The notes below the pieces were generated by a model. That model did not search any database and had not been told where the DNA came from. It saw only the letters and a list, made by a program, of their open reading frames with translations. A program made the position numbers and the translations under genes. A DNA stretch of 64,000 nucleotides from Apostichopus japonicus. Taxonomy: Eukaryota > Echinodermata > Holothuroidea > Aspidochirotida > Stichopodidae. Positions 1 to 64,000 of this stretch are shown piece after piece; within the stretch, counting starts at the first letter, position 1; each line of letters opens with the position of its first letter. The DNA lies in assembly GCF_037975245.1 (NCBI RefSeq), contig NC_092583.1:8074764-8138763 (forward strand), in the 5' to 3' direction.

Positions 1-617
1 AAACTTTGCATTTCTCAATAGAAATTATATGAAACATTTCTGTGCTACTTAGAGGAGAATATACCTGTTTAGATGCTCCCTGAGAGAATAATATGTAAGA
101 CCTGTCTTAAAAGGATACACATAAGTTTTCAACGCATGTGATGTACTGTAATGATGCATCAACCTGGAGTGATATTTCTTTATGCCAACATCACCTTTCT
201 TTAACACCTTTCTCTAAACGCCAACACTCCACGAGTCCATGACTATGGAAATATCATGTAGCTAGTAGTAATACCTACTTAAGGGATGTCCTCCCTAATG
301 TGAACATTTTACTTTACTACAATTGTGGTCCTTCCAAAAGCTAGATCTGCTCTCGACTCAAGGGTAACTCAAAACTAAGGTAGAAGGCTCATCATCCAAT
401 GTTACTCCTGCTGATGCTTTCTCTTCATTTGCCATCTTCTTAAACTAGCTTGTTGACTTCGTTCATCACGTTTGTTTTGAAAGTCTTTCCATCATGGCCA
501 ACGTTTTCATGAACATTGGGGAATTCTAAAATATCCCTGCGGCCTAAGTAAAAAACAAAGAGAAACCAGAAAGCCAGTGGGCTGATTGTGATTCCTGCCA
601 ATTGAGATTATGATCCC
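1..617. other. Intergenic, nothing recognised
   Basis: AT-rich sequence without a convincing open frame, repeat pair or RNA gene. Confidence 0.5.
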
Positions 618-1170
618 AAGCCCTGCCCCCTAATAAATGTGCATAATATCACATTGAATAAACATTATCATGTACCCGCTATCTACCAACACCTTCACAC
701 AAAGTATGATTCAATTTTGAAAATGTTTACATTTGACCGTGACCTCATTAATATTTATGAGATGAGCACCAAATCCAAAGGGCTCTTCTACTCACTATGG
801 TGCATCTATTTACCAAGCATGACTTCAATCCAACATGTCGTTGTTCAGATACCGTGTTTACAAGCTACTTTAGTGAAAACCAACTTAAGCCACGCCCACT
901 AATAAATATGCATATCATCATCTTGAATAGATATCAAAATGTACGGCTATCAACCAGCACATTAATACCAATTATGAATAAATTCTGACTTTCGGTTGCG
1001 GAGTTATTAGCATTTGGAGATTTTCAGGTTTGACCCCGTGACCTCATTATTCATGAGATGAGCATCAAAATCAACAGGGTTCATCTATTCGCTATGGCGC
1101 ATTTATGTACCAAGTATGACTTTAATCCAACTTGCCATTGTTGAGTTATCGTGTTTACGAGCCAAGGGCC
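618..1170. repeat. Two-unit tandem repeat, about 267 bp per unit
   Basis: Unit 1 (618-884) and unit 2 (885-1170) align along most of their length. Both start with a CTAATAAATRTGCATA stretch and both contain a TTTGACC..GTGACCTCATTA block followed by ATGAGATGAGCA. They diverge by substitutions and small indels, so the duplication is old. The short open frames here are accidental. Confidence 0.8.
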
Positions 1171-1173
1171 TCA

Positions 1174-1246
1174 CATACACACAGACACACACACGCACAC
1201 CTACAATCACCATCGCATAGATTCCTTGAACCTTCGGCAAGGAATC
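1174..1246. repeat. (CA)n tract and perfect short hairpin
   Basis: A CA-rich microsatellite (1174-1203) is followed by a perfect 9-bp stem at 1220-1228 and 1238-1246 (GATTCCTTG / CAAGGAATC) with a 9-nt loop. It lies just after the tandem repeat and may be the end of that repeat family. Confidence 0.6.
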
Positions 1247-2981
1247 AAAAAGGACAATTCTAAACCAGCCCCGCAAGTTTCAGTATAGGCCATATCATTT
1301 CTTAGTGAGGATAATTATTTTCTCACATTTTGAACTTAAACCAATCACATTGCTCGATCTGTTTGGTCTTTGGAAAATATGTTACAACATCTGATTGGTC
1401 AGGGTTCTTCTTACTATGGAATGTCATTGATAAAAAATGTTGTTCCCTATGAGCATTGAACTTGGGCAAGTTCAAATGTCTAGAGCTAACTTTTGTTCCG
1501 TGACCAATGTCAATGGGAATTAAGTGTGTTAAAAAACTTGATCTTTCCACATGTAATATATTTGAGATTTTTCTGTAAGTGAAGCTCATGGATTCTTGAG
1601 AAAATACTTAGCAATAATACAGTTAAACATAATTGTAAAGTTGCTGTTTAGTAATGATCTTAAAAGTAATAATTGGAATCTTAGTGAATACTAAGGTCAA
1701 AACATGAACATGGCATTTTGTTGAGAAGTAAGAACTTGTTGTGCAAATTGTTCTTTTTCTTTCATGAAAGTTTATCATGGGGCATGTCTTATGAGATGCA
1801 GGTGTAGGATAGGCTCAGGCCTATAGGTCTTTCCAATTGGCAGGTGTTTATACTGAAGGTCTCAAGTTACGTACGTCTTACAGCTTTTGAAATAATGGCC
1901 ATGGCCATGCCGGATAACCATTAATTGCTCAGATAATCAAACGGTTAAATGGTTATTGGATTAACCAAAATAACACAGCCCTAATAAGTAACCCTAAATA
2001 AAATGTTTAAACATCAGTGAATTCTCTTAGTGTTTTACTGGTTACAAGTGTCTGTCATTTATTTCAAGCCATCCTTCCCTCTACAGCAGATCACTTTAAC
2101 AAAACGTAAAGAATTATTTAGCATACTTTTGCCAGGGAAGTACCAGACTGAAAAGTTGTCTAGTTCATAGAACTTTATGAGCCACAGGCCACCGCTTTTT
2201 GTGCATTTGTTTCAGGGGTTTCTTCTGCGTTCCTCTTTCTTGCTGAGTGTCTAGTGCCTATTGACAAAATAAATGAAACCTTGAAGACAACTGATCAACC
2301 ATTTTAGAGCCACTAGGCTGAAATAGTACCATATGATGTTATTCAGCCTGTAAAAGTTTAAGCACCAATAACACAGAAAATTGAAATTCATTATGATGGC
2401 GAGGTATCACACATCAAAGCCTCCTTCCTATGAATTCATACTTATATTCATCCTTTTCCTTATGAACATCACATAAGCAGTTCTAGACTCTGCATGCTAC
2501 AGCTGTGGTGAGGAACAATTAGTTATGGGCCTAGGCTAGTTGCCAGGCAAACGAATAAACTTGATACTATTCATGGATGATCTAACATTGTAACTAGCTA
2601 CAGTAAAGCCCAAATGAAAGATAAATGCTAGCTTAGGTTGGGTCCTTTGTCCAACTCCAGAGTCCAAAGACTAGAAATTTAACATAGAATGCTCTGATCT
2701 GGAAATTGCAAGTTGCCCCCACCCTTTGGGATCTTATCTAAGCTACAATATCGGCAAATATACAATCCCATATTTCTGGCACCGTTTATGCATCCTTGAA
2801 AAAGGTCGTGCGACCTCCTACTCTTGATTATGCAAGCTTGTGACCTCTCAAAAGAAGGGAATATCTCGAGACATGCAAAGATCAAGCTAAAGGCAGTAAA
2901 AAAAAATCTGAATCGTTAAGGCGAAGTGTATATTTCAACCAAGAGGCAATTTCGCCCTATAGTTCATATATTTAGCAGTTT

Positions 2982-2982
<1 letters not shown>
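1247..2982. other. Intergenic, nothing firm
   Basis: No gene could be supported. A minus-strand open stretch at 2679-2885 has a plausible polypyrimidine-AG acceptor just upstream but no clear donor and no recognisable protein family. Confidence 0.4.
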
Positions 2983-3055
<73 letters not shown>

Positions 3056-3086
3056 GTATGTATATATATATATCATATATGTATAC

Positions 3087-3126
<40 letters not shown>

Positions 3127-3129
3127 ATA

Positions 3130-3174
<45 letters not shown>
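2983..3174. repeat. (TA)n microsatellite
   Basis: About 190 bp of nearly pure TA with a few interruptions. The YIYIYI-type open frame across it is an artefact. Confidence 0.95.
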
Positions 3175-3176
<2 letters not shown>

Positions 3177-4789
3177 TAGTGGAAATAAATAGAAAAGCAA
3201 CTTAACGTTATATAAAATATGCAGTATTTACAGCTTTGGAATAAGCAAAAGCAGATTTGACACATGTTACATTTGATAGGCGCCACATACACACAACTAG
3301 GACGTTATGGTACCATAACAATATATATTAAAATATCTATGAAAAAGGGCGAATCTATTAACCTTACATTAATATTAACTAACGAAGAAGACGTATTGAA
3401 GTTGTGATCAAATATTCGTTATTCCATTTTTTTTAAGTAATTTTATATTATATTTGCTGGTATATTGCTTCACGCAAAGCTCGGCCTATCTAAGACTCGG
3501 TTTTTTATTCCTCCTTGAAGATCTTCTTGGAAAATAACTTTAGAGCTGACATAAAAGTTTATGGTTTTTTATATATTTTATTATAATTATATCTTTTCAA
3601 GGAAGCATATATTGCTTTATTTGAATCGTATTCAGATTTCAGGAAGTCGCTGACAATATACGAGCTGAACTACACACGACTTCAACTGTTTTTCATTTCC
3701 TTCTTGAGATACAGCATGCATGTAGGGCTGGCACACAGTTTCATGGGATTTCTGTCGACCTTTTTGTTAACTATATCTTTTTGACGAGCTAGTCTATAGT
3801 TCTAACTGAGTAAGTATTTCAGCAAGCATACGACTGTGTTTAAGACATGATGGTGGGAGCCCTTCTATTATAGTATAATAGCTCAATGTTTTCTCTTCAT
3901 ATCAAATGCTGCTGTATGTTTTGTTACTAAAGCCATCGCCCAGGAAGGGAGATGATTGTGGTTCAATATTATTTGGCCATGTTGCGTTTTCAACCCATTT
4001 AGGACAGTGTTCCCCTACTTAGGCCATAAAGGATATGCACTTACCAATCCACCCCTCCCCCTCCTTCCTCACCCAGATTCCATCTGATTCTGGTCTTTGC
4101 TGGGGTTGCATCTGCGGGTGTGTGTGGGTGTGTGTTTACGTGTACGTCCGTATCACTTGTTTTGGTCTTCAACAACTCACCAACGGAGTGATGGATATTT
4201 TACATACTGGCCGTGTAGATGTATTATGATAGGTGAGCCCTATTGTTTTCGCCCTGATCTTATCAATAATAATAATGAGGTTATGGGGCCAAACGTAAAA
4301 TTCTTTACATTGCAATAACTCGGCAACCTTAAGTCAGATTGTAGCCAAACTTGGTATTCAGTTGTTGACCAATACCTGGTACATGTAGGCCTAAATGCAT
4401 TGGGAACATCTGGGCCCCAAAATTCCCGGCCCTTTTTTTTGCTGGGTGGACCCATATTTTATTTCCAACTCAAATGCATTTAGGGACACATTCTTTGGGC
4501 CCCTTTTTGGGGCCCAATACTTTTAATAATTTTGTCAAGTTCATTACATAATCTTGCGTAATGACATACAATACTTTGACATTCCACTAAGCAAGGAACC
4601 ATAGTGCCCGTTGGGCTGTTTTAAAAATAAACCCTTCTAGTTGGCTTCTCTTTTTGTAGTACAGCAGTGTTATACGACCCGAGGTTAACAGCAGATACTT
4701 TTTCAATAGGATTAAAGAGTTAAGCCTGCTAAGCATCGCATAAAGTTATCAACTCACTTTGTTAGTTAAGTGAATAAGGACCCTAGAGA
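3175..4789. other. Intergenic; one perfect hairpin
   Basis: No gene seen. A GT-rich run lies at 4115-4140. A perfect 9-bp stem with a T5 loop lies at 4495-4517 (TTGGGCCCC, TTTTT, GGGGCCCAA). The 4240-4550 stretch has the look of a dispersed repeat, but no second copy is present in this window. Confidence 0.4.
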
Positions 4790-4792
4790 TGA

Positions 4793-4970
4793 CAGTACAA
4801 TACATCACAAGACCATCACAAGACATCAGAGGACGTTGGAAGACCTTAGATGACACTAGAATACATCAGAAGACTCGGAAGGCATAATTGGACCATATGA
4901 TACGTCAGAAGGCCCAAGTAGATCTAAAGAGATATCAGTATACTTGAGTCGACATCACAGTCCTTAGCCA
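4793..4970. repeat. Degenerate short tandem repeat, ACATCAGAAGAC-like
   Basis: A run of roughly 12-bp imperfect units such as ACATCACAAGAC, ACATCAGAGGAC and ACATCAGAAGAC, becoming more degenerate to the right. It is an eroded minisatellite with no coding potential. Confidence 0.65.
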
Positions 4971-5271
4971 AAGGCTCTTATTGCAAAATTTAACATTCCT
5001 CAATATTTCAGAACGAATTTTGGGTGCAGAATCTCGGAGTCTCCGAAGGTACTTCCGCAAACTAACGTGCACTTAAATCTGGCCTGTTCTGACACCTTTG
5101 AAAGTGTTGGCTTTGTTTGCTTGATTCAGTTTTCAAGTGAAAAAGATCGAAATTTTCTTTGCGTGATTACTTTCATATACCAGTTTCTAATACCACTGGA
5201 ATGTTTCTGTAAATTATTTTTCGTGGAAAGTATGATATTACTTAGTTCTATAACTAAGTTAAATCTTTGAT

Positions 5272-5317
5272 GTTTTTTTTGGGGGGGGGGAGTTTTTTTT
5301 GGGGGGGAGGGGGGGTT
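5272..5317. repeat. T/G homopolymer tract, possible G-quadruplex
   Basis: Alternating runs of T8 and runs of at least 7 G on the plus strand. Several G runs separated by short loops could form a quadruplex. The tract is also a likely site of sequencing length error. Confidence 0.7.
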
Positions 5318-6951
5318 CTTTGCGACAGTTATATGTTGGTCTAGCAAGATCCGGCTCATTGTAATGTATCCGTTGATCTATACATAGACAACACTGGTAC
5401 ACCCACACGATAGATCAAAATATAAGGGCAGTTTAGAGGTAAAGTTACTCCTGACGGAAATTTCCAAGCATCGTCTACACATCCTTTCGAAATTCTTTAC
5501 CCGACGTTGTCAAGTTTCAAACGTAAACATGCACAGGCAAAGAGGAATGATTATACATGTCCAAGTTTTGCTTTCAAGTTTATTGTACGGGATATGTTTA
5601 ATTTTCCATGAAATTCAAATTTAATTTCCGAATAGTCTATTATTAGAAGTCTTATACTATATGTCCAACACAGCACAATACACGAACTACATGACCGCAC
5701 CTTCATTAAATCACAGTGTGTAAACAAACTACAAGTTGTAAAATTTAATTGCGAGAGAAAGTTTTTATGTATATAAAGTATAATTTAAAAGACGCCTGAA
5801 AACTGACTGAGAAATTATCATAAATAATATGGAAAAAAGCGGCAAAGAATTTCTTGGTCAGGAGCGGGACTCAAACTAGTCTTGTTCAAGACCCTGACTT
5901 TCTGCTGTTACTTTGCCTGTTACAATTAATATGAGTGCGCCCTCACATTCTCCTTCGAAAATCTGTCAAAACGAGGGTCTTCGTTTTACGTACCGCACCA
6001 CAATTAAAGTTGTGTTCATCCGCTCGAAAGGTTAACCATTATCAGAGAAAAGATGTCAAAGTACCTAAGGTAAAGCATGGTTTAAGCATGTTATCTGTTA
6101 CTGTTATCGTTTGTTCTGCCTTTATATAAAACAACTTAATTTAAAGTACAGATGGTGTGGAAATAGGGAGGTTCGAAGGTGATAAAAACCATTTAGAAAA
6201 TCGTTAGTTAAATGTTGATATTACTGCAAGCGAGCAGATGGAAGGGTAGGGGTTCAGTATGCTAAACTTGCCCCTCTTGTGCCATGATAGTCCAAGATCT
6301 CAGCATCATGTGGTGGTTAGGATATACCAGTTGAAAACTTCTATCTTTGCTTTGGCATGTATTGAAAGTGACGAGTTTAGTGTGTAAGTCAATGGAACAA
6401 TTAACTGTGGTGCGAGACCTTTACTAAATCTTCATTTATCTTGTGTTCGTATCACCAACTTACGGTCTAGATAGCACCATTATTACTCCTAGGCTGCTTA
6501 CACGAAGACGGATACATCGTTACATATTCACAGAAGGCAATAATTAAGAAGAAAAAACTGCAAGAGGATAATTACTTTGACATAATATTTAAATCTGGTG
6601 AACGGCCTGGGAATAATTTGTCCCTACAACGCCTTTAACGAAGTTGGATAAACCAGTGGTAGCCTAAAGCCTACACAGCTCCTGGCATTATGTGGAGTAC
6701 AGGTCTAACTAAGGCTAGCCTAGACCCATTGGTACGAGGATAGCACTTACTATCCTAGGTGTTAATAAGCCAACTTCTAAGGTACAAACATGCGGCATTT
6801 TTAGGGTCCATTTCCTTTCCTTGTTTATGTTCCTACCACTCCTCAGTTACAGTTACTGCACCTGTGATTAAGTAAATGCACATTGACGATGTGGATTCTA
6901 CATAATTTATGTTTGAAAACCAATATTTGACATTAAATCCATGAATCACAG
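5318..6951. other. Intergenic, nothing recognised
   Basis: No supported gene or repeat pair. Confidence 0.45.
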
Positions 6952-8640
6952 ATGACCCAGCGTGGAGTCAATTTATATATAAATAAATCACCATGGCCAA
7001 GAACAAGTGGATTTCATATTTTATTGTGGCTTGTAAGTGGTGTATTCGGTTTGCACCATTTCTATCGTGTATGGTGGTGCACAGGTGGATTCTTTGGTGT
7101 TGGAGTTTTCAGAGACCTCTGGAGAATTCCAAAATATGTAGACTCTGCCAATGATATACACCAGAGTATAAAAGGAAGTTCATCCAACAGATGATGAAGA
7201 ATCCCAAAACCAGCTTTTTCGAGCTCTAGAATTTGCACTCAGTTAGTTATTGGTACTTTCTTTGGCTACTTAACGATGGTAGCCATATCTGAAGAATTGC
7301 TCAGTAATTTCCGATGGTACGAACTCTCGTAGTACCCTTTGCAATAGCTAGTGTTCATATTGTGGGTAACATCGGTAGGGAATTCAACAACTGGGTGCGC
7401 TGAAGCCAGCGCTGTGTGGATCATACATGCTTAGACCATTGCTTACCTTACCCAGCGGTGTAGCATACCAAGTCATTCTTAGTGCCTTCTTATTTCAGAA
7501 GATTCAGGAAAACTCCGGAAGCATGGATGATTCAAAGTATAGGTAGGAGGCTTTTCGTTCTTTCATTGCAGGTACATTTGATGTTATCACTAAAATGGCA
7601 TTGCTCCCAGCTGGACTGTGTTTTCTACATTGAACAAAGAAAATAATAATAATAATAATTGCTGGTTTAGTATTATTGCAGGTCTTGTGTTATCAACGAT
7701 TGCAACATGATTCAGAAGAATATGGATTATGCTTGGAAATATCTGAATCACTAACATTTGCACATTTACTGTTAACTGATTTTATTACGTTATTTCTAAT
7801 ACTGATTTGCGATAACAAGATATTGGGATACTATGGCAATACGCAGAGGCATATTTTTCTCTGGACTGTCCCTTGTGAACAGTATGACAAAAGTCAGGCC
7901 CCAGTCAAGAGTTGAATGACTTAGGTGAAAACACTAATTGTTTGATTTGTCATACTGAAGAAAACTTAAATTCAAGACTGGTATTTCGCTTGTGGCATAC
8001 TTTAATAGATGTACCATGCAGGGCACGTATTACATGTAAATTGATTAATAATCTGTACTATAGATAAGGATGCACATAATCCAAGTTTTTGGATGCCCAG
8101 ACAAATCTGGTCTCGGGAGGAACCAAAACATTTTCCCGGAAAAGCAAAGATGAAAAGAGAATATCCCAGTGCTCAAAGTTAACTTTCAATTAATGTTTGA
8201 TACTTGTGTTTTTTTTTAACGTAATATGTTACATGTTTACGTTTTGATGAACAGGATCCTGCATAACTGATCTTTGGTTTTCGGCAATATACTTAAATGC
8301 CTACATTACCATAGGGGATGGGGAAACAATCAAGGTTAGATACGCAGTCAATCACTTCTTCGACTCACCTTTCTGGAAGGAATTCGTGGCGACCATGCAA
8401 CAGTTATATCAGCGAGGAAAAGCCAGTGGATGTCGACGTCTTTGGTCGGATCTGATGGACTCGTTTGATCCTCAGGGCGAGATGAATGCTTATAAGTTTG
8501 GTAGCAGATCAAATATATCCGTGGCTTCAACTAATCTAATAAATCTAGTATCCTATCTACTTTCCGTAGGACTATGTGAAGGGAACTAATGAACAACATA
8601 ATGCTTTTATCTATTTGTTTTGTCTAATAATATGTCAGGG
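6952..8640 (+). pseudogene. DNAJC22: DNAJC22 (Wurst-like TM2/J-domain protein) pseudogene
   Basis: Intact DNAJC22 is a multi-pass membrane co-chaperone with an N-terminal TM2 domain and a C-terminal J domain; its Drosophila homologue Wurst acts in clathrin-mediated endocytosis. Here 7018-7170 encodes a TM2-like stretch (GVFGLHHFY, then WWCTGGFFGVGVFRDLWRIP, then YVDSAND). About nine residues appear to be missing after HHFY. Two TGA codons follow at 7192-7197. The same frame resumes with PKPAF, then TQLVIGTFFGYLTMVAI. A frame change near 7320 gives ASVHIVGNIGRE, and a second near 7384 gives QLGALKPALCGSYMLRPLL. The stop at 7545 and a further shift lead to RRLFVLSL. 7670-8250 is not recognisable. 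The C-terminal part reappears at 8340-8500, including FDPQGEMNAYK just before the J domain, which is scrambled afterwards. Several independent breaks argue for a decayed copy. Collapsed or poor assembly is the alternative. Family assignment rests on remembered motifs, not a search. Confidence 0.72.
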
Positions 8641-8944
8641 TCTAATAATTATGTCATTGCTCGTCCGATACATTGCGTTATGTATAAGTTTGTGTTGACG
8701 GTCAGGAGTTCGGCTTGGTAAAATTTACACAATCTTAACTATTGATTTTGTTAATACAACTATGTGATGCTTTGACAATTTGTGAAGAAATGCACTGCTG
8801 TTTGTGAGGATCATCAGTTGCTTGTGTGTCATCCTTTGGAACTAAACAATATCTAAACTAGAATGGAAATAATTAACGTGTCCTTCTCATATTTAGATCA
8901 AACTCAGAACAGTTTTCAGAACAGAGTTTCCATAAAGTCAGAGA
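8641..8944. other. Intergenic, nothing recognised
   Basis: No supported feature. Confidence 0.45.
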
Positions 8945-9060
8945 GAGAATCTCTGGACATACAATCACCGCCCATAGCCTAGTTGGTTAGGGTGTCCGCA
9001 TACTAAGCGGGAGGCCCGGGTTCGAATCCCGGTGGAGGCTGGAAGTTTTTTCATTATTCT
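8945..9060 (+). repeat. tRNA-headed SINE copy
   Basis: 8968-9040 folds like a tRNA. It has a perfect Pol III A box (TAGCCTAGTTGG, 8975-8986), a perfect B box (GGTTCGAATCC, 9019-9029), a 5-bp anticodon stem with 7-nt loop ATACTAA (anticodon ACT) and a 5-bp T stem. The acceptor stem is mismatched (CCGCCCA against TGGAGGC). A leader, CTCTGGACATACAATCACCG, precedes the tRNA part and recurs at 9333-9352 with only the start of the tRNA region. Mismatched acceptor, extra leader and second copy all favour a SINE over a functional tRNA. Confidence 0.7.
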
Positions 9061-9090
9061 GGATTTTCCTTCTCATTACGTTTTCAATTA

Positions 9091-9122
9091 TATATATATA
9101 TATATTTATATATATATTATAT
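9091..9122. repeat. Short (TA)n tract
   Basis: Imperfect TA run. Confidence 0.85.
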
Positions 9123-9329
9123 ATTTGCCTTTGTCGTTAACCTCCTTTTCATTAACATAAAGTCTGTTGAAAGTATTTCTTTCGAGATCCGGCTTTAGGG
9201 ATCAAAAATGATTTTCGAGTTGGTTAGCATCATGTTTGATCTCTAGAGTAAGGCAAAAACAGAACTAGTATTGTTCGATACATGTGTGAAACGCCTACAG
9301 TGAAATTACGACCTTCCTTACCGGTTTCG

Positions 9330-9386
9330 ATCCTCTGGACATACAATCACCGTCTATAACCCAGTATATATAGATACATACATATG

Positions 9387-9437
<51 letters not shown>

Positions 9438-9444
9438 ATATATA

Positions 9445-9487
<43 letters not shown>
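9330..9487. repeat. Truncated SINE copy running into a (TA)n microsatellite
   Basis: 9330-9366 repeats the leader and first tRNA bases of the SINE at 8945, diverged, and stops at a (TA)n tract of about 120 bp (9365-9487). Frames reading IYIYI are artefacts. Confidence 0.75.
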
Positions 9488-9490
<3 letters not shown>

Positions 9491-10145
9491 TGTGTGTATG
9501 TGTGAATGCACCTCACCCAGAATGTCAGGACCGGTGCTGGGAAACACCTGCACCTTAAAGGGCAGGACATTTTGAAAAGACAGGACCGAAAACCCGGTCC
9601 TGGATTTTCTTTGGCTTATAGCCATCATCATGCTGCCCTCTTTCTTCTCTCAAAGTTTGAAGATGATCCTGTCTTTGCCTATAGTATGAATATGTGTCTT
9701 TTTTTTTCAGCATGGTAAAATTAAAAACACACATTGACTTTGACATGCAACTTTAATGAATGCTGCCCTCGGTCCTGAAATTAAAACACACCTCTTCCAT
9801 AACGCAGGTATGAAAGTATATTGCCTACAATATGGGGACCATATAAAAACTTCAGGACTAACATATTGTGTTTAAACAGGACCAGCCATGCATGATCATT
9901 AATTATATAGAGAAGATGATGACAACTAAATTAGGCATCAATATTCGAACAACTTCCAAATCAGACTTTGAGACAAGTAAAAGTTATTTTAAATACCAAT
10001 GTGCCACTTACTAAAATAGAATGGATATATACAAACATCATTAATTAAAGAGGTTATGAAATGGAAAAAAATCTTTATCATCGTATTTTGTATACTCGTA
10101 GCTTTGCAATGATACCCAATTTGTGTCAAACGAAGTTTGCATCCT
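9488..10145. other. Intergenic, nothing recognised
   Basis: Short overlapping open frames on both strands show no recognisable family. Confidence 0.4.
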
Positions 10146-10928
10146 CAGGGTTCTGCCCAGGGTAGATTGAGTGCCGGCAGGACTATCTAAGCGGAGCGCC
10201 ACCATCGGTTGGCGCGGAGCGTCCAAGAAAATTTTGGGTTTTGGGAACCCCCCAGATGGCCGGAAACGGCCCTTCCCGAGTATTCTGAGCCACATATAGA
10301 CAGCTTTGAAATGAGATCTCATGTCTGGAATTTTTCATAATTAATGAAAAAAGTTAGGACAAATATCTGGAGCACCAGAGTACAGACCAGCCGGTGGTGC
10401 CTATTAAGTATACTAAAAAGCAATAGCAATGCACCGTGCACGTGGCTGACTAGTTCGTGTAGCCGTCACGTATAGTCACTACGAGGCGGAGTGCGCTGGT
10501 CGTGCCTAATGCAATATGATGTAAATTCACCCGCTACGAAGGTTAACGGCCGTATGTGTACTAGCTAGCTGGATAATGCCTGTGTCTCGCGCGATGAAAA
10601 TAGATATAAATGAAACTATCAAAAGTACGATCGGGAGTTGGAAACGGAAACAGTCATTGGTCTGGAATGCGGAACTCTGGTAATTTTTACTAAGTATGAC
10701 ACTGTGATGTGTTGGATATTTTGAATTTGAACAGTTATGAACTGGATTTCCCCTAGTCTCAAACAGATTGTTTCTGTACGTTCGACCCTCCGGCTATGGA
10801 GCTGTTTTTTGGAGTTCCTATCGAAAATAAGTGCCGGTCGGAAAAGTCACTCAGGCAGATTGTGGTGGTCGGTAATTCAGCGTGCTGGTCGGGCCCGACC
10901 GGCGCCGACCGGCAGCGGCAGAACCCTG
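10146..10928. mobile_element. hAT-type MITE, 783 bp
   Basis: Termini are perfect 12-bp inverted repeats, CAGGGTTCTGCC at 10146-10157 and GGCAGAACCCTG at 10917-10928. The flanks share TGCATCCT, but the right copy overlaps the last two TIR bases, so the target duplication is imperfect. The internal block at 10190-10285 (GCGGAGCGCCACCATCGGTT onward) recurs in the MITE at 41625-42282 and, more diverged and inverted, in the one at 58224-58607. Non-autonomous; no transposase frame seen. Confidence 0.78.
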
Positions 10929-11009
10929 CATCCTTGAGGAATAAACGATCAAAAATTCGAGGGTAATAAAAACTTTCGAAAAGTTGTTGTATTTAAGGTA
11001 ATGCGGCTT

Positions 11010-11050
11010 GACGTCAGTCGAGGAACTCAGCTCACTTCCGAGACGCTATG
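11010..11050. promoter_or_regulatory. Possible CRE-containing CpG patch
   Basis: 11011-11018 is a consensus CRE, TGACGTCA. The next kilobase is somewhat richer in CpG than the rest of the window, and a second TGACGTCA lies near 12114. This could mark a promoter of the weak open frames at 11718-12253. The link is inference only. Confidence 0.2.
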
Positions 11051-11717
11051 TTTACATTCTTAAACGTCTGAGAACACACAACATTACACTGTTGCAGCGC
11101 TCCGTAGTAATTGAGATTTGGTGTTTGGAGTTTTGTTTTTACGTAAATTTATCTCGTAACTGTTAAATATGCCGAGCCGATAGGCCTATGTGGTATCAGG
11201 TTGCTCCACCACAAGTAAAGACGGATTTCTACTGCAAGCTTTTCCAAAAGATGACAGAAATCGAAGAATTTGAGCACGACTCGCTCAAAACACTACACAT
11301 ACACAACGTTATGAGTGCCTGTAGGCCTATACTGTTGCCAAATTACTTGTTATGACCATAGCCTAGGCGTCCTTGATACAGCAAATGACGATTTTTTTTT
11401 CTGGGTTACCTAATATTTTGCACAAAACTTAAGGGCAATTTGTTTCAGAACAATCGATACTAGATCTGCAAGTTTTCTTTTTTGGTAAAACTGGCGTTGT
11501 GTTGTGATTTTACGTAACAGTTGGATGATACAATTACACGGGCTAGCCTGTTATACAACGTCTATTAGTTAGGTCTAGGGCCATGTTACCACTACTACTA
11601 TAGGGTTGCACTGTACAGAATGTCACATTTTCCTTGCACTGTAAGACACAAAATTCTAGAAGCTTCGCTACGAAGTTAAGTAGCAGGATCACCGACATTC
11701 GAGATAACTTAAATCAT

Positions 11718-11870
11718 ATGAAGGTCTTAATAACGGTGGTTTTGTTTATGCTTAACCGACCAGTTTCGGTTCAGGGTCGTCCAACCGTTCTGCTCGGGGA
11801 CTTCGCACGGCAGCGACGCGTCTCGGCCATCGGGATCGTTTTACAATTCTTCTACAAGGGGCTCAATTGA
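11718..11870 (+). CDS. Possible small secreted peptide or first exon, 50 aa
   Basis: The ATG at 11718 opens a 50-codon frame. Its N terminus resembles a signal peptide: MKVLITVVLFML is basic then hydrophobic, and SVQG is a plausible cleavage region. The remainder carries a basic RQRR motif of the kind cut by furin-type proteases. It ends at TGA 11868. No family is recognised, and a frame this short could be chance. The codons sit in a locally CpG-richer patch. It may instead be the first exon of a longer spliced gene. Confidence 0.2.
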   Translation: MKVLITVVLFMLNRPVSVQGRPTVLLGDFARQRRVSAIGIVLQFFYKGLN

Positions 11871-11938
11871 TAGGGGAAAACACCGATATTATCTTCATCA
11901 CCCTCAAAACTATTTCCTTCTCTTCTTCCTCAAGAAAA

Positions 11939-12253
11939 TAATTTTCGTCAAAGCTTACGAATGTCCTGAAAGGTGAAGTCCTATTTCCTCGGAATCGGAA
12001 GATTCGGGAGAAGACAATTGATGAGAAGAGTGTTGTGGTTACATGTAGTAAACTGCATAACGCCGTATCGGTAAACAGCGGGGAGTCGGCTTTGGCTGAA
12101 ATGGTTCCTTTGATGACGTCAGATGAACTGCGGTGGGCAGCTTTGCTTTTTTTACGAGTGGCAGCTCGAGAGGTCTCTAGGGAATACTTTGACAGCGAAT
12201 TTCTGGCGTTTGAAGCCGTATTTACGGAAAGTTGTGCAAGGGTGGTGTTGTAG
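11939..12253 (+). CDS. Unidentified open frame, about 104 codons, no clear start
   Basis: The plus-strand frame is open from after a TAA near 11938 to a TAG at 12251. It includes DELRWAALLFLRVAAREV and EYFDSEFLAFEAVF, which look protein-like (amphipathic, acidic and aliphatic). There is no convincing initiation codon, and an overlapping minus-strand frame of 135 codons (11863-12270) is equally open, so strand and reality are both uncertain. It may be an exon or a transposon remnant. I do not recognise it. Confidence 0.2.
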
Positions 12254-12270
12254 TAATGTAGATAAACCAT

Positions 12271-12897
12271 TCCAAGACATGAACATTTTTCATTTCATAA
12301 CCTCTTTAAATAAGGGCATAGACGAGCAGGTTACAGACGAATTTTGCATGATATAAAGACGGTGATTTTCCTTCCAACAACTATTTTGATTTGCATGTAA
12401 CCATGTTAAATGGTTTGGGTATTTTCCCAATATATTTCCAACAGCTACAGAATGTATCTACATTTAAAAAGAATGTTACCGTAGGACTTTTTAACATGGA
12501 AAAGGATTTTCCTTATGCTTGGATATAGAGAGTTAATGTCTATGAATAATGGTATATTATATAAATTAATAAGAATATGTAGACAATCAAGACAGGTGAC
12601 CTTTCTAACATTAAGTCAATTTCAATGTATTTTTGAAATAGTTTTTTATGAAGCATAGCATTGTTAGAATAGAAATACGTGAAGAAAAGAGTTATGTGAA
12701 GGATTGCTTTCCTAAACTATTTTAAAACAACTAACAAAGCTAACCTAATAAAACTACTATATATTATTTTCGACAGGTTTGCTTGTTTTTCAATATATGT
12801 CTTAAACTTAAAGAACAATTTAAGACGTTGTCAGAATATCTCAGTCCTTTATTTAAGTAAGCTAGAGAGCATTAAATCGGTGCATGTTTGAAATTAA
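12271..12897. other. AT-rich intergenic, nothing recognised
   Basis: No supported feature. Confidence 0.45.
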
Positions 12898-14035
12898 AAT
12901 AAGACCGGGTAAATAACCCATTTTAAGTTCAAGTAACTCCAAATGACGATAAGGTACCTACAATTCGAAGACCGATAAACACAAATTTCATTAGCCGTGT
13001 ATGTAATCAGGGGACCGAATAGTCAAGCATTCTTAACAAATGAGAAGTTCTGTACAAACAGGGATATCAAATGTTTTCACCCCCCCCCCCATTCCCAAAA
13101 GAAATGAATAATAGAATAATATAACCTATTATCTATGATCGCGTTTGGGAGAATTACCGGCAAATTTCGTAGAAGTAGAACAATTTATTTCACATTGACA
13201 AACAACGCAACGAATTAAAAAAGTAGTACAGGATATTTATGTTTCCTTCATTTTCTGACAGTATTTTATACTTATATCCCTTTTCTCATTCTGTTCTCAA
13301 GTCTCCCTTTCAGTAGCCTAGGCTACGAAACATATTACAAGAAAAAAATCCCAAATAATACAAATAATGAGATCAGAACGGTGCTTGTTTGAATCTGTAA
13401 TAGAAAAGGCTGATTGGCCCATTTTAAGTTCAAGTATAACTCCAAATAACGATACGGTACCTACAATTCGAAGACCGATAAACACACATTTCATTGGCCG
13501 TGTTTATAATCAGTGGACGGAATAGTCAAGCATTATTAACATGGGAGAGATTCTCCACAAAAAGGGTTATCAAATGTATTCATCTCCACCTCCCCCCCCC
13601 CCCACACCCGTCAAAAAAATAATTAGTAGAAATAATATAACCTATTATCTATGATTGCGTTTAGGATCATTTCCAGCAAATTTCGTAGAAGTAGAGTGAT
13701 TCACATGGACAAAAAACGCAGAGACTAAAGAAAGTAGCATAGGCTATTTATGTTGTCTTCGTTTTCTGACAGTATTCTGTTCACAGAGCGAAAAACTTTC
13801 ACCCCTTTCGCATTATGTTCTTTTGTAAACCGGTCGATTTTAATCAACTGGAATTTATTTAGCTGCATTCAGATTCAATTTGAATTCAGATTTGTTTGAA
13901 TCTGTGATAGAAACGGCTGATTAACCCATTTTAAGTTCAAATAACTCTAAATAACGATACAGTACCTACAATTCGAAGACCGATAAACACAAATTTCATT
14001 GGCCGTGTATATAATCAGGGGACCGAATAGTCAAG
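12898..14035. repeat. Roughly 505-bp tandem repeat, two full units and one truncated
   Basis: The landmark CCCATTTTAAGTTCAA recurs near 12917, 13418 and 13926. It is followed each time by CGATANGGTACCTACAATTC-like sequence, GAAGACCGATAAACAC and a block ending AATAGTCAAGC. Units 1 and 2 also share a poly-C run, a TATAACCTATTATCTATGAT stretch and TTTCGTAGAAGTAGA. The third unit stops exactly after AATAGTCAAGC at about 14035, where the BEL/Pao sequence begins. Confidence 0.88.
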
Positions 14036-14657
14036 CCTCTCCAATTTGAAAAACGTTCAAAGCGATGAGCACCTAAAACAACATTTGATGATTTTGTGAG
14101 CATGGTAGTGACGGCAAGTCGAATTTCAGAATATGCTACAGGTTGCACAAGGTCATAGTTGTTCACCTCAAGCAGTTCTTGGCGGGACAGAAACCCCGGG
14201 CCTGTAAACCACATACTATCGTGAAGCTCATGTGCTGCAATGGATCTAGAGGCCAAGTCTGCAGGATTTTGTTTAGTAGCAACGTAACACCACTGTTCTG
14301 GACGTGTTGACTGTCTGATGCGATTTACTCGATTTGATACGTAAACATAGAAACGTCTGGTAGTGTTGTTAATGTAACCAAGGACGATCTTACTGTCTGT
14401 GAAAAACCTTACAGTATCTATCTCTAAATCAATTCCATCACTGATGTACTCATACAACTCCATTGCCAACACTGCAGCGCATAACTCAGTCGGGGAATTG
14501 TGTGGGCTAGTTTTGGTGCTAATTTCGCTTTTCCCAACAAGAATCCGACTTGACAATTTCCTTCTTCGTTGACAACTCTGATGTACGCCACTACTCCAAT
14601 GGCAACTGTAGAAGCATCAGAAAAGATACAGAATTCCTTCTTTTTAGTCAACGACAA
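14036..14657 (-). pseudogene. BEL/Pao RNase H domain with start of following linker
   Basis: The first catalytic Asp lies in FCIFSDAS (about 14610-14635). A frameshift near 14500-14560 separates it from the rest. The Glu is in ELCAAVLAMEL, the next Asp in FFTDSKIVLGYI and the last in NPADLASR, so all four metal-binding positions of the RNase H fold are visible. Downstream residues (WFTGPGFL, then FERFSNW) match the RNase H to integrase linker. No integrase zinc finger or DDE core follows. Confidence 0.82.
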
Positions 14658-14841
14658 TAACGATTAAATGACACACCGGGGAACATGCACATCTTCTAAC
14701 AACTTCAAGGATTCCATCCACTTAATCCATTCAACGTCTCTTTCAAAACTGAGAGGCTCGTCACAGTTGTTGATCTCAGAACTAAGTTCTCTCAATAGGG
14801 CCTTTCATTTTATAGTTATCGGAGCTGTCAAACCAAGGGGA

Positions 14842-15800
14842 TCATACACATCTCTTTGTGAATGCTTTGTCTTCTGAAGAAACACTGAATGTGAATGCAT
14901 CAGTATCCAGGTCCCACAACATGCCTAAACTTCGCTGAATCGGGAGTGGATCTGAGGATAGATCTAGGTCCTTTATGCCTTTGGCTCTGTTATCTACATC
15001 AAATGCTTTTACCACTTCTCCATTGTTTGAAGCTATTTTATAGAGGTTAATGTTTGACTCAGCTTGCATTGCTCTTGTCCTTTACAGAAGGTCAATGGCT
15101 ACTTGAGGTGTGGGGGAAGAAGAGAGGCCATCGTCAACATAGAACTTGTTTTCAACATATTGTTTAGCATCACTTCCATGGATTTTTTTTTCCTTTTTGA
15201 GCTGCTCTCCTTAAGCAGTCAGTGGCGACTGATGGGGGGGGGGACTATTTTCAAAAACATGTACCTTCATACGATATTCAGAGATTTCCTTTGTCTTGTC
15301 GTTGTTATTTAAGCCACAGGAACCTGAGAGAATCTCTTTGATCTTCCTCCACTAGAAAGCTACTTCTTCTGTATGTCGGCTGCAAAGGATATGGGATACT
15401 TCCTGAAACGCATCAGCACACCCAAAAGTGAGTTGTTCAGATCTGGACCGCTAAGTAGCACACTGTTCAACGTAATATATCAAATTCTGCTGAGGAATCA
15501 AACACGACACGAATCTGGTCAGGCTTTTATGAGTGATGCACCCAAAATATGGAGAGATACCAACATTCTTTGTCATTTTCTAACGGAGTGGCAGGTTCGG
15601 CATGATCATTGTCTAACATTTTATGAACAAACTCCGCAAACTGATTATTCTTGGTGGAATTCTTCTCCAATGACTTGCGTAGAGTAAAAGCCCTTCTGTG
15701 CTTGTACCCGGTTATTTGGTAGGTGCCTTCTCTCGGGACGGAAAAATAATGGTGCCACCGAACTTCCATTTTTATCCTGATGGACATGTTTGTCCATTAT
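14842..15800 (-). pseudogene. BEL/Pao reverse transcriptase, fragmented
   Basis: The N-terminal part (RKSLEKN, FAEFVHKMLDNDHAEPA, ECWYL) lies at 15540-15740. The palm segment [18 protein letters not shown] is followed by AADIQ, which carries the first catalytic Asp, near 15370-15460. The YVDD active-site box (FYVDDGLSSS) is intact at 15130-15141, and the thumb-side part (NINLYKIASNNGEVVKAF, then QRSLGMLWD) covers 14842-15069. At least two frameshifts and internal stops break it. Confidence 0.85.
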
Positions 15801-15858
15801 GTCCAGAAAAATGTTATCTTCTATAGAAAGGGCTTCTTTTTCATAATCATTTGTTTTA

Positions 15859-16573
15859 TCAAATACTGCTGTACCAAACTGAACCTTCCCTGTAGATCCT
15901 GTTACCGGTGATGTTTAAGTCACTCTTCTTAGTCTTGTCAATTCTCTCTTTCACTTGAATCATGTTGGAACAAGGTTTCATGAGAGAGGTACGCCCATTA
16001 CTGTAAAAACTGGTTTTGAAGACGTGGTGTTTGCGCTGGTGGGATGTGCCCAAACACACTTCTCCAACAATAACCCATTCCAAGTGTAGTCGCTGGTCAT
16101 ACGGAGCATCATGGGGGCCGTTGATGTGTTCCCGCATCCTGTGGGTCCTCAAGACATCTCTTCCGAGCAGTAACAAAAACTCTCCACTTCCGGGTCAACT
16201 GGTGGTATCTTGTTTGCAATGTTCTTAAAATGGGAAAATGATTCGCTATATCTGGTGTTGGGATTTCCTGTCTATCATCTGGAATCATCTCACACTGTAT
16301 CAGCGATGACAAGTGAAATTTGACTTTGTAATCAATGGAACTTATCATCAGGTTGTAAGCTCTCCTCCCAGTAGTCTCCATAATACCTGAAAAAGTCTTC
16401 AGTGTGTAAGGGGTAGTAGTAGATGTTATGCCAAGTGCATCAAATAGTTGTGGTTTAGCCAGGGACCTGTTACTCTGCTCGTCCAATACAGCATATACCC
16501 TGATAGCTTCATGTTCCTTCCATTGTGAATACACCTTGACTTGGCATACCTTCGAACAAGAGCGTCCACACAA
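15859..16573 (-). pseudogene. BEL/Pao aspartic protease and linker
   Basis: 16400-16573 encodes AVLDEQSNRSLA, the retropepsin active-site strand in the LD(D/E)QSN form seen in this group. LLLGRDVLRTHRMREHING follows at 16110-16176 in another frame, then DQRLHLEWVIVGEVCLG, typical of the protease-to-RT linker. The two frames overlap at 16109-16176, so a frameshift separates them. Confidence 0.8.
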
Positions 16574-16596
16574 ATTATAAACACAAATTCAGTGCA

Positions 16597-17981
16597 TTAA
16601 GAGGTAACAGACGAAGAGTTCTGCTCCCCACCAGTATCTCCCTTAGTAACTTGTGTAACACGAAAAAAATGTTGATGAACATGGAGATCGGTGTTGTGTC
16701 TCACACTTCCACATTCAGAACACTTCACCGATACTTTGCAATGTCTAGCAATATAATCACTTGTCGCCATGCATCTGAAACTTTCAGTCATATCAGTGAT
16801 GTGTGTCTTAACTCTTTCTGGATACACAAACCTACCTGCTGAGCTGTTTAGCTTAAAACTAGGATCGTTGAGAACTTTGGCTTCCTGTCGAACAAATCTG
16901 TAAAACACAGATAATGGTGGGAACGTCACATTGTAGTCTTCCTTGTACCTAGCTCCCTTTGAACGCCATTTATCTTGAAGTCCTGGTGGGAGCTCTTCCA
17001 CTATTTGCTTCACCCCACCGGCCCAGTCAAGGTAACTGAGACCAGGGAGAGTTCCGTCTCTCATAGCACACTCCAGTTCTAACAAAACCTCACCTAACAC
17101 TCTGATTTTTGTGTTTTCTTTGGTTTTAATCATTGGGAAATCATAACCTTTCCTCAACAATGCTTGCGTCACTACTTCTGGAGCTCCATAACATCCAGGC
17201 GTTGCCATACCATATCCAATCCCACTTGTGGGTTAGTAACTTGAGCAGAACGTAATATTTTGGCATGTTGTGACGACTTTTCACCTACCCATTTTATCAA
17301 CAGATCAAGTTCTTCCCTGGGCAACAAATTAAGGTCCTAAATCACATATCTAAATGATGCCTTCCACGCTCTGTAATGTTCTGGTTTCTCGTCAAATATA
17401 ATAAGTCTGGAACTCACCAAGTCTTTCCGAATGAGATACTTAGCGAGGTCTTCAGTCTCTTGCCGGTACTTTGCTCTTGTCTGAGTGATGATTGGATTTC
17501 TTAAAGCCGCCTGATTGCTAAAATGGTCTTGAATATAATCACTGATTCGCTGATTGGAATTTACTTCGTAAATATCTGCACCACGTAATTCGTCGTGGCT
17601 TCCTAATGGTTGGTCTTCATCATACATTGCGGCTTCAGCTGAAGCAGCATTTACCTTTTCACTTTGAAGAATAAGCATATCAGCGTCCAGTGCTGCCTTT
17701 TGTTTCAACAGTTCCGACTCTTTGTTTGCATATGCGAGCAATGCCCGATCCGACTCAATCTTAGCTCGTGCCTTCATTGCTGCTGAACTCGTGGACGATC
17801 CATATATGTTTGAACTTTTAGTGGATTTTGACTTAACAGATTTTGTGTCAACGTTAGCTGATTCACGATGTTGCCTTGTACTAATGTCGTGATTCATTGT
17901 TTTAAGTTTGTCTGTTTCCTTATCCGCTGCTTCCCTGGGTTCTTTCTCAATACGGAAATGTCTTCCTGATCGTGTACCCAT
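16597..17981 (-). pseudogene. BEL/Pao gag with degenerate zinc knuckles
   Basis: The first frame (17981 down to 17337) starts MGTRSG, is rich in Ser/Lys and Ala/Glu, and reaches YRAWKASFRYVI, a conserved gag stretch. It ends at a TAG that looks like a point mutation, because the same frame continues DLNLLPREELDLLIKW to a stop near 17175. A frameshift then leads to the 203-codon frame (17208-16597) with EVVTQALLRKGYDFP. The C-terminal zinc-binding region CSECGSVRHNTDLH is the Pao-type knuckle, but a preceding one has lost cysteines. Confidence 0.8.
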
Positions 17982-18242
17982 TGCTATGCCTTGATTCAGT
18001 CTTTTTATTGTGATACCGGAGCGCTAAAAACGCAGGGCGATATTCAGCCAGACAACCATTTCCCATCAAAGCCCAAAACAAAGATAAACATTGACAAGAT
18101 CATGGACGTTTGCCAGCAGTTTAATTCAAGTAAATGTTGGTGAATGAGTGAGTGGATGATGAAAAGATTATCACACTCCAAGGTTAGAAAAAGAAATGAG
18201 TAAGATAACGGCTAAATGATCGCATCTAAACCGAGCGATGCT

Positions 18243-18249
<7 letters not shown>

Positions 18250-18320
<71 letters not shown>
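18250..18320. repeat. (TA)n microsatellite
   Basis: About 70 bp of pure TA. Confidence 0.95.
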
Positions 18321-18323
<3 letters not shown>

Positions 18324-18384
18324 TTTAGGACTGCTTGGTAGATTAGATCAAGATCATTGCAGATTAGCCATTAGTAACTTTACA

Positions 18385-18665
18385 TTTTGTCCTATAATTT
18401 GAGTTGTTCATCATGGTGTTACCATGGCAACAGCCCTATTTCGACATGACAGTGACCTTAAATGATCCAGATCTTGACTGCAATCAACCGGGCCAAGTCA
18501 GATCAATGTAGAAAAGACCATTAGTTTGTATTATTTGGTATATGTATATTATGTGATATTTTTCTCAAAGTCCAAATTTCATCATGGCTATTGCCATGGC
18601 AACAGCCCTAATTAGGGATGACTTTGACTTTCCTGGTTGTGATTGGTTCCACCAAGACAGCTTCA
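18385..18665. repeat. Two-copy repeat, each unit with an X-box-like palindrome
   Basis: Two units of roughly 170 bp share CCATGGCAACAGCCCTA followed by a short spacer and a TGAC..T block. Unit 1 carries GTTACCATGGCAAC at 18418-18431, a perfect match to the RFX X-box consensus GTNRCCATGGYAAC. Unit 2 carries TTGCCATGGCAAC near 18591-18603. Regulatory function is not shown. Confidence 0.65.
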
Positions 18666-19017
18666 AATATATACACTGAGACACTAAATTATGCTTTTAG
18701 GTTATTTAATTACAAAGATATGACATATTCTTAAATTCCAAGTTTTAATGAATGTGTTGGCAACTTGGTGATCACACCAACCATTAATTAAATGGCAAAC
18801 AAGCAGATTGTGATAGCTGAGGGTCCTAGCTAACAGAAAAACATGGTGGGGTGACAATCCCTAAAAACAGACATGGTGGGAGCGAAAATCCCTAAGGGTT
18901 TCGCTTCTTCTTCTTTCTTTTTTTCTTCTTTTTGGGGGGGGGGGTCTTTCGCTGCGTTGCCCTTGTACGTGCTCCTGCTTCAGTCCTCGCTTTGCATCCC
19001 TACTCTCTTGTTCTCAC
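18666..19017. other. Intergenic, G-tract
   Basis: Contains a pyrimidine tract followed by a run of G near 18910-18945 and nothing else supported. Confidence 0.4.
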
Positions 19018-20296
19018 GTTATTTTCTTGATGACAAGATATATTTGCCTCAAACTGTATGAAGTGAGCGTGACGCATTGCGAGTTACCCAATAGTAATAC
19101 CAGTTCCTAATACAGGACGATACCATGGTTACGTACGGTTACCCAATTTACCTAGCTACGTTTATACCTTTCATGCTTAAACCTGACTTTTGACATGTCA
19201 CGCCTAATAAAATGACACAACATCTTTTCTTTTCTTCCCCTCATTATGGGTTCTATACTTACGGCATATATCTTACAGTTCACATGCTTTAATTCAGCTG
19301 TGTCAACTGATAGGCTACTGATTTGCTACATACCACTACAACAGAATGTACAAAACACAAATAAATGGAAACAAACATAAAAGAAGGTAAATTTGAATCA
19401 ATGGTAAATAACATGAAAAAAATTGACTTGACTTTACAATATTTCGCATATAGCCAATCATCGATCTTGTTGACATAATTATATCTTCTCACTCGTACGC
19501 AAAATGGGAGCAGGGACATCCAGCAGGCAAGCAGGGAGAATCCCCTGCTAGGGAGAATCCCCTACTAGTGAGGAGGGAAACTATGCCTGACCTCTGCCAG
19601 AATCGTAGTTCATGTTATTGAAAGATTGAAACAGGTGTGCCACGATTGTATCATTCCCTTTTCTTCAATCTAATGTCTTCAGTTTTAAATCCATAGAAAG
19701 GATCAAGCAGCATATAGCTCTGTTATGATTGTATAAAGTGTATTTTTTCTGAGGGATTTCTTATAAGAATGCTTTCCCTGTTAGCTTTTCTTCCATTTCA
19801 TGGCGGTTTAGTACTTGGGATCAACGTAATCTCTAATTATCCATGACTTGAAACGGAAAACAAAGAATGTTTCTATAGTTCACATGTTCTCATTGGTTCT
19901 TCCTTTCTTTTGACACTTACAACACTTACAATATTTTGTAATATGATGTTCTTTTTTTCAAGATTAAATGTGTTGCATGAATAAATTTGGGTCGGGTGAG
20001 GAAGTTAAAGTTAGTTAGGGGAGGGAGGAATGTCTCCGTTGGCCCATCGTCTATTAAATATGATGGTCCCACTCAATTTTGCATGTTCTTGATGATAAGC
20101 TGTATTTGCGTCAAATCGTATGAAGTGAGCGTGACACATTTGCGTGTTACCCAATGGCAATAAAAGATCCTAAAACAAGACGATACCATGGTTACGTACA
20201 TAAGGTTACCCAATTTACCGAACTACGTTTATACCTTTCATGCTTAAACCTGATTTTTGTCATGTCACGCCTATTTCAATGACACAACATCTTTTG
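19018..20296. repeat. Direct repeats of about 210 bp, 860 bp apart
   Basis: 19018-19226 and 20083-20296 align throughout, sharing TATGAAGTGAGCGTGAC, GACGATACCATGGTTACGTAC and ACGTTTATACCTTTCATGCT. They are in the same orientation. They could be remnant LTRs of a non-autonomous element, dispersed-repeat copies or an old duplication. No primer-binding site or coding region was seen between them. Confidence 0.75.
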
Positions 20297-21327
20297 TTAA
20301 ACAGAGTAAAACAGAGTTCTGGATGAAAGACAAATAATAAATTGAGGCGAGTTCTGGGAAATAAGACAAATCATTTATTTGTTCTTTGTTCAATTTTTTC
20401 AAACCACTCTATGAGAGTTTTAAGTTTTATTCCGTTCGTTTATATGTTTGTTATAGAGATCTAATATACAACTGTCATGGTTCAGTAACGTATCGGCAAA
20501 TGAAATGAGAAGGAGGGGCGGCGGTGAAAGGAGAGTAGCTACGACCTTGAAAGGGACTAGCTATTGTCTCCTATAACTTATGCTTTATAGAGATTTTAGC
20601 TACTGATAGAGTCGACATGTCAGAGTGTTGACAAAATATACACGCAAATACCGCAGTTTCAGAGTATCAATAAATACAACAAGTCACTGCGGGCTAAAAC
20701 AAAGTCTTGTAGTTGACGAATTCCCGATCCCCGTGTTTCCCAAATCTACTTGCATAAACTCAAAACCCTATGAATTATGTTTCGAGTTAGAATTACTGTG
20801 CTATTTCCAGCCATTCAGATTCCTAAATAAGATGACTGTCACATGTAGTTAACGTGTTTGACTTAATAAGTAATCTCCCTTCCTCATTCAAAAAGGTCTT
20901 GAAATTGTTTGTTGAAATGTTAGGCTTAATCCCAGTACATAATCGTCTGCATAGAATTTAGTTGTAAAGGAGACAACTTACAGCAAGAACTCTCTTGCAA
21001 GCATAATCGTAAGCGAACTTTTGTGAATAAGAAGATTTCACGGAATCCGTTTTTCTTTTACTGCTTGCTTCGAAGTCATCGATAGTATCGGGGTATAAGC
21101 CTATAGTACATTTACGTCTTGAAAGGAAACGACATTCTTACTGCTTGCTGCAACGTAAACAAAGACATTGAAGCGTGAGCTTCTTGTTAATAAAGATATT
21201 CAGATCCGTTGTTCTAATGAGAGTAAAACAGGATGAATAGAGATTTCGTTGATGGCAGTGTCATTCACTGTTACCAATAGATTGTATCCAACCAATAATA
21301 CCAATTTAAGCTTGTTAAAAGTTAACT
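20297..21327. other. Intergenic, nothing recognised
   Basis: No supported gene. Confidence 0.4.
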
Positions 21328-21710
21328 TGTCAAATGGTTCAGATGGTAGAGCAGTGGACTGGTAACCCGATGAAACTGAGTTCGACTCCATCAATGGTTG
21401 GTTATACACGTTATGAATTTCTTTTTCTCTTTCAGTAGTCGACGCTGAAGTCTTGATATATTAATTCAACCACATAATTTACTAGCTGATGTGGTGGCCG
21501 ATGCTGTAAAGAGGGTGACGAAAGACTCATTCCTCGTCGGTCGTGTAAATCGTGGCTAGGGTTCAAGACAGGCCTCTGGCGATAATACCTTTGGCTGTAG
21601 GTATGGTACTTTTTGTGGCCTAGGATCCCGTACCATGTCTCCCTTGTTGTCGCAAAAGAACCCGGGAGGATGCGCAGAGGGTCGGTCAAATCGACCAGAA
21701 GCGTACTAGG
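21328..21710 (+). repeat. SINE with tRNA-Thr-like head and conserved body
   Basis: The head (21328-21405) has a perfect Pol III A box (TGGTTCAGATGG, 21335-21346), a B box (AGTTCGACTCC, 21379-21389) and a 7-nt anticodon loop CTGGTAA (anticodon GGT). Acceptor and T stems no longer pair, so it is not a working tRNA. A body block at 21600-21710 recurs with good identity and the same orientation at 39883-39995, which supports a retroposon family with the tRNA part as its 5' end. Whether head and body are one unit is inferred. Confidence 0.6.
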
Positions 21711-22189
21711 TGGCGTGCGTGAATCCTTGCCTTTGGCCAGAGGTGGTGACATCTCTGCGACCGGCATGCTTGCAGCCACCGTCCACTGAAAACGTGGCCT
21801 GATGAGGCGCTATTCTCCTAAAAGTGAATCTACGGATGCCTTTAAGAGCCATATAATTATTTCATAATAAAAAACACCCTGTTTCAAACTAGCGCCATCG
21901 AATTCCCTAAAAGCCTTTTTTTCTTGTCACTCTGAAGGTGGAATGAATTTTATCGTGATGGGTTATTTGTGGTAAGCCAAGCAATTAAACTCATTGTTGG
22001 GTATAAATGTGTTGGCAAAGATTTACCCAACCTACACCAAAACAAGCATTATATTCGTTGCAATGCCAGAGACATACAAGCCAGCAAGACCATGGGATAA
22101 CATTTTAATATACATATAATTCAATCTATATCACTTTTGCAAGAAGACCAAAGTATTCCAGTGTCAATATGGTCCCATTATAAGCATTA
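21711..22189. other. Intergenic, nothing recognised
   Basis: No supported feature. Confidence 0.4.
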
Positions 22190-22320
22190 ATTTAAGCAGC
22201 AATATTATATTTATTATAAGCAGCAATTATTATAAGCAGCAATATATGTATATAAGCAGCAATATATATATATATATATATATATAAGCAGCAATATAAA
22301 TATATAAGCAGCATCATTGT
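22190..22320. repeat. Minisatellite, (TATAAGCAGCAATA)-type units
   Basis: AAGCAGCA occurs six times within 130 bp, each flanked by variable lengths of TA/TTA sequence. It is a compound TA microsatellite and short minisatellite. Confidence 0.85.
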
Positions 22321-22524
22321 TGTAGCAATTCTCATACCGGATAGTAGTAGTAGTGATTTTATGAACTTTGTTTGAGATTCACAACAAAAATATACCTCTT
22401 ATTGTGTTTTGATAACTTCAGGAACCAAATTAACTTTGATATGCCGTGGACTATTAAAAACCACTGCTCGCGGTCTAGCTAGGGTTGTATAGCACATTTT
22501 TTGTTGTTGGAATGACCCTTTAAA

Positions 22525-22860
22525 CAGTTGAGGTTCACTAGTTAAAGTGACTGGACCTTTTAGTTTAGTACACAGCCCATCAGACTAGTTCCTCAGTTGC
22601 AATACAAAACTCAAAGGGAGAAATTAAGATGATATGGTCTCAAATGACATGTTTATAATTTATTACCAATTTGTTAAGGACAAATGGTCTTGAATGTGAT
22701 CCAAGGGTGCTCTGTTGCGTGTATGAAGTTTAACGAACATATTCTGGTTGACCTTAAGAAACAACGGATTATCATTAACTATACGACCTGCAATGAGGAG
22801 CCGACGTCACCATCAAGTTAGCCTAGTAAACGAATATTCCAGAAATAAAGTATATTTAAC
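22525..22860 (+). repeat. Dispersed repeat, copy 1 (about 330 bp)
   Basis: Aligns in direct orientation with 25520-25850. Shared landmarks are AGTTAAAGTGACTGGAC, TCAAATGACAT and GACGTCA near the 3' end. The two copies lie 3 kb apart and are clearly diverged. Identity of the family is unknown. Confidence 0.7.
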
Positions 22861-23049
22861 GATACATATCTTGAAAAATACTGGAAAAGCTACAGAAATA
22901 AAGTATTGTACTCAAAGTTTTTTGTTTTGTTTTTCTATTATAACATCAATACTAAAATTCTGCTTTAGTCATTATTTTAATAATTTAAGTGAGTAATCAA
23001 GTTACAGAAAAATTTATCTGTCGATCATCCTCCCATGATTGAATACCGG

Positions 23050-23232
23050 GGATAATTTTTTTTTAAAGAAAACTCACCAGGAAAGAACATGGGAACGAAA
23101 AACGAACTACCGAACATCTGATCCGCTCTCAACCATAGTACCCCTAGCATCGAGACTGTGACTGTGTGACCATCCTGAGGTGTATATGACCATTCCCCTC
23201 TAAAGGGAACAGATACTACACTTGATCTTCGG
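23050..23232 (-). repeat. Repeat with an exact 23-nt U2 snRNA segment
   Basis: On the minus strand 23229-23207 reads AAGATCAAGTGTAGTATCTG then TTC. This is identical to the conserved U2 snRNA stretch that includes the branch-point-pairing GUAGUA. The bases before and after it no longer match U2. The downstream body to about 23050 aligns with 43680-43830 (shared GGGGAATGGT, TCACACAGTCACAGTC, GGTTGAGAGCGGATCAG, GTTCTTTCCT). So a repeat family is fused to a U2-derived head. The second copy is diverged at the U2 part. SINEs with snRNA heads (SINEU) are known from crocodilians. Confidence 0.65.
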
Positions 23233-24229
23233 GTATGTCTTCAACTCTTCGGTCTATCTGCTCGTTGTACACGTCTCAGGATAAAACTAGTTTGATCTAG
23301 GAAGAATGTTTCCTTGTTCTTTGTTCTATTTGTTTTACCAGTCAATGGACTGTAATACCAAGTAGTCCCCGGTAAGTCCAACACGTAACACACTAATGGA
23401 CTTTATCGATACTCATTGAAGAACCACATCTTCCTGTTTCGAAACAAGTTTATAACAATAGAGATAGATTAATGCCATTCAAGTGGTGCATTTGCTTTCA
23501 TAGTATGAAAATCTATACGACGAGATGTTTACGCTATGTGTGCAGTCCAGAATTCACAGTGAAAGTTTAGCGTTTTAACCGGCCTCCGGTAACACGTATC
23601 AAGCATTCAATTGATGACTAAACAACGACGAAAGACATTGAGCACATGGACATTAATATCCTCTTACTTGAGATACGTCTGTGAGTCTTATTTGAATCCA
23701 TTATTATCATTTGCTGTAAAATCAACTTTGCCAGAATTTGTTTTCACAATGTGGGAAATCAACTCGATCTCTTCGAGGAAACTTAAGGTCCCTCAAAAAG
23801 CACCGTGTAATGGTGTCCCCTCGGTAGGACCAGGGACGATTATATAAGAAAACCCCTTTAATTGGAATGAGAAAAATAAAAGACTATAAATTAAATACGT
23901 TGACAATTCGTTACTTGTTAGTGGATAGATCCATTTGTGTTTTTGTATTACATTTGTTTGGTAAAAGTAGCGCATACCCGGTCACGATGTGGTTCCAAGC
24001 GGTACCATTATCTGGCAACAGCACTAAACGCCAATGGCGTGCACAAGGAGGGAGAGCGGGAATGCCCGCTCCTGCACAAGCTCTTTCCTTCGCATCTGGC
24101 TTTTTCCATCAAATTTCAGCCTCCTATATCTAATTCGTTGCTGCTACAGGCATCTGTAAATGCTTGTATACAATATAATTCTCTAATAATATCTTTACTT
24201 ACGCGTCTGATAAGAGTCTTAGTTAAAGT
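23233..24229. other. Intergenic, nothing recognised
   Basis: Open frames near 23611-23847 and 23867-24317 match no family I know. Confidence 0.35.
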
Positions 24230-24310
24230 ATCAGAAGCACACCCAACCATCATCAGGTGTCTATGTGATAGAGATGAACGACAAACCACCCCCCCCCCCC
24301 ACCCAAAGAA
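24230..24310 (+). repeat. Single unit related to the 33-kb minisatellite
   Basis: CACCCAACCATCATCAGGTG, then CTATGTGATAGAGAT and a C-rich run, parallels the unit of the array at 32513-33590 (ACCCAACCATTGTTATTGGT, CTATGTGATAGAGAT, C-rich). It suggests the array grew from a dispersed sequence. Confidence 0.55.
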
Positions 24311-25117
24311 AAGGTAAGAACGTTTTTATTCCACCCTGCATGGAAATAGCAACTTAAAAGTTCTTTGACAGACAAAGGTGATAGCTTGAACAAATCAAAA
24401 TATTACAGACCGATTCTCATTTGCATTGATTTTTATAGACTTATTATTTATAGCACTACATATTTTCCGTTATAAAGTTGAGCTTTCCAAAATAATGGTG
24501 GATCAAACATGTTGAATTTCTGAGCATGTACCTAATAAGTGCTTTCATTTTTTCAGTGTCAAGTGCGTAAAATCAGCTTGAATATGGAAAAAAAAAGAAT
24601 GAAAAATGCAAAGTAAAAAAAGAATAGCTAAAGGAATAGCCGTGTTTGCACCTTCGGCAACACTTTGTCTTCATGACCTGACAAAATGACACACTCATGA
24701 CACAAATTTTAATACTGATATCTCCCAAATATTTCGATTTATTCCTTGAAATGTTAACGTTTTAAAAGTTCAACAGACTAAATCTCAAAATAGCAACTTT
24801 TCTTGAAACCTCGGGATAGTAATATAATTAGGTGGTACTCAATAAAGTAGGAAGATGTATGAGGGAACAACGAAAGGTCAAAATAAACTGTTGCAAGATT
24901 TCGGTGTTTTCCTCAAATTTTCGACCATTTATAGAAAGTTTTAAGGAAAATTCCAACATTTTCACGGACTTTGGTAGGCCTACGACAAAACACAAAATGA
25001 TAATTTGACGGTTAGCTAGCTGTCAATTTCCTCGTAGAAATGACACCGGACATTGCTTTTATGTCGGTATACCAATGATGCAGTCATACTTGTTACGTTG
25101 ACCCGAATTTTCAATGA
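24311..25117. other. Intergenic, nothing recognised
   Basis: AT-rich. No gene or repeat pair. Confidence 0.4.
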
Positions 25118-25306
25118 TTACAGCAGCCTGGATAATTATTATTCATGTTTAGACAAGGCAAAACAAAAAGTGACGGATAAATCTACACCTCAGCTCCCCT
25201 TCTCCGTCGGTCATGTAGAAGGTGAATTACCGGCACGTGATTATAGTGAGCTATATATAGAATTGGTCAAACTCGTGCAGAAAAGTGTGCTGCAAAGTCA
25301 TTCCTA
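25118..25306 (+). CDS. Possible exon of unknown protein
   Basis: An AG acceptor (CAATGATTACAG) precedes a frame that is open to TAA at about 25304. The peptide SSLDNYYSCLDKAKQKVTD and later ARDYSELYIELVKLVQKS is hydrophilic, helix-prone and protein-like. No upstream exon, start codon or family is identified, so this is a weak call. It could be a terminal exon or chance. Confidence 0.22.
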
Positions 25307-25519
25307 AAAAACGGAAATGCTTCGAACGCTTGAACTTTTGTGATGGATGTTATGTTTTTATGTAACGTTGAACCTTCGTGGTTCACAATCCAAACGCTAA
25401 TGGTTGTCTGAATAATTCATGCGTCACATTTTGGTTCATTCTCCTCCTTGTTATTAGACCATTTTCCTTATCGAATTCAATTTTTGTTTCCTTTTCTATT
25501 TCTTCTTTCAACTTCAACT

Positions 25520-25850
25520 CTTAAGCAGTTGACGTTCATCAGTTAAAGTGACTGGACTTTGTAGTCTAACCCACCGACTATAAAATCAGTTCCATCAGAT
25601 GTAACGCTAAACTCGATGGGAAAAATAAGACATTTTATAGCCCTCAAATGACATATTAACAATGCATATACAAATGTGTCAAGAACATATGGTGCTCAAT
25701 GTCATCCAACGATGTTATTAATAAGAACATGATGTTTTGGCTGAATGATTAAAATTGATATAAGAGTTGATTAACCTCAACCTTTAGATATGCAACGAGG
25801 AAGTGACGTCATCATCAATGTTAGCCTTCAATTACCTATCCAGAGATATA
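25520..25850 (+). repeat. Dispersed repeat, copy 2
   Basis: Direct-orientation partner of 22525-22860 (see that entry). It ends just before the hAT-type MITE at 25875. Confidence 0.7.
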
Positions 25851-25874
25851 GCATAAAAGACGATCCTTTTATAT

Positions 25875-26282
25875 CAGGGTTGTCCAACCTTTTGCAGAGG
25901 AGGGCCACATGTAATGATTATGATGAAGGAGGGGGCCGCATGAACCCTACGCTCGATTTTTCGATTTTTTGCCCAAAGCCCAAGGCAACAAAATGTGAGC
26001 ACTGCGCGCGGAGCGCACTGATTTATTTTCCTTCGTGATAAAACATGAATAAAGTCCAGTCGCCCCCCCCCCCCCCTCCACTCCGCTGAGAGAGTGTCAC
26101 GCAAACTGCCCTGTATGCAGTTTTTGGACCCAGAAGGTTCGAATGATTGATTATATTGCTTAAACTTGTTATCAATAGATCTGCTCACTAAAATTTCGCA
26201 CCGTAGAGCATCTCTGGCGGGCCGGACGCAACCCTGCGACGGGCCGGACTGTGGCCCGCGGGCCGTAGGTTGGACAACCCTG
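25875..26282. mobile_element. hAT-type MITE, 408 bp
   Basis: The terminal inverted repeats are CAGGGTTGTCCAACCT and AGGTTGGACAACCCTG. The perfect 8-bp target duplication is TTTTATAT (25867-25874 and 26283-26290). The ends and the internal GGGCCGGAC..GGCCCGCGGGCC block resemble Charlie/Tip100-type hAT MITEs. No transposase frame; non-autonomous. Confidence 0.93.
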
Positions 26283-26290
26283 TTTTATAT

Positions 26291-27249
26291 CATCTTACAG
26301 TATCCCGAATCTTCCCAACGGACAGTCAAGATGAATATACCCAGTGACGTCATGGAACAGAATTGTCCATTGCTTAAGATATCGACCCGGTTTAAAATGT
26401 CCGTAGTTAAAGCAGCCCTTTTAGTAGTGATAGTTGTTGCCCATATTGCTTCCCTCTTATACCCACAAACCAACCCCCCTGCCCCACTCACTCCATCCCT
26501 ATCCCCTAAAAAATAACTTTTGTTTTGAGACTGCTCTGAACGATTGCAAATATAGGAGAGAAATTGATGGTTGATGAATATTGCATCAACCTCCCAACAC
26601 CCATATATAATGTTCGGCCCCCTTGTGTAACCCATGCTGAACTTTTCTCCGCAATTCCATAGTTTATTACTATCGTATGGAAATATGATGCGCTGGAGTT
26701 ATGGGTGTGTTTGGGGGGGGGGGGTAGAGAACGTCTGCCAACCTAACCTCTCCCAACTGTTATTCATAAACGTTTAGTATGTTATTGAGATACTTTTTAG
26801 CAAATATCTTGAAGATGACTCGACCTCCTTTATAGATGATATATCTATAACCGCTTCGAAATGTACAGCCTGGTTAGTTGAGTAACAAAATTATGTCAAT
26901 TATAAATCAAGATGTAAAAACTGACTTTCTGATCATAAAAGTTTGTTTATTTACAATTATATCGGCTTTGACAGAAAGTGAAATAATCTGGTAAAATTTA
27001 TATCAGATTGTTCGATCACACGGGGTAATGTGAAAATTGCATTTTTTTTGCGCTGAGTTCTAAACATCCTGTCAGAAACACATTGATAGGTTACTGTAAA
27101 ATAGGGTCTGATAACAATTTAATGCGTGACATCACTCAGTGAAACGTCGGGCAGATTGCAACGAGACAGTAATATTAACAAAAGCTTTACCCATTCAAAC
27201 AGTAAAAAAAAACATTTCATTCGTTATACATATATAATGTGCGTGCGTG
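26291..27249. other. Intergenic, nothing recognised
   Basis: Open frames on both strands at 26166-26635 are unrelated to known families, partly overlap the MITE, and are not called. Confidence 0.4.
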
Positions 27250-27257
27250 TGTGGTTG

Positions 27258-27603
27258 CAAGGGCGTAGGAACCGGGGGCTGGGGGCCCACAGTGAAAAAT
27301 ATGGAGGGGTGAAAGTGACGTTTCGCCCCCCCCCCGCTTCGCAAGTCAGAAAACCCCTTTTTCATTTCCAAATAAGAAAAATCTCATTTGGAGCACCAAA
27401 TTGCATCTAATGCCAGGTGAAAATGCTAAATTACATACAAAATGGAGTGGGCGGGTTAAAGTGTGCTATATTGAACCAAATTGCATCTGAGGCAACCTGG
27501 AAATGCAAAAACACCTCCCCTGTCCTTAGACCCGTCACCCAGGTCGGCCATCAGTCTTCAGCCCGCCCCCCCCCCCACTCAAAAGTACCTTCCTACGCCA
27601 CTG
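27258..27603. mobile_element. hAT-type MITE, 346 bp
   Basis: The ends are CAAGGGCGTAGGAA and TTCCTACGCCACTG, inverted repeats with two mismatches near the tips. The perfect 8-bp target duplication is TGTGGTTG (27250-27257 and 27604-27611). The interior is G/C-tract rich, with an internal repeated ACCAAATTGCATCT motif. Confidence 0.92.
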
Positions 27604-27640
27604 TGTGGTTGTGTGTGTGTGTGGGTGTGTGTGTGTGTGT
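27602..27640. repeat. (GT)n microsatellite
   Basis: About 40 bp of GT with few interruptions, overlapping the right target duplication of the MITE. Confidence 0.9.
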
Positions 27641-27699
27641 GACGCCCCGCTTGTAAACACGATATCTCAAGTAGGGAAGCTTGGATCAATTTAATATTT

Positions 27700-28410
27700 G
27701 GTGTATATGTTTGACAATATGGTATGACAGGGTTCGACATTGGTGATATTTTGGGAGTGGTTGTGAATGGGGTAAAGGATCGTTTCAAAACATAACGGTC
27801 ATGTGATCCAAGGTCAACAAAGGTCAATTAGGGGTCAAAAACTAGTATTTTTGGAATAACTTCAGAACCAAATGTCCATCAAGGTTGGGATTTTAGGGCA
27901 GAGTGCACATCATCAAGGGGAACTTTTTTGATAAAGACCATTAGGTCATCCAAGGTCATTCAAGGTTGCTTTTGTGCAAAAAACTGCCAAATTATGTAAC
28001 GTTTTGCAACAACTTCTAGTCACAAAGTCTGACATGGCTGATATATTGGAACAAGTTGTGAATGAAGTAGGGGCACGTTTTCCAAAATAACCGTTATGTG
28101 ATCCAAGGTCATCAAAGGACAATTATGGGTCAAAGTGTGTTTTTCTCAATAACTTGTGAAATTACCACTGACAGGGTCCGACATGGTTGATATTTTGGGA
28201 CTAGTTGTAAATGGGGTAAGGAATCGTTTCCACATAACGATTATATGATCCCCAGGTCAACAAAGGTCAATTAGGTGTTAAAAACTAGTATTTTTGCAAT
28301 AACTTGAAAACCAAATGTCCATCAAGGTTGGGAGCTACGCTATTGTTATCCAATAGTCGACCTGCATTTGGGTGACCTTTGACCTCAGGTTGACCTCCAG
28401 TGACCTGTAT
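27700..28410. repeat. Three-unit degenerate tandem repeat dense in AGGTCA half-sites
   Basis: Three units share GACAGGGT(T/C)CGACAT(T/G)G-type starts, GATATTTTGGGA, GTGATCCAAGGTCA and GTCCATCAAGGTTGGGA. AGGTCA pairs separated by exactly 4 bases (DR4) occur at 27811-27826, 27943-27958 and 28254-28269. The right end (28373-28406) has four TGACCT copies spaced 1, 5 and 4 bases apart. These match nuclear-receptor response-element geometries, but they sit inside a repeat, so regulatory use is unproven. Confidence 0.7.
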
Positions 28411-29242
28411 TAGCTTCTTTCAAGTTGATTTTTTGAAGTTTCGTGGCCATATTCCAATCTAAATTGTCCAAAAATTGACTCCTCTGCAACTTTAATGTGC
28501 GAAATTATTAGAGATCAAAGTTTGTTTTGTTTTGTAATACTTGGTGTGTGGATTCATAACATTGAGTACAAGACCCCTGTTGTTTTTTATGTAGGTGTGT
28601 ATAGCCACGTACAGTAGACTGACCTGTGTTATCATGCCATAGTGTTATTGTAACAGCTAGTTCTGGTTATACATATTGTGTTACACTTAAGACCTGCCGA
28701 CATGTCCAATCCTACAGTCCTCATTCGACGGACGAGAGTGCAGCATCTGAAAACTTTGAAGAGGATGAGGGCATGCATCCTTTTATCACGGTCAAATGAC
28801 TGCAATTTGAAAGCTCCTAACGATGAAAGTTACGTGAACTAAAAAGACATATGCAATACATTATAGAATATAAGCATGCTGGTAATGATCTTGCCTACAT
28901 TACCCAAAACGGCATATAATTAGAACCTATACATCATTATGTGCGTGCGTGCGTGTGCTTGGGTATGTGTGCGCTTATAAGTGTATGTATACAATGATAC
29001 AAGCCAGGATATATAAAATAAGGCTTGTGATCTGGCATGCCAGTGCAGCAATAGGACCAGCACTTAGCATGTCATGAGATCAAGGGTTAGTTGTGTTTAG
29101 TTGCAGCATAATAGCGTATGCTTAGTTTTATTAAGCAGATGTAAAGAGAATAACCAGAGTATGTTGGCATAAAGTGAAAATGTGAAGTTTAATTAGTCAA
29201 AACAGCTTACTGTGTGTATTATCATTCTCTCTACTAAAGTCG
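28411..29242. other. Upstream region of the SLC35G-like gene
   Basis: No gene in this stretch. A GCGTGCGTGCGTG tract lies near 28943. It presumably holds the promoter and 5' UTR of the gene that follows, but no TATA box or initiator stands out. Confidence 0.35.
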
Positions 29243-31041
<1,799 letters not shown>

Positions 31042-31172
31042 CTAGAGAACTCTATATTTACTGCAAACAACAACATGGCGTATTTCCTGATTTACAATTA
31101 TGGTAATACCCATGGTCCATTTGCCAACAAGTTCCTTCAAGTTAACCCGAGTGCAATATTAAAAAAAAAAAG

Positions 31173-31178
31173 AATAAA
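31173..31178 (+). terminator. Candidate poly(A) signal AATAAA
   Basis: It lies 132 bases after the transporter stop codon, the first canonical hexamer downstream, preceded by an A-rich run. Confidence 0.5.
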
Positions 31179-32512
31179 GCTTCATTACGGTGCCACTCAA
31201 TTCTCAAGGAATTATCAGTTAATAATGGTAAATGTGAGTACCCATCAATCACTTAAAACAGATGTGTGTTATAATTTCTTAACGGGTGTTTCATTTATGA
31301 CCAGTTGTATACTGAGGAGGACTTGCAAACTGAAAAAAGGGCTAAACACACAATCCTATCCACAATGATTGCCTGGACTAATAAGACTAGTCTAAATGAT
31401 TAGCCCATTATTTCGTCCACATTTTAACTGAAAGTGGATGACAATTTGACCATCTTTACAATTAAGGTAAACCTGTTATAGTCAAACAGTTGTTCAACCA
31501 GTCATTATAGTTGAACAGCCTTTGTGTAATGAATGCGTATGTTATAGTAATTGGTTCCACAGTAGCATCTGCTGACAGGTCTAACATGTGTCACGGTGTT
31601 ATAACACACATCAGTCTATACTGATTAACGGTTGTCTTTTATCCACAAACTGATCAAGCCAAGTACATTGGGTGAATAAGCTGGTAGTAAGGCTTTCCTG
31701 ATGATTAAGAGATATTTACACTTGAATTTAACATGTACGCCTTGTACCAATATGGCATACGCCTCTATGATATTACATATGTTTGCATCAAGATCACTTT
31801 GGATGATATGACATGGTGCGTCAGCTATCGATACTTCAAAAAAATAAATAAATAAAAAAAGGTTAGAATTGAATATAAATTCCACATGGTGTTATATGTC
31901 GGTATGTTTTTACATTCATCAGATAACAAGTAAATTGACTTCCTGGTCTCTACTTTGAAGACTTAAAATCATTAGCATGGAAAGTATAGCATGCTTCCTG
32001 TAACTTCCCTATAATGGCATACATGTACTGAGTAGCCAACTTTGTAAGTAAATTTGTATATATTGTCATATAGATGTAAAAGCTATAACTGATAAGTTGG
32101 CCATTTCTGGTATCCTTCGGTTTTGCGTTCCATGCACCATGTAGATGTTCAGCAAAGGGTGACCAATTTTATACTGTCACTGCATGGTAGAATGAAAGAC
32201 CTTTGGAGCTTCGGTGAGATTTGATTATATTTAGCACCTTTCGACACCTATGCAGATATGACACTATCATACGCAGTCTGTTGAGGATATGCTTTTTTTT
32301 TTAATCAGTTTGAATCACACAGACTCTTTTATGCATTGGGTATTCCCAGTGTCAAACGTTTTCTGTTGGTTTTTAAGTTTTATGTTGTGAGGACATGTAT
32401 GCAACTATTATAAATTATTAACACTATGTTATCGCTTCGAGCAATTGTCGTGTTGCGAAGCAACGTACTATTTGTTATATCATCTTGCTCGATGTTTGTT
32501 TACATGTTGCTT
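31179..32512. other. Intergenic, nothing recognised
   Basis: No supported gene or repeat. Confidence 0.4.
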
Positions 32513-33590
32513 GTTATTAAAGGAGACACTAACCCAACCATTGTTATTGGTCTATGTGACAACGATGGCTGTCATGAACACCGCCCCCCCCCTTCTACCT
32601 CCACAGCCAAAGGGACAGTAACCCAACAATCATTATTTTAATAAAGATAGCTGTCATGAACAACCCCGACCCCCTCCCAACCTCCACAGCCAACAAGACA
32701 CTAACCCAACCCATCGTTATTGGTCTATGAGATAGAGATAGCTGTCATAACCCCCCCCCCCTCCTCCACCGCTTCCCCACCTCCACAGCCAAGGAGACAC
32801 TAACCCTACCATCCTTTATGGTCTATGTTAAAGAGATAGCTGTCATGAACAACCCCACCCGATCCCCCTCTTCCTCCACAGCCAAGAAGACACTAACCCA
32901 ACCATTGTTATTGGTCTATGTGTTAGAGATAGCTGTCATGCACAATCTCTCCCTGGCCCCATCCCCACCTCCACAGCCAAGGAGACACTAACCTTACCAT
33001 CCTTAATGGTATATGTGATAGAGATAGCTGTCATGAAGAACCCCGACCCCCGACTCCCTCCTTACCTCCACAGCCAAGGAGACACTAACCTTACCATCCT
33101 TTATGGTATATGTGATAGAGATAGCTGTCATGAAGAACCCCGACCCCGACTCCCTCCTTACCTCCACAGTCAAGGAGACACTAACCTTACCATCCTTTAT
33201 GGTATATGTGATAGAGATAGCTGTCATGAATAACCCCGACCCCCGACCCCCTCCCAACCTCCACAGCCAAGGAGACACTAACCTTACCATCCTTAATGGT
33301 ATATGTGATAGAGATAGCTGTCATGAAGAACCCCGACCCCCGACTCCATCCCCACCTCCACAGCCAAGGAGACACTAACCTTACCATCCTTAATGGTCTA
33401 TGTGATAGAGATAGCTGTCATGAACAACCCCATCCCCTATACTCCCTCTACCTCCACGGCCAAGAAGACACTAACCCAACCATTGTTATTGGTCTGTGTG
33501 ATAGAGATAGGTGTCATGAAGAACCCCTCCCCGACCCTCTCCCCACCTCCACAGCCAAGGAGACACTAACCCAACCATCGTTATTGGTGT
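32513..33590 (+). repeat. Minisatellite array, unit about 97 bp, about 11 units
   Basis: Each unit runs ACAGCCAAGGAGACACTAAC, CATCCTTAATGGTATATGTG, ATAGAGATAGCTGTCATGAA, then a variable C-rich segment. Units differ by point changes (CCTTACCATCCTT versus CCAACCATTGTTATT subtypes). The unit length is not a multiple of three, so the open frames shift at each unit and are not protein-coding. Confidence 0.95.
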
Positions 33591-33618
33591 ATTTAGGATT
33601 TTTTTGGATATTTAGGAT

Positions 33619-34122
33619 AATTTAGGATCATCGCAACACTTCTCTTTGATGAGGGTGAACCGAAGTTTATCTATGCTTTTGAATCTTGGTCGACCATAGA
33701 TAGCACAGGTGAATTCTTCCAGACCAGCAAACAGCTCATCTGTGACCTCAAGGAACAAGGAAAGTAGTAGCGATGATCCTAAATTGCATCTTCGTCGCAA
33801 TGTGGACCTGGCGATGCTACCACCCTGCCGTGGAGTGTTGCAACAGCATATCTGTAGAGTTAAATACCAGGTCGCTATATGGAGACGTGCAGACATTCCC
33901 ATTCAAGACGTTCCATCGCCAACAGATGGACATGGATGGACTCTGAAGTCTGGTTTCCTGGAGCCATTGTGGGTGGACGGACCAATTCTTCCCCAAGCGC
34001 TAGTGGACGAAGTGGAAGTACTTGACCCAAGCTGTGAATCAGATGATGAAGATTCTGCTGACCAAGACTCACTACCTGCTCCATCAGAAAGCGATGACAG
34101 TGACAGTGAGAGTGAATTGTAG
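33619..34122 (+). pseudogene. Uncharacterised-protein fragment with inverted 5' segment
   Basis: The plus-strand frame to TAG at 34122 encodes DDPKLHLRRNVDL, LPPCRGVLQQHICRVKYQVA, IWRRADIPIQDVPSPTDGHG and WTLKSGFLEPLWVDG, then an acidic Ser/Asp tail. This is the LPPC..L..H..R..YQ..IW..HGW region of a large family of uncharacterised, probably transposon-associated animal proteins. The upstream part of the same protein (LFAGLEEFTCAIYGRPRFKS then IDKLRFTLIKEKCCDDPKL) lies on the minus strand at 33766-33619. The two pieces share a perfect 16-bp inverted repeat (33619-33634 and 33770-33785) encoding DDPKL. Flipping the roughly 150-bp left segment would therefore give one continuous frame. This looks like a 5'-inverted retrocopy made by LINE twin priming. 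Other inversion mechanisms are possible. Confidence 0.68.
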
Positions 34123-34189
34123 TACAGGTTGGAAGTTACATCAGGATAACTAAAAATCTAGAGAGGTACTTGCATCACATGTTAGTTCT

Positions 34190-34775
34190 GAATGCCAAGC
34201 AGCCATTTTGGAATTCAAGATGGTTGAACATGTTACCAACAAAGGGCCTCGGCATTAAAATCACTGAGCCTAGTGAAATACTTGACGATAAAAACATAGC
34301 AATGTTTTATTTTGTTTTATTTTTATAATGTTGTTGATCTCATTGGATTCCTTAACTCTGAAAACATGGGTTTGTGAAAGTGAAAATAGTTCCAAATGGC
34401 GGCCATTTTGAATTTCAATATGGCTTCCTCAGCACAATGTTCCAGTGTTAATGTTGTTATTCTTATTGGATTCCTTGACCCTGAAAACATGGGTATAGAC
34501 ACCAGAATTATAACTCTATGTGCCTTAGAAGCTGAGTTATAGGTAAAAATAGTTCCGAATTGGCGGCCATTTTGAATTTCAAAATGGCCGCTGCAGCGCA
34601 ATGATCCAATGGTTATGTCTTTGTTCTTACTGGATTCCTTGACCCAGAAAACATGGGTGTAAACACTAGAATTATAACTCTATGAGCCTTAGACGCCGAG
34701 ATGTGGGTGAAAATAGTTCCAAATGGCGGCCATTTTGGAAAATGGAAGAACTGCAGAGTCGATCCCAACATTTTC
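34190..34775. repeat. Tandem repeat, about 160-bp units
   Basis: GGATTCCTTGACCC..GAAAACATGGGT recurs near 34347, 34467 and 34630, and AAATAGTTCC..GGCGGCCATTTT near 34385, 34547 and 34711. The unit between the first two landmarks lacks the GAATTATAACTCTATG segment, so one unit has an internal deletion. The frames reading this sequence are not genes. Confidence 0.8.
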
Positions 34776-34905
34776 AATGGTAACATGCAAAATATTGTTC
34801 GGACGGGTCTCCTGAACAAAATGATACCACTCGCGGGGAGCCTGGGGGTGCTTGGTGGGTCCTGCTAGCCCATGGACTATAATCGTGTTTTCAATAATGA
34901 GATAT

Positions 34906-36417
34906 AGTAGTATGTATCGTGCCACTTCACCCCCCCCCCCCCCCCTCCCCACCCCACCCCCAATCGGGAGTCCAAACGGAGCGTCATTTCGTAAGTCCAA
35001 CGTGCGTTACTTCGGGATTCTTATCGAATCCTATAACCTTTTTTTGTTATTCCAAAGACAGTACCGTACATTAGTTCCACATTACACGGTACACAATCTG
35101 TAGGAGGGAATGTATACACGTAAATTGTTTGGGACGGTTCACGTAGGAAAGTATATATACATTCTGAATATTAATTAGTGCATTGGCAGGTCTTGCAACT
35201 ATTGCTGGTTTGGTCGTATCACTTCTGTTACAAACGAGAGCGCTCGGATCATAGCGTGTACGTGTATGCATTCTATTCTGCACTTTGTGTATCGTGTTAC
35301 GTGGAACTAATGTACTGTCTTGGAATATCCAACAAAGGTTGTGGGATTCGATTAGACTCCCAAACAGATCAAAAGCAAAGCTCCCTAAACATACAACTTT
35401 ATGATATTTATGCTAAACATTTCAATTTACCCTCCTTATGACGATACCGGTCCGTCATGGCGTAATGAAGCCCCTGTCTAATTTAGTTGTGACTTAATGA
35501 CAAGGCGTGTTATTAAAACGGGGCAAAACAATTTAAAAAACCAAAGACAAAAGGTCAACGCCATGCAAGTTTATTATCTCACTCCTAAATATATGAGCTT
35601 ACTTACCGTGAATAAAACCAACCAGACCGTCAAAGTGGAGACAGATATCATCCTTAGTGAATACACACGTTATGAAAACGGGTAAAAAACAATTCAATGA
35701 AAATAGACACAAATACACAGATTGCATGTTTAACTGAGAAGAACAGCCTGCTCTCTCTGGGATAGTTGGTGGCCCTAAAATGAGCCGTTGAATTCGTCGC
35801 TTGTTGGTGGTTCGGTACGTCAGATAGAAGACTCTCGACAATCTTAGGAGAAACCCACGCAGTTTTGGCACGTTGGAGGACATTTGCAGCACTGCGAAAC
35901 ATGCTGATAAAATGGGTCTGGGACCGTTTCTCGCACCCTCGCCTTCTCCTCCTCCTCCTCGTCTTTTGGCCACTCCGCCTTCTCCCAATTATAAACGTGG
36001 TTTATGACGTCCCACTTATATAAATTGCACTGACCGCAGCAGCCTCTCAGGTCTAAACGGTACCCGGCAGGTTTTTGTGAAAAGCCCCTTGTAACACTCG
36101 AGACATTGTCCCGGTATCCGAGTTTTTACCATTAATTATTTAATAAAATTCCTTGCTATCAACGATAACAACGTTGTTGTTGACATCTTGTGAAAACGGG
36201 AACCCGCTCTAAAAAAATAATATAAATAAATAAACACAAATAAAACAAAATAAATATTTTAAAAAGGGCTCCCGAAATGAACCCTCGAAAAACATGAGTT
36301 CCCCAATTGACACCCCGTTTGGAATCCCGAATTGACACACCCTTTGGAATCCCGAAATGGCGCACCGTTTGGACTCCCGACCGGGGGGGGGGGTGAAGTG
36401 GCACGATATATACTACT
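34906..36417. mobile_element. Inverted-repeat (foldback-like) element, about 1.5 kb
   Basis: The left arm from 34906 (AGTAGTATGTATCGTGCCAC, TTCACCC, poly-C, CGGGAGTCCAAACGG) matches the reverse complement of the right arm ending at 36417. The right arm carries extra 28-bp repeats of a TTTGGAATCCCGAATTGACA type. The sequence between holds no recognisable transposase; a GGGE-rich minus frame at 35599-35988 is low complexity. Target duplication is uncertain (GATAT near both ends). Confidence 0.6.
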
Positions 36418-38049
36418 CGATATATATGGAACATGCAGTCTTGTGCAGTAACTATACTAAAAAAGGAAAACATTAAATGCATTTGATGGTATAAAGTCTT
36501 AGCTGGACCATGGAACGCCAAAATGGTTACGGGTGTAATGATGATCCGAAAAGATATATCTTTGGTTTGAAACGGATGATTCCGAACTTGCTTTAAAGGA
36601 GAGATCATTTGAGAAGTTGGTCAGATGCGGCACAAAAATCAAAAATGAGATATCATTTAAGACTTTTATTACCTCAGATAACATGTTTACAATGCGTTAC
36701 AAATCTGCCAAGGAACATTGATAATGAATGTCATCGAAGACTACCTTCTAATTGTTCATATATATTAAAAGTTAAAAGAACGTGGTTTGGTTTTGGTTGT
36801 GTTATTAGAATTAACGAAAGAATGGATTAAAATAAGCCGACTTATACGATTAATCGAAGGATCCCACCTCATCATTAATGTATATTTAGAGGAAGATTTC
36901 AGAAATTTAGTATACCCTAAATGTGAATGTCTTGAAAACCAGAGTAGGGATAAAAACATCACTAGCACTCATGTTGTCTTTGAGTATGACAAATCAAAGA
37001 CTAAAATGCTGCTTAAAGTCATCATTTAATGTCTCAGCGTGTATTCCAATGATAGCCGCACTGTCAGCACGTGATGTCACGATGGCGGTCACCTGATAAA
37101 TGCTGGAACCGAAACAGCTTTCTATCTATCGCCCTCAAATGTGTTTTGCTGGGGATATGACATATCAAGACTAAAATGCTGCCCATAGGAATCTTTGTCC
37201 ACGTCGATAGTCCATGGTGTCTTTCACGATACACATACCGTATACTGTTACCGGCAATACAGTGGTACTATACTCATTTCCCGTTGTCGTTTCCAGACAG
37301 TTCTCTAACTGGGCTACACATGTTTTTTGTTGGCGATTTTCCGAAAAGCCAAGAAGTGAGGTTAGAGAGGCAACTAGCGTTTAGGAGAAAGAACATGTGA
37401 CGTGTAACATTCCGAGATTGCCGCAGCGTTCACACAGCCGACTTGGAAATCTTTCGGAAACGAGAATGAGTACAGTTAAGGGTTAATGAGAATCAAAGAA
37501 TTTTGCGAATCTCTCGTAGAATTAATTCGTACTTGGAGGTAGAAACTGAAGATGTAGTTTATCATACTAAGTTGAGTTTGTCTTGGGCAAGTTGTTTTAT
37601 TCAGCTTGGTTTTGTTGTATTCGAGATGGTTGCACTTAAACCTCGAGAAGTTCGTAGCTAGTCAAACTTAAAGAAAAGGATAAATTATATTTCTACCCTA
37701 AACTCATTATTTTCAAGTTTATGTCTGAGTGTGACTAGCGCTGAAATCCCCATAGTTTCATATGTAGCCCTATTAGAAAATCAGGATAATACCAATACAC
37801 GTATGTATTTCTCACCAAAGTAAATACAATAGCCTATTTCTGTGAAAATATGACTTAAAATAGATTTCTTTTCCACGAATGATTGACTTTGTAAAAGTAA
37901 TTAATCAGTTACTGCTATACCAGCAAAAATTGAAACTAATGGAAGTATTCATTATTGGATTATTAGGACTATACATTGTGTGCATGCGTGAGTACACATT
38001 AAGCGGCTTTACCACCAATTTTACCCAACGTATAACAGTCATTACACAT
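36418..38049. other. Intergenic, nothing recognised
   Basis: Contains a short repeated phrase, CAAAGACTAAAATGCTGC / CAAGACTAAAATGCTGCC (near 36997 and 37166), and no supported gene. Confidence 0.4.
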
Positions 38050-38056
38050 ACCCACG

Positions 38057-38102
<46 letters not shown>

Positions 38103-38151
38103 GGAGTATTATTATGGAGTATATTATTTTGGAGTAAACGTGGATTTTCGT

Positions 38152-38182
<31 letters not shown>

Positions 38183-38225
38183 GTATGTATATATATTATA
38201 TATAAATAAATATGTATATACGGTA
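38050..38225. repeat. Compound (CA)n / (TA)n microsatellite
   Basis: A CA run passes into TA runs interrupted by a GGAGTATTATTATGGAGT segment. Confidence 0.9.
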
Positions 38226-38536
38226 TGTTTGCATTTCCACATTGACCCTCTTGCGCAGCTCCTGTAACTGAGTCCCCCCCCCACGTCACCCCCCCCCCCC
38301 TCGAAGTCTTCTGAGAGCCGTCGCAAGACCACGAGCAAAATAAGTACAATTTATTATTCTTCCATGGTGAAAATAAAAATAACATTTGTGAAGGATGCTG
38401 CTTGGACGGGGTGAGAGTGGTAAGTAAGGTGTCAGTTTTCTTAGGGACCCACATTCCTGCAAGAAGGAAAAATCCAGGAGAAGAAAGAACATGAGATATA
38501 GAACAAATGGAACTTAATCTGACAGTTGGCCACAAC

Positions 38537-39544
38537 CACTGGCGGATCCAAGGGGGGGCCAAGGGGGCCATGCCCCCCCCCAAAGGTGAGCCAAAAAGTG
38601 TTTCCGAACATCCGCTAAATCATATGATTGGAAATTAAAAAAATCGAGAGGAATAGCAGTGGTAGACTAGTCTAAACCTTTTCGTTTTCTGGTTTAAAAT
38701 AAATGCAGAGCTCCCAACTGACCCGCAATTCGCGGGAATTAGACCCGCAGTCTAATACCCAAACCCGCTGACCCGCACAAGCGTCCGAAAAAACCGCATT
38801 GTAATTGTCAAGTACACATAAAAAAAATTGCATCAAATTTTGACTTAGCAACCATCATATCTTTGCATTTAGCATAATAGAGTATAAAACCTCCTTTACA
38901 GCATCATTTGAACCTTTGAATTGGGGCGAGCAGCGAACATTTTCATGCCACGGGAAAGAATGAATTATCACCTACTATTCAATTTATTGATGTTACACAC
39001 AAAAAAATGCATATTTCTCAGAAAATTTTGGGTGACAAAAGCCTTTCTAAGTGCCACCATTTTACATGTAGGCATCACCAGGATTCAAAAAAAATTCAAT
39101 AGGTGAGGGGGACCTTATACCCCCTTATACCTCCTTATACCCCTCCCCCAGGACGGCGATTCGTGGCATGGACCAGCATTTGCCTTCTCAAGAGTTGGGA
39201 GCTATGTAAATGTATGAGCATGAGGATTTACAGTTTAACACCATTTTGCAGTTACAGGCTGGTTGTAAGAAATTTATAACCTATGAGAAATAAAATTTCT
39301 TGAGAAAGATGATCCCAACTTTGTTTAATAAATATTTTAGAAAATTACACCTGAGAAACATTTTTTTAGAAGTAAATTAACATCAACATTGTATACTTTT
39401 GTCGCACCAAATTGCATCTGAGGGCATTCAGCAATAGAAAATTTCCAAAGGGGAGGGGGGCACCCCCTCCCCTTAAACCCCTCCCCCATATCACTCTAGT
39501 GCCACTTCGGCCCCTCCCAAACAAAGGCCCTGGATCCGCCAGTG
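38537..39544. mobile_element. hAT-type MITE, 1008 bp
   Basis: Termini are CACTGGCGGATCCA (38537-38550) and its inverse, which ends at 39544 (one mismatch at the inner edge). The perfect 8-bp target duplication is GCCACAAC (38529-38536 and 39545-39552). G- and C-tracts follow each end. The interior includes GACCCGC-repeated sequence near 38720-38790 and no transposase. Confidence 0.94.
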
Positions 39545-39724
39545 GCCACAACTATCTATAGCCACCTCACCCTGACCTCTATACATGATACTTCACCAGA
39601 CCGGATTTCTAAGAAATCTGTAAACGGTATATTGTATTTTTCTAGCCATATAATGCCATATAATACTGTTAAAAGAAATGTTAAATGTTTACGGTAAAAT
39701 ATACTGGTAGCCAGGACGCCTGCT

Positions 39725-39856
<132 letters not shown>

Positions 39857-39882
39857 GAAAATCGTAATGAGTTGGAATGAGG

Positions 39883-39995
39883 TGGTATGGCACTTTTTGT
39901 GGCCTACAGGATCCCGTGTCATATCTCCCTTGATGTCGTAAAAGAACCCGGGAGGATGTGAAGAGGGTCAGTCAATCGACCCGAAGCGTTCTAGG
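39883..39995 (+). repeat. SINE body, 5'-truncated copy
   Basis: Matches 21600-21710 in the same orientation (ACTTTTTGTGGCCTA, GTCTCCCTTG, AAAAGAACCCGGGAGGATG). The tRNA-like head is absent, and the copy begins just after the (TA)n tract. Confidence 0.75.
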
Positions 39996-40019
39996 TTATG
40001 GAACGCGAAAAGGACAACA

Positions 40020-40165
40020 ACATATGATGATCTAAGTTTATATGCTCATGTACTAAAGAAGTTACGATCATGTACTAAGATATACGATGATGTACCCAAG
40101 TTTAAGATGTGCATCTAAAACATATACGGTCATGTTCTGAAAACTTGTGATGATGAAAAAGCGTA
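40020..40165. repeat. Degenerate TACGATCATGTACTAA minisatellite
   Basis: Units of about 22-25 bp around TACGATCATGTACTAA. They are in inverted orientation relative to the cleaner array at 42283-42415. Confidence 0.55.
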
Positions 40166-40469
40166 AGTTACCAAAAAGTGGCGTATAAGTATCCATTATT
40201 GTCGTTTGTATAAGCGTATGAAATATCCATATGTAAGTGTCTGTTGGGGGGGGGGGGTGCTTATATTAGATGAATACAAGGGGTCCCTATTATTTGTCTC
40301 CGTAGTACGAAGGTTAGTCTCAACGTACATTCAATATACTTTCGTCGATCGAAATAATGACTCTACTACGTGTAACGTTAGGGCTAGCGTATGCTATAGT
40401 ATATAGGCCCACCTTACTCAGCCTACGCGGGATTTTGAAAATAAAACAATTTACTACTACTCGCTATAA

Positions 40470-40709
40470 GAAACGAATTCCCAAGATGCTACAGAAAAAC
40501 GAATAGAGGAGTTTGTTAAAATGGGCTTTACTAGGCTCGATATAAGCGTAACAACTTTGAAACGCATTAGGTTATCCTTGGGAATTAGGAAGAAGGATAT
40601 TACTTCAGTTGTAACTGGTGAGCATATCATAACTAGCATAGAGCGCGTAACTTTAAGGCCTAAGCCAATGCCTACGTACAGTACAGAGTTTACTTTAACA
40701 AAAAATTAG
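40470..40709 (+). CDS. Unidentified 79-codon open frame, possible exon
   Basis: The frame is open from after a TAA at 40467 to TAG at 40707. The peptide (EEFVKMGFTRLDISVTTLKR, IRLSLGIRKKDITSVVTGEH, then RVTLRPKPMP) reads like real protein rather than repeat translation. An internal ATG lies at 40521. No family is recognised and no splice partner is assigned. Confidence 0.25.
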   Translation, partial: ETNSQDATEKRIEEFVKMGFTRLDISVTTLKRIRLSLGIRKKDITSVVTGEHIITSIERVTLRPKPMPTYSTEFTLTKN

Positions 40710-40899
40710 TACTACTAGTAGTAGCAATCTGGATGACGGCAATATTCAACTACAGAGGCATTTATACCAATAAGGACATTTTTGGCATTTGATGAACTAC
40801 CGTATAGTTTTATTTGAGCGATGGAATGGCCAATGACCAACAACATCGAATCTGATGTGATGTGATAGGGGTATAATGCATAGACTAGGGTACTTTGGA

Positions 40900-41180
40900 A
40901 TTAAACAACAAAACAAAAACACTAGCCAATAATAGGCCTACTAAGCTAGGCCAAGGCTGGCCTAGTAATACCTAGGCTAGCCTAACAGTTAGTATTAGCT
41001 GGCCAACCGTAACACTAACAGTTAAGACTACTGGCTACTTAGAGGCCTAGCCAAGGGCAAGGCTATATATACAGTAGTATACTGTATAGGCCCAGGCTGG
41101 TAATTTGGTCTCCTAGTAGGCTAGTTACTAACTTAGGCCTACTATAGGCTGCAAAGTACAATAAAACTGAAATACTAAAC
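40900..41180. repeat. TAGGCCTA-like oligomer-rich stretch
   Basis: Dense in GGCCTA, TAGGCT and AGGCCTAG words on both strands, without a fixed period. No coding potential. Confidence 0.5.
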
Positions 41181-41616
41181 TACAGCCTTATGCCTACATA
41201 AATTTAATTATAATTAAGCCCTTTTCTCTCAGTCTCACTCTGAATCTGCCAGAAATATGCAATACTGGTCAGCGCGATTAATGTATATGGCGCGATTGGA
41301 CCTTAACAGAGAAGTGACCTGGGCCATGAAATTCTTTTGTGCACGAGAGATATGGGTCTTTGAGTTTGGGCCTAGACTTAGGCTAAGCTGGCAGTAGCAC
41401 TCTATGTGCAGTATCATTACTCACTTTAAATGAATAGTATAGTATGCTACCCGTTGATTACAAAGTACCGTATCCCGAGGAATATCAAAGTTGATACCGA
41501 AGTCCCGCCCCTAATGGTTCTTAATGTGTTAACACTGAATATGCATACTCGTATGCATACGCCACATATGAATATACATACGCGTATGCAGACGCCACTT
41601 TTTTATGAACATAACA
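41181..41616. other. Intergenic, small 30-bp direct duplication
   Basis: Near 41538-41600 two units of about 30 bp (ATGCATACTCGTATGCATAC and ATATACATACGCGTATGCAG) are repeated in tandem. Nothing else supported. Confidence 0.45.
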
Positions 41617-41624
41617 TTATTGGT

Positions 41625-42282
41625 CAAGGGCGGCGGAAGCACTTTTAATCTGGGGGGCACCGACCTTAAAGGGCACTTTGCAGAAATTCGATTAGACTGA
41701 TGCAGCCTTATATTTAGTACCCTTTATAACTCTTATTGTATTATCATTATTTGCGTATACATATCACTCCATCAACGCCCCCCCCCCCCCCCTCAAGGAA
41801 AATATGCATACTAGCACTGCAATATCCAATGTGCAAATTGGGAAACAAGGAACAAGTTTTCTTTTGAGACAAAATGAGGTGAAATCATGTTAGTTGCTAA
41901 TGTAGTAATCTTCCGAATTCGAGTTTGTTTCTTGTTAATATCTTAACAAAAAATTTTCCATTCGAAATAGCTTTGAGTTTGACCCACAGAAATTCATTAA
42001 CAGTCAGGGGCGTAGCCAGGATTTGCAAAGTTGTATGCACGACTAACTGAGCGGAGCGCCACCATCGGTTGGCGCGGGGCGTACAAGAAAATTTTTGGTT
42101 TTCCAAACCCCTCAGATGGCCGGAAACGGCCCTTCCCGAGTGTTCATTCTGGTTCCCTGGCCTCTCGCTATCTTGAGACACCTCAATTTTTATGTAGAAA
42201 AAGGGCACATTTTTAACCTGAGGAAAAGTGGGGGGCACGTGCCCCCTGTGCCCCCCCCCCCCCCCCGGTTCCGCCGCCCTTG
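41625..42282. mobile_element. hAT-type MITE, 658 bp
   Basis: Perfect 14-bp termini, CAAGGGCGGCGGAA and TTCCGCCGCCCTTG. The perfect 8-bp target duplication is TTATTGGT (41617-41624 and 42283-42290). It contains the GCGGAGCGCCACCATCGGTT core (near 42050-42145) shared with the MITE at 10146. It abuts a minisatellite at its right end. Confidence 0.95.
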
Positions 42283-42415
42283 TTATTGGTACATGATCGT
42301 ATTTGTTTTGATGTACATCGTACGTTTTTAGTACATGATCGTATATGTTTAGAACATGATCGTATACTTTTAGTACATGATCGTATATGTTTGGTACATG
42401 ATCGTAAATTTTTAA
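42283..42415. repeat. Minisatellite, about 22-bp units
   Basis: (T)AGTACATGATCGTATATGTT-type unit in about six copies with small variation. The degenerate inverted counterpart lies at 40020-40165. Confidence 0.85.
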
Positions 42416-42479
42416 TTTAAATTACAATTTAACAAATTGCAATTGGCCAGAGGGTCGAAACACTCACTGAGAAAAAAAT

Positions 42480-43545
42480 CTTGCGATATGTGTGGCCAGG
42501 AGGATTCGTCCGTTTATTGGTGAGCATATCCTCCCCATTACCCAGAATGCCTACACTTCAGGACGTTGCACAGCTGAACTCGTCTTCGCTTTTAAAGTGC
42601 TAGCAGAATAAGCTATAACATCCGTAGGTTACACTATAAATCTATTGATGCTAGATATGAGCAAGGCGTTCGACACAATTCAAAGATGATCCTTGCTTAA
42701 TGACCTAGAAAAGATTCTTTACAACGACAAACTTCACCTGATATAACTGCTAATTGATAACGTCTCCTACACCGTCAACTAGAGGGCAAACTCGGACTTT
42801 CTGTTAACACTAACATTGGTTCACCACAAGGAGACAGTGCAAGCGCACTATTTGTTATGACTTATCTAGCCAACTCTTTGAAATCAGATAATAATGCTAT
42901 TGATGCAGTTATCCTGCCATCTCAGTGAGCTGATCATGATTACAGCACAGCCACCAACTCATTTTTCACAGTAGACCAACAATACGCTGATGATATCTCT
43001 TGGGCATCAACTGGTCAGCATAAACTGCAAGATATCGAAAAACGAAACTGACAGGAAGGAATCTGAAAATTAATTGCACAAAAACTGAGAAATTTTCAAT
43101 CACAAGAAAAGGAAACGAAGTTGGAAGAAGTGTAAATATGTTGGCAGCTAGCTGGGGACTGAAGAAGATATTAACCGAAGAATTGGTATAACCAACGGTG
43201 CTTTCATCACACTGTCAAGTATTTTCAAAAGCAAAAACATAAGCTGAAACATTAAGCTTAGGATTTTCGAGGCTTCACTAAAGAGTAGTTTTTTGTACAA
43301 TTGCAAACTGTGGGGCACAACGAAGGATCTTGATCGCAAAATTGACACTTTTCAAAGGAGACTACTTCGTAATATTCTCAACATTAGATGGACCATTAAC
43401 AATTGGTTATCAAAAGATGAGCTCTACAATGAAACCAACCAAACACCGTGGTCATCCATAGTACTTATTTGGTCAGTTGGTAAATCCCTTTCGAAAACAA
43501 AGTTGATTTTTAAGAACATTTGCAGACTTTGACTGACAATAAATT
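42480..43545 (+). mobile_element. Degraded LINE reverse transcriptase
   Basis: Reading across frames, the segment gives TSGRCTAELVFAFKVLAE, the RT motif LLMLDMSKAFDTIQR (42645-42690), a GSPQGDSASALF-like block split by frameshift, the catalytic QYADDI at 42979-42996, and LKINCTKTEKFSI. The C-terminal LYNCKLWGTTKDLDRKID and FQRRLLRNILNIRW follow. The order and the YADD box are those of non-LTR retrotransposons. I cannot fix the clade. Several stops and frame shifts make it inactive. The 5' endonuclease region and the 3' tail are not seen. Confidence 0.82.
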
Positions 43546-43679
43546 TTCTGTCTTGTTTCATAACTAATACTTTTTTTTAAAATTCATGCAAGATCGAGCC
43601 TTGTGCATTAAATAATTATATAGGCTATCTTAATCGGTTCATTCTCAATCCCAATCCACATACATTGATACTAAAAGTC

Positions 43680-43835
43680 GTCAAGGAAAGAACCTGGGCA
43701 CGAAAACCAAACTAGATACCAAACGACTGATCCGCTCTCAACCCCAGACCCCTTGCATTGGGACTGTGACTGTGTGATCATTTGTCAGGTGTGCATCACC
43801 ATTCCCCTCGAAAGGGAACATTGATACTGTAGCCT
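43680..43835 (-). repeat. U2-like repeat family, diverged copy
   Basis: Aligns with 23050-23232 in the same (minus) orientation over the body (GTTCCCTTTCGAGGGGAATG, TCACACAGTCACAGTC, GTTGAGAGCGGATCAG). Where the first copy has the U2 match this one reads TACAGTATCAATGTTC, similar but no longer U2. Confidence 0.65.
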
Positions 43836-44717
43836 TGTAATAGTCTTACGTGAAAGTGAGGTTTGTTGTACATATTTAACATACAGTGAGTTGGCAAATC
43901 TCTCTTTAGATTATATGCAAATGAACTGACTGTGGAATGAACTTCAGTGTTCAACCTTTACAAGAATGCAGGTTTTGATAAAGGCGTCATTACTGAATGG
44001 AGTGTTGCCTATTGTTCTTATTGTCACTATACTAACTCAGCAAGTGAAAGACTTTACATCAGTATCGAAAACAATAGATAACCGTCATTGCTGAAATTTC
44101 AATTATCTCCCGTTGTATACCCAACACGTAACTCAACAAGCTTTAATAACAGTCTTCAAAGAACCAACACTTTGATTTTTACGGACACCGGCATTTTATG
44201 TATTCCCTCTCTTACACTTACTGCAAATTCTACAACAAATGGTAGGGAGACATGATTTCGATATTATTGTTACGCAATTATTTCCGTTAATTTTATGTGT
44301 ATGTTATTCAGATGTATCTGACATGAGTATCAATGCGTTGTTCATGAATCACATGGTTCAGTTGTCATACATGTTTATGCTATATGAAAGAGGACAATAA
44401 AAGAAACACAATGGTGAAAAAAACTGTTCAAATATCTTTTTCGGTTAAAGAGATATTCAAGTGTAAAGTTTTATCAGATTGTGTAGAAACTGCTGAAATC
44501 TGACTAGCTGTGATGTCACATCCTCACATTCCTAAAAAGTCTTTGTTTTTTTTTTTCTCTAAATATTTTGTGAGATTTCACTGACTTTCAACTAAAAGAT
44601 ATGTCAGGAGATCTCATATTTGTCAAAGGAAGTATTTGAGATGAAATATCTGAAGCATTATTGATTATATTATTTTCAAATGTGTTAAAAAATGTAAATA
44701 ATTTTTAAAGAAATATA
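43836..44717. other. Intergenic, nothing recognised
   Basis: No supported gene. Confidence 0.4.
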
Positions 44718-44725
44718 TTCACAAA

Positions 44726-45331
44726 CACCCGATACGCATAGCTAGTACAGTAACTACTGTTCATGTTCCACAACTGTGCATCAGTGGCTACTGCGCTGTG
44801 TTCGTAACACGGTAACATGTGTTACAGGTGGCACAGTAATTACTGCAAAGCTGTTACACGTTGAACTGCGGTGATTTTATACTGCATGCGAGATTCAGAT
44901 GGTAGCCTAACTTTTCTCTAATCGTATTAGTAAATGCATTTGATTGAAACATTCTTCACGGACAGGTGAGTGTGTGCAAATAGATTCAATACAGATACAC
45001 AAATGGGACCTAAGGTGTGGGAGGGGGAACCTTGATTAGCCTTATGGGTAGATCCACGTCTAAATTATGCCTTAATATAGTAATAGTTTACAAGCATAAT
45101 GACGCGACAGTGCTACTACAGTACTACTACTAGTTCCCCATCGTCATACTCATAGACTCCTTGTCCAGTCGTGCAGTTCTTTGTCTTACATGGGAACGTG
45201 AAACAGCTTTGCAGTAATTACTGTGCCACCTGTAACACATGTTACCGTGTTACGAACACAGCGCAGTTGCTACTGATGCACGGTTGTGGAACATGAACAG
45301 TAGTTACTGTACTAGCTATGAGTATCGGGTG
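44726..45331. mobile_element. Long-TIR MITE, 606 bp with about 134-bp arms
   Basis: The left arm (44726-44859) and the reverse complement of the right arm (45198-45331) differ at about 5 of 134 positions by my hand alignment. Both start CACCCGATAC. CACAAA flanks both ends, one base displaced on the right, suggesting an imperfect 6-8 bp target duplication. The high arm identity suggests a fairly recent insertion. No transposase. Confidence 0.88.
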
Positions 45332-45340
45332 CCACAAATG

Positions 45341-45715
45341 TTAAAGGGTGTGAAGACTCGCGCAAGAAGTAACGTCGAATGCCGGTAATCTGACCTAGTT
45401 TCGAATGAGGTGTAACAAAACTGTTAGACACCACCATCGATCGCAGAAAATACACACACACAGCTTGCTACCATCGGTATTAGACACTTGTGTATAGTCA
45501 GTACATACAACTGCGGTCAATACCCACAGCACTGTGTACAGACATTACAGCGATGGACATCTCAGGTCCAGCTAAAGATAACAAGGTATCACGTTTCATT
45601 ACTGTACTGTCTGCATTTTGTAGCGACACGAACAAAACGTCACTTGGAAGCAACGGAAAGTTAACCTATTTTAGATGGCCGCACGCGGTTCGGGGCGAGT
45701 CTTCAATGCCTTTAA
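45341..45715 (+). mobile_element. Kolobok-like TTAA MITE, copy A
   Basis: Flanked by TTAA (45341-45344 and 45712-45715). The ends are AGGGTGTGAAGACTCGC and GCGAGTCTTCAATGCCT, inverted with a few mismatches. TTAA duplications with AGG termini fit the Kolobok superfamily. The interior matches copies B and C along its length. It lies only 9 bases from the MITE at 44726-45331. The 77-codon frame inside is not conserved as coding. Confidence 0.88.
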
Positions 45716-46654
45716 GGAAGTGAGGATGTGACGTCACACCCTCACAGTAAGTCTTTCTACACCAGTCGTTTTCAAAGAAATTTTGATATCTTCAAAGTGT
45801 CATATCTCCTTATCAGAGCATGCTATCGTGGTATTTTCTTCACTGTTCTTTTTGTCTTTTTGTGTTCTTTCATACAAAATAGACATGTCAAACACCTGAA
45901 CCAATCCTTTAATGTTTTTTAACTTCTTTGCTCTTTTCTGTTATGAAATGGTTTCCAATCAACTGCTGAATGTGTTGAATGATAATGGGATCTGTTTTAA
46001 TTTACACCGTTGCATTTCTGGGATTTATGGTGGATCAAGTTGTTTGGTTTTCGTACCCAGGCTGACTCTTGGGTGACTGACTTTTCATAAAAACATATAA
46101 CATTAAAAATTGCCTCCCTATTGTTAGCTTATTGTAAGATGAGTATAACAGTGGCTTGCTAATAAATTTACCTCATTTTATCATCAAATTGACTTGAAAT
46201 AAGGCCTGATATTATTGCTTTATATTTCCTTTGTGATACAAACAGAGCAAACATGTTCTTCAAAAGTTTACTCTCCTGCTAAAATGATGTCATTGATCCC
46301 GTCTTGAGATTGTGAACAATTTGGAATGCTTATACAGCTAAAAGATCATCACTATTGGTCTCAAGTTTTAGCATAATATGTGAACATTTCATCTTTCACC
46401 AAAAATAGATGAAAAAATATTGACAACACAATTATCTTCTTTAACCACATGAGTGAATATCACTTTATCGGAGAAGAAAACGCAACACCAGTTTATAGCT
46501 TTCATGGTATATAGAGGCTCGTTGAAATATTTCAAGCAAATCTCGCGCAGTTTGTGTGACATGATAGTAGAAGGAGAGAACCTTTTACGCGCCCTTTTGT
46601 TTCTTTGTATTAATATTGTAGTATCACGTTCAGAGCTTCAATATTTTAGTTAAA
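45716..46654. other. Intergenic, nothing recognised
   Basis: Short frames only. Confidence 0.4.
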
Positions 46655-47645
46655 AGATATGTTCCTCCCGAAAAACTTGGTAAGAGTTAAATTGAACACT
46701 TCTTAATTAGTGTTGTGGAAAAATATTCAATTTGAAATATTAAGTGTTATTATTAACACTTTTAGGAGGGTTAGGGTTAACACGTTCCGGTGTTACAAGA
46801 GGGTGTCAGGATGGCATACTTAAAGGGAGCGAAGACTCGCGCACAAAGAAACGTCTGATGCCGGTAATCTGACCTAGTTTCGAATGAGGTGTAACAAAAG
46901 TGTTAGACACCACCATCGATCCCGGAAAATACACACACAGCTTGCTACCGTCGGTAATTAGACACTAGTGTACAGTTTATACATGCAGCTATGGTCAATA
47001 CCCACACCAAACAGTGTACATAGCAGCGATGGACATCTCAGGTCCAGATCAAAGATAACAAGGTATCACGTTTCATTACTGTCTGCATTTTGTAGTGACA
47101 AGAACAAACTTCACTTGCAAGCAACGGAAAGTTAACTTTTTGCAGAGAGCGGCACGCGGTTTGGGGCGAGTCTTCAATGCCTTTGAGAAGTATCATGCGA
47201 ATCACCTCGGGTAAAGTGGGGCTCCTTCTGACACTTTTGTAAGAGTTAAAGTTAACACTTCTAAGTGCTGTGGCATATACTGAATTTGTATAATTAAGCG
47301 TTACTATCAACACTTAATGGAGGGTTAAGGTTTACACGTTCCAGTGTTAAAGACGGTGTCAGGACTCAGGATGGTATATTTAAGAAGTATCATGCGAATC
47401 CACCTCGGGTAAAGTGGTTTTCCTTCTGACACGTTTTATAAGAGTTAAGGGGCAACACTTCTTAGTGTTGTGGAAAATACTCAATTTGAACTATAAAGCG
47501 TTATTATTAACACTTTAAAGAGGATAAGGGTTTACACTTTCCAGTGCTACAAGAGGTTGTTAGTAGGGCATATATTAAGAAGTATCATTCGAATCACGTC
47601 GGGTAAAGTGTTTTTTACACTTTCAAGTGCTCTAGACTAACACTT
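46655..47645. repeat. Tandem repeat, about 196-bp units
   Basis: Unit starts GAAGTATCAT(G/T)CGAATC lie at 47187, 47384 and 47579. A further unit to the left (46655-46823) is separated from its continuation by Kolobok copy B. Units are full of AACACTT / AGTGTT words in both orientations. Confidence 0.85.
46820..47186 (+). mobile_element. Kolobok-like TTAA MITE, copy B, inside a tandem unit
   Basis: TTAA on the left (46820-46823) and TTGA on the right (mutated) flank a copy of the family. It splits the tandem-repeat sequence GATGG(T/C)ATA..TTAA / GAAGTATCATGCG. The intact junction is present in the next unit at 47370-47390, an empty site that proves both the TTAA target and the boundaries. Confidence 0.92.
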
Positions 47646-50600
47646 GTGAAGTGTTCCAATATTCATACTAAGCATGTGTTATTTTAACAGCCCTTCCTGG
47701 CGGTCTTAACACTTTCAGTATTTTTAGATTATCACTACCGAAACATCCTTTATCTCCTTATATTTTTACTCAAGCATATACCTGGTGAACGACTGTTGTA
47801 CCCAACCTATTAAAATCAACAAATCAGCAATATCAATAATCATCAAAACTGAAGTAGGCTATGAAATGTTTCCCGAAAGGAAATGCGGGCGGTGTTGAAG
47901 AACTTAAACAAGCATGGACTCCTGATGTGTGACCTTACTGGTTCATTTTGGCTTCGGCGTTTCTGTATGCTACCCGTTGAACGAATCTAGCTGTTATAGT
48001 AAATAACGGACTTTGCGATACACGTTATATCGCATTGCCGACTTTGCAATCCCCCCCCCCCCGCCCACCCAACCCTCAACCCCCACACAATTTGCAAGGT
48101 CCATACTTTTGACTTCCGGGAAACCAACTAGTAGGCAATCAGTGGAGTTGCAAAATGTAGATCTAATTTAGCATACTAGCCTTAATATTGCCTCAAAATG
48201 CAGAGCTAAATGTAGATCTACTTAATTATAGCCTAAATATGCAGGCAAAAAGCAGAGCATTTGATGTCTAAAATTTCATTTGCTTCTGGGGGGAGACACC
48301 AGCCCCAACCCATTACACCTGAGTTGCCGTCAACGACCCAAGGGCTACAACCCGTCATTTTTGAAATGCTTAATTCGCCTTTGGCCCTTCCATATCAACC
48401 CCTTCCGAAATCTGTCGCTGAAATTCTGACCACGTCACCAGCTTCATAGCTACTTAGTTGCTCAGACAAACAGTATATGGAATTTATTGATTGAGCGCAT
48501 TGTGCAATAGTATGTGACGTCACGGACTGCTAACAATTTCGTTTTTTTTTTTTTTTCATTGAAAACAGACAGTTCTGTAACCTTTGAAAAGTAATCAATT
48601 GTGGAACGGTATGTTATGTTTATATTGTTATCAGAACTAAGAAAATACGGGAGAGCGTTCAAGTGCGGATTATACGTGTAAACTACATTGCCTATGCGTT
48701 ATTTAGATCTCACCTATAACTTTCAAGTCATAAATAATGAAAATATTCTGGACAGAGATCGAAAACTTATTTATTAATAGATAATCGTTATGAAACTTTT
48801 CGTAAATAGGTCACTTTTCTAACTTTGGGTCTTCAACATTGGGGCCCGGGTTACTCTAGTGGCTGAGTCATAATTGCATTCGTGAAAATCAGTCAACAAC
48901 AGGCAAATTCCTGGCTTTATATTACTATTGCCCAATGTCCTTAAAATATGTAAAGAACGCGCATAGACGTCCATACCTCAGCAACATATTGGACGTTTAC
49001 CACTCAAGAGTATTTCTAGAAATAGTGATTTTGATGATTCTTTAATTTTATTACGATTTCTAAATTATGTTAGCGTCAGAGCGCCATCTTTTCTTGAAGT
49101 TTCGCGTTAAAGGCCTCGGACAGAAACGAACAAAGTAGAAAACAGTTTGGTTTTATTGGTAGGGCAATAAGAATTGGTATGTCATATCATAAGGGGGAAA
49201 GGAAAACAAACATAAAAACAAAACAAATATCGCTTACATTTTGAAGTGCATGTGCTGTGTGAAAACTGACTTAAGTAGTTAGGCCACTTTCTTTTTTGAC
49301 AGTAGCTTTATAGATAAAATTTAATCCAAGTTATGACACCAAAATTTCGGGCTCTGCAAATGAAGCAGTTGCATAACAAGGAATTGGAAGAAAACAAATT
49401 GCACGATCACCTTACAGCCGTGACTCTAGAGAAACATTTACCTAGTACCGTATAAGCCTAGTACCCAGTGAAAACATCTTACACTGGGCCACATACCGCA
49501 TGTTACGAACATACGGTGACAGGCGGTAGCGGGTTGTTGTGTGTCCTGGTTGAACAGTGACAAGGAAATACGAATACGTTCACAATATTATCTGCCTGCT
49601 TACCAGATGGAGAACACGATTTACTATTAAACTTTCATAGCCAATGATGTATAGACCAAATTCACCTAAAACATGAACTGATTTGCAACCAATGTCTACG
49701 ATTAAATAGTGCGCGTGCACAAACGGTACACATTTACGTGGCGCGAACAATAACGCACACGCACTGCATAAACTTGCAGTTAGTGCGTATTCTAGTTATT
49801 TGTATTGTACTCGTACTTAGCCAAGTGAATTTGTACTCGTACTCGGCGTGCACTCGACACTTCCAGTAGTACAGGTACAAATGCTACATTTATCAGTCTT
49901 AAAATCTTAGTGCCTTGTACTCGAACACATAACACAAAGGAAGGCAAGATGTTGCAGATTTCCACATAAGTAACTCATTGTATTTCAGGGTATACGCCCA
50001 TGTTTCTATGACATTGAGCAAATAACAAGTTTGGTTTATCATATGGCCTAGATGTACAGCAACGATAAACCTCGGAAATCAGCACATAACAGACTCCGGA
50101 AACACATAATCTGGCAGTTGTTTACGCACATTATACATAACGTGTTATGGTCATCACGTAATGACAAAAATGAAACTTTCGGAGGAAATTCGGAGGAAGC
50201 GTAGTGACTTGTAACTCATCCCTGGATTTTTGGTTATCAAAAGCAAACGCATGTTAGTTTTACTCATCCCGTGGATTTTAAGAAAACGAGAACTGTGTTA
50301 ATTTTCAATATTTCTCTGAAGTCTCGTAGTACGGTAAGAAATTTCAACCGACACATAACATACATAAAGTCTCGCGCAATGGGATGAGATTGCTTTGTGA
50401 TAGTTGTAACGGGTAACTAGGCTAAGTTAGGCTAGGTCGGCCCAGGTTGATGTTAAGATTTAGTTTCACTGCGTAGTCCTAATTCTAACTTCTAGCAAGC
50501 AAACACTCAGATATAATCGCGCTATGGGCCTACAGTAACTAGTTAGCTAATATATTTCGATTCGGATTGATAGAACTGAAACTGTCTCAGTCTCTCTCTA

Positions 50601-52182
50601 CAGTCACCATTGGTTGAACTAACAATTTGGATGTTCAGTAGCCATGTCCATATGGAAATGAAATGATATGATTGAAACGAAATAGGACATGCCGTTAGGC
50701 TATAGCAAGTAACATTGACCTACAGTAGCACTAGCAGGCTAGGCCAAGGTAACACAAAGATTATTATATTGTTGGTCAAACTCTCAGTGTATCAGGAGAA
50801 TTAACAAAATCTTTCCACCAAGCAGAAGAGGTGCTACAATATAAAATTCCATGAAAATTTTGATCAAAATTACTGACTTGAGAAAAACAATTTACACAGC
50901 TCTATGAAAGTCATATTGTTAGAGATGAGAATTGCAAAAACTGCTGACTGGTTGTCAAATGGTGAAAACAATTCACAAAAGTTGTAATGTCATAGGTGAC
51001 CCAAGCAATTGTTCAACACTTACTTGTGATAAACAATCTGCATATGACATTTCAAATCCAACCTCAAGTGAGGTAGGCTAGTTCTCTAAAGAATGAATGG
51101 ATATTAAGCCAAACAACATAAATTTTAAACGACATAACACAAAAAACTGCACTGGCCCAACAGTATGCAAAAAGGCAGTGTAGAAAAAAAAAATATGTCA
51201 AAGAAAGTGGATACAATTTAACTTTCAAACATAGCAACTATAGTGTCTATCCGTGCAGCTGTACACAGTGTGCAAGGTACACGTACAGTATGGGAAAGAG
51301 TTACTGCATGTGACCATACAAAGTATGTATGTGTAAGTTCTGAAGACTATTCTGTGCAGTGTGTGTACACTAAAAGCTAATGAAATACTGCAGAAGTAGC
51401 CAATGTGAATGTGCAACTTTTTCTGTTGAAATCTGTCGATACTCTTTAATTTTGCAAAGTACTCTATAATGTACATACTTTGGGGAGAAAAATTCAATTG
51501 ATTTGATGTACATACCCCTACAATTATGTTGTCATGTGTGTACACCTACAGTTGTGATGTTAGTGTACTGTATGTATGCACAGTACTCATAAGTGACCCA
51601 AAAAACTAGCATAAATTGTTTTATACTGCAAACTGCACCCGTCGAACTACTGTATGTTAGTAAACATGTAATGACTGAAGTATGTGAATGTCATGAATGT
51701 AACATTATTTGTGAATTACTGTACCTATAGATCGTAAATTTATTAAATGTAAAAATCAAAGAAAATCAACGGACACTTCACCCAGTGAGCAATACCGCAC
51801 TGTACTGCTGCATAATACAGTATTGTATTAATTTACGCTTACTTGCTGCATACTACAGAAATAAAGCCACTTTTATTGTTTCATGTGCAAGTTTCGATCC
51901 TGCCTCCCTTCATTCTCTACTTTATCCTCTTCTTTGCCATCTCCTTGTACCCCTTACTGTGTACTGTAAGTTGCATTCCCGTTTCTGCTGTTCAGAAAGT
52001 TGTCCATGGATGCTTTTAGTTCTTTATCAAATTTGCGAGTTTTTATGCTATAAATGTCTATATCTATCCTTATGCATCTTACCGGTATATGTAGCTTTCA
52101 TTTCTGCATCCTCTTTGCTTTTCATCAGATTATGCTCATGAATGGTATTTGGTTCTACTAATGTCATTATCAACTATCCATT
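47646..52182. other. Long stretch with no supported gene
   Basis: AT-rich. It contains a poly-C run at 48050-48062, a T-run at 48543-48556 and scattered TACTGTA words from about 51 kb. Open frames at 51225-51545 and 51785-52141 have no family and look like chance. Confidence 0.4.
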
Positions 52183-53267
52183 ATGCCAATCGCATCAAGT
52201 TCTTCAACAGAATCAGGCCAAGGTAAGCATGTGAAAATATGAATATCTCTTCATCTCCTTTAAAAGATCTATGTCATCAGTTTTTGCTTCTTCAAATGTT
52301 TGTTACAAGATCAATTTTAACCGTCAGTCATCTATAAATCTCAACAGGCAGTTAGCTTTCACCTCAATTGATTACATTCACAGAGAGTTGTACAGAACTT
52401 TATTAACTTTTGCATTCCTGATTCCCCTTTCTATAAAGGGCAAAACCAAGGACTTAAAACCTCCAGTAAAGTTCTCTAATTTAGAACCTTTACAAATTTA
52501 AGCATCATCAAATCTTGTGCAAAACAAATGATTTTCAAGGTTGGTGATGTCTGCTGTAGAAACATTTGAAGAACCAAAAAAAATAAATATCTACTCGTCA
52601 TGCAGCACTTTTTCAACCACAGTCAGGTGGCAGGATAATCCTATAGTCTCTTTGGAGCTGTTTGGATTAGTTCTACTGCACTTAGACCTGCACATATGTA
52701 ACATCCATGGGCAACATTTCATGTTGTACTTCAGTTTAATGGAATGAGTACAGTACAAACAGATTATCCCTAAGTATCTTTAATTGTACTCATTTCAGGG
52801 CAAGTTTTTTGAGGATTTGTTTTTGGTTGTTGCCTTGGATAACCAGATCTGACATTTTGGTTGTCTGAAGTACAAAGTTGAATCATCCAAAAAACATACT
52901 AACAAAGAATGATATACTGTAAGTACAGTGTAGGAGAGATGTGATGGTTTGGTGGTACATACTATAGTGCAACACCATCCAGATTTGGGCCAGTATTAAA
53001 GCTCCACTTTGAGTGAATCATAGGCCTACTACTATTTTGGTTAAATTATTTCAGCATCTCCCAAAGTGATTGAGGGTTATTACCAATTATCATTAAAATC
53101 ACCTAAATTTGGGGATAGTCAGTTATGGCAGTTGATGCAATCTAAATTTGATGCCCAAACAGGCATTAACACTCCAAAGCTGATATTGTCTGTCCAAACA
53201 GAAATTTGGTCGTGTTCAGAAGACCGAACGACCGTTCGAAATTTGCTCTTATGTCGTTTTATACCTG
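52183..53267 (+). CDS. Possible two-exon gene start, weakly TRPM-like
   Basis: Exon 1 is 52183-52222, from an ATG with an in-frame upstream stop (MPIASSSSTESGQ), ending CAAG|GTAAGC. Exon 2 starts at 53055 after a TTAAATTATTTCAG acceptor. Phase 1 is kept, giving Ala at the junction, then SPKVIEGYYQLSLKSPK and LWQLMQSKFD, then TPKLILSV. The YxxL..LM....PKL(I/L)xSV pattern recalls the start of the N-terminal homology region of TRPM channels, where PKLLISV is typical. The similarity is short and from memory. The exon must end by about 53285 (stop), perhaps at a GTAGGA near 53269. No further exons were identified. It may also be a chance pairing. Confidence 0.28.
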
Positions 53268-54378
53268 TAGGAATATATATTATGTAGTGCTATACATTGT
53301 CCACACATTGTGGCTGCCCGGAAAGAATACATTTGCTCAATTGAGAATGAACAGTTACATAGAATCTTATGTACTAAGTTGATTTTACTGCACTTCACAT
53401 CATGCTTTACCCCCCCTCTACAGTATATCCCCAAGACCATCCATCCCCAAAGTTTCCCTCTTTTGCACAACATTGTATGTAGCTAACATAGATCTCTATA
53501 TCCAACATGTTGTGGTAATAAATTCAAATTCATTTACTTCTGTTTTCCAGCCAACGCAGGATCCGATTGCTTTCATTTATTTGTAGTCTAGCGAACATTA
53601 TTTGCAAGACTGCAATTTGAAGCTCTCTCTACCCATCTTTCTCCCCCTCCTATGTCATCGTTTGGGGTCCTCCATTCCTGTCAGTTTTAAAACTTTTATA
53701 ACTACTTTATAGAATGCAGTGAAAGTAAGCCTGGTACAAGTATACAATAGAAATTATCACTGACAAATGTGCAGTACTAAAAATGTCAAACAAAACTTAT
53801 AATTTAAGCTCATGAAAGATGGTCAAGTTTTTGAGCAACTTCCAATGTCACAGTCACATAGGATGTGATTGCCCTAAATGTTTAGTTAGTACAGTAAGTA
53901 CATGGAGAATTGGGTAATATTAAAATTTCAATGATGGTTGACAATGACTATGAAAAGTGTGGTTCATGATATATGCTGAGAGAAATATGTGATTCTGGAA
54001 GTCTACCAGTCTTGGACAAATCTTGAGAAGAATTTGCAGAATTATATAGTTGATGGAATGCCTTTGGTGAAGGTACAACTCTTTTGGGGTGCAGTGTGCA
54101 GTTATATTAAATCTACTGTACTGTACTGCGCCTTCCTCTGCAACACAGAGTAGTACTTTCCCAATTAAAGGCGTGATAGTCATTTATGTATGCAAATCTA
54201 TCAACAAACTCATGAATAATGCATTATCCCATGAAATATTACTGTTCCCATTGGTCCAGAAAGAAAGTGTCATTTAGAACCGCTGGGCTGTCTTACACAT
54301 GTACAAATATTCAGCTGTACACATGTACCATGAACATTGAACAATACAACAAAAGTGGCACTAGTGTAGGGCATAAGA
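53268..54378. other. Intergenic or intronic, nothing recognised
   Basis: A TTCTGTTTTCCAG acceptor-like sequence at 53550 leads to only a short frame. Confidence 0.35.
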
Positions 54379-54458
54379 GGGGTGAGGGGGCTTAGCCCAC
54401 ACGTATCACCACATCGGAGGGGGGTGAGGGGGCTGAGCCCACACGTATCACCACATCT
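54379..54458. repeat. 42-bp direct tandem duplication
   Basis: GGGGTGAGGGGGCTTAGCCC, ACACGTATCACCACATC occurs twice in a row with one or two differences. Confidence 0.9.
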
Positions 54459-56965
54459 AGCACTGTCCATTGACTCAGTGTAGGTCTATAAAATTAATGA
54501 AACAATAAGGTTGAATTAGTGACAGAGGTAACAGAAAAGTACTACACGGTACTTGTATCCATAATAGAAAGTCACTGCTCAAGCATCCTGTGACTCCCTA
54601 TAAGTTTGAAATGTATACCCTTGACAGCACCCATGAATTCCCATAGCAGATACAGTACTGTAGCACCAATGTTATGTACCTTTTCCTAGTACTGTATCTT
54701 TGTGAATTGTGTGCAGAAACTAACACACAGACATGCCATAGCTTGAAAGGCAACAAGAGTAGAGTTATTTGTTTTCATTGTCAAATGAACAGACCCAGGC
54801 TGCAAACAGTTCTGCGTTTTTGTGGACATGGTAAAACCAGTCAGTCAAATTTTGTTGTGAAATACAAAAATCCATTATCCATGTTGTTGTGCAGAAATGG
54901 TAAATTGTAATTTATAATGCCAATTGTTGCAGAGCTGCACAGGCTATGATTGCATTTCCATGCAGGTTTATTGCAGAAGTTGTTATACTGTGGGTGTGTA
55001 TCCTAGCTACTGTTTTTATATGTGCACTTAGCTAATAGTATCATACATACATGTATGTACATACCTTAATTACACAATTTCAGTCATATCTTCCCATATC
55101 TCTGTGCCCAGTTCATCAAAGTTCTGTAACAAGTAACATAGAGGATATACTAAATTGTAAATTTACTATACTTAGGTTATTGTAGAATACAGTATACGAC
55201 AATACTGTCATGATTTTCATGTATTGAAGATTGAATTTAATGTAACTGCTTGAATTTGTTATGACAGTTTTGAGTTTCGTCACAGTACTGCGACTTGAAT
55301 TTTACGCCATATAATGCATCGACCATACATTTTTCTGCCTATAAAACACATACATGTGCCTTTTAGACACATGTGCTGTGGTACCATATGAATTTGCTGT
55401 CGACCACATTTGACTTCCATGCTTAGAAACGTGCATGATAAATTTAACCAGCTTCTGTAATTCCCTGTACTGTTTGTGTCATGCAGATAAATGGACTATA
55501 TTAGTGATTTATGAGGCTGTGTGTACAGTATTTCTGTATCGTTTGCAGCAATCTTGTGGTGGACGGTGGCATGTATACTCAAAGGTATTTGATAAGCAGT
55601 GTTGTAACTACTGTATGGTCATGGCTCAAGTCGATTTTTAAGTACTGTATATACAGATTGTAGGCTTATTATGTCATTTTGTAAAGTGTTGTAAAGGTTT
55701 TAGAACTTAGAAAGGTTTTAGAATTTTTAGAACTAATGCATAGTGACTCGACTTGAGTCGGTAGAAAAATCACTGACTCAAAGTCATGAATCTGTAAGTG
55801 CGTTTAGCATATGCAGCTTGGCAAATACTTTGTATTCCGTCACCATGTAGAGCTCCAGGCAGACTGAGATTCTATTAACCCACGCTGCATTTTATCGTGC
55901 ATGAAGGGACAACAGACACAATCTGGAGGCGAGAATTTATGCAGTACTTTAATACAGTTACGCACTGTAATATGTATAAACTGTTTGGTAAACATGTACA
56001 GAATGCCATGAGAATACAGTACAGTTGTATAGTAGTACCTACTACCTACTGCAGTTTTGTCACCTTCAAAAAGGGTGTGATTCAGTCTGTAATTGGTCGT
56101 AATTGTCAGAATTCACAAAATACTGTAGTGCTCAACATCTGCCCAAGTAACACAAGACAGCTACCTGTAGTGCAGATGAGTGTATTGCATCATTTCTCAT
56201 GAAAGTGTTAAACATGGTCACCTATATACTGTGGATGAAAATCAACAATTTTAATTCAAAATTACAATAATTAACAAATTAATTACTGATTTTGTTGGAT
56301 ATTTTGAAAACTGATCACCTACTGTACTGTACTGTGTTAACAATCACCTTTGTGCTGAATTGTACTTGTATGGGTGATAGGCAAATTGCAGAAGTAATAA
56401 ATATATGTCAAGCACATCCAGGTACTTTAAGAACAAAAGTTGGATTTTTTGTTCTACAGCAAGTGTATAAATTTAACTTAATATCCTTCACCATACACAC
56501 TAGCATTATAACCTCCTGGCCAATGCCCATGTACAAATTCTCACCATCTTGCTAAAATCTTTAGAGAGATCAATTTTAGCCCCAAGAGGAAGATTTCTCC
56601 ATGACTCTTTTCAAGTTTAGAGGCATCTAAATGGATTAATTCATCGCAGTTGTATAATGTACAAGGGCCAGATGCATATATAGTAAAGAAATACTAGCAT
56701 AAAAAGGATGTTAAAATACTCTGTATAATGTGCTCCATTGAGTAGCACAAGTAGTACTGTACATTATTTAGCCATCAGGGAATTCATCGGTACTGACTCA
56801 ATAGTCGCCGAGTGAATATTGCTCATAGAACTCTTTAATTATTTGGCTCCGTTTTTCGATGTAGAAGACTGTGGGCAATGAAGAGAGACCTAATTTTCAG
56901 AAATTGTGAGACTGAGTGCTCTCATTTTCTTGCAACTGCATTGCACTAAATTTATTAGTACATTT
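54459..56965. other. Intergenic, rich in TACTGTA/TACAGTA words
   Basis: CTGTACTGTAC-type words occur many times between about 51 and 61 kb without a fixed period. Open frames here (54674-54910, 55435-55641, 55897-56202, 56292-56555) are unrecognised and not called. Confidence 0.4.
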
Positions 56966-57650
56966 AATGTATTACAGACTGTGTAATTTGTTCTCTGCAA
57001 CATGTGTACACAGGAAAGGGTTGTATGTTTTAAAACAGACAATTTTGCGAAGGCTTGAGACTTTTGCACATAAATGTATGTAGTGTGTGTATTGGACAAT
57101 TTGTCAAGCCTGCAACTTGGCTTAAAGGCATTGAAGACTCGCCCCAAACCGCGTACGGCCATCTGAAAAAGTTAACTCTCTGTTGCTTGCAAGTGATGTT
57201 TTGTTCGTGTCGCTACAAAATGCAGACAGTAATGAAACATGATACTGTACCTTGTTATCTTTAGCTGGACCTGAGATGTCCATCTCTGTATCGTTTGTAT
57301 ATACTGCGCTGTGGGTATTGACCGCAGCTGTATGTACTGACTGTACACTAGTGTCTTTAGAATTACAGATGGTACAGTAGCAAGCTGTGTGTGTAATTTC
57401 TGGGATCGATGGTGGTGTTTAACACTTCTGTTACACCTCATTCGAAACTTGGTCAAATTACCAGCATTAGATGTTTCTTTTTGCGCGAGTCTTCACACCC
57501 TTTAATGTATTACAGACTGTGTAAGTTGTTCTCTGCAACATGTATACACAGGAAAGGGTTGTATGTTTTAAAACAGACAATTTTGAAAGGCTTGAGGCTT
57601 TTGCACATGTATGTAGTGTGTTGGACAATTTGTCAAGTATGCAAGGCTTA
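56966..57650. repeat. 150-bp direct duplication split by Kolobok copy C
   Basis: 56966-57121 and 57504-57650 align closely (AATGTATTACAGACTGTGTA, TTGTTCTCTGCAACATG, GGAAAGGGTTGTATGTTTTA). The Kolobok-like MITE lies exactly at their junction, at a TTAA. Confidence 0.9.
57122..57505 (-). mobile_element. Kolobok-like TTAA MITE, copy C (inverted)
   Basis: Flanked by TTAA at 57122-57125 and 57502-57505, with AGGCATTGAAGACTCGCC on the left and GCGCGAGTCTTCACACCCT on the right. It is the reverse complement of copies A and B over the whole interior (for example TGGACCTGAGATGTCCATC against GATGGACATCTCAGGTCCA). Confidence 0.92.
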
Positions 57651-57669
57651 GAGTAAGATTTAGAGTAAA

Positions 57670-58020
57670 ATACAGTCAGGGAATGTAACTACTGCACTGC
57701 ACTATGTACAGGTATACAAACTGTATTAATCAGCCAGTCCTATGCAGACTTGAGGTAATTATAGTAGCCTATAATTGATTTCAAATACAATTCATTCATG
57801 GAATATCATAACTACTGCACTGTACTATGTACAGGTGTACAAACTGTATTAATCAGCCAGTCCTATGCAGACTTGAGGTTATTATAGTAGCCTATAGATG
57901 TAATTGATTTCAAGTACAATTCATTCAGGGAATATAACTACTGCACTGTACTATGTACAGGTGTACAAACTGTATTAATCAGCCAGTCCTGTGCAGACTT
58001 GAGGTTATTATTACTACTAA
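57670..58020. repeat. Three-unit tandem repeat, about 125 bp
   Basis: AACTACTGCACTG(C/T)ACTATG followed by CAAACTGTATTAATCAGCCA recurs near 57687, 57809 and 57936 with few differences. Confidence 0.92.
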
Positions 58021-58223
58021 AGTTCGACTGATTAAATGTCAAAGTTACAGCTACAGTATTTGGTTATAATTTCTGAGAATTGTTTGGGCATACTTTTACA
58101 AACAGGATGAGCTGTAAATATAGGAATATATCTGTAACAGACATACTACTGTACATACTGGCCGTAGTCCCTGTAACTGCAAGCAAGGACATCCTATAAG
58201 TTACTGTAGTGCAGTACTTTAGA

Positions 58224-58607
58224 CAGTGGCGGAGCGTCCATACAGTCAGGGGGGGGGGCCGATACCCCCCCTGACGGACTCAAATGGACTGCTGGCGCCC
58301 TTTTCAGCTTTTTACCACTTTTTAATTATTCGCGATTATTGACTTGTTTATTGCGCTCTTATCTACAGGTACCTATTGACATTTTCACATTTTGTAGGTG
58401 ATGACACCTATTTATTCTTCGTTTATCTGCAAATTAGCAAGGCCGTGAAAGGGTCATTTCCGGCGATCTAGGGAGTATCTTTACTCAAAAATTTTTTGTA
58501 CGCTCCGCGCCAACCTATGGTCTCGCTCCGCTTAGATAGTGTCGAAAGCGCCCAGGGCTACAGACCATTCTCGCCCCCCTCGACCAATACCCCTAGCTCT
58601 GCCACTG
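58224..58607. mobile_element. hAT-type MITE, 384 bp
   Basis: Ends are CAGTGGCGGAGC and GCTCTGCCACTG (one mismatch). The perfect 8-bp target duplication is ACTTTAGA (58216-58223 and 58608-58615). An inverted, diverged copy of the core seen in the MITEs at 10146 and 41625 lies at 58441-58545. Confidence 0.93.
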
Positions 58608-58744
58608 ACTTTAGATAATCCAAATACAGGAATTTAGTGTACACCAATAAACTTATCCCCCACTTGAATCAGTAAACAGCAGTTCTAGAATGGATATAAG
58701 ATACAGAACGGTATATAAATAGATTTAAGAGCGACGATACTTAC

Positions 58745-59065
58745 CTGTCTTCGCACTCCACACTTGCCCTCACTCCTGGGCAACACCCACTACAGTAATT
58801 CCTCCTTCCGTATCTATGCCACCCCGGAAGTTAATTCCTACATGTTTTTTTGCAAAATCTTCGCTTGTAGTTTAAACAACTGTATTTTGCATTTTTGGAA
58901 TACATCATGGATAATTCGACTACAGAGACCTTCTTTTGTCGCTGTTCCAAGAAGCACTCATAAGTATCCTTTTGTTTTCATACAATTTTCGATTGCATTT
59001 TTCTCTTCCTCTGTGAATGTTGTTCGCTTCTCCGTTGTACGTTTGTTTGTACAGGTAACGGTTGC
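58745..59065 (-). pseudogene. Transposon-associated exon remnant with SANT-like motif
   Basis: On the minus strand RTTEKRTTFTEEEKNAIENC is followed after one stop codon by LLGTATKEGLCSRIIHDVFQ. The stretch ends beyond a strong donor ACAG|GTAAGTATC at 58744. The TEEE..A pattern resembles the short Myb/SANT-like C-terminal module found in many uncharacterised, transposon-linked animal proteins. The in-frame stop and short length suggest decay. The exact limits are not certain. Confidence 0.3.
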
Positions 59066-59387
59066 ATGACACCTCAGTGGTGGGCGTTACCTCCCCCGAC
59101 CGTTAGCCGTCGAGCTAGGTCCTTAAGCCCCCATCACTAGTAAGTTTTGGGGGTTTCTATACGGGCAGTCCCCCCCCCCAATAAAAACAAACCAATAATT
59201 GCCTTTTATAGTACTTTACAGTATACTGTACTTTATGCACATAGTAATTCACAGCCTGGGTATGCATGTATGTGCATCGTCCCTGTCTTCAGTTTATATA
59301 TCAGTGGTTTTTCTTAACGTTGCCGGTATTGAGTACTGCTTGACCCACCAGCCTATTCTTTCAATTTTATAGACCTATACATCTCAG

Positions 59388-62095
59388 GGAAGTACCCGGG
59401 ATTTCCTGAGTGCCGGTGTGACAGGACTTTTTCCCCCCTGAAAATATTCCCCCCCGGGTGGAGATTTCCTAGGAAATATTCCCCCCCGGGTGGGCATTAT
59501 TCCTAGGAAATATTCCCCCCAACCTGGAAAAATTCCCCCCCACCTTCATGTAATTCTAGTTAATTATATTTTTGTACACCTATCAAGGATATCTCATCAT
59601 GGAACTATAATAAGGAGATTTTAACATTTTTTGGGCATGAACTTGGAATATATCATTCCTGCAATAAGGATATTCAGAGAAAATGTCTTGGGTTAGGGTT
59701 AGGGTTAGGCCTACACTAACAAGGTTAAAGATTATTATCAACTCCAATCAATGTAGATAGTAAACTTCACTGTGGATAAACTTTATTCTGTGAATGATTT
59801 GAAGAAACATGAAGAAACTGATTGAACACCATTGAATTACTCTTCATGCATCATTAGACAAAGTTACCTGGACTTCCTTGATATGAAATTGGATATTGGG
59901 AGTTGGCTACTGATTTTCTCAACTGGCTAAATTGCACCAATCCTTGCAACTAACTGTCCGCTGGCCACTAAAAAAATGTTGCGAATATGTGAAGGATATA
60001 TTCCTAGCGTTTAATTGCCATGAGCAAGCGATCGACCATCTCATCATACACTGAATTTGAGATATCGCCTATTGGAATATAGGAATATTATGAAATTCAT
60101 TGCAAGCTAAAGACTTGCAGGTGCTGGCAGGAAAATTGATCATGCTTATGGTGGGGGGGGTAAATTTTCAGGGTGGAAGGAATTTATCCTAGGAAAAATT
60201 CCCCCCGGGGGGGAAAATTTTCAGGGGGGGAAATTTCCTGTTACACCGGGTATACTGATCGCCGTCCTGGAGGAGGGGTCTAAGGGGGAGGGGGTGTCCC
60301 CTCTACCGATTTTTGAAGGTGCTCAGATGCCAAATGCTGGCACTTGTGTAGCTTTTTACACAAGTACAATTTACATCTTTAAATTTGTTTTAGTGAAATA
60401 CATTACAAACCTGGTAAAAGTTATGTTTGTTTAAAAGAGATTTTACAAGGGACCGATTGAGAGCCGTAAGTTATGTTTCTCCCATGCGTTTACTGATGCA
60501 TTATTTAGTCTGTATGATTTTGGCATCTAGCTACTGTAGGCCCAATTTATGTTGAATATATTGTTAGGAATGTCGGAATTTTAGATGAAAATAGTGCTGG
60601 GCGGGATTCATGATTTTTAAGACAGTGCTGGGCGGGGATGTTTAGTGCTGGGCGATGCCGCCCAGTGCCGCCCAGCGTGGGCACATCCCTGCATCTGCAG
60701 CAGGGTTTATAAATATTCACACATATACTGTGTATACAGTATATGTGCTATAAGGATGTACAGCACTACATCTCCATCTCTGATGTCATGCCATTCATCC
60801 TGGCACAGTCTTTCATTTTGTCCCAGCTCTATACAAACACATATACTGTAATTTACTTCGTTCCCCACTTACCTGTCTCCCCACAATTACCTATGCACCA
60901 CGTTATCTTAACATTTATTCATATCCTTGAATCATCCTGTGTCCTGTTTTAGTCTTCAAGTTATTGATCAGCTTTTTAGAGCATGGATGTGACAGACATG
61001 ACCGACATAATTCTACACAAGCTGCCAGTTGAATAATCCATCTCTTGGAAGACCGCAAAGTACTTGTTCCGACGACAATGTGGTCGATATTCTACAGTAC
61101 CTGTACATGCAGAAGATGAGCAAGCATGGTTGTGTTTTCTTTTTAGAACCAAAGGAAGTGGAACACATCTGCACAGTTCTAGCAGTCTGTGATGGCATAC
61201 ATATATGCACTTGTTTGTTCTTTGAAACCTTTGCTTTCCCATTTAATATTAATATCTAAAGTTGTTATCGATTTGTCCTTGAATTTTAATAAAAAGTGAA
61301 TATTTGCTTTTAAGCCAGTACTATTCATGTCTCCATCGAGAACGCAATTTTCTGCCGGAACATTGCTTTCTTTTGTGGATAAAACGATTACAAATTACAT
61401 TCCGTTTTGATGATTCTAAATCCCTGTTTGGAAAGTGATTCCCATGAACTGAACATTGTCCATTGAAACCTAAAAATGATAAGACTCTCAGAATTCAAGT
61501 CTTTTCGATGAATCACTCTGGCAGTAAGGATTTAGTTTTCACATCTATTTAGAGTATACAGAGGATAACATTTTTACAGTAATTTGTTTTAAAAGTAAGT
61601 AAGTACTGCATTTAAGATGCAAGCATCAGGGAATAACTTGAAGTTTGTTTCTTAAAATTTAGTTCTATGGTCCATGTGTACAAGACCAGGGATGTAGTGC
61701 TGTACATCCTTATAGCACATTATAAACATAGTATGTGAACATTAACCCTGCTGCAGGTGCTGGGATGTGACCATGCTGGGCGGCACTGGGCGGCCCCGCC
61801 CAGCACTAAAATTACCACCCAGCACTGTCTTAAAAATCGTGAATCACGCCCAGCACTATTTTCATCTAAAATCCTGACATTCCTAACAATATATTTCACC
61901 AAAAAAATTAAAAATGTAAGTTGTTAGCAAAACTAGTGTTTGTGCTTAAAAAAAAGGTGCCAGCATTTGGCATCTGAGCACCTTCAAAAATTGCAAAATG
62001 TCTCAAAGGGGAGGGGCACACCTCCTCCCGCTTAGACCCCTCTCCCAGGACGGCGATCTGTATACCCGGCACTCAGGAATCCTGGACACATCCCT
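59388..62095. mobile_element. Large foldback element, arms of about 400-500 bp
   Basis: The left arm, continuous apart from a nested insertion, runs 59388-59416 plus 60246-60780. The right arm, 61680-62095, is its reverse complement. Shared landmarks are CCTGAGTGCCGGGTATAC, GATCGCCGTCCTGG, GCCAAATGCTGGCAC, AGTGCTGGGCGG and ATAAGGATGTACAGCACTAC. The termini start CAGGGA, as in hAT elements, but no target duplication was found. The central 900 bp (60781-61679) has no recognisable transposase; the frame at 61029-61259 is unidentified. Confidence 0.75.
59417..60245. mobile_element. Nested DNA element, 829 bp, CCGG target duplication
   Basis: It sits in the left arm of the foldback element between CCGG (59413-59416) and CCGG (60246-60249). 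Its ends are TGTGACAGGA and TCCTGTTACA, followed inside by matching C- and G-tracts with CCTGAAAAT blocks. The opposite arm (near 62050-62065) preserves the empty site GAGTGCCGGGTATAC with one CCGG. The superfamily is not identified. It includes a short TTAGGG run at 59694-59708. Confidence 0.82.
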
Positions 62096-62132
62096 GCAAG
62101 ACTGCTGGGTCAGATCCAAAACCTCTGCCAAT

Positions 62133-62690
62133 GTTATGGACGGAATTCACAGAGATAAAGTCCCATAAAAAATAGTGTGAGAGTTAGTATTTGGTGAGGT
62201 ATGCATGATTGATTTAAGTTGGGATACCTCTACCATATTACGGAAAAAAATTAATTGGGTGGTGCAATATTAGTCTGAATATGCAAATTAGGTGTTCGTT
62301 ATGGACGGAATCAGAAAAATGATCAATTCCCACCAACCTTCATAGTGGGTCAAAAGTCTGTGAAGTGTTCAGGATTTCAAAGTTTAAGGTACTTTACATC
62401 ACAGGCCTGGTACCTAAGCTTTATCATACTCCCACTCATAATCTTGAATGTACCTCCATTAACCCACTACCCCAAACCAAAATTCTGTGTTATGGACGGA
62501 ATGTACAACGTTATGGACGGAAGGTTTCGTCCTGATTTAGGATCAACTCTTGAATTGTGAAGTGTGTGTTATAAGTTAATACTTATGGCCAATATGTGTA
62601 ATAATATCAAATAAAATTGAATTTATTACAAGAAGGGAAAGAGCTAGACCTGAAATAGGAATTGTTATGGACGGAATGTTATGGACGGAA
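62133..62690. repeat. Six exact copies of GTTATGGACGGAA
   Basis: Exact 13-mers start at 62133, 62298, 62489, 62510, 62664 and 62678. Flanking sequence is not shared beyond a following T in four cases. Spacings are 165, 191, 21, 154 and 14 bases. The sequence in between is ordinary AT-rich DNA. The function is unknown. The region is downstream of the minus-strand gene at 63200-63490. Confidence 0.9.
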
Positions 62691-62909
62691 AGTATTGAAT
62701 TAGCCTAAAATGAATTGCTATAGCACATGAAAAGTTTCACCCTTGCTGAAGGTACTCATCAGGTGGCTTTCAGCACTATAAGCAGAGGCTGTCAGTACTT
62801 TTCCCATTTGTTTTTTTCACTTTTGTGGCTTCACCCCCTTCAAACAATGCCAATGAAATCAAAGTTTCACCAGTCTGCAAAACTTGTATGAAAGAAAACA
62901 ACACATGCA

Positions 62910-62925
62910 AATATTTTTTATTTTT
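62910..62925 (-). terminator. Candidate poly(A) signal for the minus-strand gene
   Basis: TTTTTTATTTTTTAATT on the plus strand contains AATAAA on the minus strand, about 280 bases after the stop codon of the exon at 63200-63490. Confidence 0.4.
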
Positions 62926-63199
62926 TAATTCAAAACACTTTCAGCTGTAACAAGATGAACCTTATTGTTCATAAAGAAAATTAAACCTTGGACCTGTACA
63001 AGGACAGCAATAGCCCTCTTTAATACATTTTATAAAGGTTATGAACGAGAACATCAGTAAACTTTCAACACTTTAACATTACCACAAAAACTGTGGACAT
63101 GGGAGGCCTGTATGGTTGAACAGTCATGAAAATTTGAAATAGACTTTTCAATCTTAACAAAATACATCGATTCATGTTTGTCAAAATTTTCCGTCACCA

Positions 63200-63490
63200 T
63201 CACGGCTCACAATCTCTTTGAAACTTGTCCCTAATATATTCAACCACCTTTGTTGCAATTCCCACTTTGCTACTTGAAATTGGGAGGACAGGCTGTTCTA
63301 GTTTCCCCATGATCATTCCTAGTGGTATCCAAGATTTGTCTTCAGGTGATGGCCAGAAGAAAGTATTGGTAGGGCCCTTAGGGTGTAGGAAGGAGACATA
63401 GACATCATTATTGTCAACTGATATTTGGTCCACCTTTTCCAACCACCAGTCTCCTTCATACACAAAAACCACATTGCATGAGGATGACAA
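63200..63490 (-). CDS. Terminal exon of an uncharacterised protein
   Basis: The minus-strand frame opens at an AG (CCCTAATCCAAG|TTGTCATCC), read as a splice acceptor, because no ATG begins it. It runs to TGA at 63200. Residues include NVVFVYEGDWWLEKVDQISV, then VYVSFLHPKGP, FFWPSPEDKSWIPLGMIMGK and VVEYIRDKF. The YEGDWW, FLHPKGP and WPSPEDKSWIPL pattern is that of a C-terminal domain common in uncharacterised, often transposon-linked animal proteins. A Tudor-like barrel is possible from the alternating hydrophobic strands, but that is inference. The frame is intact with no stop, and a poly(A) signal lies downstream on the same strand. Upstream exons would lie to the right; none is visible in the last 500 bases of the window. 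Confidence 0.6.
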   Translation of the reverse strand: MSSSCNVVFVYEGDWWLEKVDQISVDNNDVYVSFLHPKGPTNTFFWPSPEDKSWIPLGMIMGKLEQPVLPISSSKVGIATKVVEYIRDKFQRDCEP

Positions 63491-64000
63491 CTTGGATTAG
63501 GGTCATTCCGTGTCAAATCACGGATGGCTGTTGCTGCACCCTCTCTAAAAATTCCCAAATGTTTTGTATGATTGGACCATCATGAAATAAGCATATCCTG
63601 AAAATTTCAGTTGCATTGCTTTACAATTGGCCGATTTATCACACTTTGAAATTACGCAATTTGTCGCCACCATGGCATTTTGGCATTTTCTTGACTTTTG
63701 AGGTCTCATTTCTCAGCAATTAAACATTCTACTACCTTTCTATTACAGATGCCTATAGAGTCTATCCCATAGAATAGGAAAATAAAAAATTAGGCTACAA
63801 AAATATTGTCTTGTGGAGTTAGGTCAACTTAAAAGTGTCAAAATATTCGATTTTGTACTTTTCACTAAAAAATGTGCTACTTTTAGTGATGAATTGCTCC
63901 TAAACCATTGCTTCAGGGTACTTGATTCTTTCAGAGGTTATTATGTCTGGTACAACCATTATAAAATAATGATTACAATGCTTTCCTATGATATTTTTGC
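63491..64000. other. Probable intron of the minus-strand gene
   Basis: No frame or motif supported. The phrase GGGTCATTCCGTGTCAAATC at its left edge is of a kind often seen in dispersed animal repeats. Confidence 0.35.

Follow-up and report, generated by a model that had tools for sequence, protein, structure and literature searches.

Six identical 13-bp words in the Apostichopus japonicus genome form the subterminal repeats of one end of a DNA transposon

Results

The locus and its cluster of identical words

The window analysed here is a 64-kb stretch of the Apostichopus japonicus genome (C23:8074764-8138763), whose features include a one-piece EamA/SLC35F-like transporter reading frame on the plus strand (30058-31041; EamA, E = 4.5e-26), a weak match to a Pao-type retrotransposon peptidase on the minus strand (13996-14556, below the cut-off) and a 97-bp tandem repeat (32520-33592; ~11 copies; longer periods, 193 and 290, are also seen). 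The only Rfam match in the window is a tRNA at 8970-9040. Between ~59396 and 62082 lies a long inverted-repeat, foldback-like element, whose arms pair 60546-60772 with 61691-61905 (~86%) and 60246-60404 with 61888-62069 (~73%), and which carries TTCCTGAGTGCCGG at 59403-59416 and its complement at 62066-62079. A smaller inverted-repeat element, at ~59417-60245 inside the left arm, has the ends TGTGACAGGA...TCCTGTTACA, CCGG flanking it on both sides, and many TTCCCCCC blocks. About 25 bp beyond the foldback-like element begins the transposon with which we are concerned here.

As the first-pass annotation of this DNA had reported, exact matching finds the 13-mer GTTATGGACGGAA six times in the window, always on the plus strand:

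62133..62145, plus strand: subterminal site 1, GTTATGGACGGAA
62298..62310, plus strand: subterminal site 2
62489..62501, plus strand: subterminal site 3
62510..62522, plus strand: subterminal site 4
62664..62676, plus strand: subterminal site 5
62678..62690, plus strand: subterminal site 6

Under a dinucleotide model, 0.0014 exact occurrences would be expected on both strands of the window, and beyond these six there is no further place in the 64 kb with two or fewer mismatches. The description of a constant word amid unrelated spacers likewise held: between -30 and +44 around the words, no column outside the 13-mer agrees in more than four of the six copies, and none of 20 local alignments between spacers stands out from shuffles (lowest p = 0.19). 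Because the flanks disagree and the spacers do not align, the six words are not the remains of a long, degraded tandem repeat, the structure named in advance as evidence against a selected site; the one exception is the final two words (62664 and 62678), which form a 14-bp tandem pair. Nine regions of the window contain at least three exact 12-mers inside 700 bp, and on our reading the GTTATGGACGGAA cluster is the only one that belongs to neither a tandem array nor an inverted-repeat array. No further 9-mer in 62083-63200 was enriched beyond Markov resamples.

The words lie at one end of a dispersed transposon

We searched the genome (671,581,487 bases, 671.6 Mb, in 35 contigs) for the word, a count that the first-pass annotation had proposed, and found 313 clustered exact occurrences (151 + 162), compared with 15 (6 + 9) for the reversed control pattern. 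Among the first 100 matches listed, most recur as six words with the spacings of the window or nearly so, followed in most copies by three more words ~1.6-1.9 kb on, in the order -, +, -. Eleven copies, chosen for many exact words, were fetched from the genome together with a split 10-kb copy (L019 and L020). The eleven measure 2735-3054 bp and have abrupt boundaries, with GGGTCAG(A/T)TCCAAAACCT at one and AGGTTTTGGATCTGACCC at the opposite one: the ends, GGGTCAG...CTGACCC, are sharp, and the flanks beyond them are unrelated and differ between copies. Ten of these copies are 96-99% alike, and the eleventh (L014) shares their ends and differs in its middle (~81% over all aligned columns). Terminal inverted repeats (TIRs) of 18 bp are present in all 11 copies, chosen as they were for many words, and at both ends of the 10-kb copy. 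The window copy spans 3044 bp, with its first base at 62107 and its last at the equivalent of 65150, 1150 bases past the end of the window, and has TGCT on both sides; the following of its features lie within the window:

62103..62106, no strand: left target site duplication TGCT; its partner adjoins the right end and is not within the window
62107..62124, plus strand: left TIR GGGTCAGATCCAAAACCT, 18 bp; its partner lies past the window and ends at the equivalent of 65150
62107..64000, no strand: in-window stretch of the non-autonomous transposon copy (3044 bp in full)
63200..63496, minus strand: remnant C-terminal coding piece of a presumed transposase, 98 amino acids, also encoded by the 10-kb relative
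63498..64000, no strand: start of an internal filler unrelated to the 10-kb relative, continuing past the window to ~64393

A census that does not depend on intact words was made by DNA search with the left end of the window copy. It recovered 37 left ends, one truncated and 36 full length or nearly so (the worst covering query positions 7-595) at 94-100% identity, and GGGTCA opens 35 of the 36 in this unpicked set. Right-end stretches were obtained for 24 further copies, of which 18 are complete, five stop short of the last base at one end and one has no right end within the stretch obtained. Exact 4-bp target duplications flank 25 of the 30 complete copies (10 of 12 and 15 of 18), and in the remaining five the two flanks differ at one base of four (four copies) or at two (one copy); when left and right flanks were instead taken from different copies, four bases agreed in 8 of 132 pairs. 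Ten of the 25 exact duplications fit AWWT (ATAT six times, AATT twice, AAAT and ATTT once each), and those outside this pattern include ATGT, TACT, TACA, AGAT and TGCT. The target duplication of hAT elements is 8 bp, and the target of Kolobok and piggyBac elements is TTAA. On these family rules, hAT is excluded by the 4-bp duplication (of 12 copies checked, ten share 4 bp and none shares 8 bp), and Kolobok and piggyBac are excluded by the finding of no TTAA flank among the 30 complete copies.

The transposon family takes in 292 of the 313 exact words, 196 at left ends and 96 at right ends. The truncated copy contributes one further word, and the ~20 words outside the family are near the 15 of the reversed control. 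Inspection of isolated words covered all seven such loci among the first 100 matches listed: one is a truncated copy, one a 199-bp minisatellite and five are unrelated to the element. The minisatellite (L029, C6:12577200-12580400, positions 1345-1876) carries the exact 13-mer in two units and altered forms in others; we rejected it as a second family bearing the word, and its 13-mer is probably there by chance. The GTTATGGACGGAA words thus make up the subterminal repeats of one end of a DNA transposon of cut-and-paste type, which has dozens of copies in this genome.

Coding remnant and internal filler

The 10-kb copy (L019 and L020, C7:4161986-4171995) shares with the window copy the left part, to element position 1391, and the right part, from position 2314. 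On the strand that corresponds to the window's minus-strand reading frame it encodes WSDGCALKQFKSQY...HGKGPVDGVGGQVK and, after this, the C-terminus that window 63200-63496 also encodes. The minus-strand reading frame, taken in the first-pass annotation for a gene with the words in or beyond its 3' region, is therefore that of a mobile element and not of a host gene, and the 13-mer does stand beside the same coding remnant in both the window copy and the 10-kb copy, within one and the same element. Positions 8185-8535 of L019 contain a WSDG...HGKGPVDGVGG block, of which the SDG...HGKGPVDG portion is, we assume, part of a DDE/D transposase core. Because no Pfam family passed the cut-off for the coding pieces, the SDG...HGKGPVDG piece included, the presumed transposase is so called from its place and its motifs. 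For the 98-aa remnant neither Pfam nor the solved structures in the PDB returned a match, and its predicted structure (mean pLDDT 38.3) is too poor to use. The next coding piece of the 10-kb copy has a weak Tudor_4 match (E = 0.083, below the cut-off), no upstream exon was recognised by eye among the reading frames of at least 50 amino acids in that copy, and a search of viral contigs gave no relatives of two coding pieces.

The first bases of the filler recur at the same place in all five other copies examined for them (L010, L015, L016, L018 and L021). The filler, which in L009 runs on to ~2457, opens with GGGTCATTCCGTGTCAAATCACGG, and GGGTCA is common to its start and to the TIR of the element; the only exact TGACCC in L009 is the element's own right end. 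The filler may have been captured from another transposon. Alignment of L014 with the 10-kb copy gives a single long block on the left and one on the right, a pattern that would be expected of a plain internal-deletion derivative, whereas copies of the window type have foreign filler between their ends. The family copies found here look non-autonomous.

Layout and conservation of eleven sites

In element coordinates, the left sites of the window copy start at 27, 192, 383, 404, 558 and 572, and the right sites at 2472(-), 2492(-), 2515(-), 2685(+) and 2854(-). The six direct sites of one end and the five, of mixed orientation, of the other keep this arrangement across the family. Left sites 1-6 are exact in 32, 32, 34, 32, 32 and 34 of 36 left ends, and three of the right sites are exact in 31, 33 and 32 of 35 right ends. 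The other two (2472 and 2515) have the variant GTTATGGATGGAA, a C-to-T change that is itself kept in 32 of 35 and 35 of 35 right ends. The site pairs 383/404 and 2492/2515 lie within a 44-bp inverted match (84-86%).

In a first test, on the 11 fetched copies, mismatches occurred in 4 of 1287 motif cells (0.31%), while random spacer blocks averaged 1.66% (p = 0.0018), a result biased because these copies were picked for exact words. Across the 36 left ends, 23 of 2808 motif cells (0.82%) and 336 of 18554 spacer cells (1.81%) were mismatched, with a permutation p of 0.07 (0.16 for variable columns alone, 0.21 for singletons alone). At the non-CpG columns of the left ends, the mismatches numbered 7 of 2304 (motif) versus 303 of 18339 (spacer). 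The right ends gave 15 of 2251 versus 274 of 18207. Over both ends, 13 of 120 non-CpG motif columns vary, compared with 222 of 1038 in the spacers (Fisher p = 0.003), and with all columns included 24 of 143 vary, compared with 229 of 1051, which is no significant difference (p = 0.10); in all such tests the columns are not independent, because the copies share descent. Among the copies of this one genome, the expectation that the word would be kept better than its surroundings is therefore borne out outside CpG columns and is not significant when all columns are counted. We regard this as moderate evidence for constraint on the motif among copies. Different in kind, and stronger though no test, is the observation that nine of the 11 sites inside one element are identical while everything around them differs.

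Discussion

Of the origins that the first-pass annotation had offered for the words, a selected protein-binding site fits best, in the form of transposon subterminal repeats, and the protein is most likely the transposase. More specifically, it is very probable that the six words, as left-end subterminal repeats of an element with 18-bp TIRs and a 4-bp target duplication, are sites of its own transposase. The transposase of a full-length relative would bind each 13-mer through its DNA-binding part, several molecules would gather on each end, and the gathered transposase would pair both ends and then cut next to the TIRs. Such an arrangement has precedents: subterminal repeats bound by transposase are described for Herves, Ac, Tol2 and Tag1, and multiple transposase sites adjoining TIRs are called frequent (PMC3143072); another report warns that such subterminal sites can inhibit as well (PMC11707139). 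The window copy has kept both ends and roughly the last 98 codons, its middle being unrelated DNA; as a non-autonomous copy with a filled middle, it would therefore need protein made elsewhere in order to move.

The same subterminal repeats might instead serve a host factor, or act as promoter or enhancer sites of the transposase gene, which we consider unlikely. Both ends have sites, and those of the right end point either way, as enhancer-like sites may, and the direction of coding would put the start of the gene towards the right end; however, the larger group of six sites lies where the coding region finishes, and not where it would start, and the reported frequency of multiple transposase sites beside TIRs (PMC3143072) also counts against a host factor. 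Equally doubtful is a more elaborate version of the transposase reading, in which the element would represent an undescribed lineage. Its transposase would assemble on an array of unusual length and unequal ends, with six direct 13-bp sites over ~560 bp at one end and five of mixed orientation, two of them the nearly fixed C-to-T variant, at the other, and this array would set the order or orientation of end pairing.

A far smaller chance attaches to the words being an element in the 3' UTR of a host gene, where UUCCGUCCAUAAC would be read six times as a site for an RNA-binding protein or small RNA. The minus-strand reading frame does end at 63200 with all six words in one direction on that strand, and AATAAA occurs on the minus strand at 62922 and 62627, the first of which, at least, would lie upstream of the words. 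The existence of copies with defined ends and target duplications largely refutes this reading: the reading frame belongs to the transposon and recurs in its 10-kb relative, and the same words occur in both orientations at the other end. Nor is the RNA-binding site that the first-pass annotation also proposed supported, as predicted folding of the region's RNA does not surpass that of shuffled sequences (z = 0.33; 11 of 20 were as stable or more so). Least credible of all is the suggestion, from the same annotation, of micro-dispersal, in which the 13-mer inserts or is copied alone and so leaves six exact copies amid unrelated spacers, since it is a whole 2.7-3.05-kb unit that has been copied, the spacers travelling with the words in 36 left ends (94-100% identity), and the isolated loci among the matches listed (one of seven a truncated copy, one a minisatellite, five unrelated) and the ~20 words that the family does not account for, a number close to the 15 of the control, also speak against it.

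As subterminal repeats of a transposon, the words have several parallels. Maize Ac/Ds (hAT), like the window element, combines short TIRs with subterminal repeats; unlike Ac/Ds, the element has its own motif and TIR, 4-bp duplications and no hAT domain in the coding pieces searched. Among Ds elements, the Ds-del and Ds2 classes include internal-deletion derivatives, as well as derivatives that keep ~0.5 kb of each end around unrelated internal sequence (PMC3260210): the former resemble L014, and the latter are much like the window copy. Herves and the window element both carry a short subterminal motif at both ends and differ in the motif, its length and the hAT duplication; the Herves motif is CG/AATTCAT and is bound by the transposase (PMC3143072). 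Galileo, of the P superfamily, has several transposase (THAP) sites near its ends within long TIRs (PMC3688188), unlike the window element, with its TIR of 18 bp and sites internal to the TIR. Sola elements are described as having a DDD transposase and 4-bp duplications (PMC10741241), and Sola2 elements as having 4-bp AT-rich duplications (AWWT in some) and short TIRs, of 12-21 bp in the Fanzor-carrying elements of amoebozoa (PMC3627910). That our element is Sola2-like is a guess, in which the likeness rests on the length of the target duplication together with the short TIR, and is limited, since AWWT describes no more than 10 of the 25 exact duplications. Literature searches with two 12-mers of GTTATGGACGGAA returned titles on Salmonella, Setaria and rabies virus and none on transposons by title, and a search for subterminal repeats in combination with sea urchin found nothing. 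Viral and prokaryote sequence collections contained no close pair of GTTATGGACGGAA words, and window 60200-63500 had no phage DNA match.

The transposon family is apparently young and otherwise ordinary, and the finding of a transposon end does not overturn known biology. It does explain a striking cluster of motifs, and it is a caution against taking clusters of this kind for UTR codes. The family, which has 30 complete, similar copies and 11 fixed sites, would offer a handy natural data set on the maintenance of subterminal arrays, and binding tests could use the 13-mer directly as a probe.
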